A stretch of DNA of 64,000 bases from positions 2,434,001-2,498,000 of the forward strand of contig NZ_CP168900.1 of assembly GCF_041765605.1 (NCBI RefSeq), in the 5' to 3' direction. Below the pieces are notes generated by a model. It saw only the letters and a program-made list of their open reading frames with translations, ran no database searches and was not told the origin of the DNA. The position numbers were made by a program, and so were the translations under genes. Positions 1 to 64,000 of this stretch are shown here, one piece after another (position 1 is the first letter of the stretch; each line of letters begins with the position of its first letter). The stretch comes from Listeria monocytogenes. GTDB taxonomy: Bacteria; Bacillota; Bacilli; Lactobacillales; Listeriaceae.

Positions 1-1297
1 ACTTGTAGCGGAGGATCCTGATAGGAAAATCGTTGTTGTTTCTGCACCAGGTAAACGTTTCAAGGAAGATACAAAAGTGACTGACCTACTTATTGATTGC
101 GCGGCAAAGGCACTTCTCGGGGAAGATACGAGTGAATTGTTTGAATCTGTCATTGCAAGATATGCGGGGATAGCGCTAGATACAGGGATGAGCGACGAAA
201 TTATCAATCAAATTCGCGCAGATTTACAAGCGACTATCTCATCAGACAAAAGCGATCCTGATAAATTTTTAGATCGAATGAAAGCAAGTGGCGAAGATAA
301 TAACGCAAAATTAATCGCCGCTTACTTTAAATTTAAAGGCTTAAACGCCAATTATATTAATCCAAAAGATGCCGGTTTACTTGTGACAAATGAACATGCT
401 AGCGCGCAAGTTTTACCAGAATCTTATGATCGTTTGTTTGCACTTCGAGAAAGAGAAGGCATTATTGTTTTCCCAGGATTTTTCGGTTATACGAAAGACG
501 GTGAAATTAGCACGTTTTCTAGAAGTGGCTCTGATATTACTGGAGCGATTGTGGCAAACGGCGCCCAAGCCGAGTTATACGAGAACTTTACGGATGTGGA
601 TGCAGTCTACGCAGTCAATCCCGCTATCGTGAAAAATCCGAAGAAAGTTCTTGAACTCACTTACCGGGAAATGCGTGAACTTTCATATGCTGGCTTCTCT
701 GTTTTTCATGATGAAGCTTTAATTCCGGCTTTTCATGCGGGTATTCCGGTGCATATTAAAAATACGAACAATCCTGATTCTTGTGGTACGCGTGTCGTTC
801 ATGAACGCGAAAATAACAATGGTCCAGTCGTTGGAATTGCTAGTGATGACGGCTTTTGTAGCATTTATATTAGTAAATATTTGATGAACCGAGAAATCGG
901 CTTCGGACGGAAAGTGCTGCAAATTCTGGAAGATGCTGGGTTGAACTATGAACATATGCCTTCTGGGATTGATGATTTAACGATTATTATTCGCGAAAAT
1001 CAGTTTGGCGAGGATACCGAGCAGACAATTATGTCTCGTTTGAAAGAAGAATTGAACGCAGATCAAGTGATTATGCAACACGGGATTTCGCTGATTATGG
1101 TTGTTGGTGAGACCATGCGCCATAATGTCGGGATTACATCTCGTGCTTCAAAAGCTTTATCCGATGCGAAAGTAAATATTGAAATGATTAATCAAGGTTC
1201 TTCTGAGGTAAGCATTATGTTTGGCGTGAAGGAAGAGCAGGAAAATACTGCGGTTCGCGCACTATATAATGAATTCTTTTCAGAAGTCTTAGTCTAA
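1..1297 (+). CDS. Aspartokinase, N-terminus missing at window edge
   Basis: Aspartate kinase phosphorylates L-aspartate in the first step of the lysine, threonine, methionine and diaminopimelate pathway. The reading frame is open from base 2 with no start codon, so the gene begins before the window; a GTG at 77 is internal. The visible part carries the kinase-domain stretch FPGFFGYTKDGEISTFSRSG followed by a C-terminal pair of ACT-like regulatory segments (for example GETMRHNVGITSRASKAL and NIEMINQGSSEVSIMFGV). A symmetrical terminator follows directly. The family is secure. Which isozyme it is, and which amino acid inhibits it, cannot be told from this fragment. Confidence 0.93.
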   Translation, partial: LVAEDPDRKIVVVSAPGKRFKEDTKVTDLLIDCAAKALLGEDTSELFESVIARYAGIALDTGMSDEIINQIRADLQATISSDKSDPDKFLDRMKASGEDNNAKLIAAYFKFKGLNANYINPKDAGLLVTNEHASAQVLPESYDRLFALREREGIIVFPGFFGYTKDGEISTFSRSGSDITGAIVANGAQAELYENFTDVDAVYAVNPAIVKNPKKVLELTYREMRELSYAGFSVFHDEALIPAFHAGIPVHIKNTNNPDSCGTRVVHERENNNGPVVGIASDDGFCSIYISKYLMNREIGFGRKVLQILEDAGLNYEHMPSGIDDLTIIIRENQFGEDTEQTIMSRLKEELNADQVIMQHGISLIMVVGETMRHNVGITSRASKALSDAKVNIEMINQGSSEVSIMFGVKEEQENTAVRALYNEFFSEVLV

Positions 1298-1300
1298 AAA

Positions 1301-1338
1301 AAACAAGTTTTTCATCAATAAGGATGAAAAACTTGTTT
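1301..1338. terminator. Bidirectional intrinsic terminator after aspartokinase
   Basis: A perfect 16-bp stem (1301-1316 with 1323-1338) has a 6-base loop and A/T tracts on both sides. It sits between the convergent aspartokinase and the minus-strand gene ending at 1343, so it can serve both. Confidence 0.85.
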
Positions 1339-1342
1339 TATA

Positions 1343-1735
1343 TTATTTAGTCACTTCTTCTAATTGATAGTCTTTGGCAATTATGTCAATAATATAATCA
1401 TAAGTGCTAACGCGGTAATGCTTAAAATCTTGAACGTTATAGTCATCTCTTATTTTCACTCGTTCATTGATTAAATCAGAATGCTGTATCTGTTCAAAAT
1501 TGCTCTGACTTGTTAACCAACTAGTACTCCATTTGCTTTTTTCGTATGTGTCAAGTTCGGTGGATGAGTGGAAAATAAACCCGTTAAAAATCATCTTTAG
1601 GAACATGCTTTCTTCAAGGTCTACTTCTATAGATAGTGTGAGTTGGTCAAGAGTTTGGTTTAAGCTGATAAGCCATATTTGGTCTCTGCCGTAAATTAGT
1701 TGGTTGTTGATTTTTATTGGGTGGGATGTTTCCAC
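1343..1735 (-). CDS. Hypothetical protein, 130 aa
   Basis: I do not recognise this family. The start is GTG at 1735, with GAAAGGAA about 10 bases upstream. The product is soluble, with no signal peptide or membrane helix, and alternates hydrophobic and acidic stretches; a central segment reads ESMFLKMIFNGFIFHS and the C-terminus is charged. The size and mixed beta-like composition would fit a small stand-alone domain such as an immunity or housekeeping protein, but no motif supports a function. It converges with aspartokinase across a shared terminator. Its base composition looks like ordinary Listeria DNA, unlike the AT-rich gene upstream of it. Confidence 0.7.
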   Translation of the reverse strand: METSHPIKINNQLIYGRDQIWLISLNQTLDQLTLSIEVDLEESMFLKMIFNGFIFHSSTELDTYEKSKWSTSWLTSQSNFEQIQHSDLINERVKIRDDYNVQDFKHYRVSTYDYIIDIIAKDYQLEEVTK

Positions 1736-1809
1736 AGATATACAATTCCTTTCGACGAGTAACTTACCTATTTTTACTACTATTCACTCTTTGAGCAGCT
1801 TTATTCACT

Positions 1810-1844
1810 AAGGTATTTTCCCCATAAATAATAAAAAATACCTT
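1810..1844. terminator. Hairpin downstream of the reverse transcriptase
   Basis: AAGGTATTTT at 1810-1819 pairs with AAAATACCTT at 1835-1844 around a 15-base AT loop. It lies just past the reverse transcriptase stop codon. There is no clear U-run on the minus strand after it, so it may be a weak terminator or a 3' stabilising hairpin. Confidence 0.5.
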
Positions 1845-1848
1845 TAAG

Positions 1849-3189
1849 TTAAATCTTAGTATGTATTTTATAACCTAGCATCTTTTCGATTTTCTTTTTT
1901 CGATTTTTTAGTTGATTCATTATTAAATTATTTGTATTTGGAGATATTTCATCAAATTTCTTTTGAGCTCTTTTTGCATATGAAATAAAGTTACCGTGAT
2001 TATTATAATTCTTTCCTAAATCTGTACACAATCCATAAATTTTTTTCTTATAAGGTAAATCAGTCAATTCTTTTTTTACTTTTACTTTCTGAGCAAACTT
2101 TATAAGTTTTTTTGCATTTCGGTAAAATTTATACGGACTCTTCCCTCTCATTTTAACTGTAGTGCCATCAAAAACGAAACCTAAATAATCTAAATGGCTT
2201 ACTTCATTGCTAATTATGTCAAAAATTTTATCATTCTCGTATAAATACAATCCTGTTTTATCTTTATGCAACTCTATTTTATATTCCGAAGCTACCCTTC
2301 TTGTATCAGTTTCAATCCTTCTAATTTTTTGCTCATTTACTATATCGCTTTTAGGGATAACTAGTATAAAATCATCTGAGTATCTTCTATATATCCCAGA
2401 AAATTCGTCGGCAATTTCTTTTAACTTCAAATCAAATTCCGATGCATATATATTTGCAAACACTGCGCTGATAGCACTTCCTTGAGGTATACCAAATTTA
2501 TTTTTATTATATAAAGTTTTGTTATCTTTTTGAAACTCTCTAAATTTAGAAATATTCTCAAAATAACTTTTTTTATTAGAGCTTTTGATACTTTCATCAC
2601 TTCCATATTTCTCATTCAAAAAACTTTTTTCATAATATCCATATTTAGTTATTGAACGAAACACATTAAACCAATCTTTTGACAGTCTTGGCTGATTCAA
2701 TACTTCCGCTAAATGTTTTTTTAGTAATTCGTGATTTATTTTATCAAAGTAGTTAGTGAAATCTCCAACTAATACATAAGCTTTCTTATACTTAACTGCT
2801 TGATTAATGATTTCGGCGGCAAAATCAATGTTAGATTTCCCTACTTTATTGTTTCGATATGCAGATACACAATCATCTATATCTTTTTCTATGCAAAATT
2901 CATTGTAAAAATCCTTGTTCAACATTTCTGCATAATATTTGTAAATAAAGTTATCCATATGTCCAGCATACATAATTACTCTATTTTTAGGCTTAATTGG
3001 CCGGTTGTTAAACTCTGGATTTTTTTCTTCTATTCTTTTTTCGAAAGACAATACATAACGTATTAACGGCAAAAAGCTATGTTTTCCAATCTTCGAACGA
3101 TTGGTTACATAGCTTTCTACATTTTCAATTTTAACTCTATGGTCAAAGTGCAAATAATTTTTTGTTTTATATTTTGTTGAATCTAGCAT
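1849..3189 (-). CDS. Solitary reverse transcriptase, candidate anti-phage (DRT/unknown-group) type
   Basis: A 446-residue RNA-directed DNA polymerase. Motif A is DFTNYFD at residues 143-149, motif B is GIPQGSA at 233-239, and motif C is YSDD at 270-273; the catalytic aspartates D143, D272 and D273 are present. A further block, YLGFVFDG, lies near residue 335, followed by a basic C-terminal helical region. No maturase X or endonuclease domain is visible and there is no neighbouring cas or integrase gene. The layout (single RT, about 450 aa, long structured leader) resembles defence-associated reverse transcriptases such as DRT2 or DRT9, or Abi-type enzymes, rather than group II intron proteins; the exact class is my inference and is not settled. 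The DNA is markedly AT-rich (about 29% GC in two hand-counted 60-base stretches, against about 40% in mrpA), which suggests acquisition. The ribosome binding site is weak (GGCG, about 13 bases upstream). Confidence 0.85.
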   Translation of the reverse strand: MLDSTKYKTKNYLHFDHRVKIENVESYVTNRSKIGKHSFLPLIRYVLSFEKRIEEKNPEFNNRPIKPKNRVIMYAGHMDNFIYKYYAEMLNKDFYNEFCIEKDIDDCVSAYRNNKVGKSNIDFAAEIINQAVKYKKAYVLVGDFTNYFDKINHELLKKHLAEVLNQPRLSKDWFNVFRSITKYGYYEKSFLNEKYGSDESIKSSNKKSYFENISKFREFQKDNKTLYNKNKFGIPQGSAISAVFANIYASEFDLKLKEIADEFSGIYRRYSDDFILVIPKSDIVNEQKIRRIETDTRRVASEYKIELHKDKTGLYLYENDKIFDIISNEVSHLDYLGFVFDGTTVKMRGKSPYKFYRNAKKLIKFAQKVKVKKELTDLPYKKKIYGLCTDLGKNYNNHGNFISYAKRAQKKFDEISPNTNNLIMNQLKNRKKKIEKMLGYKIHTKI

Positions 3190-3640
3190 CTTAAATTCAC
3201 GCCTTTTTTGGGAGCGGAAAGGGACAATAAGTTCGACACTTAATTAAAATCCCTTTCTGCGTCTCTTATAGGTCAATATTTCCATACCTATGACCATTTA
3301 ATGTATAGAAAGTCGAATGATTTAACTTATATGCTACAATGTAGTAAACGATAACTTGAAAGGAACTATATGTATGAAACTTATAATTACCTTAATTACC
3401 ATCTTATCAAACTGGTTAATTCGAGAATTGTTAATGATTCTTGAAGTTAACTTAAAGCAAATCTTAACCGACAAAGTCGATAAAATATTACTTGACAGTT
3501 TGAAACATTATATTCTGTATTCTATAAATACAGGCACGTTAATTTTATCACAAAACAAACATTTTTTAAAGAAAATAATACATATAAACTTCAATTATTT
3601 ATTCCATACTTTAAATAAATTTACATTCCCCATGCAAAAA
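3190..3640 (-). ncRNA. Structured leader upstream of the reverse transcriptase, candidate template/guide ncRNA
   Basis: About 450 bases without a convincing gene precede the RT. Read on the minus strand, two hairpins sit next to the start codon. One pairs GAAAGGGA (3249-3256) with TCCCTTTC (3217-3224), extended outward by GC/GC pairs, with a loop of about 25 bases. The other pairs ATAGGT (3286-3291) with ACCTAT (3268-3273). Neither is followed by a U-run, so they are not terminators. A possible promoter further upstream (TTTAAA, 17 bases, TAAAAT, near 3542-3570) would give a transcript of about 350 bases before the RT. DRT2, DRT9 and retron systems carry an upstream structured ncRNA as template. 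That this one does so is inference, and its ends are unknown. Confidence 0.4.
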
Positions 3641-3663
3641 GAGCACTTTCATAGAAAGTGCTC
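3641..3663 (-). terminator. Intrinsic terminator of the cyclophilin gene
   Basis: GAGCACTTTC pairs with GAAAGTGCTC around an ATA loop, followed on the minus strand by TTTTT. It lies 9 bases after the ppiB stop codon. Confidence 0.85.
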
Positions 3664-3671
3664 TTCATTCA

Positions 3672-4256
3672 TTATTTAATATTAATCTTCTCAATCACAA
3701 CATCATTCACTGGTTTATCTTGCATGCCAGTTGGTAGGTTGGCGATTTCGTCTACTACGTCCATGCCTTCGATTACGTGACCGAAAACTGTGTGGCGGCC
3801 GTCTAACCATGGTGTTCCGCCTTGTTTGTATGCTTCGATAATTTCTACTGGGAAGCCAGCTTGTTCCATTTGACCAAGCATGTCAGCAGGCATATCTGGT
3901 TTTTGAACGATGAAGAATTGGCTGCCGTTTGTGTTTGGACCAGCGTTTGCCATGGATAAAGCTCCGCGTAAGTTGAAAGCTTCTGTAGAGAATTCATCTT
4001 CAAAAGATTCGCCCCAAATACTTTCGCCACCAGTACCGCGGCCGTCTGGGTCGCCACCTTGGATCATGAATTCAGGAATAACACGGTGGAAAATAAGTCC
4101 ATCATAGTAGCCGTTTTTGGAATGTGTAACAAAGTTTTCTACTGTTTTTGGTGCAATTTCAGGGAACAATTTGATGCGAATAGTTCCTCGGTTTGTAATC
4201 ATTTCTGCTTCAATTTCGTTAGGTGCCACTTCTTTTGATAATTGTGGGTAAGTCAT
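3672..4256 (-). CDS. ppiB: Cyclophilin-type peptidyl-prolyl cis-trans isomerase
   Basis: Cytoplasmic PpiB catalyses cis-trans isomerisation of prolyl bonds during protein folding. The 194-residue protein shows the cyclophilin signature: [15 protein letters not shown] with the catalytic Arg, then [19 protein letters not shown], and [14 protein letters not shown] near the C-terminus. There is no signal peptide, so it is the intracellular form. The start is ATG at 4256, with AGAAGGAG upstream. It is transcribed alone toward the reverse transcriptase and ends in its own terminator. The family is certain; its specific clients are not known from sequence. Confidence 0.96.
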
Positions 4257-4295
4257 ATTGTAAAAACTCCTTCTTTTGTTTTAATTTATTGTTTA

Positions 4296-4391
4296 CTAAC
4301 GTAGCCAAATAATAAGTAAATTAACAACGACAGCAATCAGATACAGTACTAGTATAACAGCTGAAACCCAAATGACAATTTTTTTAACCAA
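4296..4391 (-). CDS. Putative 31-aa single-pass membrane peptide
   Basis: A TTG start at 4391 is preceded by GAAGGA with about 9 bases of spacing and opens a 31-codon frame ending in TAG. The product starts MVKKIVIWV, continues as one uninterrupted hydrophobic helix of about 22 residues, and ends WLR. The basic N-terminus followed by a helix would place the C-terminus outside. It lies 40 bases upstream of ppiB on the same strand. No homolog is recognised. The SD, the start and the amphipathic composition support it, but its length leaves chance possible. Confidence 0.45.
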   Translation of the reverse strand: MVKKIVIWVSAVILVLYLIAVVVNLLIIWLR

Positions 4392-4487
4392 AAATGCACA
4401 TCCTTCACTTTATTTTTCATTCGCTATCTTTTATTCTATAATGAAAAGGACAGTTTTAACAATAATACGAATAGAGATGATTCTTTT

Positions 4488-5699
4488 ATGACAACTCGAA
4501 CACGGAATTTGTACATCTTAATGCTGGCAAACCTGTTGATGTCAGCCAGTATGACAATGATTATGCCGTTTTTATCTCTCTACATCGAAACATTTGGTGA
4601 TTACAGCAATGCCTATGTTCAAAGATGGGCCGGCTATATTTTTGGCGTAACTTTTTTAATTGCCTTTATTTTCTCGCCGATTTGGGGACGTATTGGTGAT
4701 AAGCACGGTTATAAAGGAATTTTGATTTTAACTTCGGTCGGTTTATCGGTTTGTATTTTTTTGATGGGATTTGCGCATTCTGTCACTTACTTACTGATTT
4801 TACGGATTTTTATGGGGGTTGTTACTGGTTTTATTGGTGTTAGTAATGCCTTTATTGCACGGCAAACTCCTCGTAATGAAGCTGGGAAAATTCTCGGTAC
4901 TTTGCAACTCGGAGGCGTGACTGGGATGCTGTTTGGTCCTCTGATTGGCGGCGCGATGGCGGATTTATTTGGCTTTAAAGATACCTTTACGATTACCGGG
5001 ATTGCGATGATGGTTGCGGCTTTGATTGTCGCTTTTGGTGTAAAGGAAATCCGTACAGAAGAACAAAAAGAAGCTGCCAAGGTCGTTTATTCTCGTCGTG
5101 CAGTTTTAAAACAAATTTTTACGCTACGAGTTCTATTCACGGTGATGGTTATTACTGCACTCATCCAAATTGCGAACTTTAGTGTTCAACCGTTGCTTGC
5201 GCTTTATGTAGGAGATATGACGCAATCAGACAATATTGCTTTCTTGTCAGGGTTGGCGTTTTCTGCGACGGGATTCGGGAACTTGGTGATGACGCGAAAA
5301 TGGGGACAGCTTGGAGACAAATATGGGTATGAGAAAATACTGAATATCTTGTTGATTATGGCGGCTGTTTTTGTTATTCCACAGGCATTCGCGACGAATC
5401 TTTGGGTCTTTATCTTCTTCCGCTTTTTATTCGGGATTGCGATTGGTGGTATGGTGCCATGTACGACAGCTTATATTCGGCTTGCGGCGCCTGGTGTTAT
5501 GCAAGGCGAAATGCTTGGCTATAATCAAAGTGCTCGCTTTTTAGGAAATGTTATCGGACCAATCCTCGGTGGGACGCTCGCTGGTTTCACAGGAATTCCG
5601 AGTGTGTTCTTATTTATGAGTTTTATGTTCCTCGTGGCATTTTTCATTTTGCTTTATGCCCTTCATTCCGACCGAAAACGGCATGTGAACGTGGATTGA
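4488..5699 (+). CDS. MFS multidrug-efflux-type transporter
   Basis: A 403-residue major facilitator superfamily protein with about 12 membrane helices. The loop between helices 2 and 3 carries the MFS motif GRIGDKHGYK, repeated in degenerate form in the second half as GQLGDKYGYE. Helix 5 carries the antiporter-type segment LGGVTGMLFGPLIGG, which points to drug:H+ antiport of the Bmr/NorA/PmrA class. The substrate cannot be deduced. It is monocistronic, starts at ATG 4488 with a weak ribosome binding site, and is closed by a strong terminator. Confidence 0.88.
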   Translation: MTTRTRNLYILMLANLLMSASMTMIMPFLSLYIETFGDYSNAYVQRWAGYIFGVTFLIAFIFSPIWGRIGDKHGYKGILILTSVGLSVCIFLMGFAHSVTYLLILRIFMGVVTGFIGVSNAFIARQTPRNEAGKILGTLQLGGVTGMLFGPLIGGAMADLFGFKDTFTITGIAMMVAALIVAFGVKEIRTEEQKEAAKVVYSRRAVLKQIFTLRVLFTVMVITALIQIANFSVQPLLALYVGDMTQSDNIAFLSGLAFSATGFGNLVMTRKWGQLGDKYGYEKILNILLIMAAVFVIPQAFATNLWVFIFFRFLFGIAIGGMVPCTTAYIRLAAPGVMQGEMLGYNQSARFLGNVIGPILGGTLAGFTGIPSVFLFMSFMFLVAFFILLYALHSDRKRHVNVD

Positions 5700-5704
5700 A
5701 TTTG

Positions 5705-5732
5705 ACAAACCTAAGTTTTTTCTTAGGTTTGT
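5705..5732 (+). terminator. Intrinsic terminator after the MFS gene
   Basis: ACAAACCTAAG pairs with CTTAGGTTTGT around a T-rich loop, followed by a run of T. Confidence 0.9.
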
Positions 5733-5823
5733 TTTTTTGTTCTTCCTATTAAATTGTTTTTTAAATTTCGGTAAATTGATTTATAAAGTTAAGTTTCCTG
5801 CCTTTTTTTCAGATAAAAAAGTA

Positions 5824-5832
5824 TGTTATAAT
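5824..5832 (+). promoter_or_regulatory. Extended -10 promoter of the mrp operon
   Basis: TGTTATAAT is a perfect extended -10 element; no good -35 is visible. The predicted transcript start near 5839 leaves a leader of about 205 bases before mrpA. The leader contains the hairpin AAGTAC (5846-5851) with GTACTT (about 5865-5870). No ORF with an SD was found in the rest of the 5734-6043 gap. Confidence 0.55.
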
Positions 5833-6043
5833 AAAAAATATAAAAAGTACGGCGTTTATTTGGGTACTTCGTGAATAGTAAGGTTGTTGAAATTTGATGA
5901 GTTAGCACGGTTTTCTAAAATTTTAGTTATAACTATGTTTCATTAAATGTAAGTACTTGCTTAAAAAATAATGATTTCCTGTTTTTATTTTCACATTTCC
6001 AGGATGAGTTTCCGTATAAAAATTCTTCGAGGAGGAGCCGATT

Positions 6044-8452
6044 TTGTCATTTCTTCATCTAGCAATTGTTCTGCCATTTATTGTGGCACTGCTAATTCCA
6101 CTTTTTTACCGGTGGACCAAACAAGTTCATACTGGCTGGTTAGTACTTCCAATTCCAGTGATTTTGTTTATTTACTTCTTAACATTTATCCCAAAAACGA
6201 TGGACGGGGCAACGATTGTTTCAATGCCTTGGATTCCCCGACTTGGGATTAATTTTACGGTAGTAGTAGATGGGCTTAGTTTGCTGTTTGCGCTACTTAT
6301 TACTGGGATTGGTTCACTCGTTACCTTTTACTCTATTTATTATTTAGGGAAAAAGAAAGAACGACTTAGCAATTTCTATACATTTTTATTTATTTTTATG
6401 ACGGCAATGCTTGGGGTTGTCTTGAGTGATAACTTGATTGTGTTGTATCTTTTCTGGGAGCTTACTTCCATTAGTTCGTTCTTATTGATTGGGTATTGGT
6501 ATCATCGTGAGCGTTCACGGTATGGGGCTCGTAAATCGATGATGATTACAGTCTTCGGCGGACTGATGATGCTTGGCGGATTTATTTTGCTTCATATTAT
6601 GAGCGATTCTTTTTCCATTCGGGAGATTATTAGTAACGCGGATGTAATTAGTAATAATAGTTTATTCATTCCCGCGATGATTCTTGTCTTGCTCGGGGCA
6701 TTTACGAAATCTGCGCAAGTTCCATTCCATATTTGGTTGCCGGATGCGATGGAAGCACCTACTCCGGTCAGTGCCTACCTCCACTCTGCTACGATGGTAA
6801 AAGCTGGGATTTATATTGTCGCTCGGTTCACGCCACTATTTGCAAGTTCGGGTGTATGGTTTTGGACGGTATCACTCGTTGGGATTACGACCCTTTTCTG
6901 GGGTTCACTTAATGCCACGAAGAAAAATGATTTAAAAGCAATTTTGGCTTATTCGACGATAAGTCAGCTTGGTCTCATTATGGCGCTTCTTGGTGTCGGC
7001 GCTGCTTCCCTTCACTTTGATACGCTTAGTGATGATATTTATGTGATGGCGATTGTCGCAGCTGTGTTCCATCTATTTAATCACGCGACGTTTAAAGGTA
7101 GCTTGTTTATGATGGTTGGGATTGTCGATCATGAAACAGGAACGCGGGATATTAGGCGACTTGGTGGTCTAATGCGCATCATGCCAATTACAGCAACGAT
7201 TGCTTTTATAGGAACGTTCGCAATGGCTGGGATTCCACCGTTTAATGGATTTCTAAGTAAAGAGATGTTTTTTGAAAGCATGGTAAATATTACGCAATTG
7301 CAATTGTTTGATGCAAGTACTTGGGGCGTTCTGCTCCCTGTTGTAGCTTGGGTTGCTAGTGTGTTTACGTTTGTTTATAGTATGATTATTTTCTTTAAAA
7401 CATTTACTGGAAAAGTGAAACCGTACTTACTTCCGAAAAAACCGCATGAAGCGCCATTCGGACTACTTTTACCACCGATTATTTTATCGATTTTCGTGGT
7501 GGGTATTGGTCTCTTCCCTAATTTAATTGCGGAGCCGATTTTGGAGCCTGCTGTAAGAGCAATTGTTCCTGGGCTTTCTACTGATTTCTCCATTCACATT
7601 AGTTTGTGGCACGGCTTTACGCCTGCTCTGTTAATGACGTTCGGTGTTGTTGCAGTGGGGATTGTCTTGTTTCTTACACATAAATACTGGAAACCTTGGA
7701 TTACGACTAAGGTTCCAAAAGCACTTCGAATTGGGAAAACGTATGATAATGGGATGTATTATTTAGAACAAGGCTCGTATCGTATGACGATGTTTATTAT
7801 GACTGGTTGGCTTCGGACTTACTTGAATTACATGTTATCGGCTTTTATTTTAATGATGGCTTCGGTCATGATTTTCACACAAGCACTTGATTTCAATTTC
7901 TCGAGTATGACGAAAGTAACAGTTGTTGATTTTGTTTTAGCGGCAGTTATTTTAGTGACGTTGGTTGGGATTGTCTTTTCCAAGTCGCGGATTACTTCGA
8001 TTATTTTACTTGGAGCAATGGGATACACGATTAGTATTTTCTTTGTTATCTCTAGAGCACCAGACCTTGCTTTAACACAGCTTATTATTGAAACTATTTC
8101 CGTTGTGCTTTATCTACTTGTGTTTTATCATCTTCCTCAGTTTAGTAATATTGAGGAAAAGCCGAAATGGTTATCAATGAAGACATTTTTGAGTATCGGG
8201 GTCGGTGTAATTATCACCCTTGTCTCTCTTTCAGCGTATAATACAACATTTTATGATTCGATTTCGAAGTACTATGTGGACAATGCTTATGTGGAAGCGG
8301 CGGGACGAAATATTGTAAATGTTATCTTAGTTGACTTCCGTGGTTTTGATACGATGTTTGAGACAGCTGTACTTTCGATTGCGGCGATTGGTATATACGC
8401 GATGATTAAATTACGACTGACGAAACGAGGTGAGAATGATGAAAACGAATGA
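6044..8452 (+). CDS. mrpA: Na+/H+ antiporter subunit MrpA
   Basis: Largest subunit of the seven-protein Mrp cation/proton antiporter, a membrane complex related to the antiporter modules of respiratory complex I. It exports Na+ and supports alkaline and salt tolerance. The 802-residue protein has some 20 membrane helices. Conserved proton-path residues are visible: E139 in LFWEL, K222 in FTKSAQ, H229 in PFHIWLPD, and the block APTPVSAYLHSATMVKAG. The C-terminal third is the MrpB/MbhD-like extension typical of MrpA. The start is TTG at 6044, set by GGAGGAG six bases upstream. It is the first gene of an operon in which the stop and start codons overlap or nearly touch. Confidence 0.96.
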   Translation: MSFLHLAIVLPFIVALLIPLFYRWTKQVHTGWLVLPIPVILFIYFLTFIPKTMDGATIVSMPWIPRLGINFTVVVDGLSLLFALLITGIGSLVTFYSIYYLGKKKERLSNFYTFLFIFMTAMLGVVLSDNLIVLYLFWELTSISSFLLIGYWYHRERSRYGARKSMMITVFGGLMMLGGFILLHIMSDSFSIREIISNADVISNNSLFIPAMILVLLGAFTKSAQVPFHIWLPDAMEAPTPVSAYLHSATMVKAGIYIVARFTPLFASSGVWFWTVSLVGITTLFWGSLNATKKNDLKAILAYSTISQLGLIMALLGVGAASLHFDTLSDDIYVMAIVAAVFHLFNHATFKGSLFMMVGIVDHETGTRDIRRLGGLMRIMPITATIAFIGTFAMAGIPPFNGFLSKEMFFESMVNITQLQLFDASTWGVLLPVVAWVASVFTFVYSMIIFFKTFTGKVKPYLLPKKPHEAPFGLLLPPIILSIFVVGIGLFPNLIAEPILEPAVRAIVPGLSTDFSIHISLWHGFTPALLMTFGVVAVGIVLFLTHKYWKPWITTKVPKALRIGKTYDNGMYYLEQGSYRMTMFIMTGWLRTYLNYMLSAFILMMASVMIFTQALDFNFSSMTKVTVVDFVLAAVILVTLVGIVFSKSRITSIILLGAMGYTISIFFVISRAPDLALTQLIIETISVVLYLLVFYHLPQFSNIEEKPKWLSMKTFLSIGVGVIITLVSLSAYNTTFYDSISKYYVDNAYVEAAGRNIVNVILVDFRGFDTMFETAVLSIAAIGIYAMIKLRLTKRGENDENE

Positions 8453-8861
8453 CGTTCTACTGAGAAATGTAACGAAAGTAGTTGCTTTCATTATTTTCTT
8501 ATTCTCACTCCATTTATTCTTTGCAGGACATTATAATCCTGGTGGCGGGTTTGTAGCTGGACTTACAACGGCTGGCGCAATTACATTAACGCTACTTGCT
8601 TATGATACAAAAACAGTTGCTAGTATGCTTAATATCAATACGATTATGCTTACCGGGGTTGGGCTTGTATTCGCCCTTGGTACTGGGATGATTGGGATTT
8701 TTACAGGAGATCCTTTCTTAACGCATAAATTTGGTCATGTTGATTTGCCCATTTTAGGAGATACTGCGTTACACACGGCGACTTTGTTTGACCTTGGGGT
8801 TTACTTAGTTGTTGTCGGTGTAACACTTACGATAATTCAAACGATTGGGGAGAGTGACTGA
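8439..8861 (+). CDS. mrpB: Na+/H+ antiporter subunit MrpB
   Basis: Small Mrp subunit of 140 residues with four membrane helices and the family signature GHYNPGGGFVAGL near residue 29. I place the start at ATG 8439 because GAGGTG lies six bases before it; GTG 8430 and ATG 8436 are in frame but too close to the SD. The gene overlaps the end of mrpA by 14 bases, which suggests translational coupling. It is needed for assembly and activity of the complex in studied Mrp systems. Confidence 0.95.
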   Translation: MKTNDVLLRNVTKVVAFIIFLFSLHLFFAGHYNPGGGFVAGLTTAGAITLTLLAYDTKTVASMLNINTIMLTGVGLVFALGTGMIGIFTGDPFLTHKFGHVDLPILGDTALHTATLFDLGVYLVVVGVTLTIIQTIGESD

Positions 8862-9208
8862 TGGAACTATTAATGTCTATATTAATCGGCTTGATTTTTG
8901 CAGCTGCTGTCTACTTAATTCTCTCTAAAAGTTTGCTACGGATTATTATTGGAACGGCTGTCCTAAGCCATGGTGTCAATTTGCTTGTACTTACGATGGG
9001 TGGACTGAAAAAAGGTCGCGTGCCAATTCTTGGTACACCGGGAGCGGGAACGTATAATGATCCCCTTCCACAAGCACTTATTTTGACTGCGATTGTTATA
9101 AGCTTTGGTGTAACTGCCTTTTTCCTTGTTCTTGCTTATAGAGCGTATCAGGAGCTTGATAGCGAGAGTGTATCCAAGACGAGAGGACATGAAGCCGATG
9201 ATGAATAA
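8861..9208 (+). CDS. mrpC: Na+/H+ antiporter subunit MrpC (NuoK-like)
   Basis: A 115-residue homolog of complex I subunit NuoK with three membrane helices. The central segment GTAVLSHGVNLLVL and the loop GTYNDPLPQALILTAIVI are characteristic. Its ATG shares a base with the mrpB stop codon (TGATG). The C-terminus is hydrophilic (GHEADDE) and its coding sequence contains the ribosome binding site of mrpD. Confidence 0.95.
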   Translation: MELLMSILIGLIFAAAVYLILSKSLLRIIIGTAVLSHGVNLLVLTMGGLKKGRVPILGTPGAGTYNDPLPQALILTAIVISFGVTAFFLVLAYRAYQELDSESVSKTRGHEADDE

Positions 9209-10685
9209 TATAATTTTAATGCCGATTTTGATACCTTTCCTTGGAGCAATTACGTTAATGTTGCTTCCGAAAAAAGTAATCATTCAACGGGTATTCGCCC
9301 TTATTTTTAGTGGTATTTTGGTTGTAGCGACACTTGGACTTGTATTTTATATTCGAGAAAATGGGATTACAACTGTGAATATTGGTAACTGGGCGGCTCC
9401 TTTTGGGATTACGATGGTTGGCGATATGCTTGCTGTCTTGCTTACGGCAACGACGAGTATTGTTTTATTCTGCGTGATTCTTTATTCTTTTTATACGATT
9501 GGGAAACCACGGGAGAAATTTCTTTATTATCCAGCGATTCTCTTTATGATTGTTGGGGTTAATGGTTCGTTTTTAACTGGTGATATTTTTAATATGTTCG
9601 TATTCTTTGAAGTTATGCTGATGGCGTCTTATGTACTGCTTGTCATTGGTGGAACTCAAGTTCAGCTCAAAGCGACGATTAAATACTTGCTGATTAATGT
9701 GGTTGGTTCCGGATTTTTCGTTGTAGCAATTGCGCTACTTTATTCGATGATTGGAACGCTCAACATGGCGGATATTTCGCAAAAAATTACGGATTTAAAT
9801 GGTGCAAATACAGGAATGATTAGCGTTGTCGCGGTTCTGTTCTTGTTTGTATTCGGACTAAAAGCAGGACTATTCCCGCTTTACTTCTGGCTACCAGGAT
9901 CTTACTTTGCTCCACCAATTCCGGTGCTTGCTTTATTTGGTGGACTTCTGACAAAAGTTGGGGTTTATGCAATTATCCGGACATACACACTATTTTTCAG
10001 TTCGTTAACAGATTTTGTTGTTCCGCTACTTGGAATTCTCGCGATTGTGACGATTGTTCTTGGGGTTATTGGGGCAATTAGTTACTATGATATGAAAACG
10101 ATTGTGATTTATAATATTATGATTGCGATTGGTGTTATTCTGTTTAGCGTTTCGATTATGACACGTGAATCGATGACTGGTGCTGTCTTTTACTTGATTC
10201 ACGATATGATTATTAAAGCCGCGCTGTTCCTTATTGTCGGGATTGTGATGGCGATTACTGGTTATTCTAGTGTAAAAAAATTCAGTGGGTTGATGAGCGT
10301 GAAGCCTTCACTCGGTTGGATTTTCTTCATTGCTACTCTTGGTCTTGCAGGAATTCCACCTCTTAGCGGCTTCATTGGAAAATTATTGATTGTGGAAGGT
10401 GCTTTCTCTGCTGGTCAAATAGTCGGCGGAATCATCATCTTACTATCCAGCTTATTCGTCCTTATGTCTTTAATCAAAGTCTTTACAAAAGGCTTCTGGG
10501 GCGAGAAAAAAGGCGTATTCAATTTACAAATTCCGTATAAAAAAATGCTTGTGCCAGTAATTATTCTACTTGCGATTTCGATTGGTTATGGTGTGTTTAG
10601 TAACGCAATTTATCCGTTTATTGAACAGGCGGTTGACCCTCTTGTTGACCCTTCTGTTTATATCCATGCGGTGATAAAGGAGTGA
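9198..10685 (+). CDS. mrpD: Na+/H+ antiporter subunit MrpD (NuoM/NuoN-like)
   Basis: Second antiporter-like subunit, about 495 residues and 14 helices. Complex-I-like motifs are present: FVFFEVMLMASYVLLVIGG holding the key Glu, FGLKAGLFPLYFWLPGSYFAPP holding the transmembrane Lys, and LAGIPPLSGFIGK. The first ATG of the pair at 9198/9201 is preferred because GAGAGG lies 11 bases upstream; the frame also extends upstream within mrpC, but that start lacks an SD. With these starts the length matches the roughly 493-residue Bacillus MrpD. Confidence 0.94.
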   Translation: MMNNIILMPILIPFLGAITLMLLPKKVIIQRVFALIFSGILVVATLGLVFYIRENGITTVNIGNWAAPFGITMVGDMLAVLLTATTSIVLFCVILYSFYTIGKPREKFLYYPAILFMIVGVNGSFLTGDIFNMFVFFEVMLMASYVLLVIGGTQVQLKATIKYLLINVVGSGFFVVAIALLYSMIGTLNMADISQKITDLNGANTGMISVVAVLFLFVFGLKAGLFPLYFWLPGSYFAPPIPVLALFGGLLTKVGVYAIIRTYTLFFSSLTDFVVPLLGILAIVTIVLGVIGAISYYDMKTIVIYNIMIAIGVILFSVSIMTRESMTGAVFYLIHDMIIKAALFLIVGIVMAITGYSSVKKFSGLMSVKPSLGWIFFIATLGLAGIPPLSGFIGKLLIVEGAFSAGQIVGGIIILLSSLFVLMSLIKVFTKGFWGEKKGVFNLQIPYKKMLVPVIILLAISIGYGVFSNAIYPFIEQAVDPLVDPSVYIHAVIKE

Positions 10686-10691
10686 TAAAAG

Positions 10692-11171
10692 ATGGCTTTT
10701 CAACTTATTCTTAATATAATACTTGCTTGTTTGTGGATGTTTCTTGAGTCATCATTTAGTTTTGCAACATTTATCATTGGCTTTATCATCGGGATTTTCT
10801 TGCTATTCTTTATGCGACGTTTCCTTGGATCAAGATTCTACCTTTTCCGGTTATTCGCCCTTATCAAACTGGTTTTCCGCTTTTTGCATGATTTAATTGT
10901 TTCTACAGTTCATGTAAGTCGGATTGTTTTAAAGAAAGATATGAACATTCGACCGGGGATTTTCAGATATGATACGACGCTTGAGACAGACTGGGAAGTG
11001 ACGATGCTCGCACTACTGATTACGTTAACGCCAGGGACACTTTCGATTGATATTTCGGATGATTATAAAGCAATCTATGTCCACTCGCTTCACGTCCCTA
11101 ACATTGAAGAAGAAATTGCAACAATTCGTAAGTCTTATGAAGGCGCGATTATGGAGGTGTTCCACGGATGA
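10692..11171 (+). CDS. mrpE: Na+/H+ antiporter subunit MrpE
   Basis: A 159-residue Mrp subunit with two or three N-terminal helices and a cytoplasmic C-terminal domain. The segment TLITLTPGTLSIDI is the family hallmark. It starts at ATG 10692, with AAAGGAG eight bases upstream and only six bases after mrpD. MrpE is often dispensable for transport but needed for full complex stability, by family knowledge. It overlaps mrpF by four bases. Confidence 0.94.
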   Translation: MAFQLILNIILACLWMFLESSFSFATFIIGFIIGIFLLFFMRRFLGSRFYLFRLFALIKLVFRFLHDLIVSTVHVSRIVLKKDMNIRPGIFRYDTTLETDWEVTMLALLITLTPGTLSIDISDDYKAIYVHSLHVPNIEEEIATIRKSYEGAIMEVFHG

Positions 11172-11455
11172 TTATTCAAATCGCTTTATCCATTGGTTTA
11201 CTTCTCTATTCGATTTCAACTTTCTTATATCTTTACCGTATTTTAAAAGGACCAACTACTTCTGACAAAGTGGTGGCGCTGGATTCTATTGGAATGAACT
11301 TAGTGGCCATTGTAGCGCTACTTTCGATGTTTTATGATACGCATGCCTTTTTGGATGTTATTTTACTTATTGCGCTTCTTGCATTTATCGGAACGGTTTC
11401 CTTTGCCAAATTTATTGAGAAAGGGAAGGTGATTGATCGTGAACGTGATAATTGA
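11168..11455 (+). CDS. mrpF: Na+/H+ antiporter subunit MrpF
   Basis: A 95-residue, three-helix subunit carrying the family pattern RILKGPTTSDKVVALDSIG after the first helix and FIGTVSFAKFIEKG at the end. Its ATG overlaps the mrpE stop codon. The C-terminal codons overlap the start of mrpG, so translation of E, F and G is probably coupled. Confidence 0.94.
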   Translation: MIIQIALSIGLLLYSISTFLYLYRILKGPTTSDKVVALDSIGMNLVAIVALLSMFYDTHAFLDVILLIALLAFIGTVSFAKFIEKGKVIDRERDN

Positions 11456-12032
11456 GATTATTATTTCTATTATGATTTTAATCGGCGGTTTGCTTAGTAT
11501 TCTTGCCGCAATCGGGGTTATCAGATTGCCTGACGTGTACACTAGAACGCATGCTGCCGGGATTAGTAATACATTTGGCGTTAGCTTACTTCTGTTTGCA
11601 ACGGTTGGTTACTTTTTCCACTCAGGCGAAGGTTTTAATGCGCGAGTACTTCTGGCCGTATTGTTTATTTTCTTAACTACACCAGTGGCTTCTCACCTTA
11701 TTAACCGGGCTGCTTATGATACCGGTGTTCCACTAGCTATTCGAATTCGTGACCAATTGCGTTCAGTGAAAAAAGACGATATTAAGAAAAAGAAAAGTCT
11801 TATTATCCGTCAAGAACAAATTGAAAAAGCACGACAAGAGCGGGAAGAATTGGAAGAACGAATGGAATGGGAACGACGCGAAGAGAAAATTGATGAGCGC
11901 GAAGATCAAGAAGAACAAGAACGGGAACGCGAGGAACAAACGATTGAAGAACAGTCGGATGATTCCGAGCATGAAATCATCGAGCAAGATGAAAGTGAAA
12001 CTGAATCAGACGATGATAAAACAGAGAAATAA
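11439..12032 (+). CDS. mrpG: Na+/H+ antiporter subunit MrpG with long charged tail
   Basis: The first 110 or so residues are a normal three-helix MrpG, with IGVIRLPDVYTRTHAAG as the family signature. GTG at 11439 is the likely start because GGGAAGGTGA lies just upstream; TTG 11433 is too close to it. The protein then continues for about 80 residues that are almost entirely Arg, Lys, Glu, Asp and Gln, predicted as a cytoplasmic helical or coiled-coil tail. Bacillus MrpG is about 124 residues and lacks this. Last gene of the operon. Confidence 0.92.
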   Translation: MNVIIEIIISIMILIGGLLSILAAIGVIRLPDVYTRTHAAGISNTFGVSLLLFATVGYFFHSGEGFNARVLLAVLFIFLTTPVASHLINRAAYDTGVPLAIRIRDQLRSVKKDDIKKKKSLIIRQEQIEKARQEREELEERMEWERREEKIDEREDQEEQEREREEQTIEEQSDDSEHEIIEQDESETESDDDKTEK

Positions 12033-12078
12033 AAAAAGCATGGCGCGAGTTCATCAATTGACCTCTGCCTTGCTTTTT
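12033..12078. terminator. Bidirectional terminator after mrpG
   Basis: AAAAAGCATGGC pairs imperfectly with GCCTTGCTTTTT across a 20-odd-base loop. T-runs on both strands let it also end the converging thioesterase gene. Confidence 0.65.
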
Positions 12079-12448
12079 ATTTTCGTTTCTTTTTGACTGC
12101 TATGGTACATCTGCTAATACAAATTAGTTTTTCCGTTTCGTCAGTGATTTTAATTTCCCAGACTTGGGTACTTTTGCCAAGGTGGATTGCTTCTGCAGTC
12201 GCTGTTACTAATCCTTCTTGTTTTGAAGCGAGGTGGTTGGCGTTAATTTCTAAACCAAAGACGATTTCATCAGGTTCGATTGATTTAGCAGCGCCAATAC
12301 TTGCTGCATGTTCCGCCAAAACAACAGAAACGCCGCCATGCAAATAGCCAAATGGTTGGTGGACTTTTTCTGTTACTTCTAACTGAACGATTGCTTTTCC
12401 TTTTTCTACTGAAACGATTTCAATGCCAATAGTTTCTTGAAGTCCCAT
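12077..12448 (-). CDS. menI: Hotdog-fold acyl-CoA thioesterase, MenI (YuxO)-like
   Basis: A 123-residue PaaI/YbgC-type hotdog thioesterase. The motif GYLHGGVSVVLAEHAAS (residues about 34-50) holds the HGG turn and the catalytic acid seen in 4-hydroxybenzoyl-CoA and DHNA-CoA thioesterases. In Bacillus the same gene, yuxO, also sits next to the mrp operon and was assigned to release of 1,4-dihydroxy-2-naphthoate in menaquinone synthesis. The shared neighbourhood supports the same role here, but substrate specificity is inferred. The start is ATG 12448, with AGAAGGGA upstream. Confidence 0.78.
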   Translation of the reverse strand: MGLQETIGIEIVSVEKGKAIVQLEVTEKVHQPFGYLHGGVSVVLAEHAASIGAAKSIEPDEIVFGLEINANHLASKQEGLVTATAEAIHLGKSTQVWEIKITDETEKLICISRCTIAVKKKRK

Positions 12449-12575
12449 ATGTTCCCTTCTTTCCGAATTTGCTTTATACTTTATTATATAAGAGTTGGTA
12501 GAAAAACTCTAGAAAAGGTTTTTAATAAGCTCATTGTGGTAAAATAAGAATAGACTTTTTGACAGGAGAGATTTG

Positions 12576-13049
12576 ATGTCGATATTTACGAATACACCAT
12601 TAATTGCATCTATTATTGCGATAGTGTTTGCCCAAGTGGTAAAAGTGCCGATTCATATTTTAGTTTACCGGAAGTTTAATGTCGGACTAATGTTTTCCAC
12701 TGGTGGCATGCCTAGCTCTCACTCAGCTGCGGTTACTGCACTAATGACAACACTCGCAATTGAATACGGGCTCGATTCACCTTATTTCGCGATTGCTGTT
12801 GTATTTGGTATTATCGTGATGTTCGATGCGACTGGCGTTAGAAGACAAGCCGGTGAACAAGCAGTTGTTTTAAACAAATTAGTAACGGATTTCCAAGACT
12901 TCGTGGAACATGCAAAAGGGCTCGCGGCACCTGAACAAGAAGAAAAAACGAAGCATTTAAAAGAATTACTTGGTCATAAACCTATGGAAGTTTTCTTCGG
13001 AGCACTTACCGGGATTGCGATTGGCTTTATTTTAGAAATGTTTATGTAA
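12576..13049 (+). CDS. YuiD-type (DUF212) membrane protein, divergent PAP2-like
   Basis: A 157-residue membrane protein of the DUF212 family, distantly related to acid phosphatase/vanadium-dependent haloperoxidases. The motif GGMPSSHSAAVTAL (about residues 42-55) matches the SxxH core of PAP2-type phosphatases. A later segment, FDATGVRRQAGEQA, is family-typical. ATG 12576 is chosen over TTG 12573 because AGGAGA lies six bases upstream. An extended -10, TGGTAAAAT, is at 12537-12545. The substrate is unknown. Confidence 0.85.
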   Translation: MSIFTNTPLIASIIAIVFAQVVKVPIHILVYRKFNVGLMFSTGGMPSSHSAAVTALMTTLAIEYGLDSPYFAIAVVFGIIVMFDATGVRRQAGEQAVVLNKLVTDFQDFVEHAKGLAAPEQEEKTKHLKELLGHKPMEVFFGALTGIAIGFILEMFM

Positions 13050-13052
13050 ATG

Positions 13053-13080
13053 AAAAGTTGACTCCTTGTAGTCAACTTTT
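13053..13080 (+). terminator. Intrinsic terminator after the YuiD-type gene
   Basis: An 11-bp perfect stem, AAAAGTTGACT with AGTCAACTTTT, is followed by more T residues. It shows that the open frame of the next gene beginning at 13058 is not its true start. Confidence 0.9.
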
Positions 13081-13123
13081 TTTGTTTGTCGTTAGTTTAC
13101 AGCTATATGTTAAAGGGAAAATC

Positions 13124-14386
13124 ATGTTATCAACAGATTTTACAAAGGGGCTGGCTTCGGTGAAAAAGGTAACACTCGTTTTTAGCGTTTATACATTTAT
13201 TCTAGGTATCTTAGTGGGAGTTATTGCTGCTTTATTTTTAGCAATGGTTCACTTCGCCACGACGTTTTTGTGGGATTATCTTCCTAATCAGTTTGATTTT
13301 TCATGGTATTATCCTCTACTAGTCGGTTTGATTGGGAGTTTTTTTGTAGGAATGGTTCAGCTGAAATTTGGTGACTATCCGCGGTCGATGCATGACAATG
13401 TTGCTGAGGCGAAGAAAACTGGACGGATGGAGTATCGCAAAGTTCTGCTTCCTACGATACTTAGCGCTTGGATTATTTTAACATTTGGGGCGAGCGTTGG
13501 TCCGGAAGCTGCTTTGATTGGTATTGTTGGTGGTGCCACGACTTGGATTATTGATCATCTAAAACTATCTATGGCGCATAAAGAAGAACTTGTTAGTTTG
13601 AGTGTTGGCGCGATTATTTCCAGTATTTTCCACGCTCCGTTTAGCGGACTAGCCGAGGAAATTGATGAAAGTAGTCAAGCGAAGAAAATTCCTAAAAACT
13701 CTAAATTAGTGTTATCGCTTCTTATTTCTTTTAGCGCACTCGGATCTTTCCTTTGGCTGAAATCCTTTTTAAAAATGCCTGCGAGTATTTTTGCGATTCG
13801 GCTACCTGACATGGGTTGGTCTTGGTGGTTTATTTTACTTTTTATTCCTATGATTATTCTAGGATGGCTCTTTAGTGTTTATTTCCAGCAATTGCAAGTC
13901 TATATCGCGAAGGCAGCTTCTGTCATTAAAAATAAAATGGTCGCGGCGGTTATTGGCGGTTTGAGCATTGGTTTATTTGGGATAATTTCTTCCTTCATGT
14001 TATTTTCTGGTGAGCATCAGCTGATTGAATTGACAACAACTGTCCAAAATTATTCGATTCCTTTTTTACTTATTATCGCCTTGTTAAAACCTGTTTTGGT
14101 CGCTATTTGTTTAGCAACGGGCTGGAATGGCGGTGCAATTTTCCCGGCGATTTTTACTAGTACGATTATGGGGTACATAGCAACATTTTGGATGGATGGA
14201 TCAACTGGTTTTCTCATTACGGTTTTCGTCACCGCTTGTTGTACGAAAATTGTTGGAAAACCCGTTCTTACCGCATCCATTTTACTTTTCATTTTCCCGC
14301 TACAATTTTTCCCGTTTATTCTGTTGACGGCGTTTATTGTGAATAAAAATTGGTGGGTTAGCATCAAGAAAATTATACGAGCATAA
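13124..14386 (+). CDS. ClC-family chloride channel/transporter-like protein
   Basis: A polytopic membrane protein of about 420 residues with ClC features. GASVGPEAALIGIVGG corresponds to the second anion-binding motif, where Gly-Pro-Glu replaces the usual Arg-Glu-Gly-Pro. GWNGGAIFPAIF corresponds to the GxFxP motif. ATG 13124 follows AAAGGGA; a GTG at 13160 behind AAAGGGG is an alternative. The open frame extends back to 13058 but that start lies inside the previous terminator. Ion selectivity is uncertain because the selectivity motifs are atypical. Monocistronic. Confidence 0.82.
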   Translation: MLSTDFTKGLASVKKVTLVFSVYTFILGILVGVIAALFLAMVHFATTFLWDYLPNQFDFSWYYPLLVGLIGSFFVGMVQLKFGDYPRSMHDNVAEAKKTGRMEYRKVLLPTILSAWIILTFGASVGPEAALIGIVGGATTWIIDHLKLSMAHKEELVSLSVGAIISSIFHAPFSGLAEEIDESSQAKKIPKNSKLVLSLLISFSALGSFLWLKSFLKMPASIFAIRLPDMGWSWWFILLFIPMIILGWLFSVYFQQLQVYIAKAASVIKNKMVAAVIGGLSIGLFGIISSFMLFSGEHQLIELTTTVQNYSIPFLLIIALLKPVLVAICLATGWNGGAIFPAIFTSTIMGYIATFWMDGSTGFLITVFVTACCTKIVGKPVLTASILLFIFPLQFFPFILLTAFIVNKNWWVSIKKIIRA

Positions 14387-14421
14387 AAAAAGCAGAAATT
14401 CATAACGAATTTCTGCTTTTT
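14387..14421. terminator. Bidirectional terminator after the ClC gene
   Basis: AAAAAGCAGAAATTC pairs with GAATTTCTGCTTTTT across a 5-base loop. It is shared with the convergent DUF1963 gene. Confidence 0.9.
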
Positions 14422-14422
14422 T

Positions 14423-15241
14423 TCACGAACAATCCCAGTTATACATAATGTTAGAAAAGTCCCGGTTGATTAAATCTTGTTTATTGATGAAGAAGTTCGC
14501 AACACCGCAGTCGCCCCACATAATTGCCATCCTATTTTCATCAAAGTCTTCGGACGCTAATTGGAACAAAAGCGTGTCGTGATGAGGATTTTCTGAATAC
14601 ATACGCGGATCTTCTTGCGTGAAGAACGGATACCCGCCGAGCTGACTGCCTTCGCTAGCTAGATTGTATAACTCATCAGCTTTATCTTCCTCATCAGCGA
14701 AAATTTGATCAGCTAATTCATAAAAATTATTACCAAATTCATTTTCAAAATCAAAGCTATCTTGTAATAGAATTTGATCTGAAACTTGACCAGCAATTTT
14801 AAATTCACCATTTACAACAGGGTAAAAATCTGTTTTCGCTACATCTTCAAAAAATGCATCTTGTTCTTCGGCAGTTAAGCTCTCACTTCCCAAGTCATCA
14901 AAGAAAAACACCCGAAAACCGTCTTGACTCGTAGGATTTTCAAAATTAAGTCCGTATAAATCATCTTGATAATCCACATAAAAAGCAAGCAACCCAAATT
15001 CCGGATAATTTTCCATTTGCGGCATTTCCGAAAAATTAATTTGCGCTAATAACGAAAGCGGCTTACCTTCTTCCGTCACCGGATATCCTTGTTCTTTCGG
15101 CAAATAACCTCGGCCACCAGCTTTACTTTGTAACAAGGAAAGTGTGCCCGCATCTTTAAAATGCAACTCTATCCGCTCTTTTTCTGTTTCCAAAAAGCGT
15201 TCGGCCCATTCACTTGGAAGTATATCAAAAAGTTGTTCCAT
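14423..15241 (-). CDS. DUF1963 (YwqG-like) protein, copy 1
   Basis: A soluble 272-residue protein of the DUF1963/YwqG family, whose function is not established. Family features: SKAGGRGYLPKEQGYP near residue 40, LSLLAQINFSEMP, LAFYVDYQDDLYGLNF, and GGYPFFTQEDPR toward the C-terminus, ending in a conserved MWGDCGVANFFI block. It is the downstream member of a tandem pair with the gene ending at 15276; the two are similar throughout and even share the same ends (QLFDILPSEWAE, MYNWDCS). The start is ATG 15241 behind AAAGAAGG. Confidence 0.88.
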   Translation of the reverse strand: MEQLFDILPSEWAERFLETEKERIELHFKDAGTLSLLQSKAGGRGYLPKEQGYPVTEEGKPLSLLAQINFSEMPQMENYPEFGLLAFYVDYQDDLYGLNFENPTSQDGFRVFFFDDLGSESLTAEEQDAFFEDVAKTDFYPVVNGEFKIAGQVSDQILLQDSFDFENEFGNNFYELADQIFADEEDKADELYNLASEGSQLGGYPFFTQEDPRMYSENPHHDTLLFQLASEDFDENRMAIMWGDCGVANFFINKQDLINRDFSNIMYNWDCS

Positions 15242-15275
15242 TATTTACCTTCTTTCTTTTTTGTAACGTGATTCT

Positions 15276-16097
15276 TTAACAATCCCAGTTAAAAATAACA
15301 TTGGAAAAATCCCGATTAATTAAATCCTGTTTATTAATAAAGAAGTTGCCGACTCCACTCATGCCCCACATGATATTTATTTGGGCACCTGGCTCTTCAC
15401 TGTACTCACTATCTAATTGAAACAGCAATGTGTCGTGATACGAATTTTCTGTACGCATTCGCGGATCTTCTTGGGTGAAGAACGGAAAACCACCAATTTG
15501 ACTACTATATGTTGCAAGGTCAAATAGCTCATTCGCTTTATCTTCATCATCACCAAAAATTTGCTCCATGATGTCATAAAAACCACTGCCAAATTCTTTC
15601 TCAAACTCTAGAATATCATTCATCAAAAGCTCTTTCGTTACTCGACCAGCAAGTTTATACTCCCCTTTGACCACAGTATAAAGGGCTGATTTATCAATAC
15701 CTTCAAAATAAACAGCTTGTTCTTCTGCAGTCATGCTCTCTCTGTCTATATTCTCAAAGAAAAACACCCGAAAACCATTTTGTTCTGTCTGATCATCAAA
15801 ATTAAGACCGTATAAGTCATCATGATAATCAACATAAAAAGCAAGTATTCCTGATTTTGGATAATTCTCGATTTGCGGCATTTCCGCAAAATTTATTTGC
15901 GCTAAAAAGAAAAGTGGTTCTCCTCCTTCATTCACTGGATAACCTTGTTCTTTCGGCAAATATCCTCTCCCACCAACCTTACTTTCTATTAAAGAAATCA
16001 CGTCTTCATTTGTAAGGCTTAATTCAATACGTTCTTTCATTGTTTTTGAAAATTTTTCTGCCCACTCACTAGGAAGTATCTCAAAAAGTTGTTTCAT
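15276..16097 (-). CDS. DUF1963 (YwqG-like) protein, copy 2
   Basis: A 273-residue paralog of the following gene. The start at ATG 16097 (MKQLFEILPSEWAEKF) aligns with the start of its paralog; an in-frame upstream ATG at about 16115 also has an AAGGAAAA nearby but adds residues the paralog lacks. The same conserved blocks are present, including GGRGYLPKEQGYP, FAEMPQIENYP, GGFPFFTQEDPR and GMSGVGNFFI. Only 34 bases separate the copies, so they are probably cotranscribed. No function is known for the family. Confidence 0.87.
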   Translation of the reverse strand: MKQLFEILPSEWAEKFSKTMKERIELSLTNEDVISLIESKVGGRGYLPKEQGYPVNEGGEPLFFLAQINFAEMPQIENYPKSGILAFYVDYHDDLYGLNFDDQTEQNGFRVFFFENIDRESMTAEEQAVYFEGIDKSALYTVVKGEYKLAGRVTKELLMNDILEFEKEFGSGFYDIMEQIFGDDEDKANELFDLATYSSQIGGFPFFTQEDPRMRTENSYHDTLLFQLDSEYSEEPGAQINIMWGMSGVGNFFINKQDLINRDFSNVIFNWDC

Positions 16098-16139
16098 GGA
16101 CTTACCTACTTTCATTTTTCCTTCATTATAACATAACAA

Positions 16140-16173
16140 AAAAGCAATATCTGCACTAACAGATATTGCTTTT
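16140..16173 (-). terminator. Intrinsic terminator of the NADH dehydrogenase gene
   Basis: AGCAATATCTG (16143-16153) pairs with CAGATATTGCT (16160-16170), with T residues following on the minus strand. Confidence 0.85.
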
Positions 16174-16180
16174 AGAAGTC

Positions 16181-17392
16181 TTATTTATAAAATTTAAACT
16201 TACCTTTACTAGCAAGAACGCCTGAACCACCAATAAGTAGTAGCGCGCGGTCATCAATGACTTTTTTCATAACGGAAGCTGGGTAGCCTTTCAGGTTTTT
16301 ACCGAAAACGACACCAATTGCATCGTTATCGCCTAGAGAGCAAACTGTTCCTTTTTCATGATAAACAAAGTCTTGTAAGTCCGTTTCGCCTTTAACTAAT
16401 TTAGCTAAGTTCACTGCAGCCACATCGGCTTGTTGCATTGCGATTTGAGCAGTTGGCGGGAATGGACGGTCATTTGCAGGGTTGATGATTAGTGAGCAGT
16501 CACCAACAATTAAAATTTCCTCGTTACCAGGAACAGTTAAATTGTTGTTTACTTTCACACGACCACGACCAGCTTCAAAGCCAGATGCTTCAATAACACT
16601 ATTTCCGCGAACACCTGCAGCCCAAATAATGGTTGCCGCTTTGATTTCACGAACTTCATTTTCACTTTCCGCATATTTTACGCCGTCAGCGGTAGCTTCT
16701 TTGACTGGTTTACCAACATGGAATTCTACGCCGCGATCTTCCAGTACACCAACACCATAATCAACGAGTTTCGCATCAAATTGTGGTAATACTTTTGGAG
16801 CTGCTTCCATGCAGTAAATGCGCACTTTTTCGCGAGGCACATCGTACTCTTTCACTAGTTCTGGAATGCGATTAGTTAATTCCCCAAGAAACTCAATTCC
16901 AGTAAAGCCAGCGCCACCAACGATAATTGTTAATAATTCATCGCGTGGATCTGTTTTCCATTTAGCAAATTGCGCTTCAATGTGCGCACGGATTTTTTTA
17001 ACGGATTCTACACTTGTAATAGTGAAGGCATATTCTTTCAAACCACTGATTCCAAATGTTTCTGCTTCTGACCCAAGAGCAATTAATAAATAGTCATAGC
17101 TGATATCGCCATTTGCATCTAGTGTGACTGTTTTTTCGTCTTTATTAATTTTTACTACTGTATCTTGGATAAATGTCGTTTTTGTATTGTTCACGACTTT
17201 GTCTAATGGATACATTAATTTTTCTGGTTCAATTGTTCCAGCTGCTGCTTCATGTAACCAAGTCGTTTCGTGGTGATAGTCATTCTTATTCACTAGAACG
17301 ATTTCGGCTTCCAAGTTTCTTTGTTGTAACTTACGTAAAGTTTTTAGTCCCCCGTATCCTGCTCCGAGAATGACAATTTTTGGTTTACTCAT
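16181..17392 (-). CDS. ndh: Type II NADH dehydrogenase (NDH-2)
   Basis: A single-subunit flavoprotein that oxidises NADH and reduces menaquinone at the inner face of the membrane without pumping protons. The 403-residue protein has the FAD-binding GAGYGG at residues 10-15, an NADH-binding segment IIVGGAGFTGIEFLGEL near residue 163, and the FAD-contact block LIVGDCSLIINPANDRPFPPTAQIAMQQ. The C-terminus GGSGVLASKGKFKFYK is the amphipathic membrane anchor. A promoter candidate lies at 17525-17552. In Listeria, which relies on NDH-2 and EET-type NADH dehydrogenases, this is expected as the main aerobic entry point. Confidence 0.93.
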   Translation of the reverse strand: MSKPKIVILGAGYGGLKTLRKLQQRNLEAEIVLVNKNDYHHETTWLHEAAAGTIEPEKLMYPLDKVVNNTKTTFIQDTVVKINKDEKTVTLDANGDISYDYLLIALGSEAETFGISGLKEYAFTITSVESVKKIRAHIEAQFAKWKTDPRDELLTIIVGGAGFTGIEFLGELTNRIPELVKEYDVPREKVRIYCMEAAPKVLPQFDAKLVDYGVGVLEDRGVEFHVGKPVKEATADGVKYAESENEVREIKAATIIWAAGVRGNSVIEASGFEAGRGRVKVNNNLTVPGNEEILIVGDCSLIINPANDRPFPPTAQIAMQQADVAAVNLAKLVKGETDLQDFVYHEKGTVCSLGDNDAIGVVFGKNLKGYPASVMKKVIDDRALLLIGGSGVLASKGKFKFYK

Positions 17393-17524
17393 CTGTTATC
17401 ACATCTACTTTCCCTTATATTTTTCTTCACAAAAAAAATTGCATTAAGAATTTCTTACTGCACCTATGTAGATTGCGCTAAAAATCTACTGCAAACTATG
17501 AACAAAGTGAAAATGGTAAGTACC

Positions 17525-17552
17525 AATATATTCCCTATTTCACAGCTTACAA
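17525..17552 (-). promoter_or_regulatory. Candidate SigA promoter of ndh
   Basis: On the minus strand TTGTAA, a 16-base spacer and TATATT give a leader of about 125 bases before ndh. The rest of the 17393-17842 gap holds no ORF with an SD; a near-palindrome AAGAATTTCTT lies around 17440. Confidence 0.5.
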
Positions 17553-17773
17553 ACTATATCATAGACTTTTTAACTTCCATTTTCAAGAAAGCGAACTCAA
17601 GGGTTTAAGCTTCTTTGGAGCATGGTTCAAGTGGTATACGATTTTTTTCACAATAAAGCTTTGGGATGGCTTGATTTTCGTAAAAATCTTTTATTTGATG
17701 CATAATTGGTCTAGTTCATTTTTATACTATTTTTATTGCAGCAATCCCGTAAACATTCTTTTTTCATAATCTG

Positions 17774-17782
17774 TGCTAAAAT
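17774..17782 (+). promoter_or_regulatory. Extended -10 promoter of the YumC-type reductase gene
   Basis: TGCTAAAAT is an extended -10; no good -35 is present. It places transcription start near 17789, about 54 bases before the gene. Confidence 0.45.
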
Positions 17783-17842
17783 ATGCTTATTGCAACTTTA
17801 GCGTTTTCAAAGGGGAAATTACGAACTAGGGGGTGATGTATT

Positions 17843-18838
17843 TTGGATGAAAAAACAAAAATTTATGATATCACGATCATTGGTGGTGGACCGGTTGGGC
17901 TATTCGCTGCTTTTTATGCCGGAATGCGCAATGCGAGTGTGAAAATAATAGAAAGTTTACCGCAATTAGGTGGACAACTTTCCACGCTTTATCCCGAGAA
18001 ATATATTTATGATATTCCGGGCTATCCTGCTGTACGCGCACAGGAACTTGTTAATAACTTGATTCAACAAATGAAACCATTTGATCCAACCATAGCGCTG
18101 GAAGAAGCGGTTCAAAGCGTAGAAAAACAAGTTGATGGCACATTTGAAATCATCACGAAGAAAGATACACATTATAGTAAAGCAGTTATTATTACCGCTG
18201 GAAACGGCGCATTTGAACCGAGACGTTTGGATCTTCCAGAAGCAGAGCAATACGAAGGGAAAAACATTCATTATTTCATCAATGATTTAAGTCGCTTTTC
18301 GGGTCGTCGCGTTGCCGTTTGTGGTGGCGGAGATTCCGCAGTGGACTGGGCACTCATGCTTGAAAAAGTAGCCAGTTCAGTCGCGATCGTTCATCGTCGC
18401 AATGCTTTCCGTGCGCACGAACATAGCGTGAACAATTTAGAAAAATCTTCCATTGCCATCAAAACACCATTTATACCAACTGAAGTACTCGGTAACGGTG
18501 ATAAATTAACGCATATTACTTTGCAAGAAGTCAAAGGTGATACAAGGGAAACACTGGAGATTGACGATTTCATCATTAACTATGGTTTCGTTTCTTCGCT
18601 TGGTCCAATTAAAAATTGGGGTTTAGAGCTAGAACGTAATTCGATTGTCGTTAATTCAAAAATGGAAACGAGTATCCCAGGAATTTATTGTGCAGGTGAT
18701 ATTTGCACGTATGACGGTAAAGTAAAACTAATCGCGACCGGATTCGGTGAAGCTCCAACAGCCGTTAATAACGCAATGAATTTCATTGATCCAAAAACAC
18801 GCGTGCAACCAATGCACTCCACATCTTTATTCGAATAA
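17843..18838 (+). CDS. yumC: Ferredoxin/flavodoxin-NADP+ reductase, YumC type
   Basis: A thioredoxin-reductase-like FAD protein of 331 residues lacking the CxxC redox pair. The FAD motif [16 protein letters not shown] is near residue 14, the NADPH motif [13 protein letters not shown] near residue 155, and the C-terminal FAD block [25 protein letters not shown] near residue 283. These define the TrxR-like ferredoxin-NADP+ reductase family, which passes electrons between NADPH and ferredoxin or flavodoxin. The start is TTG 17843, fixed by AGGGGGTGAT eight bases upstream. Confidence 0.9.
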
Positions 18839-18844
18839 CAACCG

Positions 18845-18869
18845 AAACCACGAGGCGACTTGTGGTTTT
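18845..18869 (+). terminator. Intrinsic terminator after the reductase gene
   Basis: AAACCAC pairs with GTGGTTT, followed by TATTTTTT. Its 3' arm overlaps the GTTT element of the next promoter. Confidence 0.65.
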
Positions 18870-18889
18870 ATTTTTTACTCACCGGGAAA
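18865..18889 (+). promoter_or_regulatory. SigB-type promoter of the SDR gene
   Basis: GTTT at 18865-18868, a 15-base spacer and GGGAAA at 18884-18889 match the Listeria SigB consensus (GTTT, N13-16, GGGWAT) in nine of ten positions. It lies about 37 bases before the start codon, so the gene is probably part of the general stress regulon. Confidence 0.65.
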
Positions 18890-18925
18890 AGTTCTTTGTA
18901 GATATTTTTTAGGAGGAGATTAGCA

Positions 18926-19555
18926 ATGAATGTACTCGTAATTGGCGCAAATGGCAAAATCGGCCGTCTTTTAGTAGAAAAACTCGCCATGGAAAAAGGC
19001 TTTTTCGTTCGAGCAATGGTTCGAAAAGCCGAACAAGTAAGCGAACTTGAAAAACTTGGCGCAAAGCCGATTATCGCCGATTTAAAAAAAGATTTCCACT
19101 ATGCCTATGATGAAATTGAAGCGGTTATTTTCACAGCAGGATCCGGTGGTCATACGCCCGCTTCCGAAACTATCAACATTGACCAAAACGGCGCCATCAA
19201 AGCCATCGAAACTGCTAAAGAAAAAGGTGTACGCCGGTTCATCATTGTTAGCTCTTATGGCGCCGACAATCCAGAAAACGGTCCCGAATCCCTCGTCCAT
19301 TATTTAAAAGCCAAACAAGCAGCCGATGAAGAACTAAAAAGAAGCGGTCTTGACTACACCATCGTCCGCCCAGTTGGCCTTTCAGATGATCCAGCCACTG
19401 GCAAAATCGCTGAAGTTTCCGAAAAACCTACAACGATTATCCCGCGCGCAGATGTTGCAGATTTTATTAGTGAAGCTTTATCCGAAAAATCTAGTTTTTA
19501 TAAAACCTACACCATCGAAAGTGGCGACACACCCATTAAGGAATTTTTTAGCTAA
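18926..19555 (+). CDS. Atypical short-chain dehydrogenase/NAD(P)-binding protein (YhfK-like)
   Basis: A 209-residue Rossmann-fold protein of the NmrA/atypical SDR type. The nucleotide motif GANGKIGRLLVEKL is at residues 7-20; VIFTAGSGGHTP, FIIVSSYGAD and YTIVRPVGLSDDPATGK follow in order. The usual SDR Tyr-x-x-x-Lys pair is represented by YLKAK near residue 128. The substrate is unknown; relatives are linked to oxidative or general stress. ATG 18926 follows AGGAGGAGA. The upstream SigB-type promoter supports a stress role. Confidence 0.85.
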   Translation: MNVLVIGANGKIGRLLVEKLAMEKGFFVRAMVRKAEQVSELEKLGAKPIIADLKKDFHYAYDEIEAVIFTAGSGGHTPASETINIDQNGAIKAIETAKEKGVRRFIIVSSYGADNPENGPESLVHYLKAKQAADEELKRSGLDYTIVRPVGLSDDPATGKIAEVSEKPTTIIPRADVADFISEALSEKSSFYKTYTIESGDTPIKEFFS

Positions 19556-19556
19556 T

Positions 19557-19594
19557 AAAAAGCGATGAGCCAAATTACGCGCTCATCGCTTTTT
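19557..19594. terminator. Bidirectional terminator
   Basis: AAAAAGCGATGAGC pairs with GCTCATCGCTTTTT over a 10-base loop, between convergent genes. Confidence 0.88.
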
Positions 19595-19600
19595 TCTATA

Positions 19601-19840
19601 TTAAAACGGATTCTCTTCCAAAAATGTATATATATTCGCAACCAATTCCTCCGCAGTTTCTCCGCGAACCACTTCTCCGTCCACTAAAGCAAACAAACTC
19701 GTCGCGCATAAATCACAATATGTCAGACAATCATATTCAATCACGTCCAAACTATCATCCGCATCTAATTTCGCAAACGCAGCATCCGCCCCGCTCGCCA
19801 AATTATTCACGCAAAATTCCACAATCGGATTCATCTTCAC
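19601..19840 (-). CDS. yuzB: YuzB-like DUF1450 protein
   Basis: A 79-residue protein of the DUF1450 family (YuzB). Four cysteines are visible, at FCVNN and in the cluster YDCLTYCDLCATS, giving a thioredoxin/ferredoxin-like look; no enzymatic role is established. It lies 15 bases downstream of yuzD on the same strand, and in Bacillus the two genes also sit near ndh-type reductase genes, which suggests a redox or iron-sulfur link. The start is ATG 19840 behind AGGAGGC. Confidence 0.87.
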   Translation of the reverse strand: MKMNPIVEFCVNNLASGADAAFAKLDADDSLDVIEYDCLTYCDLCATSLFALVDGEVVRGETAEELVANIYTFLEENPF

Positions 19841-19855
19841 TTGCCTCCTAGACTG

Positions 19856-20182
19856 TTACATCGTTGCCAAGTAACCACGGTCGGTCATTACTTGATAAAT
19901 ATCTTTCAACCGAGGATTGCCTTCCGCGATAATTTCACCATCGACCACAATGACTGGGTACATATAATCTTCCTCGACAATTTTATTCGCCATATCCGCT
20001 AAAGCCGTTTCATTCGGCGGATTAAAAATATCCACATACTCCACCATAAATGGCTGACCAGAAAACTTCCGACCAATCGCAGCTCGAAGCCATTCCTCTG
20101 TTTCCTTCGAGGATGGCGCTCCGACACAACTCGCACAAATTGTCGTTGAACCATAAACATATAATTTCGCTTCATTTACCAT
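19856..20182 (-). CDS. yuzD: YuzD-like DUF1462 protein
   Basis: A 108-residue protein of the DUF1462/YuzD family. It has a thioredoxin-like fold signature with CASCVGAPSS (C-x-x-C) near residue 17 and PVIVVDGEIIAEGNPRL later. ATG 20182 is preferred to GTG 20185 because GAGGTGA lies seven bases from it. It is cotranscribed with yuzB. The function is unknown. Confidence 0.87.
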   Translation of the reverse strand: MVNEAKLYVYGSTTICASCVGAPSSKETEEWLRAAIGRKFSGQPFMVEYVDIFNPPNETALADMANKIVEEDYMYPVIVVDGEIIAEGNPRLKDIYQVMTDRGYLATM

Positions 20183-20288
20183 CACGCTTCACCTCACTAT
20201 CATTGTACAAAAACCCACCAAAAAAAGCGACTAAGCTGTTTCACGAAGTATAACTATTAAACTTTATGAATTTTTATAAAGATATGAA

Positions 20289-20317
20289 TTGACACAAATT
20301 TACAGATATATTATAAT
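20289..20317 (+). promoter_or_regulatory. Perfect-consensus SigA promoter for a small RNA
   Basis: TTGACA at 20289-20294, 17 bases, then TATAAT at 20312-20317. Both hexamers are exact and the spacing is optimal. No ORF with an SD follows; instead a series of hairpins does. Confidence 0.85.
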
Positions 20318-20323
20318 ATTTCC

Positions 20324-20515
20324 AATACATTGCTAACCTTTAAAGCAGTAGTGTATTAACATGATAAACCATCTATCGGTTGTACCCGTGATTTCACGGT
20401 CAACATATAAGTAACACTCCCTTTAACAATCGGGCGCGCAACCCGATTGTCTTTCAACCTTACCAGTTGAAAGGGCACGTTCCTTTCTGAGCCTTAGGAA
20501 CGTGTTTTTGTTTGG
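20324..20515 (+). ncRNA. Five-hairpin small RNA candidate, about 190 nt
   Basis: From the predicted start five stems follow in order: AATACATTGCT with AGCAGTAGTGTATT (20323 on); GTTG..CCGTGA with TCACGG..CAAC (about 20378-20403); AACAATCGGG with CCCGATTGT (20425-20450); CTTTCAAC with GTTGAAAG (20452-20474); and CACGTTCC with GGAACGTG (20476-20503) followed by TTTTTG, which is a rho-independent terminator. The consensus promoter at one end and terminator at the other define a discrete transcript. I cannot match it to a named Listeria RNA. A short open frame on the other strand is not supported. Confidence 0.72.
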
Positions 20516-20517
20516 CA

Positions 20518-20868
20518 CGTTCGAAGCAAAGCGAGTTACGGGCCAAATATGCATGCGAGCAAAGCGAGCATGTAATCCTTCCAGAAATGTGCGCCCTCCA
20601 CACAAGCTTTCTTCCTCCATCAAAATCCATCCACCCTCAACCGAAAACCCACATTCCCATTCGCCCGTTCAAAGCAAAGCGAATTACAGCCCAAATATCC
20701 ATGCAAACAAAGCGAGCATGTAATCCTCCCAGTAAAGTGCGCCCTCCACACAACAGCTTCCCTTCCTAATAAAATCCATCCACCCTCAACCGAAAACCCA
20801 CATCCCCATTCGCCCGTTCAAAGCAAAGCGAATTACATCCCAAATACACATACAAAAAAACTCACCTT
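20518..20868. repeat. 149-bp tandem repeat, about 2.3 copies
   Basis: Units begin at 20518, 20666 and 20815 with CGTTCGAAGCAAAGCGA or CGTTCAAAGCAAAGCGA. The first two are full length (148 and 149 bp), the third stops after about 53 bp. Shared landmarks are AAAGCGAGCATGTAATCC, GTGCGCCCTCCACACA and CATCCACCCTCAACCGAAAA. Inside each unit the GCAAAGCGAG core occurs twice around a CATGC/GCATG inverted pair. The plus strand is C-rich and nearly devoid of G outside the cores. Confidence 0.85.
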
Positions 20869-21107
20869 CCAATATTTTCGAAATTTTTAAAACCTAACAA
20901 CTAATTTATATGCTCTATATATTCAAAAACCCCCTCTCCACACCACTAATCAAAACCAAACCCTCTCTCCCACCTACATTCCCACCTCCAAAAACCCTAA
21001 AAAAACAAATATGTCCAATTTTTGAACTTCACTCTATTTTCAATAAATTTCTTTTGAAAACTCATGATTTATAAAGAACCCACATGTTATTATAACGGTG
21101 TTTAGAG
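20869..21107. other. Gene-free, C-rich and G-poor stretch before the internalin
   Basis: No ORF with an SD on either strand. The plus strand continues the strong C-over-G bias of the tandem repeats until about 21000, then becomes AT-rich. A possible extended -10, TGTTATTAT, is near 21085-21093 ahead of the internalin gene. Confidence 0.5.
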
Positions 21108-21191
21108 ATGTATTCGTTTCGAACTGCATTTCCCAACCAATTTTTGTTGCTGAAATAGTCCGTTTTAACGAATAACTAATTACGAATACAT
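21108..21191 (+). promoter_or_regulatory. Inverted repeat in the internalin 5' leader
   Basis: ATGTATTCGT at 21108-21117 is the exact inverse of ACGAATACAT at 21182-21191, 64 bases apart. The second arm ends 10 bases before AAGGAGG. If the leader is transcribed, pairing would close a large stem-loop next to the ribosome binding site. Confidence 0.4.
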
Positions 21192-21218
21192 TCAAAAAAA
21201 AAGGAGGAAATTAGACAT

Positions 21219-23810
21219 ATGCAAAAAGCAATAAAAATAATGTTAGTTTTATTTTTAATCACAACCGTATTTTTACCTTTTAGTAATGTACGAGCAGCAT
21301 CAACTGATGTAGTAAATATCCCAGATCCTTATTTAAAAGAAGGTCTTAAAAACATTGTAGGAAAACCGTTGCTAGAAGAATTGACTGAAGCACACCTCGA
21401 GACGATTAGTACGGCGGATATTTCTTATATGTACGGTTTCTCTGGATATCCTGTCACTGGGTTAGTTAGAGATTTAACTGGACTCGAAAAAGCAGTCAAC
21501 ATGACCAATTTATATTTTTCAAACCAAACAGAAATTACCAATTTAAATCAGATTAAAAATTTACCTAAGCTGAAAAAAATCGTTGGTATTTCTACTGGAT
21601 TGAATGATATTAAAGCTCTTGGCGAGATGCCAGCACTCGAAGAAGTAGAATTAGGTGGGGATAATATCACTGATTTCACTCCCTTACTTGAACAAGAAAA
21701 CTTAAAATCATTTTCTTATAACTCATATGCTTGGTTAGATCCATCATATCACCAAATAAATAATGAAGAATTTACAAAATTTGCAAACCTCAAATCAATT
21801 GAGAATTTAGATCTAACTTGGAATAACATTACCGATTTAGCAGCATTAACTGCAAATGATCACATTACAAACTTAAATCTAAGTTACAACAAGTTCACTA
21901 ATGTAGCTCCAATTGCTACGATGAAAAAACTTAAAGTTCTTTATTTAAACAATAACAACTTAACTTCCATTGATTCGTTACATACACTAAGAGGATTATC
22001 TATTGCTTACGCTGATAATAATAACATTACTGATTTAAGTAAGTTAAAAGATTTTTTTGAAAGCATGGATGTCGTTGGTGATTATAAAGGTTTGCAAGTT
22101 AATAGCCAAACTATCACACTTCCAACTATTAATATTAAAGAAGGGGCAACAGCTATTTCAAATAATCCTACTTTAGATATTGATGGCAAAGAAATGCCTA
22201 TTTCTAGCATTTCTGACGGTGGAACAGTATCGGCCGATAATAAAACAGTCTCTTTCTCTAACTTACCAATTGGAACGAAGACTGTGACTTACAATGCGAC
22301 ATTCACAGCTACTTCCGCTAAAGGAGTCCCGCTTAGTTACTCCCTTAAAGTATCACAACCAATTACGGTATCCGAAAAAACCGATTCATCTGTAAACGTA
22401 TTTTACAAAGATGAAAATGGCAATGAATTAGCTACAAGCGAAACAATTTCTGGTAAATCCGGAGAAAATTATCAAACAACAGAAAAAACAATTACTAACT
22501 ACAAATTAAAAGAAATTGAAGGCCAAGCTTCAGGACAATTTGGCGATAGTGATACAACAGTCACTTACGTCTACGAAAAAGCAGATGGTGCACCCGTTAC
22601 CGTGAAATACGTCGATGGGGACGGTAACGAATTAGCTACTTCCGACACATTGAATGGCAAAATCGACGCACCTTACCAATCTACAGCGAAAAGTATCACA
22701 GGTTGGACAGTTAAAACTACACCTACCAATGCTAATGGCGTATTTACAAACGCTAACCAAACAGTCACTTATGTGTACGAAAAAGCGAACGGTGCTCCCG
22801 TTACCGTGAAATATGTCGATGGCGATGGCAACGAACTAGCTACTTCTGACACATTGAACGGCAAAATCGACGCACCTTACCAATCTACAGCGAAAAGTCT
22901 TTCTGGTTGGACAGTTAAAACGACTCCTGCCAACGCTAATGGCGTATTTACAGATACTAACCAAACGGTCACTTATGTGTACGAAAAAGCAGATGGTGCT
23001 CCCGTTACTGTGAAATATATCGATGAGGATGGCAACGAATTAGCTACTCCTGATACATTGAACGGCAAAATCGACGCACCTTACCAATCTACAGCGAAAA
23101 GTCTTTCTGGTTGGACAGTTAAAACGACTCCTGCCAACGCTAATGGCGTATTTACAGATACTAACCAAACGGTCACTTATGTGTACGAAAAAGCAGATGG
23201 TGCTCCCGTTACTATTAAATATCTCGACAGCGATGGCAACGAATTAGCTACTCCTGATACATTGAACGGCAAAATCGATGCTCCTTACCAATCTACAGCC
23301 AAAAGTCTTTCTGGTTGGGTAGTTAAAACGACACCTGCCAATGCTAATGGCGTATTTACAGACACTAACCAAACGGTCACTTATGTTTACGAAAAAGCAG
23401 ATGGCGCTCCTGTTACCGTGAAATATGTCGACGCGGACGGCAACGAATTAGCTACTCCTGATACATTGAACGGTAAGCTAGATACACCTTACGCGGCAAC
23501 AGCTAAAAACTTGAGTGGTTGGAAGCTAACAGCCACACCGGCCAACGCTAATGGCATATTTACAACTGATGCTCAAACAGTCACCTTTGTATATGCTAAA
23601 CAAGAAGACGATCCTAAAAAAGAGGATAAAAACAAAACACCTATTAAAATCAGCGAAAACAAACCAAAAGCAAACAAATTAACTACAATAAAAAAACAAA
23701 CAAAATTACCGAAAACCGGCGATAATCAACAAGATAGTATATTGTTCGGATTAGTTGGTACATGTTTCGTTCTCTTAGGAATTTACTCTATCTCTAAGAA
23801 AAACAGCTAA
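21219..23810 (+). CDS. LPXTG internalin with LRRs and MucBP repeats
   Basis: A surface protein of 863 residues anchored to peptidoglycan by sortase A. A signal peptide (residues about 1-28, ending VRAAS) is followed by an LRR region of roughly residues 75-290 with the 22-residue periodic pattern LTNLYLNNNNLTSI. Next come an Ig-like inter-repeat domain and six MucBP-type repeats of 68 residues (about 390-795). Then comes LPKTG at 830-834, a hydrophobic helix and a KK tail. The MucBP domains suggest binding to mucin-like glycoproteins. I recall the L. monocytogenes EGD-e counterpart as lmo2396. ATG 21219 sits behind AAGGAGG. Confidence 0.93.
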   Translation: MQKAIKIMLVLFLITTVFLPFSNVRAASTDVVNIPDPYLKEGLKNIVGKPLLEELTEAHLETISTADISYMYGFSGYPVTGLVRDLTGLEKAVNMTNLYFSNQTEITNLNQIKNLPKLKKIVGISTGLNDIKALGEMPALEEVELGGDNITDFTPLLEQENLKSFSYNSYAWLDPSYHQINNEEFTKFANLKSIENLDLTWNNITDLAALTANDHITNLNLSYNKFTNVAPIATMKKLKVLYLNNNNLTSIDSLHTLRGLSIAYADNNNITDLSKLKDFFESMDVVGDYKGLQVNSQTITLPTINIKEGATAISNNPTLDIDGKEMPISSISDGGTVSADNKTVSFSNLPIGTKTVTYNATFTATSAKGVPLSYSLKVSQPITVSEKTDSSVNVFYKDENGNELATSETISGKSGENYQTTEKTITNYKLKEIEGQASGQFGDSDTTVTYVYEKADGAPVTVKYVDGDGNELATSDTLNGKIDAPYQSTAKSITGWTVKTTPTNANGVFTNANQTVTYVYEKANGAPVTVKYVDGDGNELATSDTLNGKIDAPYQSTAKSLSGWTVKTTPANANGVFTDTNQTVTYVYEKADGAPVTVKYIDEDGNELATPDTLNGKIDAPYQSTAKSLSGWTVKTTPANANGVFTDTNQTVTYVYEKADGAPVTIKYLDSDGNELATPDTLNGKIDAPYQSTAKSLSGWVVKTTPANANGVFTDTNQTVTYVYEKADGAPVTVKYVDADGNELATPDTLNGKLDTPYAATAKNLSGWKLTATPANANGIFTTDAQTVTFVYAKQEDDPKKEDKNKTPIKISENKPKANKLTTIKKQTKLPKTGDNQQDSILFGLVGTCFVLLGIYSISKKNS
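22587..23600 (+). repeat. 204-bp in-frame repeats encoding MucBP domains
   Basis: Five near-identical units of 204 bp begin at 22587, 22791 and so on, each opening with GGTGCACCCGTTACC or a variant. Units two to four are almost identical at the DNA level, so copy number is likely to vary by recombination. A diverged sixth unit precedes them. Confidence 0.88.
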
Positions 23811-23821
23811 AATAAACTGCG

Positions 23822-23855
23822 AAAACTCTCTTATTAATTGAATAAGAGAGTTTTT
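23822..23855 (+). terminator. Intrinsic terminator after the internalin gene
   Basis: AAAACTCTCTTATT pairs with AATAAGAGAGTTTT around AATTG. Confidence 0.9.
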
Positions 23856-23983
23856 ATTTGGTAATTACTTCCTATTGCACTACTTTCGATCTCAGAAAAA
23901 CCCAATTTAATTCCTTTAAATTTCCCCATATCCTGTTATAATAGAAAATATAACATTGCCTCACGAAAGGAGAACTATATCCT

Positions 23984-24220
23984 ATGGAAGAAATTAGCTA
24001 CGCCGAAGTTGATAAAGCTTTAAAAAAGTTCCGTCCGTTTTTAGTTCGTGATGGCGGGGACTATGAACTTATCGAAGTCACACAAGACGGTGTCGTAAAA
24101 ATTAAACTACTTGGTGCATGCGAGACTTGCCCCAGTTCTGATATGACTTTAAAAATGGGTATCGAATTAACTTTAGCTGAAAAAATTATCGGCTTTAAAG
24201 AAGTTGTTCAGGTTTTTTAA
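23984..24220 (+). CDS. Nfu/NifU C-terminal-type iron-sulfur carrier (YutI-like)
   Basis: A 78-residue protein consisting only of the NifU C-terminal (Nfu) domain. The cluster-binding C-x-x-C is at residues 46 and 49 (GACETCPSS). Such proteins carry nascent Fe-S clusters from the SUF scaffold to target proteins, consistent with the suf operon later in the window. ATG 23984 follows AAAGGAG. It is monocistronic, with a terminator at 24232-24257. Confidence 0.9.
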   Translation: MEEISYAEVDKALKKFRPFLVRDGGDYELIEVTQDGVVKIKLLGACETCPSSDMTLKMGIELTLAEKIIGFKEVVQVF

Positions 24221-24231
24221 ACAAATATTTT

Positions 24232-24257
24232 AGCGACCAAACAATCGGTCGCTATTT
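24232..24257 (+). terminator. Intrinsic terminator after the Nfu gene
   Basis: TAGCGACC pairs with GGTCGCTA, followed by TTTTTG. Confidence 0.85.
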
Positions 24258-24269
24258 TTGTATAAAAAG

Positions 24270-24294
24270 GTTTAGAAATCCTGTAAACGTCTAT
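24270..24294 (+). promoter_or_regulatory. Possible SigB promoter of ltrC
   Basis: GTTT, 15 bases, then GTCTAT: eight of ten consensus positions with correct spacing, 38 bases before the start codon. ltrC is known as stress- and cold-related, which is consistent. Confidence 0.35.
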
Positions 24295-24331
24295 CATACA
24301 ATATACATACAGTTAGAAGGAGGTAAGAAAA

Positions 24332-24832
24332 ATGGTAGAAAAACAAAGTGCGTTAGAATCAAAAGCACGCAGTTGGCTCATCGAACGTGGCGTAGAAATT
24401 GACGATATCGCAGAACTTGTCTTATTTTTACAACAAAAATATCATCCCGGATTGGAATTAGATATTTGCCGTCAAAACGTTGAGCATGTTCTTCGTAAGC
24501 GAGAAGTCCAAAATGCTGTTTTAACAGGCATACAGCTTGATGTGATGGCTGAAAAAGGAGAACTCGTCCAACCACTACAAAATATCATTAGCGCTGATGA
24601 GGGGCTGTACGGCGTCGATGAGATACTCGCACTCTCCATCGTCAATGTGTATGGATCAATTGGATTTACCAATTACGGTTATATCGATAAAGTAAAGCCA
24701 GGTATTCTTGCAAAATTAAATGAACACGATGGTATCGCCGTTCACACATTTCTCGATGACATTGTTGGCGCCATCGCTGCGGCCGCTGCAAGTCGTCTTG
24801 CGCATAGTTATCACGACGACATCGTTAATTAA
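24332..24832 (+). CDS. ltrC: LtrC, PgpA-like low-temperature requirement protein
   Basis: A 166-residue protein of the phosphatidylglycerophosphatase A-like family (YutG/LtrC). LtrC was described in L. monocytogenes as needed for growth at low temperature. Conserved blocks are WLIERGVEIDDIAELVLFLQ at the N-terminus and a C-terminal DGIAVHTFLDDIVGAIAAAAASRLAH. Unlike E. coli PgpA it lacks obvious membrane helices. Whether it acts on phosphatidylglycerophosphate is not shown by the sequence. ATG 24332 lies behind AAGGAGGT. Confidence 0.9.
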   Translation: MVEKQSALESKARSWLIERGVEIDDIAELVLFLQQKYHPGLELDICRQNVEHVLRKREVQNAVLTGIQLDVMAEKGELVQPLQNIISADEGLYGVDEILALSIVNVYGSIGFTNYGYIDKVKPGILAKLNEHDGIAVHTFLDDIVGAIAAAAASRLAHSYHDDIVN

Positions 24833-24835
24833 ACA

Positions 24836-24888
24836 AAAACCAGTAAAACAAGAGGCCTATTCCTCCAATTTTACTGGTTTTTCTTTCC
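24836..24888. terminator. Bidirectional terminator
   Basis: AAAAACCAGTAAAA pairs with TTTTACTGGTTTTT across about 20 bases, between ltrC and the convergent CBS-domain gene, whose last codons lie in the loop and 3' arm. Confidence 0.8.
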
Positions 24889-26167
24889 CTAATTTTACTT
24901 CTACTTGCCGAATCGAGTTTTTATTCATTGAACGAACGATAAAGCGGTATCCCTCATGTTCAATCTCATCACCAGCTTCTAAGTCAAAACGTTCGAGCAA
25001 CATCCATCCCGATAACGTATGAACACCCGGCCCTTCAATTGGAACCCCAAGCGCTTCCTCAACTTCAAGGAGCGGCTCAGATCCTTCAATAATATAATGA
25101 TTCAAAGCTACTTTTCGAATCCCTTTCGGACCTTTTGCTTCTTCCATATCCCCAACAATTACTTCCATGACATCTTCTAGCGTCACAATCCCCGAAGTCC
25201 CGCCGTATTCATCCGTGAGAACGACAAACGGCTCACTTTCTTGCTGCATTTTCACAAGTAGCTCTTCCAAAATCATGCCTTCAAACACTTCTAAAACAGG
25301 TGTAATAAATGGTTGAATAGATTGCGTCACAATCGTTTCATCTTTTCCAAGTCCAGCCATAACCGCACTGACTCGTAGCATTCCGATAATATGATCTTTA
25401 TCTTCATCTTCGGTTACTGGGAAAATATGATATGTATGTTCAGAAGTTAATTTCAACAAATCTCGTACAGTTGCCGTTTGGTCAATCGCAATCATCGACA
25501 TTCGCGGTATCATCACTTCTTTCGCTGGCACGTCGCCAAGTTTGAAAATATTTTTCATATAACGAAACTCTTGTGGATTCAAAAGTCCTTGCCTATAGCT
25601 ATCTTCAAAAATAATCTTCAGTTCTGTTGGCGTCATTTGGTCCGCATCAACTGTTTGTTTTACCCCAAACATCCGCGTGATTAAATTCGCCGAGTTATTT
25701 AAAAGCCAATTGAGTGGAAAAGTCAGGCGATACCAATACACAAGCGGGCGCGCGATAAACAGAGCTACTTTTTCTGTGCTTTGAATTGTAAATGTTTTCG
25801 GAGCAAGTTCTCCGAGTACCACATTTAAGAATGTAATTAAAATAAAGGAAACAAAAATCGAAATCGGCTTTTCAACGGATTCTGGTACAGGTAACATTAA
25901 AAATAACGGCTCCAACCAACCACGCATTGTTGCTTCACCAACCCACCCCATAGCAAGTGCGGCGAGTGTGTTCCCTAACTGACAAGCAGCCAAATAATCA
26001 TTCATATTCGAAGTAACTTTTTTTACATATTTCGCTCGCGGGTCCTCTGAGGCTACTAGTTGCAGGACAGTAGGTTTCCGAATTGCGACAATGGCAAATT
26101 CACTTGCCACGAAAAAGGCAGTCGCTCCAATTAAAAATATTACAAAGAAATCATTAAAAACGTCCAT
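24857..26167 (-). CDS. CNNM/CorC-type CBS-domain membrane protein
   Basis: A 436-residue hemolysin-C-like protein. The N-terminal 200 residues are a DUF21/CNNM membrane domain with four helices (FFVIFLIGATAFFVASEFAIV first). Then come a CBS pair (MIPRMSMIAIDQTATVRDLL; VVLTDEYGGTSGIVTLEDVMEVIVGDM) and a C-terminal CorC_HlyC domain. Relatives transport Mg2+ or Co2+, or protect against Mg2+ excess; the ancient hemolysin label is not meaningful. The start is ATG 26167 behind AGGAGG. It overlaps the ltrC terminator at its 3' end. Confidence 0.9.
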   Translation of the reverse strand: MDVFNDFFVIFLIGATAFFVASEFAIVAIRKPTVLQLVASEDPRAKYVKKVTSNMNDYLAACQLGNTLAALAMGWVGEATMRGWLEPLFLMLPVPESVEKPISIFVSFILITFLNVVLGELAPKTFTIQSTEKVALFIARPLVYWYRLTFPLNWLLNNSANLITRMFGVKQTVDADQMTPTELKIIFEDSYRQGLLNPQEFRYMKNIFKLGDVPAKEVMIPRMSMIAIDQTATVRDLLKLTSEHTYHIFPVTEDEDKDHIIGMLRVSAVMAGLGKDETIVTQSIQPFITPVLEVFEGMILEELLVKMQQESEPFVVLTDEYGGTSGIVTLEDVMEVIVGDMEEAKGPKGIRKVALNHYIIEGSEPLLEVEEALGVPIEGPGVHTLSGWMLLERFDLEAGDEIEHEGYRFIVRSMNKNSIRQVEVKLGKEKPVKLEE

Positions 26168-26202
26168 TTAGCATCCTCCTTATCCCCATTCTATACCCGA
26201 TT

Positions 26203-26646
26203 TTAACGTTTGAACCACAAGTCGGCCACTGCCTCGCCGTCGATGATTTCCCCCGTTTTTTTAAATCCATATTTTGCATAAAATTTCTCTGCTACCGTAT
26301 TATCTGGTTCGTAAGATAAACGCAGACGTGCTGGTTTTTCTGGTAGATTTTTCACTATCTCGATAATTTGTTCTAGCGCATCTCCGCCGTAGCCCTTACC
26401 TTGATGCTCTTTCCCAGTCATAAATCGTACCAACCAAAACTCACCATCATCTGTATCCATTCCATACATTGCGTAGCCAACCGGCATATTATCCGCATAT
26501 ATTACCAGCGAATGATACGTTTCTTCAAAACTTGCTTCGATAATGGAATACCAGTTTTCTGCGACAAATGTTTTTTGGTGTGGATGCACTTCTAATTTTG
26601 CTGTTTCGTGAAAATTGTCTTTCGTTAACTTTTGAATTGAGACCAT
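26203..26646 (-). CDS. GNAT-family N-acetyltransferase
   Basis: A 147-residue acetyltransferase. The acetyl-CoA loop appears as VRFMTGKEHQGKGYGGDALEQI near residue 68-89 (Q/RxxGxG/A pattern), and LRLSYEPDNTVAEKFYAKYGFKKTGE is the C-terminal GNAT block. It resembles polyamine-type acetyltransferases, but the substrate is inferred only. ATG 26646 follows GGAGGTT. It is 35 bases upstream of the CNNM gene and may be cotranscribed. Confidence 0.87.
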   Translation of the reverse strand: MVSIQKLTKDNFHETAKLEVHPHQKTFVAENWYSIIEASFEETYHSLVIYADNMPVGYAMYGMDTDDGEFWLVRFMTGKEHQGKGYGGDALEQIIEIVKNLPEKPARLRLSYEPDNTVAEKFYAKYGFKKTGEIIDGEAVADLWFKR

Positions 26647-26669
26647 TTTCTAACCTCCTATTTATTAAA

Positions 26670-26694
26670 AAAAGAGCAGAAAAATTCCGCTCTT
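26670..26694 (-). terminator. Intrinsic terminator of the HAD phosphatase operon
   Basis: AAGAGC pairs with GCTCTT, with a T-run on the minus strand, directly after the stop codon at 26695. Confidence 0.7.
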
Positions 26695-27462
26695 CTAGTT
26701 AAATTTCCAATCAGTTAGTTTTGTTACAGCGTATGTAGGCTGGATTTCTTTCGTTAATAATGCTTCTTTTGATGTAAAGCCAGTGTGTACGATTAACGTA
26801 TCCATGCCGTAATTGATGCCCGCCATAATATCGGTTTCGTAGTTGTCACCCACCATGATTGCTTCGTCTTTATGGACACCGAGTTTTGCGAGTGCTTGCT
26901 CCATAATAATGGATTCAGGCTTCCCAATAAAAACTGGTGCTGTTTCTGTGGCTACGGAAACGACTGATGTAATCGAACCATTTCCTGGAAGCAAACCGCG
27001 CTCTGTCGGAATTGCTGCATCGCCATTCGTCGAAATAAACATCGCGCCACCGCGAACCGCAAGAGCTGCTTTTGAAAATTTCTCATAATCGACTTCCCGG
27101 TCAAGCCCAACAACAACAAAAGCTGGATTACTAGAAGTTATTTCAAATCCATTATCTGTTAGTTCTTGTTTTATTCCACGTTCTCCGATAACATAAACCG
27201 TTTTTTCGCGTTTTTGTTCCATCATAAATTGCACGGTTGCTTGTGACGTCGTGAATACATCGTCACTTACAGCTTGAATCCCCATGTCAGTTAAATGTTC
27301 TGCTACTTGCCCAGGTGTTTTTGTTGAATTGTTTGTTACAAATAAATACGGAATTCCCGCACGTTTTAAGTTTTCGATAAAAATGATCGCCTCAGGAATA
27401 ACTTCTGCCCCGCGATACATCGTGCCATCTAAATCAATTAAATACGCTTTATAATTCTTCAA
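26695..27462 (-). CDS. NagD-like HAD-superfamily phosphatase (YutF-like)
   Basis: A 255-residue HAD IIA phosphatase. Motif I YLIDLDGTMYRG (nucleophile Asp), motif II LFVTNNSTKTP and motif IV IMVGDNYETDIMAGINYGM are complete. The family dephosphorylates p-nitrophenyl phosphate, sugar phosphates or nucleotides; the physiological substrate is unknown. TTG 27462 gives the best spacing from GAGGTAG and matches relatives starting MKxYKGYLIDLDGT; an in-frame TTG at 27468 is the alternative. It is followed by a terminator and preceded by yutD and yunD in an apparent three-gene operon. Confidence 0.9.
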   Translation of the reverse strand: MKNYKAYLIDLDGTMYRGAEVIPEAIIFIENLKRAGIPYLFVTNNSTKTPGQVAEHLTDMGIQAVSDDVFTTSQATVQFMMEQKREKTVYVIGERGIKQELTDNGFEITSSNPAFVVVGLDREVDYEKFSKAALAVRGGAMFISTNGDAAIPTERGLLPGNGSITSVVSVATETAPVFIGKPESIIMEQALAKLGVHKDEAIMVGDNYETDIMAGINYGMDTLIVHTGFTSKEALLTKEIQPTYAVTKLTDWKFN

Positions 27463-27481
27463 TTCCAAACTACCTCATTTA

Positions 27482-27757
27482 CTATTTTACTTTTTTAATA
27501 ACAAAATATGCACAACCAAAATTGCAGTATTCATAAATATATTCTTTTAACGTGCTAATTTTGTTGTCGTATGCGGCTTTGCGGTTATCGTCTTCGAAAA
27601 AGCCTTTCAGCCGAAGTTGATCGTAACCCCAGTCGCCCACTATATAATCATATCGTCCAAGAATATCGCTAAACCGTTCATTTAACTTCTCCTCGTCAAA
27701 AGCATCGCGATAATTGGTGATAATCTCGTAGTTTAAATCTTGAATCGTAATCGTCAC
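27482..27757 (-). CDS. yutD: YutD-like DUF1027 protein
   Basis: A 91-residue protein of the YutD/DUF1027 family. It begins with GTG at 27757 behind GGAGGAAG and overlaps the yunD stop codon by four bases (GTGA), so it is translationally coupled. Family blocks are NYRDAFDEEKLNERFSDIL and YDYIVGDWGYDQLRLKGF. No function is established; the position between a phosphatase and a nucleotidase is conserved in Bacillales. Confidence 0.87.
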   Translation of the reverse strand: MTITIQDLNYEIITNYRDAFDEEKLNERFSDILGRYDYIVGDWGYDQLRLKGFFEDDNRKAAYDNKISTLKEYIYEYCNFGCAYFVIKKVK

Positions 27758-29142
27758 TTGTCTTCCTCCTGTCCGTACATTTTTTTAAGTTTCCATTTTA
27801 AAATATCTCGGAGTAGTTCCGGTGTATATACTTCTTTTCGTTTAATTTGTTTTACTATCGGGAAAAATGGCGCGAACACAAACGTATCATGGGTCGCAAT
27901 CCGGTATTCCCGCGTTTTATCAATTGGTTTATTATCAAAAAGCGCCACTTGATTTTCCGCATCAAAACCAGCTCTGTCCATCAAAACGGTGCCAAAATAC
28001 TCGCCTCGGAAACCAAAACCTCGAAGCGGAATATCTTGCAGTTCTGCTTTCTTTCGGTAGATTCCGTCAATAAGTATTTCAAGCTCCTCACCAGACATCG
28101 TTAAAGCAATCGCGTTGAGCGGATGCGGTAACATTTGATGGATATCAAAATCCGTCACGATTCCCGCTTCAAAGTCTGTCATAAAAATGCCCGCGTTCAT
28201 CACAAATGTTTCTGCCCCAGTCCATTCACAAACCGCTTCATTCAAAATGTGCGCAATTTCCGAGTCATCAAACCAATTATGCGCTAACTTTCCGGGAATC
28301 GCAACTACTTTTTCAGAGAGTTCTGCGCGCCCTTTATCGAAGAAACCTTGAATTTCATTCGCTTCATTTGGAGCAGCCGGTAAATCCTCTGTTTTAAAAG
28401 TCGTGGCGGTTTTAGTCAATATCTGATTATTTTCGTCTAACTCGATATCCACTTTTCCGATATATTCGCCCCATCTACCTGCTGCAGCAAGTAACGCATT
28501 CCCTTCTAATTTCCCCGTTTCAAGTAAATGGTGCGTGTGTCCCCCCAAAATTACATCTATTTCAGGAATTTCGAGTGCAATGCGTTCATCACTTGGTAAA
28601 CCTAGATGGCTGAGCAAAATAACTACATCCGTATCTTCATCCAAGCCAGCAATTTGTTTTTGAATGGAGCTAATAGGTTCCTCCACGCCCCAGCCCATTG
28701 CTTCGTAATATTCCCGAAACGGCGCCGTGGCACCAATAATAGCTATTTTCACTTGCTCTATTTCCTTATAAACAATCGATTTCACCCAGTCTGGCTGCTT
28801 GGTTCGTTCTTTATCTGCGTAAAAATTACAGCAAACTACTGGGAAGGCCGCATGTTCATATAATTTATCCAAGTCTTCATGGGCCAAAGTCGTTCCTTCA
28901 TTATTACCAAAAGTCACCGCATCATACGGCAGTTGGTTAAGTAAGTCCGTATTCGCAAGCCCGTTCGTTCCTTCAGTAAGCGGATGGACCCGATCCAAAA
29001 AATCACCAATATCAAAAAAGAGCGCCGACTTATTTTCTTTATCCGCAGCTGTTCTTTTCTCTTTTAAGAAATTAAAAATGCGTGGCCAATGTTCCAAGTG
29101 ACTATGAACATCATTTGTATGCCATAAAGTTAAATGTTTCAT
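27754..29142 (-). CDS. yunD: YunD-like 5'-nucleotidase/metallophosphoesterase
   Basis: A 462-residue cytoplasmic member of the 5'-nucleotidase family (no signal peptide). The metallophosphatase motifs are LTLWHTNDVHSHLEHW (residues 4-19), FFDIGDFLDR, TFGNNEGT in place of GNHE, and VILGGHTHHL. The C-terminal 5_nucleotid_C domain carries substrate contacts such as FVMNAGIF and LPHPLNAIALTMSGEEL. It probably hydrolyses nucleotides or UDP-sugars. The start is ATG 29142. First gene of the yunD-yutD-HAD operon. Confidence 0.92.
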   Translation of the reverse strand: MKHLTLWHTNDVHSHLEHWPRIFNFLKEKRTAADKENKSALFFDIGDFLDRVHPLTEGTNGLANTDLLNQLPYDAVTFGNNEGTTLAHEDLDKLYEHAAFPVVCCNFYADKERTKQPDWVKSIVYKEIEQVKIAIIGATAPFREYYEAMGWGVEEPISSIQKQIAGLDEDTDVVILLSHLGLPSDERIALEIPEIDVILGGHTHHLLETGKLEGNALLAAAGRWGEYIGKVDIELDENNQILTKTATTFKTEDLPAAPNEANEIQGFFDKGRAELSEKVVAIPGKLAHNWFDDSEIAHILNEAVCEWTGAETFVMNAGIFMTDFEAGIVTDFDIHQMLPHPLNAIALTMSGEELEILIDGIYRKKAELQDIPLRGFGFRGEYFGTVLMDRAGFDAENQVALFDNKPIDKTREYRIATHDTFVFAPFFPIVKQIKRKEVYTPELLRDILKWKLKKMYGQEEDK

Positions 29143-29278
29143 CTATCCATCTCACTCCCTACTTATAACTATTGTAGCGTAAAATAGCTTTTTTTACACG
29201 CACTAGGACTGGATGAATTGTTCCCTTTTCATTTTATGTTATGATAGGATATATTGTTTTAAAAGGGAAGTGATTTTT

Positions 29279-30118
29279 TTGGATATTACGCAAACAGTCG
29301 AAATTCTTTTAATCTCTGTTTTTGCAGGGGTTGTAGGCTCTTTGCTCGGGCTTGGTGGTGGAATTATCGTGACGCCTGCCTTGACTCTTATTTTCGGGAT
29401 TGATATTCAGTATGCAATTGGTGCGAGTATTATTTCCGTTATCGCAACAAGTAGTGGTTCTGCCATCGCTTATATCAAAGACGGTATTACGAACCTTCGT
29501 GTCGGGATGTTTCTCGAAATTGCCACAACAATTGGTGCAATCACCGGGGCTTTCGTCAGCGGACTGCTCTCGGCCACGGCACTCTACATCATCTTCGGAC
29601 TTTTACTTCTTTATTCTGCTTTCAACATGATTAAAAAGGTCGGTACAGAATTTCCTACCAATGTGAAACCAGACCCACTCGCAACCAAACTAAACTTACA
29701 TGATTCATATTACGATAAATCTTTACGGCAGACAGTTGATTATCAAGTGGCAAACGTCCCTGCTGGTTTTGGTGTGATGTACGGTGCCGGAATCGCAAGT
29801 GGCTTACTTGGAATCGGTAGTGGTGCATTTAAAGTAATGGCACTTGATGTCTTTATGAAAATGCCGCTTAAAGTAAGTAGCGCAACGAGTAATTTAATGA
29901 TGGGCGTAACCGCGGCGGCCAGTGCAACTGTATATCTTTTCCAAGGTGACATCCAGCCTGCGATTGCAGCTCCAGTTGCGATTGGCGTACTTGTCGGTGC
30001 AACACTTGGAACACGCATTATGCAACGTTTAAAAAGCAAAGTTATTCGGATTATTTTTATTCCCGTCATTTTATATGTTGCCTTCCAAATGATTTTAGAA
30101 GGATTGGGGTGGATCTAA
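29279..30118 (+). CDS. yunE: TauE/SafE (DUF81) membrane permease, YunE-like
   Basis: A 279-residue permease of the TauE/SafE family with about eight helices in two homologous halves. Each half starts with the Gly-rich motif: GSLLGLGGGIIVTPAL near residue 20, and GLLGIGSGAFKVMAL near 170. The family exports sulfite or organosulfur anions in some bacteria; the substrate here is unknown. TTG 29279 is preferred (AAAGGGAAGTGA upstream); the open frame back to 29213 lacks an SD. One base separates its stop from the following DUF1634 gene. Confidence 0.88.
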   Translation: MDITQTVEILLISVFAGVVGSLLGLGGGIIVTPALTLIFGIDIQYAIGASIISVIATSSGSAIAYIKDGITNLRVGMFLEIATTIGAITGAFVSGLLSATALYIIFGLLLLYSAFNMIKKVGTEFPTNVKPDPLATKLNLHDSYYDKSLRQTVDYQVANVPAGFGVMYGAGIASGLLGIGSGAFKVMALDVFMKMPLKVSSATSNLMMGVTAAASATVYLFQGDIQPAIAAPVAIGVLVGATLGTRIMQRLKSKVIRIIFIPVILYVAFQMILEGLGWI

Positions 30119-30484
30119 ATGGCAGAGAAAAAAGAAGAAATGTACCGCGTGGAGCTAATTGTCAGCGCGTTACTACGAATCGGTGTTGTCCTCAGTGCGA
30201 TTATTATTGTTTTCGGCCTTGTTATGCTATTTATCACCGGCGAAAGTGGCTATCCTGGGGAAACTTATCCGACTTCGCTTACGGCGATTTTCAGCGGGCT
30301 AGGGACGCTTAAACCATACGCAATTATGATGTTTGGCCTCTTTTGCTTAATTTTAACGCCAGTCCTTCGTGTCGTTGTATCGTTATTTACTTTTTTGAAG
30401 GAAAAAGATTATTTGTACGTTGGAATAACTGGGATTGTATTAATTATTTTAGTTATTAGCTTTTTAATTGGAATAAAAGCATAA
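30119..30484 (+). CDS. DUF1634 membrane protein
   Basis: A 121-residue membrane protein with three helices, DUF1634 family. The pattern MFGLFCLILTPVLRVVVSLFTFLKEKD is the family hallmark. It starts immediately after the yunE stop codon, and this pairing of a TauE/SafE permease with DUF1634 recurs in many bacteria. That suggests an accessory subunit of the permease; it is inference from context. Confidence 0.88.
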   Translation: MAEKKEEMYRVELIVSALLRIGVVLSAIIIVFGLVMLFITGESGYPGETYPTSLTAIFSGLGTLKPYAIMMFGLFCLILTPVLRVVVSLFTFLKEKDYLYVGITGIVLIILVISFLIGIKA

Positions 30485-30519
30485 AAAAGATGGCGCTGCT
30501 TACGCGCCATCTTTTTTTA
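30484..30519. terminator. Bidirectional terminator
   Basis: AAAAAAGATGGCGC pairs with GCGCCATCTTTTTT around a 7-base loop. Confidence 0.88.
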
Positions 30520-31359
30520 TTCTGAAAACAAATCCATTTGCATCGGAGCCAAGCCTTGAAACTCAACTTGTAACGCCTTTTGTAAATGTTTCGCGTTATC
30601 AGCCGCATCCCCGCCGCTGTTATTATTAAAAATCACGACAACTTCTTTGGACAATTTTTGTAAATGTTCCACATATTTTGCCCATTCGTTAATTTCTTCC
30701 TCATTATAACGGTAAAGTGTCCGAACTTCGCGCCATTCCGGACTGCTAGCTTTCATCCAACCATACTGATTCCGGCCGTGAAGCCGCACTAATGTCATAT
30801 CACTATTCGTCTCACGAAGCACAATCGGCACGCTCCCAGAACCAACTTGCGGTTCATCGACAACCGTATGAATAAAACCTAATTCGTGCAGTAAATCTAA
30901 CGTCTTTTCTGTATTTTGTTCGCTATACCATGAGTTATTACGAAATTCAATTGCTACAGGCAAATCGCCCATTTTCGAGGCAACATATTTTAAATAAGTC
31001 ACATTTTCTTTCGTACAATTAAAATACGGCGGAAATTGATATAAAATTGCCTGTAGTTTTCCCGTTTCACTTATCGGCGCAATCATATCCATATAAGCCG
31101 TATACATCGCATTTTCACTATCAAAATACTGCGACCATTCCTTATGTTTCGTCATCGCCGAAAAAGCCTTTATCACAAAACGAAAATCATCCGGAGTTTG
31201 CGCCGCCCAGTTTGCCGTTGTTCGCGGAGAAGGAATCGCATAAAAACTCGTATCGACTTCTACCACAGGAAAATGTGCCGCATAATCAGCCAACGTTAAT
31301 TTTTTTGATTGTAACAATGAATCATGATCACTCCATCCAGTTAACCCGATTGTAATCAT
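30517..31359 (-). CDS. yunF: DUF72 protein, YunF-like
   Basis: A 280-residue DUF72 TIM-barrel-like protein. Typical blocks are IGLTGWSDHD at the N-terminus, HFPVVEVDTSFYAIP, FRFVIKAFSAMTKH, LPVAIEFRNNSWY and the C-terminal VVIFNNNSGGDAADNAKHLQKAL. The function is not established; the YunE, DUF1634 and YunF neighbourhood is shared with Bacillus. ATG 31359 lies seven bases from GAGGGTGG; TTG 31362 is an alternative. Confidence 0.88.
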   Translation of the reverse strand: MITIGLTGWSDHDSLLQSKKLTLADYAAHFPVVEVDTSFYAIPSPRTTANWAAQTPDDFRFVIKAFSAMTKHKEWSQYFDSENAMYTAYMDMIAPISETGKLQAILYQFPPYFNCTKENVTYLKYVASKMGDLPVAIEFRNNSWYSEQNTEKTLDLLHELGFIHTVVDEPQVGSGSVPIVLRETNSDMTLVRLHGRNQYGWMKASSPEWREVRTLYRYNEEEINEWAKYVEHLQKLSKEVVVIFNNNSGGDAADNAKHLQKALQVEFQGLAPMQMDLFSE

Positions 31360-31494
31360 CAACCGCCACCCTCTCTATCGTTTTTGATTTATGTTTATTA
31401 TAACGCAAAAAGGAGGGAGAATCTTTTAATTTGGTTGTTGCTTTACCTTGGATATTTTATGTTTTATACTTTAATTAAAAAAAGGAGAAAACAG

Positions 31495-31668
31495 ATGAAA
31501 AGACTTATTATAATGACTTCAGTTTTTTTCGGAACGATATTAATCGGTTCAGCCTTTACTGGTAGGAAACCTTTTGACGGATCAGATATATCTTTAATAG
31601 GCGGATTATCTATTTTTATACTATCTTATTTTATTGCTGGCTTTTTAAGTAGAAAGAAAAACAGCTAA
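31495..31668 (+). CDS. Small two-helix membrane protein, 57 aa
   Basis: ATG 31495 lies behind AAAAAGGAGAAAA and opens a 57-codon frame with two hydrophobic segments separated by a short loop (TGRKPFDGSD) and a basic tail RKKNS. The frame is open back to 31384, but that part lacks an SD and is upstream of this strong ribosome binding site. The family is not recognised; the tail and helix resemble an ABC-like small anchor, nothing more specific. Confidence 0.65.
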   Translation: MKRLIIMTSVFFGTILIGSAFTGRKPFDGSDISLIGGLSIFILSYFIAGFLSRKKNS

Positions 31669-31687
31669 AATTAAATGTAAATAAAAA

Positions 31688-31727
31688 CCCCCTTCAACCA
31701 CAAAGCTGCAGTTGAAGGGGATTTTTT
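31688..31727. terminator. Bidirectional terminator of the small gene and suf operon
   Basis: CCCCTTCAAC pairs with GTTGAAGGGG across a 12-base loop, with A and T runs outside. Confidence 0.88.
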
Positions 31728-31734
31728 TGTTATA

Positions 31735-33129
31735 TTAACCAATCGAGCCTTCCATTTCAAACTTAATCAAACGGTTCATCTCAACGGCATATTCCATTGG
31801 TAATTCTTTCGTAAATGGTTCAATGAAGCCCATAACGATCATTTCTGTCGCTTCTTCTTCGCTTAAACCACGGCTCATTAGATAGAAAAGTTGTTCCTCA
31901 GATACTTTGGAAACTTTGGCTTCATGTTCTAATGAAATGTTGCTGTTTAGGATTTCGTTGTACGGGATTGTGTCCGATGTGGACAGGTTATCCATAATCA
32001 GCGTATCACATTCGATATTCGAACGTGCGCCGTCTGCATTACGACCAAAATGAACAATTCCGCGATACGTTACGTTTCCGCCTTGTTTCGAAATCGACTT
32101 CGATACAATCGTAGAGGACGTATTCGGCGCATAGTGCATCATTTTCGCTCCTGCGTCTTGACGTTGACCTTTACCTGCAATCGCGATAGAAAGGGTCGTT
32201 CCGCGCGCTCCTTCACCACGTAAATGTACAGCTGGGTATTTCATCGTTAATTTCGAACCAATGTTACCATCAATCCATTCCATTGTCGCATTTTCTTCAC
32301 AGAAAGTACGTTTCGTTACTAGGTTATAAACGTTATTCGCCCAGTTTTGGATGGTTGTGTAACGGCAGTAAGCGCCTGGTTTTACAATGATTTCCACGAC
32401 AGCTGAGTGAAGGGAATTCGTTGTATAAACGGGAGCAGTACAGCCTTCCACGTAGTTTACGCTGGCATTTTCATCCACAATAATTAGTGTCCGCTCAAAT
32501 TGACCCATGTTTTCCGAGTTAATACGGAAATAGGCTTGAAGTGGCGTATCTACTTTGATACCTGGTGGTACGTAGATGAATGAACCACCTGACCAAACAG
32601 CCGAGTTTAGCGCAGCGAATTTGTTGTCGCTTGGTGGAATTACTTTTGCGAAATATTCTTTGAAAATATCTTCGTTTTCTTTTAACGCGGAATCTGTATC
32701 TTTGAAGACAATCCCTAAATCTTCTAGGTCTTGCTTCATATTGTGATAAACTACTTCGGATTCATACTGCGCAGATGCACCAGCCAAATATTTTTGTTCG
32801 GCTTCAGGAATACCTAATTTATCAAAAGTACGTTTAATTTCTTCAGGAACTTCATCCCAAGAGCGCACTGTTTGTTCAGACGGTTTCACGTAGTAAGTGA
32901 TGTCTTCAAACTTCAGTTCTGACAGGTCGCCACCCCAAGTCGGCATTGGCATTTTATAAAATTGCTCCAAAGACTTCAAACGGAATTCAAGCATCCATTC
33001 TGGTTCTTCTTTAATATTCGAAATTTCTCTTACTACTTTTTCTGTTAATCCGCGTTCTGTACGGAACACAGAGGTATCTTTGTCATGGAATCCATATTGG
33101 TATTCGCCAATTTCTGGAATTTCAGTCAT
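31735..33129 (-). CDS. sufB: Fe-S cluster assembly scaffold SufB
   Basis: A 464-residue scaffold of the SUF pathway, on which Fe-S clusters form in the SufBCD complex. The beta-helix core carries the blocks [19 protein letters not shown] and [19 protein letters not shown] (with the conserved Cys), and the C-terminal [31 protein letters not shown] shared with SufD. It is the last gene of sufCDSUB, 22 bases after sufU. ATG 33129 follows AAAGGAGG. Confidence 0.96.
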
Positions 33130-33151
33130 GTCGTATCCTCCTTTTCGCTAC

Positions 33152-34818
<1,667 letters not shown>

Positions 34819-36120
34819 TTAGCGCACTTTCCCTTCGATTACTTCACGAAGCATCGTTTTCACACTTTCGATTGGTAACTGACGAACAACAGGGTCTAAG
34901 AAGCCATGAATAACTAATCTTTCTGCTTCTTTTTGAGAAATCCCGCGACTCATCAAATAGAATAATTGTAGTGGATCAACGCGTCCAACAGAAGCCGCAT
35001 GTCCTGCTACTACGTCATTTTCATCAATTAATAAAATTGGGTTCGCATCACCGCGCGCTTCAGGACTAAGCATCAGTACACGTGATTCTTGTTGTGCATC
35101 TGACTTAGAAGCGCCATGTTTAATGTGGCCAATTCCGTTAAAAATAGTTGTCGCTCTTTCTTTCATAACACCATGGGATAAAATTGTACCATTAGAAGCT
35201 TTTCCGTAATGTGTCACGCGCGTTGTCACGTTTTGCGTTTGCTTTCCGCGTCCAACTGTCACAGTTTTCACATCAGCAGAAGATCCGTCACCAATTAGGT
35301 TTGTTACGTTCTCATTGATAGTATCGCCATCATTCATTAGGCCAAGCGCCCATTCAATTTGGCTATCTGTTCCAATGTGTCCACGACGGTTCACATATGT
35401 CGTAACATCACTTGCAAGATTGTCTACACCGCCAAAAGTAATGCGCGCATTTTTCTCAGCGATTACTTCTTCTACAATGCTAACAATCCCTTTAGGTGCG
35501 TTATCTACCGTTACGTAGTTTTCCACATAAGTGACTGCGCTATTATCATCCGCCACAAGCAACACATGATTAACAAGTGGAGATTCTGCTTTGTCTTGTA
35601 CGAAAACAGCTTGAATTGGTGCTTTCACTTCGACATTTTTAGGAACGTAAAGGAAAATCCCGCCGTTCACTAGTGCCGCATGAAAAGCAGTCAGTTTATG
35701 TTCATTCACTTGAACTGCATCTTTCATGAAATATTTCTTCACAAGTTCAGGATGGTTTTTCACAGCCGAAATAATATCTGTGAAAATAACGCCTTGGTCA
35801 ACTAGTTCTTGTTGCAACTGAAGTCTCGCAGGTCTTTCATCCATTTGAACGTAAAAATTGGCTTCTTTATTATCTAAATCAACTAAATTCGCTACTTTTT
35901 CCGGTAAAGTTTCATTCGTTACGCCTTCTTTAAAAGGTATAAACGTCTCGAACTTTGTGAAATTCCAGCGAGTAATTTTTGTTTTATCCACAAAAGGCAA
36001 GTCCAGTTCCCCGTAAGCTTTAAAAGCATTGCGACGGATATCTAAAAACCAATCCGGTTCATTCGCATTACTTGAAAAAGCGTGGATAAAATCATCTTTA
36101 ATTGTCATATTTTCTGCCAT
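34819..36120 (-). CDS. sufD: Fe-S cluster assembly protein SufD
   Basis: A 433-residue SufB paralog forming the SufBC2D scaffold. It shows the shared C-terminal signature [31 protein letters not shown] and the beta-helix region IFLYVPKNVEVKAPIQAVFV. The scaffold His appears in the segment DVVAGHAASVGRVDP. It lies 18 bases after sufC and directly before sufS. Confidence 0.95.
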   Translation of the reverse strand: MAENMTIKDDFIHAFSSNANEPDWFLDIRRNAFKAYGELDLPFVDKTKITRWNFTKFETFIPFKEGVTNETLPEKVANLVDLDNKEANFYVQMDERPARLQLQQELVDQGVIFTDIISAVKNHPELVKKYFMKDAVQVNEHKLTAFHAALVNGGIFLYVPKNVEVKAPIQAVFVQDKAESPLVNHVLLVADDNSAVTYVENYVTVDNAPKGIVSIVEEVIAEKNARITFGGVDNLASDVTTYVNRRGHIGTDSQIEWALGLMNDGDTINENVTNLIGDGSSADVKTVTVGRGKQTQNVTTRVTHYGKASNGTILSHGVMKERATTIFNGIGHIKHGASKSDAQQESRVLMLSPEARGDANPILLIDENDVVAGHAASVGRVDPLQLFYLMSRGISQKEAERLVIHGFLDPVVRQLPIESVKTMLREVIEGKVR

Positions 36121-36138
36121 GATTTTAACCTCACTTCC

Positions 36139-36924
36139 TTATTGTTGGTCTACTGCTTCTTCTTCCTCAAGTTCGATACCAAGCTCTTGTTTAATCCAGT
36201 CATAACCTTCTGCTTCTAAACGTTTCGCAAGTTCAGGTCCGCCTTCTTTTACTACTTTACCTTGCATCATTACGTGAACAAAATCTGGTGTGATGTAGTT
36301 CAGTAACCGTTGGTAATGGGTAATGATTAAGCAACCGAATCCTTCGCCGCGCATTTCATTTACACCTTTAGAGACAACTTTAAGCGCATCGATATCAAGA
36401 CCAGAGTCAATTTCATCTAAAATCGCTAACTTTGGCTCGATCATTAATAATTGCAAGATTTCATTACGTTTTTTCTCTCCGCCTGAAAATCCTTCATTTA
36501 AATAACGTTCCGCCATTTCTTCGTCCATATCTAAAATATCCATTTTTGCATCTAGTTTGCGGATGAATTGCATTACTGGAATTTCGTCGCCTTCTTCGCG
36601 GCGGCTGTTGATTGCTGCACGAATGAATTCAGCGTTTGTAACACCACTAATTTCACTTGGATATTGCATCGCTAAGAAAAGACCAGCACGAGCGCGTTCG
36701 TCTACTTCCATTTCGAGTACATCTTCCCCGTCAAGTGTGATTGTTCCTTGTGTTACTTCATATTTTGGATGCCCCATAATAGCTGAGGACAACGTAGATT
36801 TACCTGTTCCGTTCGGTCCCATGATAGCATGGATTTCGCCAGTTGAAATTTCCAGGTTAACGCCCTTCAAAATTTCTTTTCCTTCTATTTCAACATGTAA
36901 ATCTTGAATCTTTAAAGTTGCCAT
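36139..36924 (-). CDS. sufC: SUF ABC ATPase SufC
   Basis: A 261-residue soluble ABC-type ATPase that drives conformational change in the SufBCD scaffold. Walker A is GPNGTGKST (residues 36-44), the signature is FSGGEKKRNE, and Walker B is LAILDEIDSGLD. First gene of the operon. On the minus strand a TATACT -10 element is visible near 36975, about 50 bases before the start codon, without a clear -35. Confidence 0.96.
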   Translation of the reverse strand: MATLKIQDLHVEIEGKEILKGVNLEISTGEIHAIMGPNGTGKSTLSSAIMGHPKYEVTQGTITLDGEDVLEMEVDERARAGLFLAMQYPSEISGVTNAEFIRAAINSRREEGDEIPVMQFIRKLDAKMDILDMDEEMAERYLNEGFSGGEKKRNEILQLLMIEPKLAILDEIDSGLDIDALKVVSKGVNEMRGEGFGCLIITHYQRLLNYITPDFVHVMMQGKVVKEGGPELAKRLEAEGYDWIKQELGIELEEEEAVDQQ

Positions 36925-37190
36925 AAAAAAAGTCCTCCCTAGTGTAAAATTTGCATAATCCTAGTTTAGTATAATTCTAATCTGATTACAACTATAAAAA
37001 CCAGTATTCTTCGCATTCTCCCCTTCATTCTACTATTAATAAAGGTTTTTTACCAGTTTTCTAGCATTATCACTGTTTCTATTTTATTTGAGAATCCGTC
37101 CCTAAAAAAATACAACGTGTCATACCAATAAATGAAAGGGATTTTTCATCCTAAAAAAGGGATTGTATATCTTATTTATATATGGTATTG

Positions 37191-37218
37191 TTGTAACGTA
37201 ACAAAATTGCAACATAAT
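37191..37218 (+). promoter_or_regulatory. Candidate SigA promoter of the lipoprotein gene
   Basis: TTGTAA, a 16-base spacer, then CATAAT, about 47 bases before the start codon. It overlaps an imperfect inverted repeat TTGTTGTAACGTAACAA at 37188-37204. The rest of the 36925-37264 gap is AT-rich with no ORF. Confidence 0.5.
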
Positions 37219-37264
37219 AACTTTTTTGTAATAAACGATTACTTATTGAAGGAGAATTTAAAAT

Positions 37265-38341
37265 ATGAAGAAAGCAATAATGGCTGCGACCATCTTTGTA
37301 TTGCTTTTAGCAACTTTATCCGGGTGTAGCTCCCCTAAGTCCGACTTCACTGCTGCCTTGCAAAAAACAGCTAAAAACCGACAATATACAACAAATGTAA
37401 CATTCCAAGTAAATGACCTTTCAGAAGGTTATATGAAAAAGCTTGGTCCTGAAATTGACTTAAACCAACTTAAAAAATCGAACATTCAATATAAAATTTC
37501 CGTTGACAGTGACTCTGCCTCTTCTTACAGTGCATCTTCCATTCATTGGAAAGGAGAAAAACCATTTGATTTAACGATACATGCACTACAAAACAGCGAC
37601 GACGGAAAAGCGTATATCCCTGTATCTGACTTCTATGATGCAACGGATAGCATCTCAAGTTTATTACCAGCATCTACAGCCAAAATTTTCAATCAAGTGC
37701 TGGAACAAAACAAAGACTTAGAATCAAAGTATTTAAATCTATTCGAAACAATTCAAAACTTTTCCAACCAAACAATTGATACCGAAACTGTAGACCGCCA
37801 AGCAAAAGAATTAAAGAAAATTGAAGAAACTGCTGGCATTGCGATTTACAGCTATTTAAACGATTTAGATGACAAGCACTTCACTTCTAAAGACAACGAC
37901 GACATCGTTCTAAAATTGTCTAAAAATGAAGTGAGCGATTTAGTAAATGATGTTCTCACAAAGCTTGACGATCAAGGAAACGTGGTAGCACTTATCGCTG
38001 AAATTGATGGCAGTACCCAAAAAGCAGCAAAGAAAAAATGGAATACAGCACAAAAAGACATGCAAGCATCCTTAAAAAAACTAACCAATAACGACGCTCA
38101 AACATTAGATTTCAACTTAACATTGACTCCTGACAGCAAAAAAGGATTTAGTAAAGCAATTATCACTACTAATTTTGAAGACACAAACACAAAAGACTTA
38201 ATGAACTTCACAACAACGATTGATATGCTTGACTACGAAAAAGTCCCTCCAATGCCAGAAGGAAATGAAATTGTTTCTAAAAAAGAACTGGATAAAGCCA
38301 TTTCTGATGGACTGAAATTATATTTAAGTAGCGCTCAATAA
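37265..38341 (+). CDS. Putative lipoprotein, 358 aa
   Basis: A secreted lipoprotein: MKKAIMAATIFVLLLATLSGC carries a lipobox (LSGC) with the lipidated Cys at residue 21. The mature part is hydrophilic and largely alpha/beta, with no motif I can tie to a binding function. It is not an ABC substrate-binding protein of an obvious class and has no transporter partner. It lies between the suf and met operons, with its own promoter and terminator. ATG 37265 lies behind AAGGAGA. Confidence 0.83.
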   Translation: MKKAIMAATIFVLLLATLSGCSSPKSDFTAALQKTAKNRQYTTNVTFQVNDLSEGYMKKLGPEIDLNQLKKSNIQYKISVDSDSASSYSASSIHWKGEKPFDLTIHALQNSDDGKAYIPVSDFYDATDSISSLLPASTAKIFNQVLEQNKDLESKYLNLFETIQNFSNQTIDTETVDRQAKELKKIEETAGIAIYSYLNDLDDKHFTSKDNDDIVLKLSKNEVSDLVNDVLTKLDDQGNVVALIAEIDGSTQKAAKKKWNTAQKDMQASLKKLTNNDAQTLDFNLTLTPDSKKGFSKAIITTNFEDTNTKDLMNFTTTIDMLDYEKVPPMPEGNEIVSKKELDKAISDGLKLYLSSAQ

Positions 38342-38379
38342 AAAAATCCTTTTACCGATTTGGTAAAAGGATTTTTTTC
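38341..38379. terminator. Bidirectional terminator of the lipoprotein gene and met operon
   Basis: AAAATCCTTTTACC pairs with GGTAAAAGGATTTT, with T-runs on either strand. Confidence 0.9.
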
Positions 38380-38383
38380 TATT

Positions 38384-39214
38384 TTATTTATCGACTGGAA
38401 CAACAGCGCCGTCCCATTCTTTCGTAATATAATCTTGAATTTCTTTTGAATGAAGTACTTTTACTAGCTCTTTAATGTTTTTATCGTCTTTTTTCTTTTC
38501 TGTTGTTACAACGATATTCGCATAAGGAGAGTCTTTACTTTCGATTGCAATAGCATCTTTAGAAGGGTTTAAGCCTTGGTCTACAACAAAGTTAGAGTTA
38601 ATCGCTACAACGTCGCCTTCTTCGTTATTATACGCAGTCATTAAGTAAGCTGGGTCAAAATCGTATTTGAATTTCAAGTTTTTCGGATTGTCTTTAATAT
38701 CATCAAATGTTGCATCTTGTGGTTTCACGCCGTCTTTCAACGTTAATAGTCCGTTATCCACAAAAATACCAATGACACGCGGCCAGTCAGATTTTGAGTT
38801 AGAAAGTAATACTTGCGCACCGTCTTTTAGATCTTTAATGTCTTTCACTTTTTTAGAGTAGATGCCCATTGGTTCGATGTGAATCGCGCCAACATCAGCA
38901 AATTTGTAGCCTTTTTCTTTTTCTTCTAGTTCAAGATATGGTTTATGTTGGAAGTAGTTAGCGTCTAAGTCGCCTTCTTCTAGCGCTTTATTAGGCATAA
39001 CGTAATCTGTATATTTAACAATTTTCAAGTCAATCCCTTTATCTTTTAAAATCGGTTTTGCTTGTTCTAAGATTTGGGCATGTGGTGTATTGGAAGCCCC
39101 CACAACTAACTGATTATCGTCTTTACTAGATGAAGCTTTATCTGAGGAGCTACCGCAAGCTGTAAGTACTAAAACTAAACTTAATGTGAAAATGAAACCA
39201 AGAACCTTTTTCAT
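38384..39214 (-). CDS. metQ: Methionine-binding lipoprotein MetQ
   Basis: A 276-residue NlpA/MetQ lipoprotein of a D/L-methionine ABC importer. The lipobox is LTACGSSSD, with Cys at residue 20. The family blocks LVVGASNTPHAQILEQ, EGDLDANYFQHKPYLE and VVAINSNFVVDQGLNPSKDAI follow. It is the last gene of metNIQ, 64 bases after metI, and comes under the SAM riboswitch. Confidence 0.95.
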   Translation of the reverse strand: MKKVLGFIFTLSLVLVLTACGSSSDKASSSKDDNQLVVGASNTPHAQILEQAKPILKDKGIDLKIVKYTDYVMPNKALEEGDLDANYFQHKPYLELEEKEKGYKFADVGAIHIEPMGIYSKKVKDIKDLKDGAQVLLSNSKSDWPRVIGIFVDNGLLTLKDGVKPQDATFDDIKDNPKNLKFKYDFDPAYLMTAYNNEEGDVVAINSNFVVDQGLNPSKDAIAIESKDSPYANIVVTTEKKKDDKNIKELVKVLHSKEIQDYITKEWDGAVVPVDK

Positions 39215-39278
39215 GAAATTCTCTCCTTTTTTGCGGGGATTCCGCGTTTTTTTATATAAATTTCTTCATATACATTAG

Positions 39279-39953
39279 TTAGCGTTTGTCGGTTCGTTTT
39301 GTTAAGAAGTCGCCGATAAACTGGAAAATAAAGACGATAATTAAGATAATAATTGTCGCAAGTACTGTTACATCAGGTTGTCCACGTTGGAATCCTTCAA
39401 GATAGGCAGTATTCCCAAGACCACCTGCGCCAATGACACCAGCCATCGCGGTAAAACCAACGAGCGAAATTGCTGTCACTGTGATACCGGAAATAATCGC
39501 TGGAAGTGCTTCTGGGATAAGTACTTTACCAATAATCGTAAACATATTCGCTCCCATAGATTTGGCTGCTTCGATAACTCCTTTGTCCACTTCACGAAAG
39601 GCAATTTCTACCATCCGACCATAGAACGGAGCAGCAGAGATAATCAATGCTGGAAGTGCCGCTTTTGGCCCGATTACTGTTCCGACAAGCGATTTCGTCA
39701 TCGGTAAAAGCAATACAATCAAAATAATAAAAGGAATCGAGCGGAACACGTTGACTAAAATGGCTGTAATCCAGTAAAGAATGCGCGCCCCAGCATGTTT
39801 TTTGTTGTTAGTTAAAAATAGTAATAATCCTAACACAATTCCGAGTAAAAAAACCGCAAATAATGAAACAAGCGTCATGTATAATGTTTCTTGTGTTGCG
39901 ACCCACATCATTTGAAAATCAACATTGGGAAATAATTCTTGTAATTTCGTCAT
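39279..39953 (-). CDS. metI: Methionine ABC transporter permease MetI
   Basis: A 224-residue permease with five helices and the EAA loop VDKGVIEAAKSMGANMFTI, which contacts the ATPase. The segment AISLVGFTAMAGVIGAGGLGNTAYLEGFQRGQPDV is characteristic of MetI. It overlaps the metN stop codon by four bases. Confidence 0.95.
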   Translation of the reverse strand: MTKLQELFPNVDFQMMWVATQETLYMTLVSLFAVFLLGIVLGLLLFLTNNKKHAGARILYWITAILVNVFRSIPFIILIVLLLPMTKSLVGTVIGPKAALPALIISAAPFYGRMVEIAFREVDKGVIEAAKSMGANMFTIIGKVLIPEALPAIISGITVTAISLVGFTAMAGVIGAGGLGNTAYLEGFQRGQPDVTVLATIIILIIVFIFQFIGDFLTKRTDKR

Positions 39954-40972
39954 CGTTCTAACACTTCCGTTTCTACTTTAAGTTGACGTAGCTGTGTTAG
40001 ACTCGCATTTATCGCATCTTCTGTACCTAAAACTTGTACATAAAGCGTTCCGTATGCGCCGTTTTGCGTTTGCGTTAAGTTCCCGTGGAGAACATTTAGC
40101 ATAACATCATTTTCTTTTGCTACTTGAGATATGACTGGTTGAGTTGCATTTTCGCTCATAAAGAGTAATTTAACAATTTTTCCTTCTGCGTAATTATCGA
40201 GTAGTAGATGGATTAGTTCTTCTGTTTCGTCTGAATCAGTGACTTGGCGAACGAAGCGCTGCGTTACTTTTTCTTGTGGGTGACGGAAAACATCTAAAAC
40301 ATCGCCGAGTTCGACAACTTTTCCGTTTTCCATTACTGCTACGCGATTACATATTTTCCGGATAACGTGCATTTCATGGGTGATAACGATGATAGTTAAA
40401 TGGAGGCGTTTGTTAATATCTAGGAGGAGTTCTAAAACTTCATCAGTAGTTTGTGGATCTAGTGCGGAAGTTGCTTCATCACAAAGCAATACTTTTGGGT
40501 TGTTGGCCAGTGCTCTTGCGATACCGACACGCTGCTTTTGACCACCACTTAGTTCAGCTGGATAAGCATTTTCTTTTCCTTCCAAACCAACAAGGCGGAT
40601 GAGTTCATTTACTCGAAAACGTCTTTTTTCACCCCGTACACCTGCAATTTCTAGTGGAAACGCGATATTTTCCGCTACTGTACGTGACCATAATAAATTA
40701 AAGTGTTGAAAAATCATTCCAATTTGCTGACGAGCTTTTCTAAGCTTACTACCGCGGATCTGGCTAATAAGTAAATTGTCTACTTCCACTGTCCCGGCAC
40801 TTGGTAGTTCCAGTCCGTTAAACATCCGGATTAGCGTACTTTTACCAGCTCCAGAATATCCAACTACTCCAAAAATCTCACCTTGTTCAATTTCTAAATC
40901 GACATGGTCGACTGCGAGAACTTTGTTATTTCTGGACGTGTATTCTTTTACAACGTTTTGTAACGTAATCAT
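39950..40972 (-). CDS. metN: Methionine ABC transporter ATPase MetN
   Basis: A 340-residue ATPase. Walker A is GYSGAGKST (residues 38-46), the signature LSGGQKQRVGIARALA, Walker B VLLCDEATSALDP. The last 90 or so residues form the ACT-like NIL domain that binds methionine and inhibits transport. ATG 40972 (MITLQNVVKEY) follows AAAAGGTGATAGAG; the frame extends upstream into the riboswitch terminator and is not used there. Confidence 0.95.
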   Translation of the reverse strand: MITLQNVVKEYTSRNNKVLAVDHVDLEIEQGEIFGVVGYSGAGKSTLIRMFNGLELPSAGTVEVDNLLISQIRGSKLRKARQQIGMIFQHFNLLWSRTVAENIAFPLEIAGVRGEKRRFRVNELIRLVGLEGKENAYPAELSGGQKQRVGIARALANNPKVLLCDEATSALDPQTTDEVLELLLDINKRLHLTIIVITHEMHVIRKICNRVAVMENGKVVELGDVLDVFRHPQEKVTQRFVRQVTDSDETEELIHLLLDNYAEGKIVKLLFMSENATQPVISQVAKENDVMLNVLHGNLTQTQNGAYGTLYVQVLGTEDAINASLTQLRQLKVETEVLER

Positions 40973-41001
40973 CTCTATCACCTTTTCTACATTCTGATAT
41001 A

Positions 41002-41034
41002 CAAAAAAGCCTTTCTGCTGATGAGCAGAAAGGC
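41002..41034 (-). terminator. Riboswitch-controlled terminator of the met operon
   Basis: GCCTTTCTGCT and AGCAGAAAGGC form an 11-bp stem followed on the minus strand by TTTTTT, between the aptamer and metN. Confidence 0.93.
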
Positions 41035-41063
41035 AGCATTTTTTCAAATGGACTAACTTCCTT

Positions 41064-41178
41064 CTCATCTTTCAGAACAATTAGTTGTTCTGCATGACTT
41101 AGCACCTTAAACACATAATGAATTATTGTTTAGGTTGCTGGGTTTCACAGGGCATTTCCCTCCACCACTCTGGATAAG
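41064..41178 (-). ncRNA. SAM-I (S-box) riboswitch
   Basis: Read on the minus strand, the aptamer starts CTTATCCAGAG and contains the invariant S-box pieces GTGGAGGGA, GAAACCCAGCAACC, AAGGTGC and GATGAGAAGG. The outer helix pairs CTTATC with GATGAG. Binding of S-adenosylmethionine favours the downstream terminator and shuts off metNIQ. A promoter lies upstream at 41238-41266. Confidence 0.94.
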
Positions 41179-41237
41179 ATTTCTACATATTATTAAATCA
41201 CTTCATTTGTGACTATAGTGACGTTTCTTGTTTTTTC

Positions 41238-41266
41238 ATATTACCTTGTCTAGTAGACTTTGTCAA
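41238..41266 (-). promoter_or_regulatory. SigA promoter of the met operon
   Basis: TTGACA, a 17-base spacer, then TAATAT on the minus strand, placing the transcript start about 50 bases before the SAM riboswitch. Confidence 0.85.
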
Positions 41267-41288
41267 TAACTTTCTTACTTAAATCAAT

Positions 41289-41477
41289 TTATTTGTAAGT
41301 TATTTCACTTAGGATACTACTATTTGTTTGTTCAACCTGATTAGCCATTTGAGAGGCTATTTTAATTTGGGCCTTTTTTTGATATTTCAGTTCGCTATTA
41401 TTTATTTGCACTATGTACATAAATACCGCAATAACCGTGATACAAGCAACAACAATTAAAACAATATGTTTTTTCAT
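41289..41477 (-). CDS. Small membrane-anchored protein, 62 aa
   Basis: It starts at ATG 41477 behind AGGAGGAGAGG. One N-terminal helix (IVLIVVACITVIAVFMYIV) is followed by a hydrophilic, probably extracellular, tail. It lies 78 bases downstream of cesK. I recall the same small gene being transcribed with cesRK in L. monocytogenes (lmo2420), but its role is unknown. Confidence 0.8.
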   Translation of the reverse strand: MKKHIVLIVVACITVIAVFMYIVQINNSELKYQKKAQIKIASQMANQVEQTNSSILSEITYK

Positions 41478-41555
41478 TTTCCTCTCCTCCGTGATTTATA
41501 TTCTACCGAAAGAACATAAATCACGCGGAAAGAAACTTTTAAGAATTGTTAAAGA

Positions 41556-42698
41556 TTAAATTAGCGGCAATTTGACGATAAAACTGGTTTGGCGTTTTTT
41601 GCTTTCGGCAGTAACAATTCCGCCGTGTTTTTCAACGATAGACTTAGCAATTGCAAGGCCTAATCCAGTTCCAGTCGTCGTCCGATTTTTATCTACTTTG
41701 TAAAAGCGCTCGAACAAGTAAGGTAAATCGACATTAGGAATTTCTTCGCCGTAATTCGTTACGCGCACAACAGCCATATTATCTTCTTTTTTCGCGCTGA
41801 CATCAATTTGTTTATTGCCTTCTCCGTATCTAAGGGCATTCGAAAATAAATTCTCAAACAAGCGCATAATTTGGTTACCATCACCACCGATAATTAGTTT
41901 GTTGGTGTCAAAATGTTCGACAATCTGCATATTACGTTCCGCAGCTCGCCCGTCATATTCCGCCACTAATTGCCGGAGCAACTCAACAATGTCTAACTCA
42001 TCTTTCTTTAATTGGTAATCCACGCTATCGAGCCTTGTATAAGAAAATAAATCATCAATAAGTTTGTGCAAATGACGCGCTTTCCCGTATACAAGCTCGG
42101 TGTAATAACGAAGCTCAATTTCATCGCGATAACGGTCTTCATGTATATAGCTTAAATAGCCTAAAATGGATGTAAGTGGTGTTCGCAAATCATGCGAAAC
42201 ATTGGTAATTAAGTCATTTCGAGCTTGTTGGGCTTGTTCTTCTTGTTGCATCAATTTTTTCTGACGTTCTCGCATATTTTCAATGTTACGTTCCAGTTCT
42301 TGAATTTCCGGCACAAAACTTTCTGTATCTACCGGTTTTCCGTCATTTAGCGCAAAATTAATTGTCCGCAGTTGTTTTTTCAAAATTCTTTGACGCATCA
42401 AACGATAGAAAAAAGCAAAGAATAGACAAGCTATTAAAAAGATAATCAGAAATTTTAGCGATAACATCCAAAAAGATTGCATGATTCGCGTATATTTATT
42501 CGTTCCAAATAATTGCACAATGGCCTGAGACACTTCTCGTAAAAACAAAGAATCATCCCGAATGGAAATGCTCCATAAATAAATAGTTTGTACGGTAATT
42601 AAAGCCAAAACCCATGAAACAGCTGCAAAAAAAGTCGCCTGCCAAATATTCATCACATGGCTAATTTTCGTAAACAACAGTTCTAGTTTAGATTTCAA
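41556..42698 (-). CDS. cesK: Sensor histidine kinase CesK
   Basis: A 380-residue membrane kinase of the CesRK system, which senses cell-wall stress and affects beta-lactam and ethanol tolerance in L. monocytogenes. Two membrane helices (about 20-43 and 80-100) flank a short extracellular loop. The H-box is NVSHDLRTPLTSILG with the phospho-acceptor H169, and the ATPase carries FENLFSNALRYGEG and GTGLGLAIAKSIVEKHGG. Its start overlaps the end of cesR by 11 bases. Confidence 0.92.
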   Translation of the reverse strand: MKSKLELLFTKISHVMNIWQATFFAAVSWVLALITVQTIYLWSISIRDDSLFLREVSQAIVQLFGTNKYTRIMQSFWMLSLKFLIIFLIACLFFAFFYRLMRQRILKKQLRTINFALNDGKPVDTESFVPEIQELERNIENMRERQKKLMQQEEQAQQARNDLITNVSHDLRTPLTSILGYLSYIHEDRYRDEIELRYYTELVYGKARHLHKLIDDLFSYTRLDSVDYQLKKDELDIVELLRQLVAEYDGRAAERNMQIVEHFDTNKLIIGGDGNQIMRLFENLFSNALRYGEGNKQIDVSAKKEDNMAVVRVTNYGEEIPNVDLPYLFERFYKVDKNRTTTGTGLGLAIAKSIVEKHGGIVTAESKKRQTSFIVKLPLI

Positions 42699-43383
42699 TT
42701 TTGTACCCTACTCCCCAAATTGTCTTAATCACATTTTCTCCGCCCATTGCCTCGCGCAATTTATCACGCAAATTACTAATATGGACCATTACCGTCTTAC
42801 TCGCTCCAAGGGCTTTTTCTTGCCAAATTTTCTCAAAAATATATTCTGAACTAAAAACGCGGCCTGGTTCACTCGCGAGTAAAAATAAAATATCAAATTC
42901 AGAAGTCGTCAAATGAAGTTCTTTGCCACCAACAGTTACAACGTGAAGGCCACGGTCAACTACTATCGGCCCAATGATGACTTTATCTTGACTAACAGGC
43001 TCTGCTTGGCTCATTTGCTGCATTCTTCTTAGAATAGCTTTCACACGTACAGAAAGCTCTAATGGATTGAATGGCTTGACCATATAGTCGTCAGCTCCAG
43101 TTAAAAGCCCCATGATTTTGTCGTTATCTTCCGCTTTTGCACTAAGCATTAAGATGGGAGTCAAAATCCCGTTATCTCTCATTAATCGGCATACTTCTAA
43201 GCCGTTCATTTCTGGCATCATTATATCTAATATCACTAAAGTTGGCTGTTTTTCTTGTACTAAACGCCATACTTCCGCACCATCATAAGCTTGATAAATC
43301 GTATATCCTTCATTTTGTAAATATAATTTCACTAAATCAACAATTTCTTTGTCATCATCCGCAATTAAAATAGAAGTTGTCAT
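42688..43383 (-). CDS. cesR: Response regulator CesR
   Basis: A 231-residue OmpR/PhoB regulator. The receiver has the acidic pair DD at residues 9-10, phospho-acceptor D53 (LVILDIMMPEMNG) and K102 (MVKPFNPLELS). The C-terminal winged helix contains LTTSEFDILFLLASEPGRVFS and ends in VIKTIWGVGYKIEI. ATG 43383 gives a spacing of eight bases to AAGGA; upstream ATG 43389 is too close. Confidence 0.92.
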   Translation of the reverse strand: MTTSILIADDDKEIVDLVKLYLQNEGYTIYQAYDGAEVWRLVQEKQPTLVILDIMMPEMNGLEVCRLMRDNGILTPILMLSAKAEDNDKIMGLLTGADDYMVKPFNPLELSVRVKAILRRMQQMSQAEPVSQDKVIIGPIVVDRGLHVVTVGGKELHLTTSEFDILFLLASEPGRVFSSEYIFEKIWQEKALGASKTVMVHISNLRDKLREAMGGENVIKTIWGVGYKIEI

Positions 43384-43457
43384 ACTCATTGTCCTTTCCA
43401 TTCTTATTTCTACCTATTGTAACACTTTAGCAACAAATCGAATAGAAAGAGCTTGGA

Positions 43458-44333
43458 TTAAATTCGCGTGAATACCCGTTCTTCTTCTGGCTCTAAGTGG
43501 ATAAGAACTTCTGCTTTCGAATAAAAATTCATAATTTCTGCTTCAATTTCGTCACATAACGAATGCGCACTTTCAATCGTCATTGAGGAAGATACAACTA
43601 AATGAAAATCAATGTATTCTTCCGCTCCTGCACGTCTTGAACGAAAATCATGAAATTCAATAAATTTTGTTTTATGAGTCAAAATGATTTGCTTAATTGC
43701 TTCTTCTTCATCCGCAGACAAGCGTTTGTCCATTAACGGCGGAAAAGACTCTTTTAATAATTTATACGCCTCATACATAATGTAAAATGCTGTTAAAATG
43801 GCGATAACTGGATCTAACCAAAGCCAGCCTGTTATGTATACAAGGAACAAACTAAGCGCAATTCCAAGCGCTGTGAATACATCTGTATATAAATGTAATG
43901 CATTAGACTTCATGGCAACTGAATTAGCTTCATCGGCCGCTTTTTTGATAATACGAGACACGATAATATTCACAATTGCCCCGAAAAGCATAACCATAAT
44001 ACCAAGCGCTGGAAAACGAATTTCGTGAGGATTTATAAGTTTATTAACCGATTCTACAATAATCCAAATCCCCGCTACAAATATAAGTAAAGTTTCAATT
44101 GTTCCCGCGATATTCTCTGCTTTTCCGTGTCCATATGGATGGTCTTCATCGGCCGGTTGATTAGAAATCCGAATCGAGAAGAAAGTGATGATTGACGCAA
44201 ATAAGTCCATTGACGAGTGAATCCCTTCCGAAATCACTGCCACGGAACCTGTAAAAAAGCCGACAATCAATTTAAGTACAACAATAACAAAATTACTACA
44301 AACAGATAAAATAGTAAGATTTGAATGGTTCAT
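43458..44333 (-). CDS. Cation diffusion facilitator (CDF) transporter
   Basis: A 291-residue six-helix metal:H+ antiporter. The metal site in helix 2 reads AVISEGIHSSMDLFASIITF and in helix 5 SNALHLYTDVFTALGI. The loop after helix 2 contains DEDHPYGHGKAENIAGT, the common CDF motif. The C-terminal cytoplasmic domain with EEYIDFHLVVSSSMTIESAHSLCDEIEAEI is present. It is probably a Zn2+, Fe2+ or Mn2+ exporter; the pattern does not decide which. Confidence 0.9.
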   Translation of the reverse strand: MNHSNLTILSVCSNFVIVVLKLIVGFFTGSVAVISEGIHSSMDLFASIITFFSIRISNQPADEDHPYGHGKAENIAGTIETLLIFVAGIWIIVESVNKLINPHEIRFPALGIMVMLFGAIVNIIVSRIIKKAADEANSVAMKSNALHLYTDVFTALGIALSLFLVYITGWLWLDPVIAILTAFYIMYEAYKLLKESFPPLMDKRLSADEEEAIKQIILTHKTKFIEFHDFRSRRAGAEEYIDFHLVVSSSMTIESAHSLCDEIEAEIMNFYSKAEVLIHLEPEEERVFTRI

Positions 44334-44524
44334 AGAAAAGCCTCCGATATTTTATGTTTCATTAAAAATCTCTCTTTATAAAACACTATTTTAACAACTC
44401 GAATTATCTTACCACAAGCTGCAGAATTGTGTCTATAGCAACGTTTTTAGTTAAATGCAGTTCTATATCGGAAGCGAAACTTTTTTGCACTCGGGCAAAA
44501 ATTAACACAGAAAAAATCCCTGTA

Positions 44525-44833
44525 TCACTCACTATACAGGAATTCAAAAATCGCCGTTGCATCATGTAATTGGTAACTTAAATCGACCGGCTGACCACTC
44601 TTAAATTTAACTAGCGCTGGGACGGATGTAATCTCCAGACTTTGTGCTATCTCAGGCACATAATTCAAGTCTACTTTCCTGACTTCTGCGTGAAGCGAGT
44701 CCGCCTCCAAAACCACGTCCACTAACCGGCTTGCTATCTGGCAGCTGCCACACATCGGCGTAAAAAAGAAAACGACAAAGTCCGCGCCATTTTTTTGTGC
44801 CATTTTCAAACGTTCTTTTTCCCAGATTTCCAG
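44525..44833 (-). CDS. Thioredoxin-like protein (YusE-like), probable CTG start
   Basis: A small thioredoxin-fold protein of about 102 residues with the redox motif FFTPMCGSCQIA (Cys28 and Cys31) and VPALVKFKSGQPVD holding the cis-Pro. The frame reads LEIWEKERLKMAQKNGADF with no ATG, GTG or TTG in front of the strong SD GGAGG. CTG at 44833 is eight bases from it, so I infer a CTG start; TTG 44809 is the conventional alternative but has only a poor SD. It follows gcvH on the minus strand. Confidence 0.8.
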   Translation of the reverse strand: MEIWEKERLKMAQKNGADFVVFFFTPMCGSCQIASRLVDVVLEADSLHAEVRKVDLNYVPEIAQSLEITSVPALVKFKSGQPVDLSYQLHDATAIFEFLYSE

Positions 44834-44851
44834 AAAAAACGCCTCCTATCA

Positions 44852-44886
44852 AAAAAAGGCCTGCTTCGGTTATCCCAAGCCGGCCT
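44852..44886 (-). terminator. Intrinsic terminator after gcvH
   Basis: GGCCGGCTT pairs imperfectly with AAGCAGGCC on the minus strand, followed by TTTTTTT, overlapping the ribosome binding site of the thioredoxin-like gene. Confidence 0.75.
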
Positions 44887-44894
44887 CCTAAAAA

Positions 44895-45272
44895 TTAATC
44901 TAATACTTTTTCGTAATCGTCACTTGATAAAAGAGCCTTCACATCAGCTTCTTCCACTTCTTCAAGTTTTAAAATCCAGCCTGTATCGTATGGATTGCTA
45001 TTAATTAGTTCTGGCTCATCTTCTAATGTTTCGTTAACAGCAACTACTTTACCAGTTACTGGTGCGTAAAAATCAGATACTGTTTTTACAGATTCAATGC
45101 TACCGATGGAGTCACCTTTTGTTACAGTGTCGCCAACCTCTGGCAATTCAACAAATACGATATCCCCTAATTGATCTTGCGCAAAGTCAGTAATCCCAAT
45201 AACATAACTACCATCGTCTGCTTTCACCCATTCATGTTCTTCTGTGTACAATAAGTCTTTTGGTAAACTCAT
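44895..45272 (-). CDS. gcvH: Glycine cleavage system H protein
   Basis: A 125-residue lipoyl carrier protein. The lipoylated lysine is K63 in IGSIESVKTVSD. GcvH also relays lipoyl or octanoyl groups to other enzymes in Gram-positive bacteria. ATG 45272 lies behind AGGAGG; the frame extends 5' without an SD. There is no other glycine cleavage gene nearby, as in the Bacillus yusH neighbourhood. Confidence 0.95.
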   Translation of the reverse strand: MSLPKDLLYTEEHEWVKADDGSYVIGITDFAQDQLGDIVFVELPEVGDTVTKGDSIGSIESVKTVSDFYAPVTGKVVAVNETLEDEPELINSNPYDTGWILKLEEVEEADVKALLSSDDYEKVLD

Positions 45273-45312
45273 TTTCAAAACTCCTCCTTTTTCGTGCAAT
45301 TATCTATATTGA

Positions 45313-45666
45313 CTATTTCCAAGTTGCTTCAAATTCTTCTTCTTTGAAACCAAGCGTCACTTCTTTGCCGTTCGTGGTTAGCGGGCGTTTGATTAGCATA
45401 CCGTCTGATGCAAGTAACTTATAAGCTTCTTCCGGCGAAAGTGTATCTAATTTATCTTTCAGTCCAAGTTCGCGGTATTTAATACCACTTGTGTTAAAGA
45501 AACGGCGGATTGGAAGCCCGCTCACTTCATGCCATTTTTGTATTTCTTCCACAGTTGGTGTTTCTGTCTTAATATCTACTTCATTAAAATCAACATGCTC
45601 ACTTTCAAGCCATGCTTTTGCTTTCTTACAGGTGCTACATTTTGGATACCAATAAAAATTAATCAT
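45313..45666 (-). CDS. Spx/ArsC-family protein (YusI-like)
   Basis: A 117-residue protein of the arsenate reductase-like family. C10 and C13 in YWYPKCSTCKKAKAWL give the C-x-x-C. The rest follows YusI/Spx-like proteins (YRELGLKDKL, KRPLTTNGKEVTLGF). It is shorter than Spx and lacks the RPxI arsenate site, so a redox or regulatory role is more likely than arsenate reduction. A promoter and a candidate cre site lie upstream. Confidence 0.88.
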   Translation of the reverse strand: MINFYWYPKCSTCKKAKAWLESEHVDFNEVDIKTETPTVEEIQKWHEVSGLPIRRFFNTSGIKYRELGLKDKLDTLSPEEAYKLLASDGMLIKRPLTTNGKEVTLGFKEEEFEATWK

Positions 45667-45698
45667 TTTGCCTCTCCCTCCGATTGCATTCTATTACT

Positions 45699-45727
45699 AT
45701 CATAGTGCATTTTTTCTGAAAGTACAA
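45699..45727 (-). promoter_or_regulatory. SigA promoter of the Spx-like/gcvH/thioredoxin cluster
   Basis: On the minus strand TTGTAC, a 17-base spacer and TATGAT, ending about 33 bases before the start codon. Confidence 0.6.
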
Positions 45728-45757
45728 ATGGCAACACTTAGAAAAAAACAGAGAATT

Positions 45758-45771
45758 TGAAAGCGCATTCA
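45758..45771. promoter_or_regulatory. Candidate CcpA cre site
   Basis: TGAAAGCGCATTCA matches the cre consensus TGWAANCGNTNWCA in all fixed positions but one. It lies about 70 bases upstream of the predicted transcript start of the Spx-like gene. Confidence 0.4.
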
Positions 45772-45787
45772 TTCACGGTTTTAAAAA

Positions 45788-45812
45788 TACAAAAGCCATT
45801 TTCGACTTTTGT
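45788..45812 (-). terminator. Intrinsic terminator of rodA1
   Basis: ACAAAAG pairs with CTTTTGT, with ATTTTTA after it on the minus strand. Confidence 0.7.
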
Positions 45813-45821
45813 ATTTTTATT

Positions 45822-46997
45822 TTAAGATGCGTGATTTTCTTCTTTCACTTCAAACATCGATTTCTTAAAGTTAAACCTTATCCCGAGAACTAGCCCTACT
45901 GCCATCATGTTCCCGAGCAGGGCACTACCACCGTAACTAATAAACGGAAGCGGAATACCTGTAATCGGCAGCAAACCAATATTCATACCAACATTTTCCA
46001 GTACGTGGAACATTAACATCATTACAACACCCGTACAAATGTAAGAATAAAATGGTACGCCAACATCTAGCGCCACTCGAATAATTTGATAAATCAACAA
46101 GAAATAAATCGCAAGTAAAATACTGGCGCCAATAAAGCCATAATCCCCGGCTACAATCGTAAAAATAAAGTCATTGTGATTTTCTGGAATAGCGATGGCG
46201 TCATATCCCGCGCCGTTCCCAGAAATCTGCCCAGAACCAATCGCCGTTAAGGCTCGAAGTACTTGATAACCTCCGCCTTGAGGGTCATTCTCCGGATTAA
46301 TCCATGTCGTAATCCGGTCAAATTGATATGGTTTAAAACCTAGACTCGTCAGCCAATTTTGGTGATAAATAACCATCCAAATCAGCGCCGTCCCAATTGC
46401 CGCAATCGATCCAAAAAGCGGCACGATAATTTTCCATGTAATTCCGGAAACAAGAATCATTCCCGACATAATAGCAATAAACACGAGCGCTGTCCCTAAA
46501 TCGGGTTGCAGCATGATAAGAATAAGTGGTATTAACGTAAACAAGCCAATCTTCAACAGTAACCAAGCATCGTAACTAAAACGATGAACCTTATATGTTC
46601 GGTTATGATCCCAAATCACTTTTGCTAAAACGATAATTAAAATGACCTTTACAACCTCGGATGGCTGAATGTTTCCTAAGAACGGAATAACAATCCAGCT
46701 CTTCGCTCCTTTTACTTCTTTCCCAAAAAGCAATACAAATACGAGCAAAAATAGACCTAGTCCATAAAAGTAATAAGCCCATTTCGTAAGCCGGTCATAA
46801 TCTAGTTGCATCACAACAATAATGGCAAATGTCGACACGACAAACCACATGGCTTGTTTGACAACAAAGTTTGCATCATATTGATTATTTGTTAATTGCG
46901 CACTATAAATGGACACCAAACTGATTATCATAAGTAACATCATTGATAGAACAATCCCGTAATCAATGCGTCCAGCTAGTTTATTTTGTTGATTCAT
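45822..46997 (-). CDS. rodA1: RodA-type peptidoglycan glycosyltransferase 1 (SEDS)
   Basis: A 391-residue SEDS protein with ten membrane helices that polymerises lipid II for the lateral cell wall. The catalytic-loop block AIPENHNDFIFTIVAGDYGF and the C-terminal LPFISYGGSALLGNMMAVG are complete. Together with the next gene it corresponds to the RodA1/RodA2 pair known in L. monocytogenes (lmo2427/lmo2428). ATG 46997 lies 77 bases after rodA2, so the pair may be cotranscribed. Confidence 0.92.
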   Translation of the reverse strand: MNQQNKLAGRIDYGIVLSMMLLMIISLVSIYSAQLTNNQYDANFVVKQAMWFVVSTFAIIVVMQLDYDRLTKWAYYFYGLGLFLLVFVLLFGKEVKGAKSWIVIPFLGNIQPSEVVKVILIIVLAKVIWDHNRTYKVHRFSYDAWLLLKIGLFTLIPLILIMLQPDLGTALVFIAIMSGMILVSGITWKIIVPLFGSIAAIGTALIWMVIYHQNWLTSLGFKPYQFDRITTWINPENDPQGGGYQVLRALTAIGSGQISGNGAGYDAIAIPENHNDFIFTIVAGDYGFIGASILLAIYFLLIYQIIRVALDVGVPFYSYICTGVVMMLMFHVLENVGMNIGLLPITGIPLPFISYGGSALLGNMMAVGLVLGIRFNFKKSMFEVKEENHAS

Positions 46998-47073
46998 TAT
47001 TTAATTACTCCTTACTGGTTGGTTTGTATAAACAAAAACGAACACTTTCTCCCAAACAGTTTAAAAAAGAAAA

Positions 47074-48243
47074 TCAGAAACGATTTCCTTTCCCTAAGTT
47101 AACTTCTGGAGCATTATATCTCGCCGATAACACGAGTCCAAGTGCCATAAATGCGCCAAGAAGTGAGCTTCCCCCATAACTGACAAAAAGTAGCGGAATA
47201 CCGGTAATTGGAAGAAGACCAATTGTCATCCCGATATTTTCTAAAACGTGAAATAAAATCATCGAGCAAACGCCTGCACAAATATACGAGTAAAAAGGAA
47301 TATTTATATCTAAAGCTACTCGAATTATTTGGTAAATCAGTAAAAAGTATAACATAATAAGCACACAGCCACCAATGAAACCGAAATTACCACCAATGAT
47401 AGAAAAAATAAAATCATTATGGTTTTCCGGAATCGCAATAGCTTGATTCCCTATTCCATTTCCTTGTAACTGCCCAGAACCAATCGCTTGCATCGAGCGA
47501 AGTAACTGCATTCCGTCGCCCAGCGGATCCTCTTCCGGTCTTAGCCAAGAAGTGATACGTTTAAATTGGTATGTTTTAAAGCCTAATTTTTGTAAAAAGT
47601 CCGGATTGTACATAACTAAATAGATTAAAGTTCCACCAAGAAGTGCAATTGAACTGAAAACTGGTAACAAAATTTTCCAAGTAACACCGCTAAGAAATAC
47701 CATACCAACAATAATAGCAATAAATACTAAAATCGTTCCAAGGTCCGGTTGAAGTGCTACAAGACCGAGCGGAAGAATAGAAACAATACCTATTTTTAAA
47801 AGTAACTGCATATCTAGACTTACGGTATGTATTTTATATTTTTTATTGTGATCCCAAATGACTTTCGCAAGCGCTAAAATCAAAAAACTTTTCATTAATT
47901 CTGATGGTTGCAGACTTCCAAGCGATCCGATACTAATCCAACTTTTGGACCCTTTTCGCTCATCACCAACGATGAGTACAAGTACTAGCAACAAGTTTCC
48001 GATTCCATAAAGATAGTACGCCGCCCATTGCAGCTTATCATAGTCGAAAAAAAGTACAATAACAACAACTACTCCAGTAGAAATAACAATCCAAATAGAT
48101 TGTTGCAACAAGAAATTATTTGTATATTGGTCGTTTACAAGTCCAGCAACATAAATCGCCACGAGACCAATAACACAAAGCAACATCATTAAAAATATAA
48201 TCGAATAGTCTACTCGAACTGCTTTTTTTCTATTTCTAGCCAT
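47074..48243 (-). CDS. rodA2: RodA-type peptidoglycan glycosyltransferase 2 (SEDS)
   Basis: A 389-residue SEDS glycosyltransferase paralogous to the following gene, with the motif AIPENHNDFIFSIIGGNFGF and LLFVSYGGSSLLGAFMALG. ATG 48243 is set by AAAGGACGG; the frame is open further upstream through the terminator of the hup operon, which is not coding. A tandem duplication is evident from the near-colinear pattern of helices and loops. Confidence 0.92.
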   Translation of the reverse strand: MARNRKKAVRVDYSIIFLMMLLCVIGLVAIYVAGLVNDQYTNNFLLQQSIWIVISTGVVVVIVLFFDYDKLQWAAYYLYGIGNLLLVLVLIVGDERKGSKSWISIGSLGSLQPSELMKSFLILALAKVIWDHNKKYKIHTVSLDMQLLLKIGIVSILPLGLVALQPDLGTILVFIAIIVGMVFLSGVTWKILLPVFSSIALLGGTLIYLVMYNPDFLQKLGFKTYQFKRITSWLRPEEDPLGDGMQLLRSMQAIGSGQLQGNGIGNQAIAIPENHNDFIFSIIGGNFGFIGGCVLIMLYFLLIYQIIRVALDINIPFYSYICAGVCSMILFHVLENIGMTIGLLPITGIPLLFVSYGGSSLLGAFMALGLVLSARYNAPEVNLGKGNRF

Positions 48244-48283
48244 TGTTTTCCGTCCTTTTGTGTTTGAATTTAAATGTAAAAAG

Positions 48284-48312
48284 GCTGCTATTCTTAAAAA
48301 GAGCAACAGCCT
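48284..48312 (-). terminator. Terminator between hupC and rodA2
   Basis: GGCTGTTGCTC pairs imperfectly with GAATAGCAGCC on the minus strand, followed by TTTTTA. It ends the hup operon and also sits in the leader of rodA2. Confidence 0.7.
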
Positions 48313-48384
48313 TCATCTATTATAATAAAGTTTACCTTGGATAGGAAGCTTTTTCACCAAATTCTAATCTTCTTTCTGTTTTCT

Positions 48385-49176
48385 TTAATATTCAAAACGA
48401 GTCGAAGCAAGTGGATGAATATGCTGCTTTCCATCTTTTTCGGTAATATCCGCTGTAATATGGAAAACATCTCGAAGCAGCTCTGTCGTGAAAACTTCTC
48501 TAGGCGAGCCGTCTTTGACTAATTGACCATTTTCGCACACAAACACATAATCACTATAAATCGCAGCTTGATTCAGATCATGTAAAACGAGCACGATAGT
48601 TAAATTATATTCTTTGTTTAAATGGACGAGTAAGTCTAACAATTCTAGTTGATGCGCAATGTCTAAATAAGTAGTTGGCTCATCTAATAATAAAATGGGC
48701 GTTTTTTGCGCAAGAGCCATTGCCAGCCAAGCACGTTGTCGTTCTCCGCCTGATAACGAATGTAGCGGGCGATAAGCCAGTTCTTCTAAGTTACACACTT
48801 TAATAGCCCAGTGAATGACCGCCTCGTCCTCCTCTTGCAAAGTGGAGAGCCAACTTCGGTGCGGCAAACGGCCATATGCCACTAAATCATGCACCATCAC
48901 ATCTACCAAACCTTCTGGAGCTTGTGATAACATCGTCATTTTTTTCGCTAAATCTTTAGATGGGATTTCAGTAATGTTTTTATCATTTAAGAAAATCTCC
49001 CCGCTATCCGGCGTCAAAAGGCGCATCATCAAACGCAGCATAGTCGATTTTCCCGAGCCGTTTGGACCGATAAGCGTAGTGATTTTCCCTTCTGGAATGC
49101 TTGCACTCACGTTTTTCATTTCGAAATCTCTTTTACGTGAGAAAGAAACATTTTTTAGTTCTAATGCTGATTTCAT
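48385..49176 (-). CDS. hupC: Heme/siderophore ABC importer ATPase HupC
   Basis: A 263-residue FecE/FhuC-type ATPase with Walker A GPNGSGKST (near residue 37), signature LSGGERQRAWLAMALAQKT and Walker B ILLLDEPTTYLDIAHQLELL. It starts with ATG overlapping the end of hupG by four bases. It energises the HupDG heme importer. The operon is Fur-type controlled. Confidence 0.9.
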   Translation of the reverse strand: MKSALELKNVSFSRKRDFEMKNVSASIPEGKITTLIGPNGSGKSTMLRLMMRLLTPDSGEIFLNDKNITEIPSKDLAKKMTMLSQAPEGLVDVMVHDLVAYGRLPHRSWLSTLQEEDEAVIHWAIKVCNLEELAYRPLHSLSGGERQRAWLAMALAQKTPILLLDEPTTYLDIAHQLELLDLLVHLNKEYNLTIVLVLHDLNQAAIYSDYVFVCENGQLVKDGSPREVFTTELLRDVFHITADITEKDGKQHIHPLASTRFEY

Positions 49177-50183
49177 GAAGCAACCCTCCCTCTTTGAAGT
49201 AAGAACAAGAAGAATGGTGCGCCTATCATCGCAAGCAGGATTCCAACAGGAAGTTCAATGGAACCGAACCAACTTCTAGCCGCCGTATCAGCAAAACCAA
49301 CTAATAAAGCCCCGCCGAGTGCGGATAGCGGCAGTAAATATTTATAGTCATTCCCGATAATCAGACGAAAAATATGTGGCACGACAAGCCCAACAAAGCC
49401 AATAAGTCCAGCTACACTAACCGCAACGCCGCTTAGAAAGGCCGCCAACATTATAATGAAAAAGCGATGCCGTTCCACAGAAAAGCCAAGCAATTTCGCC
49501 GCATCGTCCCCGAGTAGCAATACATTAGAAGAACGAATCGCAAAACCACTTAAAACAAACCCGACCAGCATATACGGCCAAATCATATCCAAATGATACC
49601 AACTTTTCCCGGAGAGCGTTCCTGTCATCCAAGAAATGACACTTTGGACCCGGTTGCTATACAGCACCATTACGCCAGAAGTCATCGCTCCAATAAACGC
49701 ATTAATCGCTACACCCGACAAAATTACGCGTAAAGGAGAAACACCGCGATCCCATGCAAGCAAATAAATCAAAATAGCTGTTCCAAACGCCCCTAAAAAC
49801 GCACCAATCGGCACAAAGGAAGCTAACGCAGGAAATGCTAATGTCATTAAAATGGCCACGAAGCCACCACCGGCTGAAACCCCAATTACGCCTGGGTCAG
49901 CTAATGGATTCCGCATCACGCCTTGCAGCAAGCATCCAGCAATCGCCAGCGCCGCTCCTACTAAGAAAGCAATTAATAACCGCGGCAAGCGCAAGTTCCA
50001 AATCAATTGATTCGCTAGGTCGCTTCCCCCGCCAGTTAGCGTCTGCCAAGCGTCACTATATGTAATTTTCACGGACCCAGTTGTCAGTCCGTAGAAAAAA
50101 GCTAAAATAAGTAAAATGATTACTACAATAAAAGTTATCCGTCTACGTTTTCGCCGCGGATCATGCGCCTTCACAGTTGTCAT
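49173..50183 (-). CDS. hupG: Heme/siderophore ABC importer permease HupG
   Basis: A 336-residue FecCD-family permease with about ten helices. The family blocks GAALAIAGCLLQGVMRNPLADPGVIGVSAGGG and VAGLIGFVGLVVPHIFRLIIG (the ATPase contact) are intact. A basic N-terminus (DPRRKRRR) precedes the first helix. Its start codon abuts the hupD stop. Confidence 0.9.
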   Translation of the reverse strand: MTTVKAHDPRRKRRRITFIVVIILLILAFFYGLTTGSVKITYSDAWQTLTGGGSDLANQLIWNLRLPRLLIAFLVGAALAIAGCLLQGVMRNPLADPGVIGVSAGGGFVAILMTLAFPALASFVPIGAFLGAFGTAILIYLLAWDRGVSPLRVILSGVAINAFIGAMTSGVMVLYSNRVQSVISWMTGTLSGKSWYHLDMIWPYMLVGFVLSGFAIRSSNVLLLGDDAAKLLGFSVERHRFFIIMLAAFLSGVAVSVAGLIGFVGLVVPHIFRLIIGNDYKYLLPLSALGGALLVGFADTAARSWFGSIELPVGILLAMIGAPFFLFLLQRGRVAS

Positions 50184-51154
50184 TAGTTATCCACCTTATT
50201 TATCTCATCTGTCATATAATCCAAGGCTTGATCAATTTTAATTCCAGGATTTGTTCCGAATAGCTCTGCAGGAAGTACGACAATATGATCATTTTTAACG
50301 GCGCTTGTTGAATTCCAAGCTTCATTTTGTTTCATTTCTTTCTTGAATGCTGCTTCTGTTTCTTTTTCGTCCCCGCCGTGAATCATTAAGAAAATCACTT
50401 CCGGGTCAGCAGCAACAATTTTTTCTACGTTCATCGAAGCGTATTGTGGGAAGTTTTCAACGCCTTTAAAATCTTTCGCTACATTTTCTCCGCCAGCAAT
50501 TTCTAAAACATTTCCACTTAATGAGGATGGTAGCGCCGCGTAATTACTTCCGGGAGCCCCTAGAACAAGTAATGAGCGTACTTTTTTACCTTGTTGCTTC
50601 TTCTTCACTTCCGCCACTTTTTGGTCAATATTCGCTTCTAACTCTTTGGCTTTCGTTTCTTTACCTAAAAGTTCGCCAAGTACGGCTGTTTGTTTTTTAA
50701 TTTCGTCAATTGAGTTGGCTCCGGTCAACACGACTTTCGGCCCGACGCCTTCCATCGCAGGAACATCTTTTAAGTTTTGTTCTGAACTTGCGACAATAGC
50801 ATCAGCACCAAGAGAGGCAATTTTTTCTAAATTCAAATCATGTGTATTGCCGACTTCTGTAGCTTTCTTCGCGCCATCAGGGACACCACTCGCATCCGTT
50901 GTTTGGCGACCTACCACCGTTCCACCAAGTGCATAGATAATATTCATATCCGCATTCGTCAGTGCGATAATTCGTTCTGGTTTTTTATCAAAAGAAACAT
51001 CGCGCCCGGCCATATCTGTTATCGTTAGAGCCGCTTGCGATTTATTTTCCGTTTTAGTTGTTTCATTATTCGTATCAGTTGCCGTATCATTTCCACACGA
51101 TGCAAGGAGTAGTGCGGCTGTTATACTTAATGTCAATATAGTTATTTTCTTCAT
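50183..51154 (-). CDS. hupD: Heme-binding lipoprotein HupD
   Basis: A 323-residue periplasmic-binding-type lipoprotein for the heme importer. The lipobox is LLASCGND, with Cys at residue 19. Substrate-binding domain 1 begins ITDMAGRDVSFDKKPERIIAL, typical of iron-siderophore and heme binders. ATG 51154 follows GGAGGGG; the open frame back to 51184 is not supported. HupDGC imports hemin or hemoglobin iron in L. monocytogenes, by family knowledge. Confidence 0.9.
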   Translation of the reverse strand: MKKITILTLSITAALLLASCGNDTATDTNNETTKTENKSQAALTITDMAGRDVSFDKKPERIIALTNADMNIIYALGGTVVGRQTTDASGVPDGAKKATEVGNTHDLNLEKIASLGADAIVASSEQNLKDVPAMEGVGPKVVLTGANSIDEIKKQTAVLGELLGKETKAKELEANIDQKVAEVKKKQQGKKVRSLLVLGAPGSNYAALPSSLSGNVLEIAGGENVAKDFKGVENFPQYASMNVEKIVAADPEVIFLMIHGGDEKETEAAFKKEMKQNEAWNSTSAVKNDHIVVLPAELFGTNPGIKIDQALDYMTDEINKVDN

Positions 51155-51192
51155 AATTCCCCTCCACAACACTGTCCTTTTCATTCTACTAA

Positions 51193-51243
51193 ATTATAAC
51201 ACGATATTCAAAAAGACGAACCCCTAATTGAGAATTATTTTCA
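51193..51243 (-). promoter_or_regulatory. hupDGC promoter with Fur box
   Basis: An extended -10, TGTTATAAT, lies at 51193-51201 on the minus strand. At 51229-51243 TGAGAATTATTTTCA matches the Fur 7-1-7 box TGATAATNATTATCA in 13 of 15 bases. The box is between hupD and the divergent small gene and could serve both. Confidence 0.75.
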
Positions 51244-51309
51244 TCTATATTCAAATAGTCGTAATTTTCCTGCTGATACTTTATAATTAACTTAAGGAGG
51301 CGATGAAAA

Positions 51310-51474
51310 ATGACTGATAATCTTTTTCCAAATCTAGCACATGAAAATTGCAAAGAAACAATGCCCCCAGTCACGACTGAACAATTCAAAGAAGCAGCTA
51401 TTCTCGAAAAGAATCGCAAACTCGAAGAAATCTTAAACATCGTTGATAAAAATAAACCAAGTATTAAAAAATAA
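51310..51474 (+). CDS. Small hydrophilic protein, 54 aa
   Basis: ATG 51310 lies behind AAGGAGGCG. The 54-residue product begins MTDNLFPNLAHENCKE and continues as a charged helix rich in Glu and Lys, without membrane segments. It is divergent from hupD across the Fur box, so it could be iron-regulated. The family is not recognised. A hairpin terminator follows at 51478-51498. Confidence 0.75.
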   Translation: MTDNLFPNLAHENCKETMPPVTTEQFKEAAILEKNRKLEEILNIVDKNKPSIKK

Positions 51475-51477
51475 CGA

Positions 51478-51503
51478 GGACCTGTTCACGCAGGTTCTTT
51501 ATT
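51478..51503 (+). terminator. Intrinsic terminator after the small gene
   Basis: GGACCTG pairs with CAGGTTC around TTCACG, followed by TTTATTTT. Confidence 0.7.
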
Positions 51504-51606
51504 TTACGTTTAATTCCGAGTTAACTCATAAGATAAGTTATATTTATTTTATTTCGCTCAAAAATCATGTATACTAGAAAAAAAGACACGTCAGGAGGCC
51601 CCTACA

Positions 51607-52365
51607 TTGGCTATTTTAGAACTTAATTTCAAATCAGTTTGTTTAGCTATGCAAACAAGTGTAACGGTGATTTTGCCCGAAACAGATGCACTTTATCATG
51701 GCTCGATTCCAAAATATAAAACATTATATATTCTTCACGGTTTGTCGAATAACCACACAACTTATGTACGCAATACAAATATCGAACGCTATGCCACTGA
51801 AAAAGGGCTCGCTGTCGTCATGCCCGCAGCAGACCATAGCTTTTATTCTAACATGGTTCACGGGCGCGACTTCTTTGAATTTGTTAGCACAGAACTGCCG
51901 AATGTCATGAAGAATTGGTTTCCGCTTTCAGATAAAAAAGAAGATACGTTCATAGCTGGTCATTCCATGGGTGGTTACGGTGCGTTCAAAGTTGCACTTA
52001 CTTTCCCGGAAAAATTCCAAGCCGCAGCTAGTATGTCCGGCGTCATGGATATTAATTATATCATTAAAGAAGATTGTTTCGAAAATTTCAGCACGCGTGC
52101 CATCACAGGTGAAATGGCTAGCCAAACAGGTACGGAAAATGATTTATTTCATTTATTAGAAACAAATCTCCAAAATCAAGTCCCTTTACCAGCTCTTTTC
52201 CAAAATTGTGGTACGGAAGATTTTCTTTATGAAGATAATATTCGTTTTCGCGATTTTGCACTTGAGAAAAATGCTCCGCTAGAATATCGCGAAGGTCCCG
52301 GTGACCATGATTGGGAGTTTTGGGATAAGAGCATCAAAGAAATTATCGACTGGCTTCCACTTTAA
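51607..52365 (+). CDS. Alpha/beta-hydrolase esterase (EstA/tributyrin esterase-like)
   Basis: A 252-residue carboxylesterase of the putative-esterase (D) family. The nucleophile is Ser120 in GHSMGGYGAF; the acid and base are in NCGTEDFLYEDN and GPGDHDWEFW near the C-terminus. The oxyanion region is YILHGLSNNHTT. It resembles lactococcal tributyrin esterase and S-formylglutathione hydrolases; the substrate is not determined. TTG 51607 lies behind AGGAGGCC. Confidence 0.9.
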   Translation: MAILELNFKSVCLAMQTSVTVILPETDALYHGSIPKYKTLYILHGLSNNHTTYVRNTNIERYATEKGLAVVMPAADHSFYSNMVHGRDFFEFVSTELPNVMKNWFPLSDKKEDTFIAGHSMGGYGAFKVALTFPEKFQAAASMSGVMDINYIIKEDCFENFSTRAITGEMASQTGTENDLFHLLETNLQNQVPLPALFQNCGTEDFLYEDNIRFRDFALEKNAPLEYREGPGDHDWEFWDKSIKEIIDWLPL

Positions 52366-52368
52366 TAG

Positions 52369-52407
52369 AAAGAAGACTCGGACTCACCATCCAAGTCTTC
52401 TTTTTTT
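52369..52407. terminator. Bidirectional terminator
   Basis: AAGAAGACTCGGA pairs imperfectly with TCCAAGTCTTCTT, with T-runs, between convergent genes. Confidence 0.8.
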
Positions 52408-53809
52408 AATGCGTAAATCCGTATGAATCGTTTCGTTCTTTGTCATGATAAAGTACTCTTGCATGCTCTAAATTATGAAGCGCGTCTGCAAAGTCAGCCG
52501 CAAACTCCTCGGCCACGTTATAGCCTAAGTCCGCCCGGCAAACAAACCGTTGAATAATCGTATCACTTAAATCTGCCGGAAGTGGATAGGCTGGAACTTG
52601 CCACCCCTTCATTAAAAGCTGATCAGCTAAATCATACAGCGTCCACTCGACATCCAGTCCTTCTTTCATTTTGTAACAGACAATCGGCAAATTAGCGCCA
52701 TCATTAATAATTTCAAAATAGCCACTTTTTTCTACAGTTTTTGCCAAGTAAAGGGCTGTTTTCTTTGTTTTTTCATGGATTTCTCGGTAACCTTCAAATC
52801 CATAACGCAAGAAATTATAATATTGCCCAATAATTTGGCTAGCGCTACGAGAGAAGTTAATCGCCATCGTCGGCATCGAACCACCTAAGTAGCTGACTTC
52901 AAAAATAAGTTCTTTTGGTAAATATTCTTTGTCTTTCCATAAAATCCAACCAACACCAGGATAAACCAATCCGTATTTATGACCGGAAGTATTTATAGAA
53001 ACAACATTTTTAAGGCGGAAATCCCAAGGTAATTCTGGATTTACAAATGGTGTAAACATCGCGCCACTTGCGCCGTCAATATGAATAACTAATTGATGCT
53101 CATTTGCTTCATTGTATGCTTCTACTTTTTCATTTAATAAGGCGATATCATCAAATTTACCTGTATAAGTAATGCCTAAAATCCCGACAATCCCAATTGT
53201 GTAATCATCGACCAAATCAAACACTTTATCTACATCGATACTGAGATGCTCTTTATCCATTGGTACAACACGCATATCGACATCCCAATACACACAAAAT
53301 TTTTCCCAACATACTTGGTAGCCTGATGAAATAATTAAGTTCGGTCGTTTTGCCTGAATATCTAGACCACGCTTTTCCGCATGGTTACGCCAGCGAAATT
53401 TCATTGCCAAACCGCCAAGCATACACGCTTCCGAAGAACCAACAGTCGAAGTCCCCAAGTAAGCCATCTCCTTTGGCGCATTCCACAAATCGGCTAAAAT
53501 ATTGACGCAGCGATTTTCTAGTTCAGCTGTTTGCGGATATTCGGATTTATCAATTGCATTTTTCTCGAGCGTTTCTGCCATCAGTATTTCTGCCTCTTTT
53601 TCCATGTATGTCTGACAAAAAGTTGCCAAGTTTTGCCGCGCATTGCCTTCATCCATCAACTGATCTTTCACTAATTGATAGGCTATACGTGGTTCCATCG
53701 GTTCCTTTTTTAATACATATTTCGGGATACTCGTGCTTTCTTCTTCAGATCCAAAGAGCGGGATTCGATAACTTTCATGTTTTCGCTTGTCGTTTTCACT
53801 ATAAAGCAT
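52406..53809 (-). CDS. gadD3: Glutamate decarboxylase GadD3
   Basis: A 467-residue PLP-dependent enzyme converting glutamate to GABA, used for acid resistance. The Schiff-base lysine K278 is in SINTSGHKYGLVYPGVGW, matching E. coli GadB K276. The substrate block YLGTSTVGSSEACMLGG precedes it. No GABA/glutamate antiporter gene adjoins it, in line with its role as the intracellular orphan decarboxylase known in L. monocytogenes. ATG 53809 lies behind AAAGGAGG; a SigB promoter is upstream. Confidence 0.93.
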   Translation of the reverse strand: MLYSENDKRKHESYRIPLFGSEEESTSIPKYVLKKEPMEPRIAYQLVKDQLMDEGNARQNLATFCQTYMEKEAEILMAETLEKNAIDKSEYPQTAELENRCVNILADLWNAPKEMAYLGTSTVGSSEACMLGGLAMKFRWRNHAEKRGLDIQAKRPNLIISSGYQVCWEKFCVYWDVDMRVVPMDKEHLSIDVDKVFDLVDDYTIGIVGILGITYTGKFDDIALLNEKVEAYNEANEHQLVIHIDGASGAMFTPFVNPELPWDFRLKNVVSINTSGHKYGLVYPGVGWILWKDKEYLPKELIFEVSYLGGSMPTMAINFSRSASQIIGQYYNFLRYGFEGYREIHEKTKKTALYLAKTVEKSGYFEIINDGANLPIVCYKMKEGLDVEWTLYDLADQLLMKGWQVPAYPLPADLSDTIIQRFVCRADLGYNVAEEFAADFADALHNLEHARVLYHDKERNDSYGFTH

Positions 53810-53851
53810 CTTTTTTCCTCCTTTAAAATAACTGATCACCTTCATCCACCA

Positions 53852-53877
53852 ATACCCATTAAACCAGAGAGACAAAC
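53852..53877 (-). promoter_or_regulatory. SigB promoter of gadD3
   Basis: On the minus strand GTTT, a 16-base spacer and GGGTAT match the SigB consensus exactly, 43 bases before the start codon. Confidence 0.8.
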
Positions 53878-53935
53878 CGTTCAATTTTTCACAATAATTT
53901 GTTATACTACGGTGGTACCTATAAGGAGGTTCATT

Positions 53936-54244
53936 ATGTTTGATTTAATTTTTCCACTTTTACTTATTATTCTCGGTGTCATCTACCGGGTGAATCCACC
54001 TAAAAATAAAGAAAGTCGCTTTAGTTATCGAACGAAAGCATCTTTAAAAAATGAAATATCTTGGCAAAAAGCGCATCAACTACTTGGAATCTACTGGATT
54101 ACTATCGGAGTTTTACTTTTAGTTTTGTCCCTAACGCTCGCTTTTATCCCGATGCACGCCTTTGTTCGTAGCTCGATTTTATTAACGACAAGTATTTTTG
54201 CCGTGCTACTGTCCGTCATTTTAGTCGAGAAAAAACTACAATAA
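53936..54244 (+). CDS. SdpI-like small membrane protein, 102 aa
   Basis: ATG 53936 follows TAAGGAGG. Three helices surround a cytoplasmic loop, KESRFSYRTKASLKNEISWQKAHQLLG, which matches the SdpI/YhfL-family signature. SdpI of Bacillus is the immunity and signal protein for the SdpC toxin; this copy is shorter and there is no toxin gene nearby. The role is unknown. It is divergent from gadD3, with a different regulatory set-up. Confidence 0.8.
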   Translation: MFDLIFPLLLIILGVIYRVNPPKNKESRFSYRTKASLKNEISWQKAHQLLGIYWITIGVLLLVLSLTLAFIPMHAFVRSSILLTTSIFAVLLSVILVEKKLQ

Positions 54245-54307
54245 AAAAAGCACCGCGCTAAGCAGTACTTTTCCTGTAATCCATTACATATAAGTCCAAA
54301 AAAATTT

Positions 54308-55165
54308 TTACTCTTCTTCTTTTATAATTGTATTGCGTTCGGTAACGCGATAAATATGAATTGTAAGATAGACACGCTCATCTCTCGTTAGTTCCGTATG
54401 ATGTGTATTAATCAAATAAGCGTCAATTTTTTTCGTGCATTTAAAAGCTTCTGGGTATTTAAGTTGTACTTGTTCATATAAAAAGTCATCGCCGGAATCG
54501 ACAATTTCTTTTCGAAGTAACCGTTGTGCGAAATATTGTAAATGTGTAATAAAACGCGTGTAATTCAGTGAAGTTTCATCCAAGACCATACCATAATGAT
54601 ACGTAACAATACTTAAAATATCTTGAACAATTTGAGTCATCGCTACAGTCATGTGCATCTGTTGTCCATCTTGTCTAGCATTTACAATGTGAAGCGCGAT
54701 AAAACCAGCTTCATCCTCATCTAAACGAATTCCAACTTCTTGCTCGATAAAATCTAGTGCCTTCATTCCTACCAAATACTCTGCGTGATAAAATCGTTTT
54801 ATTTCCCATAATAATGCGTTTTTCAAATTAATACCTTGATTATACCGTGACACAGCGAAGTTAATATGATCAGTTAGGGTTAAATAAATATTGTCACTTA
54901 AATCTGTTTCCAAAGTTTCTTGCGCATACTGGACCACGTCATCCGCAACACGTAAATGTTTCAGTGGAATCTCACTGAGTAATTCAGAGAGCTTTTCTGA
55001 AAGTTCATGTGTTTCCATTACGAATGTTTTTTCAATCTTGGATACCTCCACTTCATCTCCAAGTTTCTTTTGAAAAGCAAGACCACGGCCCATCACTACA
55101 GACTCCTTGCCACTTTTACCCTCGGCGATTACAACATTGTTATTCAGTATTTTTTTGATAATCAT
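54308..55165 (-). CDS. BglG/LicT-type transcriptional antiterminator
   Basis: A 285-residue antiterminator. Residues 1-60 form the RNA-binding CAT domain (MIIKKILNNNVVIAEG, VMGRGLAFQKK), followed by two PTS regulatory domains with their His residues near 100 (LTDHINFAVSRY), 159 (FIALHIVNARQDG) and 270 (LTIHIYR). Phosphorylation by HPr and EIIB would control it. It has its own RAT and terminator upstream. No PTS or beta-glucosidase gene lies nearby, so it is an orphan or acts at a distance. Confidence 0.9.
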   Translation of the reverse strand: MIIKKILNNNVVIAEGKSGKESVVMGRGLAFQKKLGDEVEVSKIEKTFVMETHELSEKLSELLSEIPLKHLRVADDVVQYAQETLETDLSDNIYLTLTDHINFAVSRYNQGINLKNALLWEIKRFYHAEYLVGMKALDFIEQEVGIRLDEDEAGFIALHIVNARQDGQQMHMTVAMTQIVQDILSIVTYHYGMVLDETSLNYTRFITHLQYFAQRLLRKEIVDSGDDFLYEQVQLKYPEAFKCTKKIDAYLINTHHTELTRDERVYLTIHIYRVTERNTIIKEEE

Positions 55166-55189
55166 GCATTTTCACCTCTTTCAAAAGAA

Positions 55190-55275
55190 AAAAACCCAAA
55201 CTAATTCCAATGCTATTAATATCAAAATAGCACTTGAATTAATTCAGGTTTTGCCCGCCTCAGCAGTAACAATCC
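55190..55275 (-). promoter_or_regulatory. RAT antiterminator site plus overlapping terminator
   Basis: On the minus strand the sequence from 55275 to 55247 (GGATTGTTACTGC, then GGGCAAAACC) is a ribonucleic antiterminator for BglG-type proteins. It overlaps a long terminator hairpin at 55190-55250 that ends in GGTTTTTTT. This makes the antiterminator gene autoregulated. Confidence 0.85.
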
Positions 55276-55291
55276 TATGCTTTTCTCTAAC

Positions 55292-55320
55292 ATTATAGTA
55301 CAAAAAGAAACCGATTACAA
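55292..55320 (-). promoter_or_regulatory. SigA promoter of the antiterminator gene
   Basis: TTGTAA, a 17-base spacer, then TATAAT on the minus strand, just upstream of the RAT site. Confidence 0.85.
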
Positions 55321-55432
55321 GTGGTTTTTTGATATTCAATTTTGGATTACTTTATATCTTCCCTACTTTACCACAACTTATTCATTGACATGTAGTTTTC
55401 TGCATGCTATTTTTGGCTGGAGGTGATAAATT

Positions 55433-55843
55433 ATGGCAACACGCTCGGAACAAATTTTTATTAATTTGCCTGTAAAAGATTTACAAGCAACCGTCGCTTT
55501 TTTCACAGAACTTGGCTACGAATTTAATCCGCAATTCACAGACGAAAACGCTACCCAAATGCTCATCGGGGAAAATATTTTCGCCATGCTCTTGAAAGAA
55601 GATTTCTTCCAGACTTTCCATAAAGAAGGCATCGCTGACACAACAAAAGCACGCGAAGTCCTCATCACCATCACCCAAGATAGCCGCCAAGCAGTCGATA
55701 CGCTGGTCGATCATGCACTAAAAATCGGCGCAAAACCAGCAGGCGAAACACAAGACTACGACTTCATGTATAGCAGAAGTTTTCTTGACTTAGACAACCA
55801 TCTATGGGAAATCGCTTATTTAGACGAATCCGCTTTACAATAA
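55433..55843 (+). CDS. Glyoxalase/VOC-family protein
   Basis: A 136-residue vicinal oxygen chelate protein. It begins IFINLPVKDLQATVAFFTELGYEF and ends in FLDLDNHLWEIAYLD, the family's metal-binding and dimer arms. Related proteins include PhnB-like and fosfomycin-resistance-type enzymes, but FosA/FosB-specific residues are not evident. The substrate is unknown. ATG 55433 lies behind GGAGGTGAT. Confidence 0.87.
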   Translation: MATRSEQIFINLPVKDLQATVAFFTELGYEFNPQFTDENATQMLIGENIFAMLLKEDFFQTFHKEGIADTTKAREVLITITQDSRQAVDTLVDHALKIGAKPAGETQDYDFMYSRSFLDLDNHLWEIAYLDESALQ

Positions 55844-55853
55844 TTACAAAAAA

Positions 55854-55886
55854 AGCCGTTGGAATTCATTTGATTCCAGCGGCTTT
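55854..55886. terminator. Bidirectional terminator
   Basis: AAAGCCGTTGGAAT pairs with ATTCCAGCGGCTTT (with a mismatch) between convergent genes. Confidence 0.8.
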
Positions 55887-56378
55887 CTTGAATTTCCGTA
55901 TTTTTTTAATGGCCCATTCGTAATGACTTGATGTACTTGATATAAAAATGGCGCCTAGTGAAGTTGTATTGGTCCATTTATAATATTTCTTCGTAAAAAG
56001 TTCTTCATTCGAATGTTCCGCAATAATCCGCATTTCTTCATGATGCGTAGTTGCTAATAAATTTCTCGCCTCTTCTAACCCCATCGTTTGATACTTCTTC
56101 CATATAACCAAATTAAGTGCGGGCGTTGTTTTCCATGTATAACCTTCCGCTGGCATAAATGGTTTTTCTCCGCGCATCCCAACCTCATACCAATTAAGTG
56201 CCATTTTATGCCATTCGTGTAGATGTACTACTACATCACGAATATTTTTGTCTCGATCCTCAAATGGAAACGCGTGCTGCTGCATTTCTTTTGGTATAGA
56301 GTCGATTAAATCCATTAACTTTTGGTAGCTAGTCGTGCTTTGTTGAAGTAATTCTTCTTTATTTTTCGGCCTCACCAT
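55866..56378 (-). CDS. ClbS/DfsB-family (DUF1706) protein
   Basis: A 170-residue DinB-like four-helix protein of the DUF1706 family. The segments RDVVVHLHEWHKMALNWY and GYTWKTTPALNLVIWKKY are hallmarks; the His/Glu pairs could bind metal. Some members (ClbS, DfsB) inactivate DNA-damaging toxins or protect proteins, but no target is evident here. ATG 56378 has a weak SD. Confidence 0.87.
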   Translation of the reverse strand: MVRPKNKEELLQQSTTSYQKLMDLIDSIPKEMQQHAFPFEDRDKNIRDVVVHLHEWHKMALNWYEVGMRGEKPFMPAEGYTWKTTPALNLVIWKKYQTMGLEEARNLLATTHHEEMRIIAEHSNEELFTKKYYKWTNTTSLGAIFISSTSSHYEWAIKKIRKFKKAAGIK

Positions 56379-56501
56379 CTAAACATTACTCCTTTCTAAC
56401 AATTATGTAAGTTTAAATAAGCATTTTGTTGTCTTGTGCGAGGGATTAACTCCTCACTTCCATATACAATAAATGTAACAACTCAGCAAAGGATGATTGA
56501 C

Positions 56502-56843
56502 ATGAAAAAAATTATTATACTTATTATAAGCGTTCTATTACTTGGTGGAATTATCGGTGGCGTATATTACTTTAAAAATGCCAATAAAATAGGAGCAGAC
56601 GCTTCTTACGTTAAAATCACAAAAGATCCTACTAAAGGAAAAGAAATAAGCTTCAATAATAACTACACTCTTCCAGCATACGATGAAAACGGTAAAGAAA
56701 CAGAAGTTACTTTTTCCGCAGATAAAGAATTACGTAAAGGCGCTTACTTGAAACTTTATATTAAAGAAGACAAAGGCGTAACTTCCTTTGAAGAAGTTCC
56801 AGAAAAAGAAGTACCCGCTAAAGCAGCAGAAAAACTTAAATAA
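56502..56843 (+). CDS. YxeA-family secreted protein
   Basis: A 113-residue protein with one N-terminal signal or anchor helix (IIILIISVLLLGGIIGGVYYF) followed by an extracellular domain of the YxeA/DUF1093 type; YVKITKDPTKG and YTLPAYDENGKE are its typical phrases. ATG 56502 follows AAAGGATGATT; the frame open from 56436 is not supported. The function is unknown. Confidence 0.82.
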   Translation: MKKIIILIISVLLLGGIIGGVYYFKNANKIGADASYVKITKDPTKGKEISFNNNYTLPAYDENGKETEVTFSADKELRKGAYLKLYIKEDKGVTSFEEVPEKEVPAKAAEKLK

Positions 56844-56874
56844 TAACGAAATCTCCTCCTTATGAGGAGATTTT

Positions 56875-57258
56875 TTATATCGAAATATATATTTCTATTT
56901 TACCACTTGTATGATACCATTCAAAATCCGTTTTATATGCTCGTTTTAACTCACTATCCCGCGACCAAATTTCCTGCCAAACTTCTTCCACACCTTTATG
57001 ATTCGCGTTATCTACTGAAAACACCAAATACTCACCTGGTTCGATGACTACACTCTGTTGTTCATCCCAGTCAATTGTTCCTACTAACAAGTCATAGTCA
57101 CCCTTATAATCACTGGCATAATTACTATATACCGCAAAAATATCTCCAGCCGGTTTATCGACCATCACTTCACCCCAAAGTTCTGCAATTGGACTGAAAT
57201 TAGCATTATTTGCTCGTATCTTTTTCCCGAAAATTTCTTTAGTTTCTTGTAAAATCAT
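56875..57258 (-). CDS. GyrI-like small-molecule-binding protein
   Basis: A 127-residue stand-alone GyrI/SmbP-type effector-binding domain. EIFGKKIRANNAN begins the fold; VGTIDWDEQQSVVIEPGEYLVFSVDN holds the binding segment. ATG 57258 lies behind AAGGAGGCGG; the longer frame has no SD. Seven bases after the stop of the WYL-type regulator gene, so the two are cotranscribed and may work together as sensor and regulator. Confidence 0.82.
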   Translation of the reverse strand: MILQETKEIFGKKIRANNANFSPIAELWGEVMVDKPAGDIFAVYSNYASDYKGDYDLLVGTIDWDEQQSVVIEPGEYLVFSVDNANHKGVEEVWQEIWSRDSELKRAYKTDFEWYHTSGKIEIYISI

Positions 57259-57313
57259 TATTTGCCGCCTCCTTTTAAAACCATTATAGCGAACAAAACC
57301 TGACAACTATCTG

Positions 57314-58210
57314 TCAACAATTCAAATTAAAATAAAGTTTTTCCACTTCGGATTTGTAGTCTTTTTGAAGCGATGCAGGTTCTAAAATTTTCACGGCACT
57401 TCCAAACATCAATAAAAACGGGATTATGTTGCGCTCCAAATCATAGAAAAAGCTTACACGGACATAATCGTCTCCAGTCTCCATTTCTTCTTGCAAAAAA
57501 TAATCCAACAATTTCCCGAGCTGATTTTTCGGAAATTCCAACACAATTTTTTTCATTTCTGCAGGCTGGTGCTCCGTTTCTTCAACGTACATAATCGCTT
57601 TACTTATTTCTTCCAATGAAGTTATCCGCGTTAATTTAAAATGACGAATCGCTGCTCTTTTGTGGCAATAGGCTTCTAAATACCAACTGCCATCCATCAA
57701 GTTTAATTTTTGCGGCGAAATCTCCCGCGTTGTTTCTGCGCCACTCATAGCAATATACGTAATTTCTAATTGTTTATTTGTTGTAAAAGCTTTCTGGATA
57801 TAGGCGACTTTTCGTTTCACTTCTGCTTCAATTTGCTGACGATGTTGTGTCGCTGAATCAAAGAAAATATGCTTACTAGTTGGTTTTTCGGTCTGTAATA
57901 GCGTGATTTTTTCTCGTAAAATCTCTTGGCTATCATTCAGCATAAACTCCGAACGCGCCTCTAATGCCTCAAGCAAAATCTGTTTTTCCGCCTCCGAAAA
58001 AGTAAATGTCGCCAACTTATATGTATCGAGCATTGTGAACCCGCCGTTTTTCCCCGGCAAAGCAACAACTGGAAATCCCGCATAAAGTAGCGTATCCATA
58101 TCGCGATAAATCGTCCTTGTGCTTACTTCAAATTTTTCAGCCAGCTCACTTGCCAGCACTTTTCGCTCCAAAATCATGACTAGTATTGCTAAAATCCGTT
58201 CTAGTTTCAT
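57314..58210 (-). CDS. WYL-domain transcriptional regulator (YobV/DeoR-HTH type)
   Basis: A 298-residue regulator with an N-terminal HTH_11 domain (LASELAEKFEVSTRTIYRDMDTLLYAGFPVVAL), a long linker, a WYL domain (LMDGSWYLEAYCHKRAAIRHFKLTRITSLE) and a C-terminal WCX segment. WYL regulators sense nucleic acid or ligands, and often control DNA-damage or defence genes; here the target is probably the adjacent operon. ATG 58210 lies behind GGAGGTTTT. Confidence 0.9.
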   Translation of the reverse strand: MKLERILAILVMILERKVLASELAEKFEVSTRTIYRDMDTLLYAGFPVVALPGKNGGFTMLDTYKLATFTFSEAEKQILLEALEARSEFMLNDSQEILREKITLLQTEKPTSKHIFFDSATQHRQQIEAEVKRKVAYIQKAFTTNKQLEITYIAMSGAETTREISPQKLNLMDGSWYLEAYCHKRAAIRHFKLTRITSLEEISKAIMYVEETEHQPAEMKKIVLEFPKNQLGKLLDYFLQEEMETGDDYVRVSFFYDLERNIIPFLLMFGSAVKILEPASLQKDYKSEVEKLYFNLNC

Positions 58211-58228
58211 CCTAAAACCTCCAACATT

Positions 58229-58798
58229 TTATCGATCAAAAACCCATGCATATGTAATAGATAAAGTTTCCCGCATCATATTTTTTATTTTTATTACTGA
58301 CTGCGATTTCGCTGGAAGCCCTGAAGCATCAAGCTCTTGCCGCTTCGCTAACATCAAAGCACGATACATATGATAATCACTAGTGACAATAACTGTTTTT
58401 CCTAAATTAAATTTTTCCTTACTATATTTTATGTTTTCTTCTGTTCTTCGTGATTTATCCTCTATTTTAATCCGACTTCTAGTAATCCCTTTGTTCACTA
58501 AATATTCCTCCATAACAGAGGCTTCCGAAGCACTTTCATCTTCGCCTTGTCCACCGCTAACTACTACTTGCATCGTCGGATTTTCGTTTAAATAAGTAAC
58601 AGCAGCATCTAATCTTTCTTTTAATACTTCGGCCGGTTCTGCCGGATCCCCGTTGACTTTCGCACCTAAAATCAGTACTGTATCAGCATTATCGCTCGGT
58701 TTCGCCCTCGTTCCACTAAACATAATGGCCGCGACAATCAATAAATAGATAAATCCAATTGCAATTAAAATAATAGAAATTCTCTTCAGGCGTCTCAT
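58229..58798 (-). CDS. YdcF/SanA-like DUF218 membrane protein
   Basis: A 189-residue protein with one N-terminal helix and a DUF218 domain: TVLILGAKVNGDPAEPAEVLKERLDAA, VVSGGQGEDESASEASVMEEYL and IEDKSRRTEENIKYSKE are diagnostic. SanA-type proteins act at the envelope; the reaction is unproven. ATG 58798. It lies 18 bases upstream of the WYL regulator on the same strand, so it may lead that operon. Confidence 0.87.
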   Translation of the reverse strand: MRRLKRISIILIAIGFIYLLIVAAIMFSGTRAKPSDNADTVLILGAKVNGDPAEPAEVLKERLDAAVTYLNENPTMQVVVSGGQGEDESASEASVMEEYLVNKGITRSRIKIEDKSRRTEENIKYSKEKFNLGKTVIVTSDYHMYRALMLAKRQELDASGLPAKSQSVIKIKNMMRETLSITYAWVFDR

Positions 58799-58890
58799 CT
58801 AGTTCGTCCTCTCTTTATTTCTTTAATTATAGTTTAGCAGAAGATTGTAAATAAAAGAGAAAGAAAAGGTCAAGTTAAGGGAAAATAGAA

Positions 58891-58921
58891 AAACACCCCG
58901 CGGTAGTTGGGGTGTTTTTCT
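58891..58921 (-). terminator. Intrinsic terminator of the secreted-protein gene
   Basis: AAAAACACCCC pairs with GGGGTGTTTTT on either strand. Confidence 0.88.
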
Positions 58922-58998
58922 ATAAGCTATTTTTCTTAATTAAAACGTACGGTTTAATCGTATTTTGACAAACTATAGTCAAAAGTAGGCTTTTTATT

Positions 58999-59922
58999 TT
59001 ACCAGCCCAATTTCGGATTGCTTAAAATCAAACAATTAACAGATGTATTATAACTAGAACTTTTATAAGTTGAAGCCACATTTAACTGAGTTCCGACCCA
59101 TCCATTTGTAGTTGAAATTGGTGTCCAACTATCTATAACATTGTATTTATATGAGTTGCTTGAAAAAGATAGTGACTTTGTTTGCTTTAACATAGGTTTA
59201 TTTCCGAATTTTGTCATTCCTGATTGTGCTACTTTAGCAGTTCTTTTAGTTATTTTCCCTCCGCTTTTCTTAACCGAGGTACTATAATTAATTGAGTTCA
59301 TATCCACATGTGTATTACCATTCTTTTTTTGTTGATGATAATATACTTTAGCTGATATGTATACGCTATCTTTAGCACCTTTTTTCCCAGTGCTACTTGT
59401 GTCAGTCCATGCAGACATTGGAACCAGATAAGTTGCAAAATTGTTATACTTAGAAGACTGGTCTTCCGTTTGAATATCCTTATTTTCTTCAAGATCCATG
59501 TCGCTATCTTCAACAGCATCCACAAGATCAGCTGATATAACACCGTCACCTTCTACTTCAACAAAAATAGTAGATACTAGTTCAGCATCATACTCTCCAT
59601 CCTCGTTCGCCTTAACTTCCAAAACTTCAGTTGCTGTTTTAGTTTCTAGTTCTTCTTCTACACCTTCTAAAGCATCCGTTGTAACTTCTGCCGTTGATTC
59701 ATCAATAATTATTGGTATTTTTTCCCCTGCAGCTTTTATATAATCCACATTTTCTTGCTTATCTGCTAAATCTAATAACTTATCTTCATTTTTAATTTCT
59801 TCTTTTTCAAAAACTGTTTTTAAATCACTATCCGTTGCTTCTTTTGATTCAGCTAATACAGTTGTTGGTATTATGCAGCTCACCGCTACAACTAGACCTA
59901 CAATAAAATTTCTTTTTTTCAT
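58999..59922 (-). CDS. Unrecognised secreted protein, 307 aa
   Basis: A signal peptide (MKKRNFIVGLVVAVSCIIPT, ending VLAES) precedes a strongly acidic region of about 120 residues (rich in Glu, Asp, Thr). A basic, Tyr/Ser-rich C-terminal domain of about 150 residues follows (YISAKVYYHQ, VAQSGMTKFG, SFSSNSYKYN). The C-terminal domain has beta-rich composition like small secreted bacteriocin-like or adhesin domains, but no family is recognised. ATG 59922 gives a spacing of 10 bases to GGAGG; ATG 59928 is closer. Overlaps its upstream gene. Confidence 0.65.
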   Translation of the reverse strand: MKKRNFIVGLVVAVSCIIPTTVLAESKEATDSDLKTVFEKEEIKNEDKLLDLADKQENVDYIKAAGEKIPIIIDESTAEVTTDALEGVEEELETKTATEVLEVKANEDGEYDAELVSTIFVEVEGDGVISADLVDAVEDSDMDLEENKDIQTEDQSSKYNNFATYLVPMSAWTDTSSTGKKGAKDSVYISAKVYYHQQKKNGNTHVDMNSINYSTSVKKSGGKITKRTAKVAQSGMTKFGNKPMLKQTKSLSFSSNSYKYNVIDSWTPISTTNGWVGTQLNVASTYKSSSYNTSVNCLILSNPKLGW

Positions 59923-59924
59923 TA

Positions 59925-60344
59925 TCATAAATCCTCCGATGTTTTTAAATATAATGCATACATAATTAAAGATAAAATGCTCGCTATTACTACGATGATG
60001 AATGCTGGTTCTACTAATTCAGTGAAATAAGTACTTAGGATATTAAATGTGATTCTTCCAAAGCCAAATAATGGTCGAACTGCCAAATTAAGTAAACCTA
60101 AAACCAATATTAAAATCCCTATGAATGGTATGATTTTATTTTTACCTTGATGAAATTTCGGAATAAATATAGTACATAAAAATCCTAAATATCCAAAAAT
60201 GATGATTGGTTGCATCCAAATTAATTTATAAGCAGGCTCATATACTAATTCAAAAGTTGTTGCGTCTATCCCGTTAGACATCCAAGGGAACAACAAACAA
60301 ATTACTCCTATTCCAAAAAATGCAATGCTTAATAATCTATACAT
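59925..60344 (-). CDS. Unrecognised four-helix membrane protein, 139 aa
   Basis: ATG 60344 lies behind GGAGGTTTGC. Four hydrophobic segments are visible (MYRLLSIAFFGIGVICLLFPW; IIIFGYLGFLCTIF; FIGILILVLGLLNLAV; AFIIVVIASILSLIMYALYL). The stop overlaps the start region of the following secreted-protein gene, so they form a pair. No family is recognised; the architecture fits a partner or immunity-like membrane protein of the secreted product, which is inference. Confidence 0.6.
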   Translation of the reverse strand: MYRLLSIAFFGIGVICLLFPWMSNGIDATTFELVYEPAYKLIWMQPIIIFGYLGFLCTIFIPKFHQGKNKIIPFIGILILVLGLLNLAVRPLFGFGRITFNILSTYFTELVEPAFIIVVIASILSLIMYALYLKTSEDL

Positions 60345-60756
60345 AAGCAAACCTCCTCCCTGAGTAGATATTAGCATAAAAAGTTGATGTATATAAAAAA
60401 GGGTGTAAGAACGGCATTATTTCGTTTTAATTAATCCAAAAAAACGTTATTTATAATAATTATTACACTTTATGTGTTGAATTTGCTCCTTTTAGATAAA
60501 AACCATAGCTAAATAGTGTTGTTATTCAAAAATTATTCAATTTGTAAATTAAACAAGCAAAAGTGTCATAAAACATTCATTTACAACTACTCATTTATCA
60601 TATTTTGTGGGGTTTAGTAGTAAGAAAAGACAATGCGTTTGAATAAACATGTATATTTATTCAGTTTAGACATTTGTTTTTAAATTACAATTATTTACTT
60701 GACTCATTCGTTTATCGCCTAGATTATTCTAATAAGTAATATATTGTCCAAATAAA
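60345..60756. other. AT-rich gene-free stretch between the membrane gene and ssrA
   Basis: No ORF with an SD on either strand. On the minus strand a possible extended -10, TGCTAATAT, lies about 30 bases upstream of the membrane-protein gene. The composition is more AT-rich than the flanking genes. Confidence 0.45.
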
Positions 60757-60800
60757 AAAGTGATACAAACAGCTTAAAAAAGCAGTTTGTATCACTTTTC
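60757..60800. terminator. Terminator of ssrA, bidirectional
   Basis: AAAAAGTGATACAAAC pairs with GTTTGTATCACTTTT across about 13 bases, with T-runs on both strands. Confidence 0.88.
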
Positions 60801-60816
60801 AGTTTCCATAAAAATA

Positions 60817-61183
60817 TGGAGATGGTGGGAGTCGAACCCACGTCCAGAAATATCGGCACTTAAATATCTACGAGCGTAGTCACCGTATTAGCATTTCGCA
60901 TAAACATCGGCCCGGTAACAGGCTTCCATTCAGCTAGTCTGATTAAGCTCTTCTATTTAACCCCAGACGGAGATTAACTAGTGTAGCCCACTTAGAGTGA
61001 GACCCTTACCGTAGCACATGGGCGATGCACGGAGGATCAGCTATGCTACTGCTTATTAGGCAGCGAAAGCTAGGTTTTGTTTTTCTTTGCCAGTTATTAT
61101 TGGCTTTGACGTTGATAACGAGGACGATCCCCCCGACTCGCAACTCAAGCTCGAACTATCCCTGTCGAATCCGTAACATCCCC
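60817..61183 (-). ncRNA. ssrA: Transfer-messenger RNA (tmRNA)
   Basis: Rescues stalled ribosomes and tags their products. The 5' end GGGGATG (61183 down) pairs with the 3' CATCTCC (60818-60824) as acceptor stem; the T-arm GGTTCGACTCCC is adjacent. The mRNA-like part encodes GKEKQNLAFAA from the resume codon at 61091 to the stop at 61056. The 3' CCA is not encoded: the discriminator A is followed by TA. A promoter is present upstream at 61207-61235. Confidence 0.95.
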
Positions 61184-61206
61184 AGAGTTAAAGTCTAACA
61201 GTAGTT

Positions 61207-61235
61207 ATTATACAGGAAAAAACGAGGCTTTACAA
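61207..61235 (-). promoter_or_regulatory. SigA promoter of ssrA
   Basis: On the minus strand TTGTAA, a 17-base spacer, then TATAAT; the start would be about 15 bases before the mature tmRNA 5' end. Confidence 0.85.
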
Positions 61236-61298
61236 ACAGAAAAAACTTGTGACATAGCCAAATGCGCAACTATTATTTAGCATGTCACAAGTTTTCCA

Positions 61299-62357
61299 TT
61301 AATTAATGGTTATTTTTACTGAGTAATTCATAACTTCTTCTCCAGAAGATGAGTGTTCTCCATTAAAATCTATCCAAATTTTGTATTCGCCCTTATCAAG
61401 GTTACTTGTCGGCACAATAATTTGCTGCGTCACTTCATCGTAATTAACTGCAAACGAATTGTATATTTCCTTACCTTCAGCATCATCAATCCAAACTTCT
61501 TGAAAACCACTAATTCTACCTAAATCATCCAGTTGCGTATAAATTGGCAGTGTGACATTCGTATCCTCTCCCAAAGTAACATTTTGATCCGGTAAAGTTC
61601 CAATTTGAGCTAGCACAGTTATTTTATCAACAATAGTAGGTGGCAATACATTCAAATAGTTATAACTCAAATCCATACTTAGCAAACTATCCAAATGAGT
61701 AAAATCCGTCATTTCTGTTCTGAATTGATTTTCTTCAAAATTTACTACCTGCAAATTTTTCAAGTTTGTAAAATCAGGAACATCTTCTGAAGTGAGTTCA
61801 CAATTGTACATCATTAAATTTTCTAACTTAGTAAGATTAGAAAAGTCAGGCAAGCCCCCGACAACAGGTCTATTACCAAAATCAAGTATTTTTAATTCTG
61901 GATAGTTTTGATAATCAGGAACTGTAATACTTGCAGGTGGCACTTCACTTGATAGGCCACCGTTTGCAGTTAAGGTATCTAATTTGGGCAAAGTTAGTAA
62001 ATCTGGAAAGCAAGTGAACATAGTTTGCGTAGGATAAATCATGATACTGGTTACATTCGTAAAATAAGCATTTCCTAGCATTTGTAAATCTTCATCTGTA
62101 AGGTAATTGGTAAAATAACCCAACCCTAGAGATGTCACCGCATCCACATCATCTTGGGTAATTACATCTGTCACATCTTTTTTACCAAAGTTCTCCACCA
62201 TATCTTCTGCTAAATTTTCATCCGGAAAAACATCAATTATTCTAGCTGGTAATGGATATACATCTGTCTCATTTGCACTTGCATCTATCGCTTTAAATGA
62301 GACAACCCCGATAATAACTATGCTAAATACCAAGAATAATCTAAATAGATTTTTCAT
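61299..62357 (-). CDS. Secreted LRR (internalin-like) protein without anchor
   Basis: A 352-residue secreted protein: signal peptide about residues 1-30 (LVFSIVIIGVVSFKAIDASA), then degenerate leucine-rich repeats (about 80-235, for example LTKLENLMMYNCELTSEDVP) and a C-terminal Ig-like domain ending in VMNYSVKITIN. There is no LPXTG motif, hydrophobic tail or GW repeat, so it is released or retained non-covalently. Placed downstream of the GH31-type gene. The start is ATG 62357 behind GGAGGAGAT. Confidence 0.85.
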   Translation of the reverse strand: MKNLFRLFLVFSIVIIGVVSFKAIDASANETDVYPLPARIIDVFPDENLAEDMVENFGKKDVTDVITQDDVDAVTSLGLGYFTNYLTDEDLQMLGNAYFTNVTSIMIYPTQTMFTCFPDLLTLPKLDTLTANGGLSSEVPPASITVPDYQNYPELKILDFGNRPVVGGLPDFSNLTKLENLMMYNCELTSEDVPDFTNLKNLQVVNFEENQFRTEMTDFTHLDSLLSMDLSYNYLNVLPPTIVDKITVLAQIGTLPDQNVTLGEDTNVTLPIYTQLDDLGRISGFQEVWIDDAEGKEIYNSFAVNYDEVTQQIIVPTSNLDKGEYKIWIDFNGEHSSSGEEVMNYSVKITIN

Positions 62358-62407
62358 CCTATCTCCTCCAATTTATAAAGGACGGGGAAATTCCGCGCCC
62401 TTCTATA

Positions 62408-64000
62408 TTATTCTGCGGATGGCACAACTCTTACATTATCAATGTGAATGCTCGTTCCTCCTGGGGAATCCATTTGGAAACTAGTATTAATATTGCCTGT
62501 TGTTACTTTGACATCCTTTATTGTTACATAATGCCAAACGTCATCTGCAACTAAGTCAATTGTTTTACCATCGCTGCTATCATAATTATTAACCGTCATT
62601 TGTGCTTTTGCTGCATCATCGTTGCTTACTTTCACCCATGCTTCAACGTCGTAATTCGCATTATTAACTGGAACTGCGATTTGTTGAGCGAGTGTTTGTT
62701 TGTAAGCGCCAGGTAAGTAGAAATAAGCGCTCTGTTTGCCAAATGCTGGTGATTCTGGAGGATTGACACCTGAGCCGCTATCAACGCCGTATGCTTTGTC
62801 CTGTCCATCAGGATGAGACTCTACCCAATTCGTCGTTGCCGCTGCATCCCGCTCAAATCCGCCATTATCGAGTAGATTTACTTCCGACTGTACTGGTGAA
62901 TTGATTGGCTCAGCCGAAACAAGAATTCTATCGATATTTACATTACCAGTAGTTTCGCCGTCTCTTAGGAAGGTAATTTTATTGGTTCCTGCTTTTAAGT
63001 TCACAGCTTTTTCTGTATCTGACCAAATATTCCAGTTTTCACCTTCGGAAGGGAAAGTTACGCGAGAGTTGTAGTCACCATTCGTATATAAATCGAGTGT
63101 TTGTGGCATGCCAGTTCCATTTGCTGTTCGTGTGTTTAGTACGTACTCGCCGTCAGCTGGTACATCCACTTCAAACTTAATTTCATCTCCTGCTGCTCCA
63201 AATCCACCAACAAAACCTTCTCCACTATAGAACCAGTGATCGTTCGCCACTTTTAAAGTGCCGGCAAGGTCCGCTTCTTCTGCTTCGACTTTTGCTACAG
63301 TTGGTGTGAAACCAATATTTACTTTGTCTAGTGATACTTGATCAGCTTTATCGCCTGTGTCCGTTACCACTTTATAAGAAATACTATTTTTCCCTGCTGA
63401 AAGTGGTAATGTTTCGGACTGAACTGACCAATCGGTGTTTGGTTTTAGCGTGGTTTGTTTTACATAATCACCATTGACAAAAATACTTAATGCTTGGTTA
63501 TCTGAGGAAGCATTTTTGTAAGTTAGGTCCACATTATAGTCACCAGAGTCTTTTACATTTGCATAGATAGTAGTTCCGGCGCCGTCTTTATCGTAGCCAT
63601 CCACATACGTTTTTTCAGCAACCGGTTTATCAGCAACTGTATCAGCAAAATTGGATCCTGTTTCCATTTCGTATGCTCCTGTTTGTACGACACTTGCAGA
63701 ACCTGAAGTTGTAATGACAGTATCTGCATCAGCTTGAGCTGGTACTTTTACGTATGTTACTGCTCCGTAAACATCGCTACCTACAGCATATCCGCTACCA
63801 TCGGCATTTTCTAAAGCGGATAAATCGTCATAAACTTTGCTATCTGCGCCATTTACTTGGACACTTTCAGCCGCATTTCCGTGTAGTTTTACAATGTAAT
63901 TCTCTGTGTCGGCTTTATAACTTCCTTCTTTCGCACCAATCGTGAAAGTACTAGTATCAGCTGATTTTGAAGTAGTCATTTTTTGTTTTAGATAGGTATC
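62408..64000 (-). CDS. GH31-type glycosidase, C-terminal part with carbohydrate-binding modules
   Basis: The frame is open through the window end at 64000 (the codons before the internal ATG at 63979 continue in frame), so only the C-terminal part is seen. It begins in a beta-sandwich with FTIGAKEGSYKADTENYIV, typical of the C-terminal domain of GH31 alpha-glucosidases. Three carbohydrate-binding modules follow: two CBM35/6-like (YEMETGSNFADT; VEAEEADLAGT) and one CBM4/22-like (VNLLDNGGFERD). I infer a secreted or surface glucan-processing enzyme (alternan or cycloalternan type); the catalytic domain is not in the window. Confidence 0.75.
   Translation of the reverse strand, partial: DTYLKQKMTTSKSADTSTFTIGAKEGSYKADTENYIVKLHGNAAESVQVNGADSKVYDDLSALENADGSGYAVGSDVYGAVTYVKVPAQADADTVITTSGSASVVQTGAYEMETGSNFADTVADKPVAEKTYVDGYDKDGAGTTIYANVKDSGDYNVDLTYKNASSDNQALSIFVNGDYVKQTTLKPNTDWSVQSETLPLSAGKNSISYKVVTDTGDKADQVSLDKVNIGFTPTVAKVEAEEADLAGTLKVANDHWFYSGEGFVGGFGAAGDEIKFEVDVPADGEYVLNTRTANGTGMPQTLDLYTNGDYNSRVTFPSEGENWNIWSDTEKAVNLKAGTNKITFLRDGETTGNVNIDRILVSAEPINSPVQSEVNLLDNGGFERDAAATTNWVESHPDGQDKAYGVDSGSGVNPPESPAFGKQSAYFYLPGAYKQTLAQQIAVPVNNANYDVEAWVKVSNDDAAKAQMTVNNYDSSDGKTIDLVADDVWHYVTIKDVKVTTGNINTSFQMDSPGGTSIHIDNVRVVPSAE

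What the first reader, a model, noticed from the sequence alone, without database searches (positions are those of the whole stretch)
1849..3189. Solitary AT-rich reverse transcriptase between a conserved gene and ppiB
An intact RT (motifs DFTNYFD, GIPQGSA, YSDD) sits alone between core genes, without integrase, maturase X domain, intron ends or cas genes. Its DNA is about 29% GC in sampled stretches, against about 40% nearby. Solitary RTs of this size in bacteria are mainly anti-phage enzymes (DRT, Abi) or retrons. This could be a Listeria DRT-type defence system, possibly of an undescribed subgroup.
Basis: partly seen in the sequence, partly recalled or inferred. Interest (0 to 1): 0.88.

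Follow-up and report, generated by a model that had tools for sequence, protein, structure and literature searches.

The report
Anti-phage reverse transcriptase with hidden gene
A lone-looking reverse transcriptase gene in Listeria is a relative of the bacterial DRT2 virus-defence enzyme, and the non-coding stretch beside it appears to hide a gene that can exist only after the enzyme copies that stretch into repeats end to end; it seems to join the repeats with a different three-letter signal from the one described so far.

Summary
The RT is real, intact and AT-rich. It is not solitary and not an undescribed RT subgroup: it is a DRT2 (UG2) enzyme (PADLOC Drt2 E 2.4e-130; best fold match 9c0i, KpDRT2, TM 0.77). 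Its partner is a predicted ~330-nt structured RNA upstream (about 3205-3535, minus strand) with the KpDRT2 layout: 5' handle, template, pseudoknot, tower.

The published ACA/ACA jump motif was not found. In its place are two GUU copies exactly 180 nt apart. Copying this template head to tail, as KpDRT2 does, would put TTGACA 17 bp from TACAAT across each junction and open an endless frame of 60 codons per repeat with Shine-Dalgarno and ATG. Among 6736 GUU pairs in the 64-kb window this combination occurs once, and in 1 of 3000 shuffles of the upstream region.

The same GUU layout, units 135-192 nt in multiples of three, was accepted in 14 other loci of the class; 19 of 34 DRT2-like loci scanned lack it. 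Other matched words with perfect promoters occur elsewhere (ACA, GUAU). A new variant of a known kind.

The parts
1849..3189 (-). DRT2-type reverse transcriptase, 446 aa, catalytic D143/D272/D273
3205..3535 (-). predicted DRT2-like ncRNA (ends approximate): 5' handle, template, pseudoknot, tower
   Evidence: MFE -78.3 kcal/mol, z -5.6; covariation in 9 loci; ends inferred from the promoter-like site and from homologs
3542..3570 (-). promoter-like site for ncRNA and RT: TTTAAA-17-TAAAAT with TG before the -10 (9 of 12)
   Evidence: consensus match only, the region has 21 such sites against 12.6 expected
3515..3533 (-). 5' handle hairpin of the ncRNA
   Evidence: (helix 1: 3 of 4 pairs with a change on both sides)
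3504..3506 (-). GUU-1: predicted upstream jump motif, first 3 nt of the template
3324..3326 (-). GUU-2: predicted landing motif, exactly 180 nt from GUU-1
3327..3506 (+). predicted neo repeat unit, 180 bp = 60 codons, antisense to the ncRNA; stop-free when concatenated
3492..3497 (+). TTGACA, -35 half of the junction promoter
3335..3340 (+). TACAAT (TG one base before it), -10 half of the junction promoter; 17 bp from the -35 only across a repeat junction
3358..3376 (+). Shine-Dalgarno-like GAAAGGA (3358-3364) and ATG (3374-3376) of neo
3271..3308 (-). H-type pseudoknot 3' of GUU-2 (CUAUAC/GUAUGG interleaved with GGUCA/UGACC)
3216..3257 (-). 3' long hairpin, tower-like
   Evidence: (helices 6, 7)
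1740..3636 (.). approximate extent of the variable cassette between the 130-aa ORF and the ppiB terminator
   Evidence: BLAST of relatives lacking it; exact ends not defined

Best explanation
It is a chromosomal DRT2 abortive-infection system with a GUU-type template-jump signal. Inferred course: one promoter makes the ncRNA and the RT mRNA; the RT binds the pseudoknot and tower of the ncRNA; on phage infection it copies the 180-nt template up to GUU-1; the 3' end of the cDNA (AAC) re-pairs with GUU-2 and copying starts again, giving tandem 180-bp repeats; second-strand synthesis makes dsDNA; each junction creates a TTGACA-17-TACAAT promoter; transcripts carry an endless frame with its own Shine-Dalgarno and ATG, translated into a hydrophobic, predicted-helical Neo of 60-aa repeats that stops growth and so phage spread. 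Shown here in silico: RT class, ncRNA structure, GUU pair, junction promoter, frame closure, conservation in part of the family, absence from most genomes of the genus searched. Taken over from KpnDRT2: RNP binding, priming, jumping, phage trigger, second strand, toxicity.
For: RT class: PADLOC Drt2 433.9 bits, best model of another name 73.4 (generic RT), then Drt9 67; KpDRT2 chains E 3.6e-48; AF2 model best PDB match 9c0i E 2.0e-30, TM 0.77 by query length, next-ranked DRT9 0.51. Positive control: in L066, a viral contig whose RT is 63% identical to KpDRT2, the same scan ranks first an ACA pair, 117 nt, perfect promoter, open frame, as published (117 nt most common among 42 Kp relatives; PMC12039810). 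Target: one search scanned 34 loci for GUU pairs with an exact 17-bp spacer and no frame requirement; at <=2 promoter mismatches 14 loci had a pair, and in 12 of the 14 the best pair was a multiple of three with an open concatemer. L007 fits with 3 mismatches, L011 with an 18-bp spacer, L013 with a poor -35: 15 of 34 accepted, units 135-192 nt. Controls: 6736 GUU pairs on both strands of the window give 2 junction promoters at <=1 mismatch, 1 with an open concatemer, this one; shuffles 1 of 3000. Template length mod 3 is 0 in the 15 accepted units, scaffold length mod 3 is mixed (6 zero, 6 one, 3 two). ncRNA: 20 of 41 pairs change on both sides against 9.9 +/- 2.0 in shuffles; 89.7% of cells paired against 33-46% when slid; pseudoknot 8 of 11 pairs against 3.0 +/- 1.2. 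Past the unit the genomic antisense frame runs on 4 to 40 codons or more (40 was the script's limit, reached in 2 of 15) with no shared stop, so a stand-alone ORF is unlikely.
Against: No experiment. NCBIfam Drt2 score 324.9 is under its curated 390. ACA-1/ACA-2, conserved in KpnDRT2 relatives, were not found. 19 of 34 loci scanned have no accepted GUU unit, 14 of them from the same phylum (13 genome rows, 1 plasmid); the 15 were partly chosen with frame and promoter in view. At <=2 mismatches L061 and L029 gave pairs that are not multiples of three; L023 gave an open pair at 3 mismatches that I did not accept because L018, nearly identical upstream, lacks it. Chance units do occur: the same control run with ACA found one open unit at <=1 mismatch among 4612 pairs of the window (13924, 120 nt), away from the RT, so the evidence lies in position and conservation, not in one hit. 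At the looser level of 3 mismatches 0-7 of 300 shuffles per locus also give a unit. L012 lies in the same 99/98 clade with no unit found; L024, just outside that clade, fits an AUGA pair. Codon substitution is not conclusive: pN/pS 0.54-0.91 in 7 pairs, shifted frames 0.34-1.47. L026 uses another frame phase relative to GUU. The native promoter is only a consensus match.
Confidence: 0.86

Rival explanations
1. DRT2-family RT with a template-copying RNA, but the repeats do not encode Neo; the product acts as DNA or RNA, as in DRT9 poly-dA.
For: Related Class 2 DRTs act without coding (DRT9, PMC12483538 passages). The preprint allows alternative mechanisms in divergent DRT2 clades (PMC11100668). 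Codon-substitution signal is weak.
Against: Junction promoter, start signals, open frame and unit length in threes occur together in the accepted loci; accepted template lengths differ only by threes, scaffold lengths do not.
Confidence: 0.08
2. The antisense frame is an ordinary small gene or a chance ORF and the upstream RNA a leader of the RT gene; the RT acts otherwise.
For: In this genome the frame happens to run on to 3676 (117 codons). Chance units can be found elsewhere in the window with another triplet (ACA, 13924).
Against: The run-on is not conserved; the -35 lies downstream of the start codon, so the promoter works only across a repeat junction; the RNA structure covaries.
Confidence: 0.03
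3. Decayed or mobile retroelement RT (group II intron, retron).
For: NCBIfam group II maturase model at 76.8 bits; AT-rich, probably foreign DNA.
Against: Cut-off for that model is 300 bits; no Rfam match in 1-6000; ORF intact and catalytic residues invariant; Drt2 far ahead in profile and fold.
Confidence: 0.02

Closest known systems
KpnDRT2 (type 2 defence-associated RT, UG2; Neo), PDB 9c0i
   Same: RT family and fold; upstream ncRNA with 5' handle, template hairpin, pseudoknot and long 3' hairpin; two identical triplets bounding the template; split sigma-70-type promoter rejoined with 17 bp; stop-free frame, length in threes; hydrophobic repeat
   Different: GUU in place of ACA; 180-nt (60 aa) unit in place of 120 (40 aa); YSDD in place of YCDD; 27% identity in the fold alignment; no experiment
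DRT2 homologs of the Kp clade with 111-129 nt repeats (PMC12039810, parts 1-3 of 10 read)
   Same: same layout; L066 here reproduces it
   Different: ACA motif, shorter repeat
DRT9 (UG28)
   Same: Class 2 RT with ncRNA template
   Different: makes poly-dA, protein-primed, hexamer (PMC12483538 passages); second-ranked fold match only (TM 0.51)
DRT2 annotated in L. monocytogenes A2D10 (PMC12786058)
   Same: probably the same genus, DRT2 call by DefenseFinder
   Different: name in a table; ncRNA and neo not described in the passages seen; identity with this locus not checked

Membership tests
DRT2 (UG2) | RT belongs to the DRT2/UG2 family | tested here: met
   PADLOC Drt2 E 2.4e-130; fold 9c0i first. 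The NCBIfam equivalog cut-off itself is not reached (324.9 of 390)
DRT2 (UG2) | intact catalytic aspartates | tested here: met
   D143, D272, D273 invariant in 12 proteins
DRT2 (UG2) | structured, pseudoknotted ncRNA directly upstream | tested here: met
   (prediction with covariation; transcription not shown)
DRT2 (UG2) | two identical short motifs bounding the template | tested here: met
   GUU/GUU, 180 nt
KpnDRT2-type (ACA) subclade | the motif is ACA-1/ACA-2 | tested here: not met
   ACA pairs in the window's upstream region gave only an 87-nt open unit; with any triplet and the promoter required, GUU 180 nt ranks first. Filed as a DRT2 variant, not as Kp-type
DRT2 (UG2) | junction rebuilds a sigma-70-type promoter | tested here: met
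   TTGACA-17-TACAAT; activity not shown
DRT2 (UG2) | concatemer carries an endless frame with start signals | tested here: met
   180 nt, phase 2, Shine-Dalgarno and ATG
DRT2 (UG2) | alpha-helical Neo | tested here: inconclusive
   one repeat modelled as a single helix, pLDDT 80.7, pTM 0.43; the multi-repeat fold was not run
DRT2 (UG2) | phage-triggered rolling-circle reverse transcription and growth arrest | not testable with these tools
   needs experiment
Group II intron RT | intron RNA around the RT gene | tested here: not met
   no Rfam match in 1-6000
Retron | retron family RT above cut-off | tested here: not met
   St85 47.4 of 235 bits, Ec67 29.6 of 450; msr/msd not searched beyond Rfam

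The most novel reading that the evidence does not exclude
DRT2 template jumping is not tied to ACA: it needs only that the two ends of the template carry the same short word, and clades have drifted to different words (ACA in Kp relatives, GUU in many Bacilli, GUAU in three phage or viral-contig systems) while keeping junction promoter and frame. The Neo of Bacilli is then a distinct, mostly longer effector (units of 45-64 codons), and part of the unannotated DRT2 diversity can be read by searching for matched words with a rejoined promoter.
Probability: 0.74. Interest if true: 0.72.

Novelty: new variant of a known kind. Interest (0 to 1): 0.62.

Why it matters
Neo genes do not exist in the genome as such, so gene finders do not see them. 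A 2024 preprint annotated Neo for KpnDRT2 relatives but found divergent clades 'more challenging' and left open alternative mechanisms. The GUU rule supplies a ready prediction for part of that diversity: exact repeat unit, junction, promoter and protein. It also turns the jump model into a testable rule (match of the two words, not their sequence). I saw no description of a GUU motif or of a Listeria or Bacilli neo in the listings of library searches or in the parts of papers read; the final Science version of the preprint and the supplements were not available to me, so it may exist there.

Tried and rejected
ACA pairs in the window's upstream region: one open 87-nt unit only, not used. Generic 3-mer pairs with relaxed spacing give many in-frame-open pairs per locus, 60 of 357 in the window's, so only exact-spacer tests with controls were used for the counts. 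Codon-substitution (pN/pS) test: not conclusive. Pseudoknot search in L011, L025, L028 (more distant): 52, 37 and 34 of 60 shuffles as good; in L010 12 of 60. Viral-contig scan with the Listeria RT itself: none confirmed; with the family alignment: two loci. L058 (Photobacterium, inside the Kp clade) gave no ACA unit. Stand-alone antisense ORF, retron, intron: rejected as above. Rows dropped before the 34-locus count: duplicates L001, L002, L003, L032 removed; of its 36 entries L030 and L049 (pieces of the own and of the L057 genome) and L016 (167 nt upstream only) were left out and WIN added. L004, L066, L067 and L068 were not in that count. Only 120 of 510 homologs were listed.

Full report
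Observation. The ORF at 1849-3189 (-) is an intact 446-aa RT with the quoted motifs. Its DNA is 26-30% GC in 500-bp windows; windows starting at 1-1001 are 35-42% and those starting at 3501 or later 32-45%. Neighbours are an aspartate kinase, a 130-aa ORF with no Pfam match and a best NCBIfam E of 0.078, and ppiB (ppiB by reading, not by a family call). No Rfam family matches in window 1-6000.

What the RT is. PADLOC gives Drt2 twice, 433.9 and 279.6 bits; the best other models are a generic RT (73.4) and Drt9 (67) (best 25 of 45 families shown). NCBIfam Drt2 scores 324.9, under its cut-off of 390, which fits a divergent member. By sequence the only strong PDB relatives are KpDRT2 chains (E 3.6e-48). 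The AF2 model (12-sequence alignment, pLDDT 81.9) matches 9c0i, the KpDRT2 RT-ncRNA complex, at E 2.0e-30 and TM 0.77, with DRT9 next at 0.51. 510 homologs at E<=1e-20 were found; among the 120 listed those with an organism name are Listeria, Enterococcus, Staphylococcus, Bacillus, Solibacillus, Aerococcus and similar.

Distribution. 2 of 25 genomes of the genus carry it, the own one included, the other at 95% identity; 20 of 395 in the order at E<=1e-20. In the second carrier it sits at the same place (L057 aligns to window 1001-4700 at 92.5%). Of the 18 other genomes with a match to the left flank I fetched 7 without the RT. In 6 of these 7 the sequence before the cassette (the 130-aa ORF, or the end of the aspartate kinase in two) continues to the ppiB side with no more than about 60 nt between; the seventh (L054) lacks the ppiB side in the fetched stretch. 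So it is an accessory cassette of about 1.9 kb.

Literature used. Wilkinson et al. (PMC12039810, text parts 1-3 of 10 and a term search) and the Tang et al. preprint (PMC11100668, parts 1-4 of 8, term searches and outline) show that KpDRT2 copies a 120-nt ncRNA template into tandem repeats by jumping between two ACA triplets, that each junction rebuilds a sigma-70 promoter with 17-bp spacing, and that the endless frame neo makes a toxic repeat protein. The main texts do not hold the words Listeria, Firmicutes, Bacillota, Gram-positive or Staphylococcus. Tang et al. write that Neo annotation in divergent DRT2 clades 'was more challenging'. The NAR structure paper (PMC12596737, passages) has no Listeria or Firmicutes either. 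PMC12786058 (passages) lists DRT2 for L. monocytogenes A2D10 in a table. PMC12632851, PMC12483538 and PMC13213688 were seen in passages.

The hidden gene. On the plus strand upstream of the RT a frame is open from 3326 to 3676. It has a Shine-Dalgarno-like GAAAGGA at 3358 and ATG at 3374; TACAAT lies at 3335 and TTGACA at 3492. The two promoter halves are in the wrong order in the genome. If the template is repeated, a 17-bp spacer requires a unit of exactly 180 nt, a multiple of three. Two copies of AAC (GUU in the RNA) lie exactly 180 nt apart at 3324-3326 and 3504-3506. The concatemer of 3327-3506 has one open frame, 60 codons per repeat, hydrophobic (GRAVY 0.78).

Comparison. Aligned ncRNA regions of 9 loci keep TGTTT at the 5' edge of the template and AGTT (GGTT in L014) at the 3' edge. 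One search scanned 450 nt upstream of 34 DRT2-like RTs for GUU pairs with an exact 17-bp spacer and no demand on frame. At <=2 promoter mismatches 14 loci had a pair, and the best pair was a multiple of three with an open concatemer in 12: WIN 180, L057 177, L005 180, L008 180, L006 186, L009 186, L010 192, L014 192, L025 141, L028 135, L026 138, L027 153. The two exceptions are L061 (a plasmid copy, 191 nt) and L029 (218 nt). L007 (180) fits at 3 mismatches; L011 (192) with an 18-bp spacer; L013 (162) with a poor -35. That makes 15 of 34 accepted. The 19 others are 13 genome rows of the same phylum (L012, L015, L017-L024, L029, L064, L065), one Enterococcus plasmid copy (L061), two phage rows (L062, L063) and three plasmid rows from other phyla (L058, L059, L060); L023 shows an open pair at 3 mismatches that I do not accept.

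Controls. Positive: L066 (RT 63% to KpDRT2) gives ACA, 117 nt, perfect promoter, open, as the top hit. Negative: 6736 GUU pairs on both strands of the 64-kb window give 2 junction promoters at <=1 mismatch and one open concatemer, the one at 3327; at <=2 mismatches 15 and still that one. The same run with ACA (4612 pairs) gives one open chance unit at <=1 mismatch (13924, 120 nt, inside the ORF 13058-14386) and another at 2 (57087, 216 nt); so about one chance unit per triplet in 64 kb is possible, and the case rests on position beside the RT and on conservation. Dinucleotide shuffles of the window's upstream region: 1 of 3000 at <=1 mismatch. In 17 loci 300 shuffles each: 0 at <=1 mismatch, 0-1 at <=2, 0-7 at <=3. 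Accepted template lengths are 0 mod 3 in 15 of 15, while the scaffold between GUU-2 and the RT start is mixed (6, 6, 3). In the 7 pairs compared, shifted frames hold 5-12 stops where the neo frame has none. The antisense frame beyond the unit runs 4 to 40 codons or more (script limit 40, reached by WIN and L010) with no common end, against a stand-alone gene. The pN/pS test did not discriminate (0.54-0.91; shifted frames 0.34-1.47); this region is also under RNA-structure constraint.

RNA. The strand folds at -78.3 kcal/mol, z -5.6. In the 9-locus alignment 89.7% of cells pair, 20 of 41 pairs have changes on both sides (shuffles 9.9 +/- 2.0), and sliding the partners drops pairing to 33-46%; the structure came from the same alignment, which favours the unslid version. 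A helix joins the 5' flank with GUU-1 to the -10 region just before GUU-2, which would hold the two jump words near each other, much as the template hairpin reported for KpDRT2. An H-type pseudoknot sits about 18-57 nt after GUU-2. In 8 aligned loci 8 of 11 pairs change on both sides (shuffles 3.0 +/- 1.2), although by my reading three rows (WIN, L057, L005) are out of register by one in the second helix. By search it appears at nearly the same offsets in WIN, L005-L010, L014 and L013; in L057 the second helix agrees and the first was placed slightly elsewhere. Support against 60 shuffles in these ten is 0-12; L011, L025 and L028 are not better than shuffles.

Other clades. Three phage or viral-contig systems (L062, L063, L068) give perfect promoters with matched words that include GUAU and units of 132, 135 and 150 nt; 0 of 300 shuffles of each does so with any triplet. 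L059 has a UUGA pair, 144 nt, perfect hexamers at 16 bp. In an RT tree of 34 rows the GUU label needs 3 changes (shuffled mean 11.4) and GUAU one (98/97); 11 GUU rows and L012 form a 99/98 group; the deep split is weak (76/71). L012 and L058 lie among positives without a unit I could find, so the rule is not universal or these copies are decayed.

Neo protein. Nine single repeats align with 29-81% identity to the window's. One repeat is modelled as one long helix (pLDDT 80.7, pTM 0.43), compatible with the helical Neo reported for Kp but weak evidence.

Verdict. A DRT2 system with a GUU-type jump signal and a 60-codon neo repeat. Family and anatomy are well supported by computation; every biochemical and phage step is inferred from KpDRT2.

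Noticed in passing
L062, L063, L068: DRT2-like RTs on a Clostridioides phage record (HGP05), a faecal phage contig and a viral contig with matched words that include GUAU, units 132/135/150 nt and perfect TTGACA-17-TATAAT junction promoters.
   Followed up: partly
L059: Nitratidesulfovibrio plasmid DRT2: matched UUGA words 144 nt apart, perfect hexamers but a 16-bp spacer.
   Followed up: partly
L058: Photobacterium plasmid DRT2 inside the Kp clade has an ACA-1-like site but no clean ACA-2; either decayed or using another word. An annotated tyrosine recombinase lies beside it.
   Followed up: no
L024, L012: L024 fits an AUGA pair of 138 nt in place of GUU; L012, in the GUU clade, fits no convincing unit.
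   Followed up: partly
window 13924-14043: Chance unit in the control scan: ACA pair 120 nt apart with a one-mismatch junction promoter and open frame, inside a long ORF.
   Followed up: no
window 1343-1735 (-): 130-aa ORF without Pfam match beside the cassette; DNA similar to it is in five relatives (L050-L054) and missing from two (L055, L056).
   Followed up: no
window 3639-3665: Strong terminator-like hairpin at the end of ppiB, also matched in several relatives; it bounds the variable cassette.
   Followed up: no
window 1811-1845: Inverted repeat AAGGTATTTT/AAAATACCTT just after the RT stop, seen by eye, possible end signal of the RT transcript; not called by the terminator scan.
   Followed up: no
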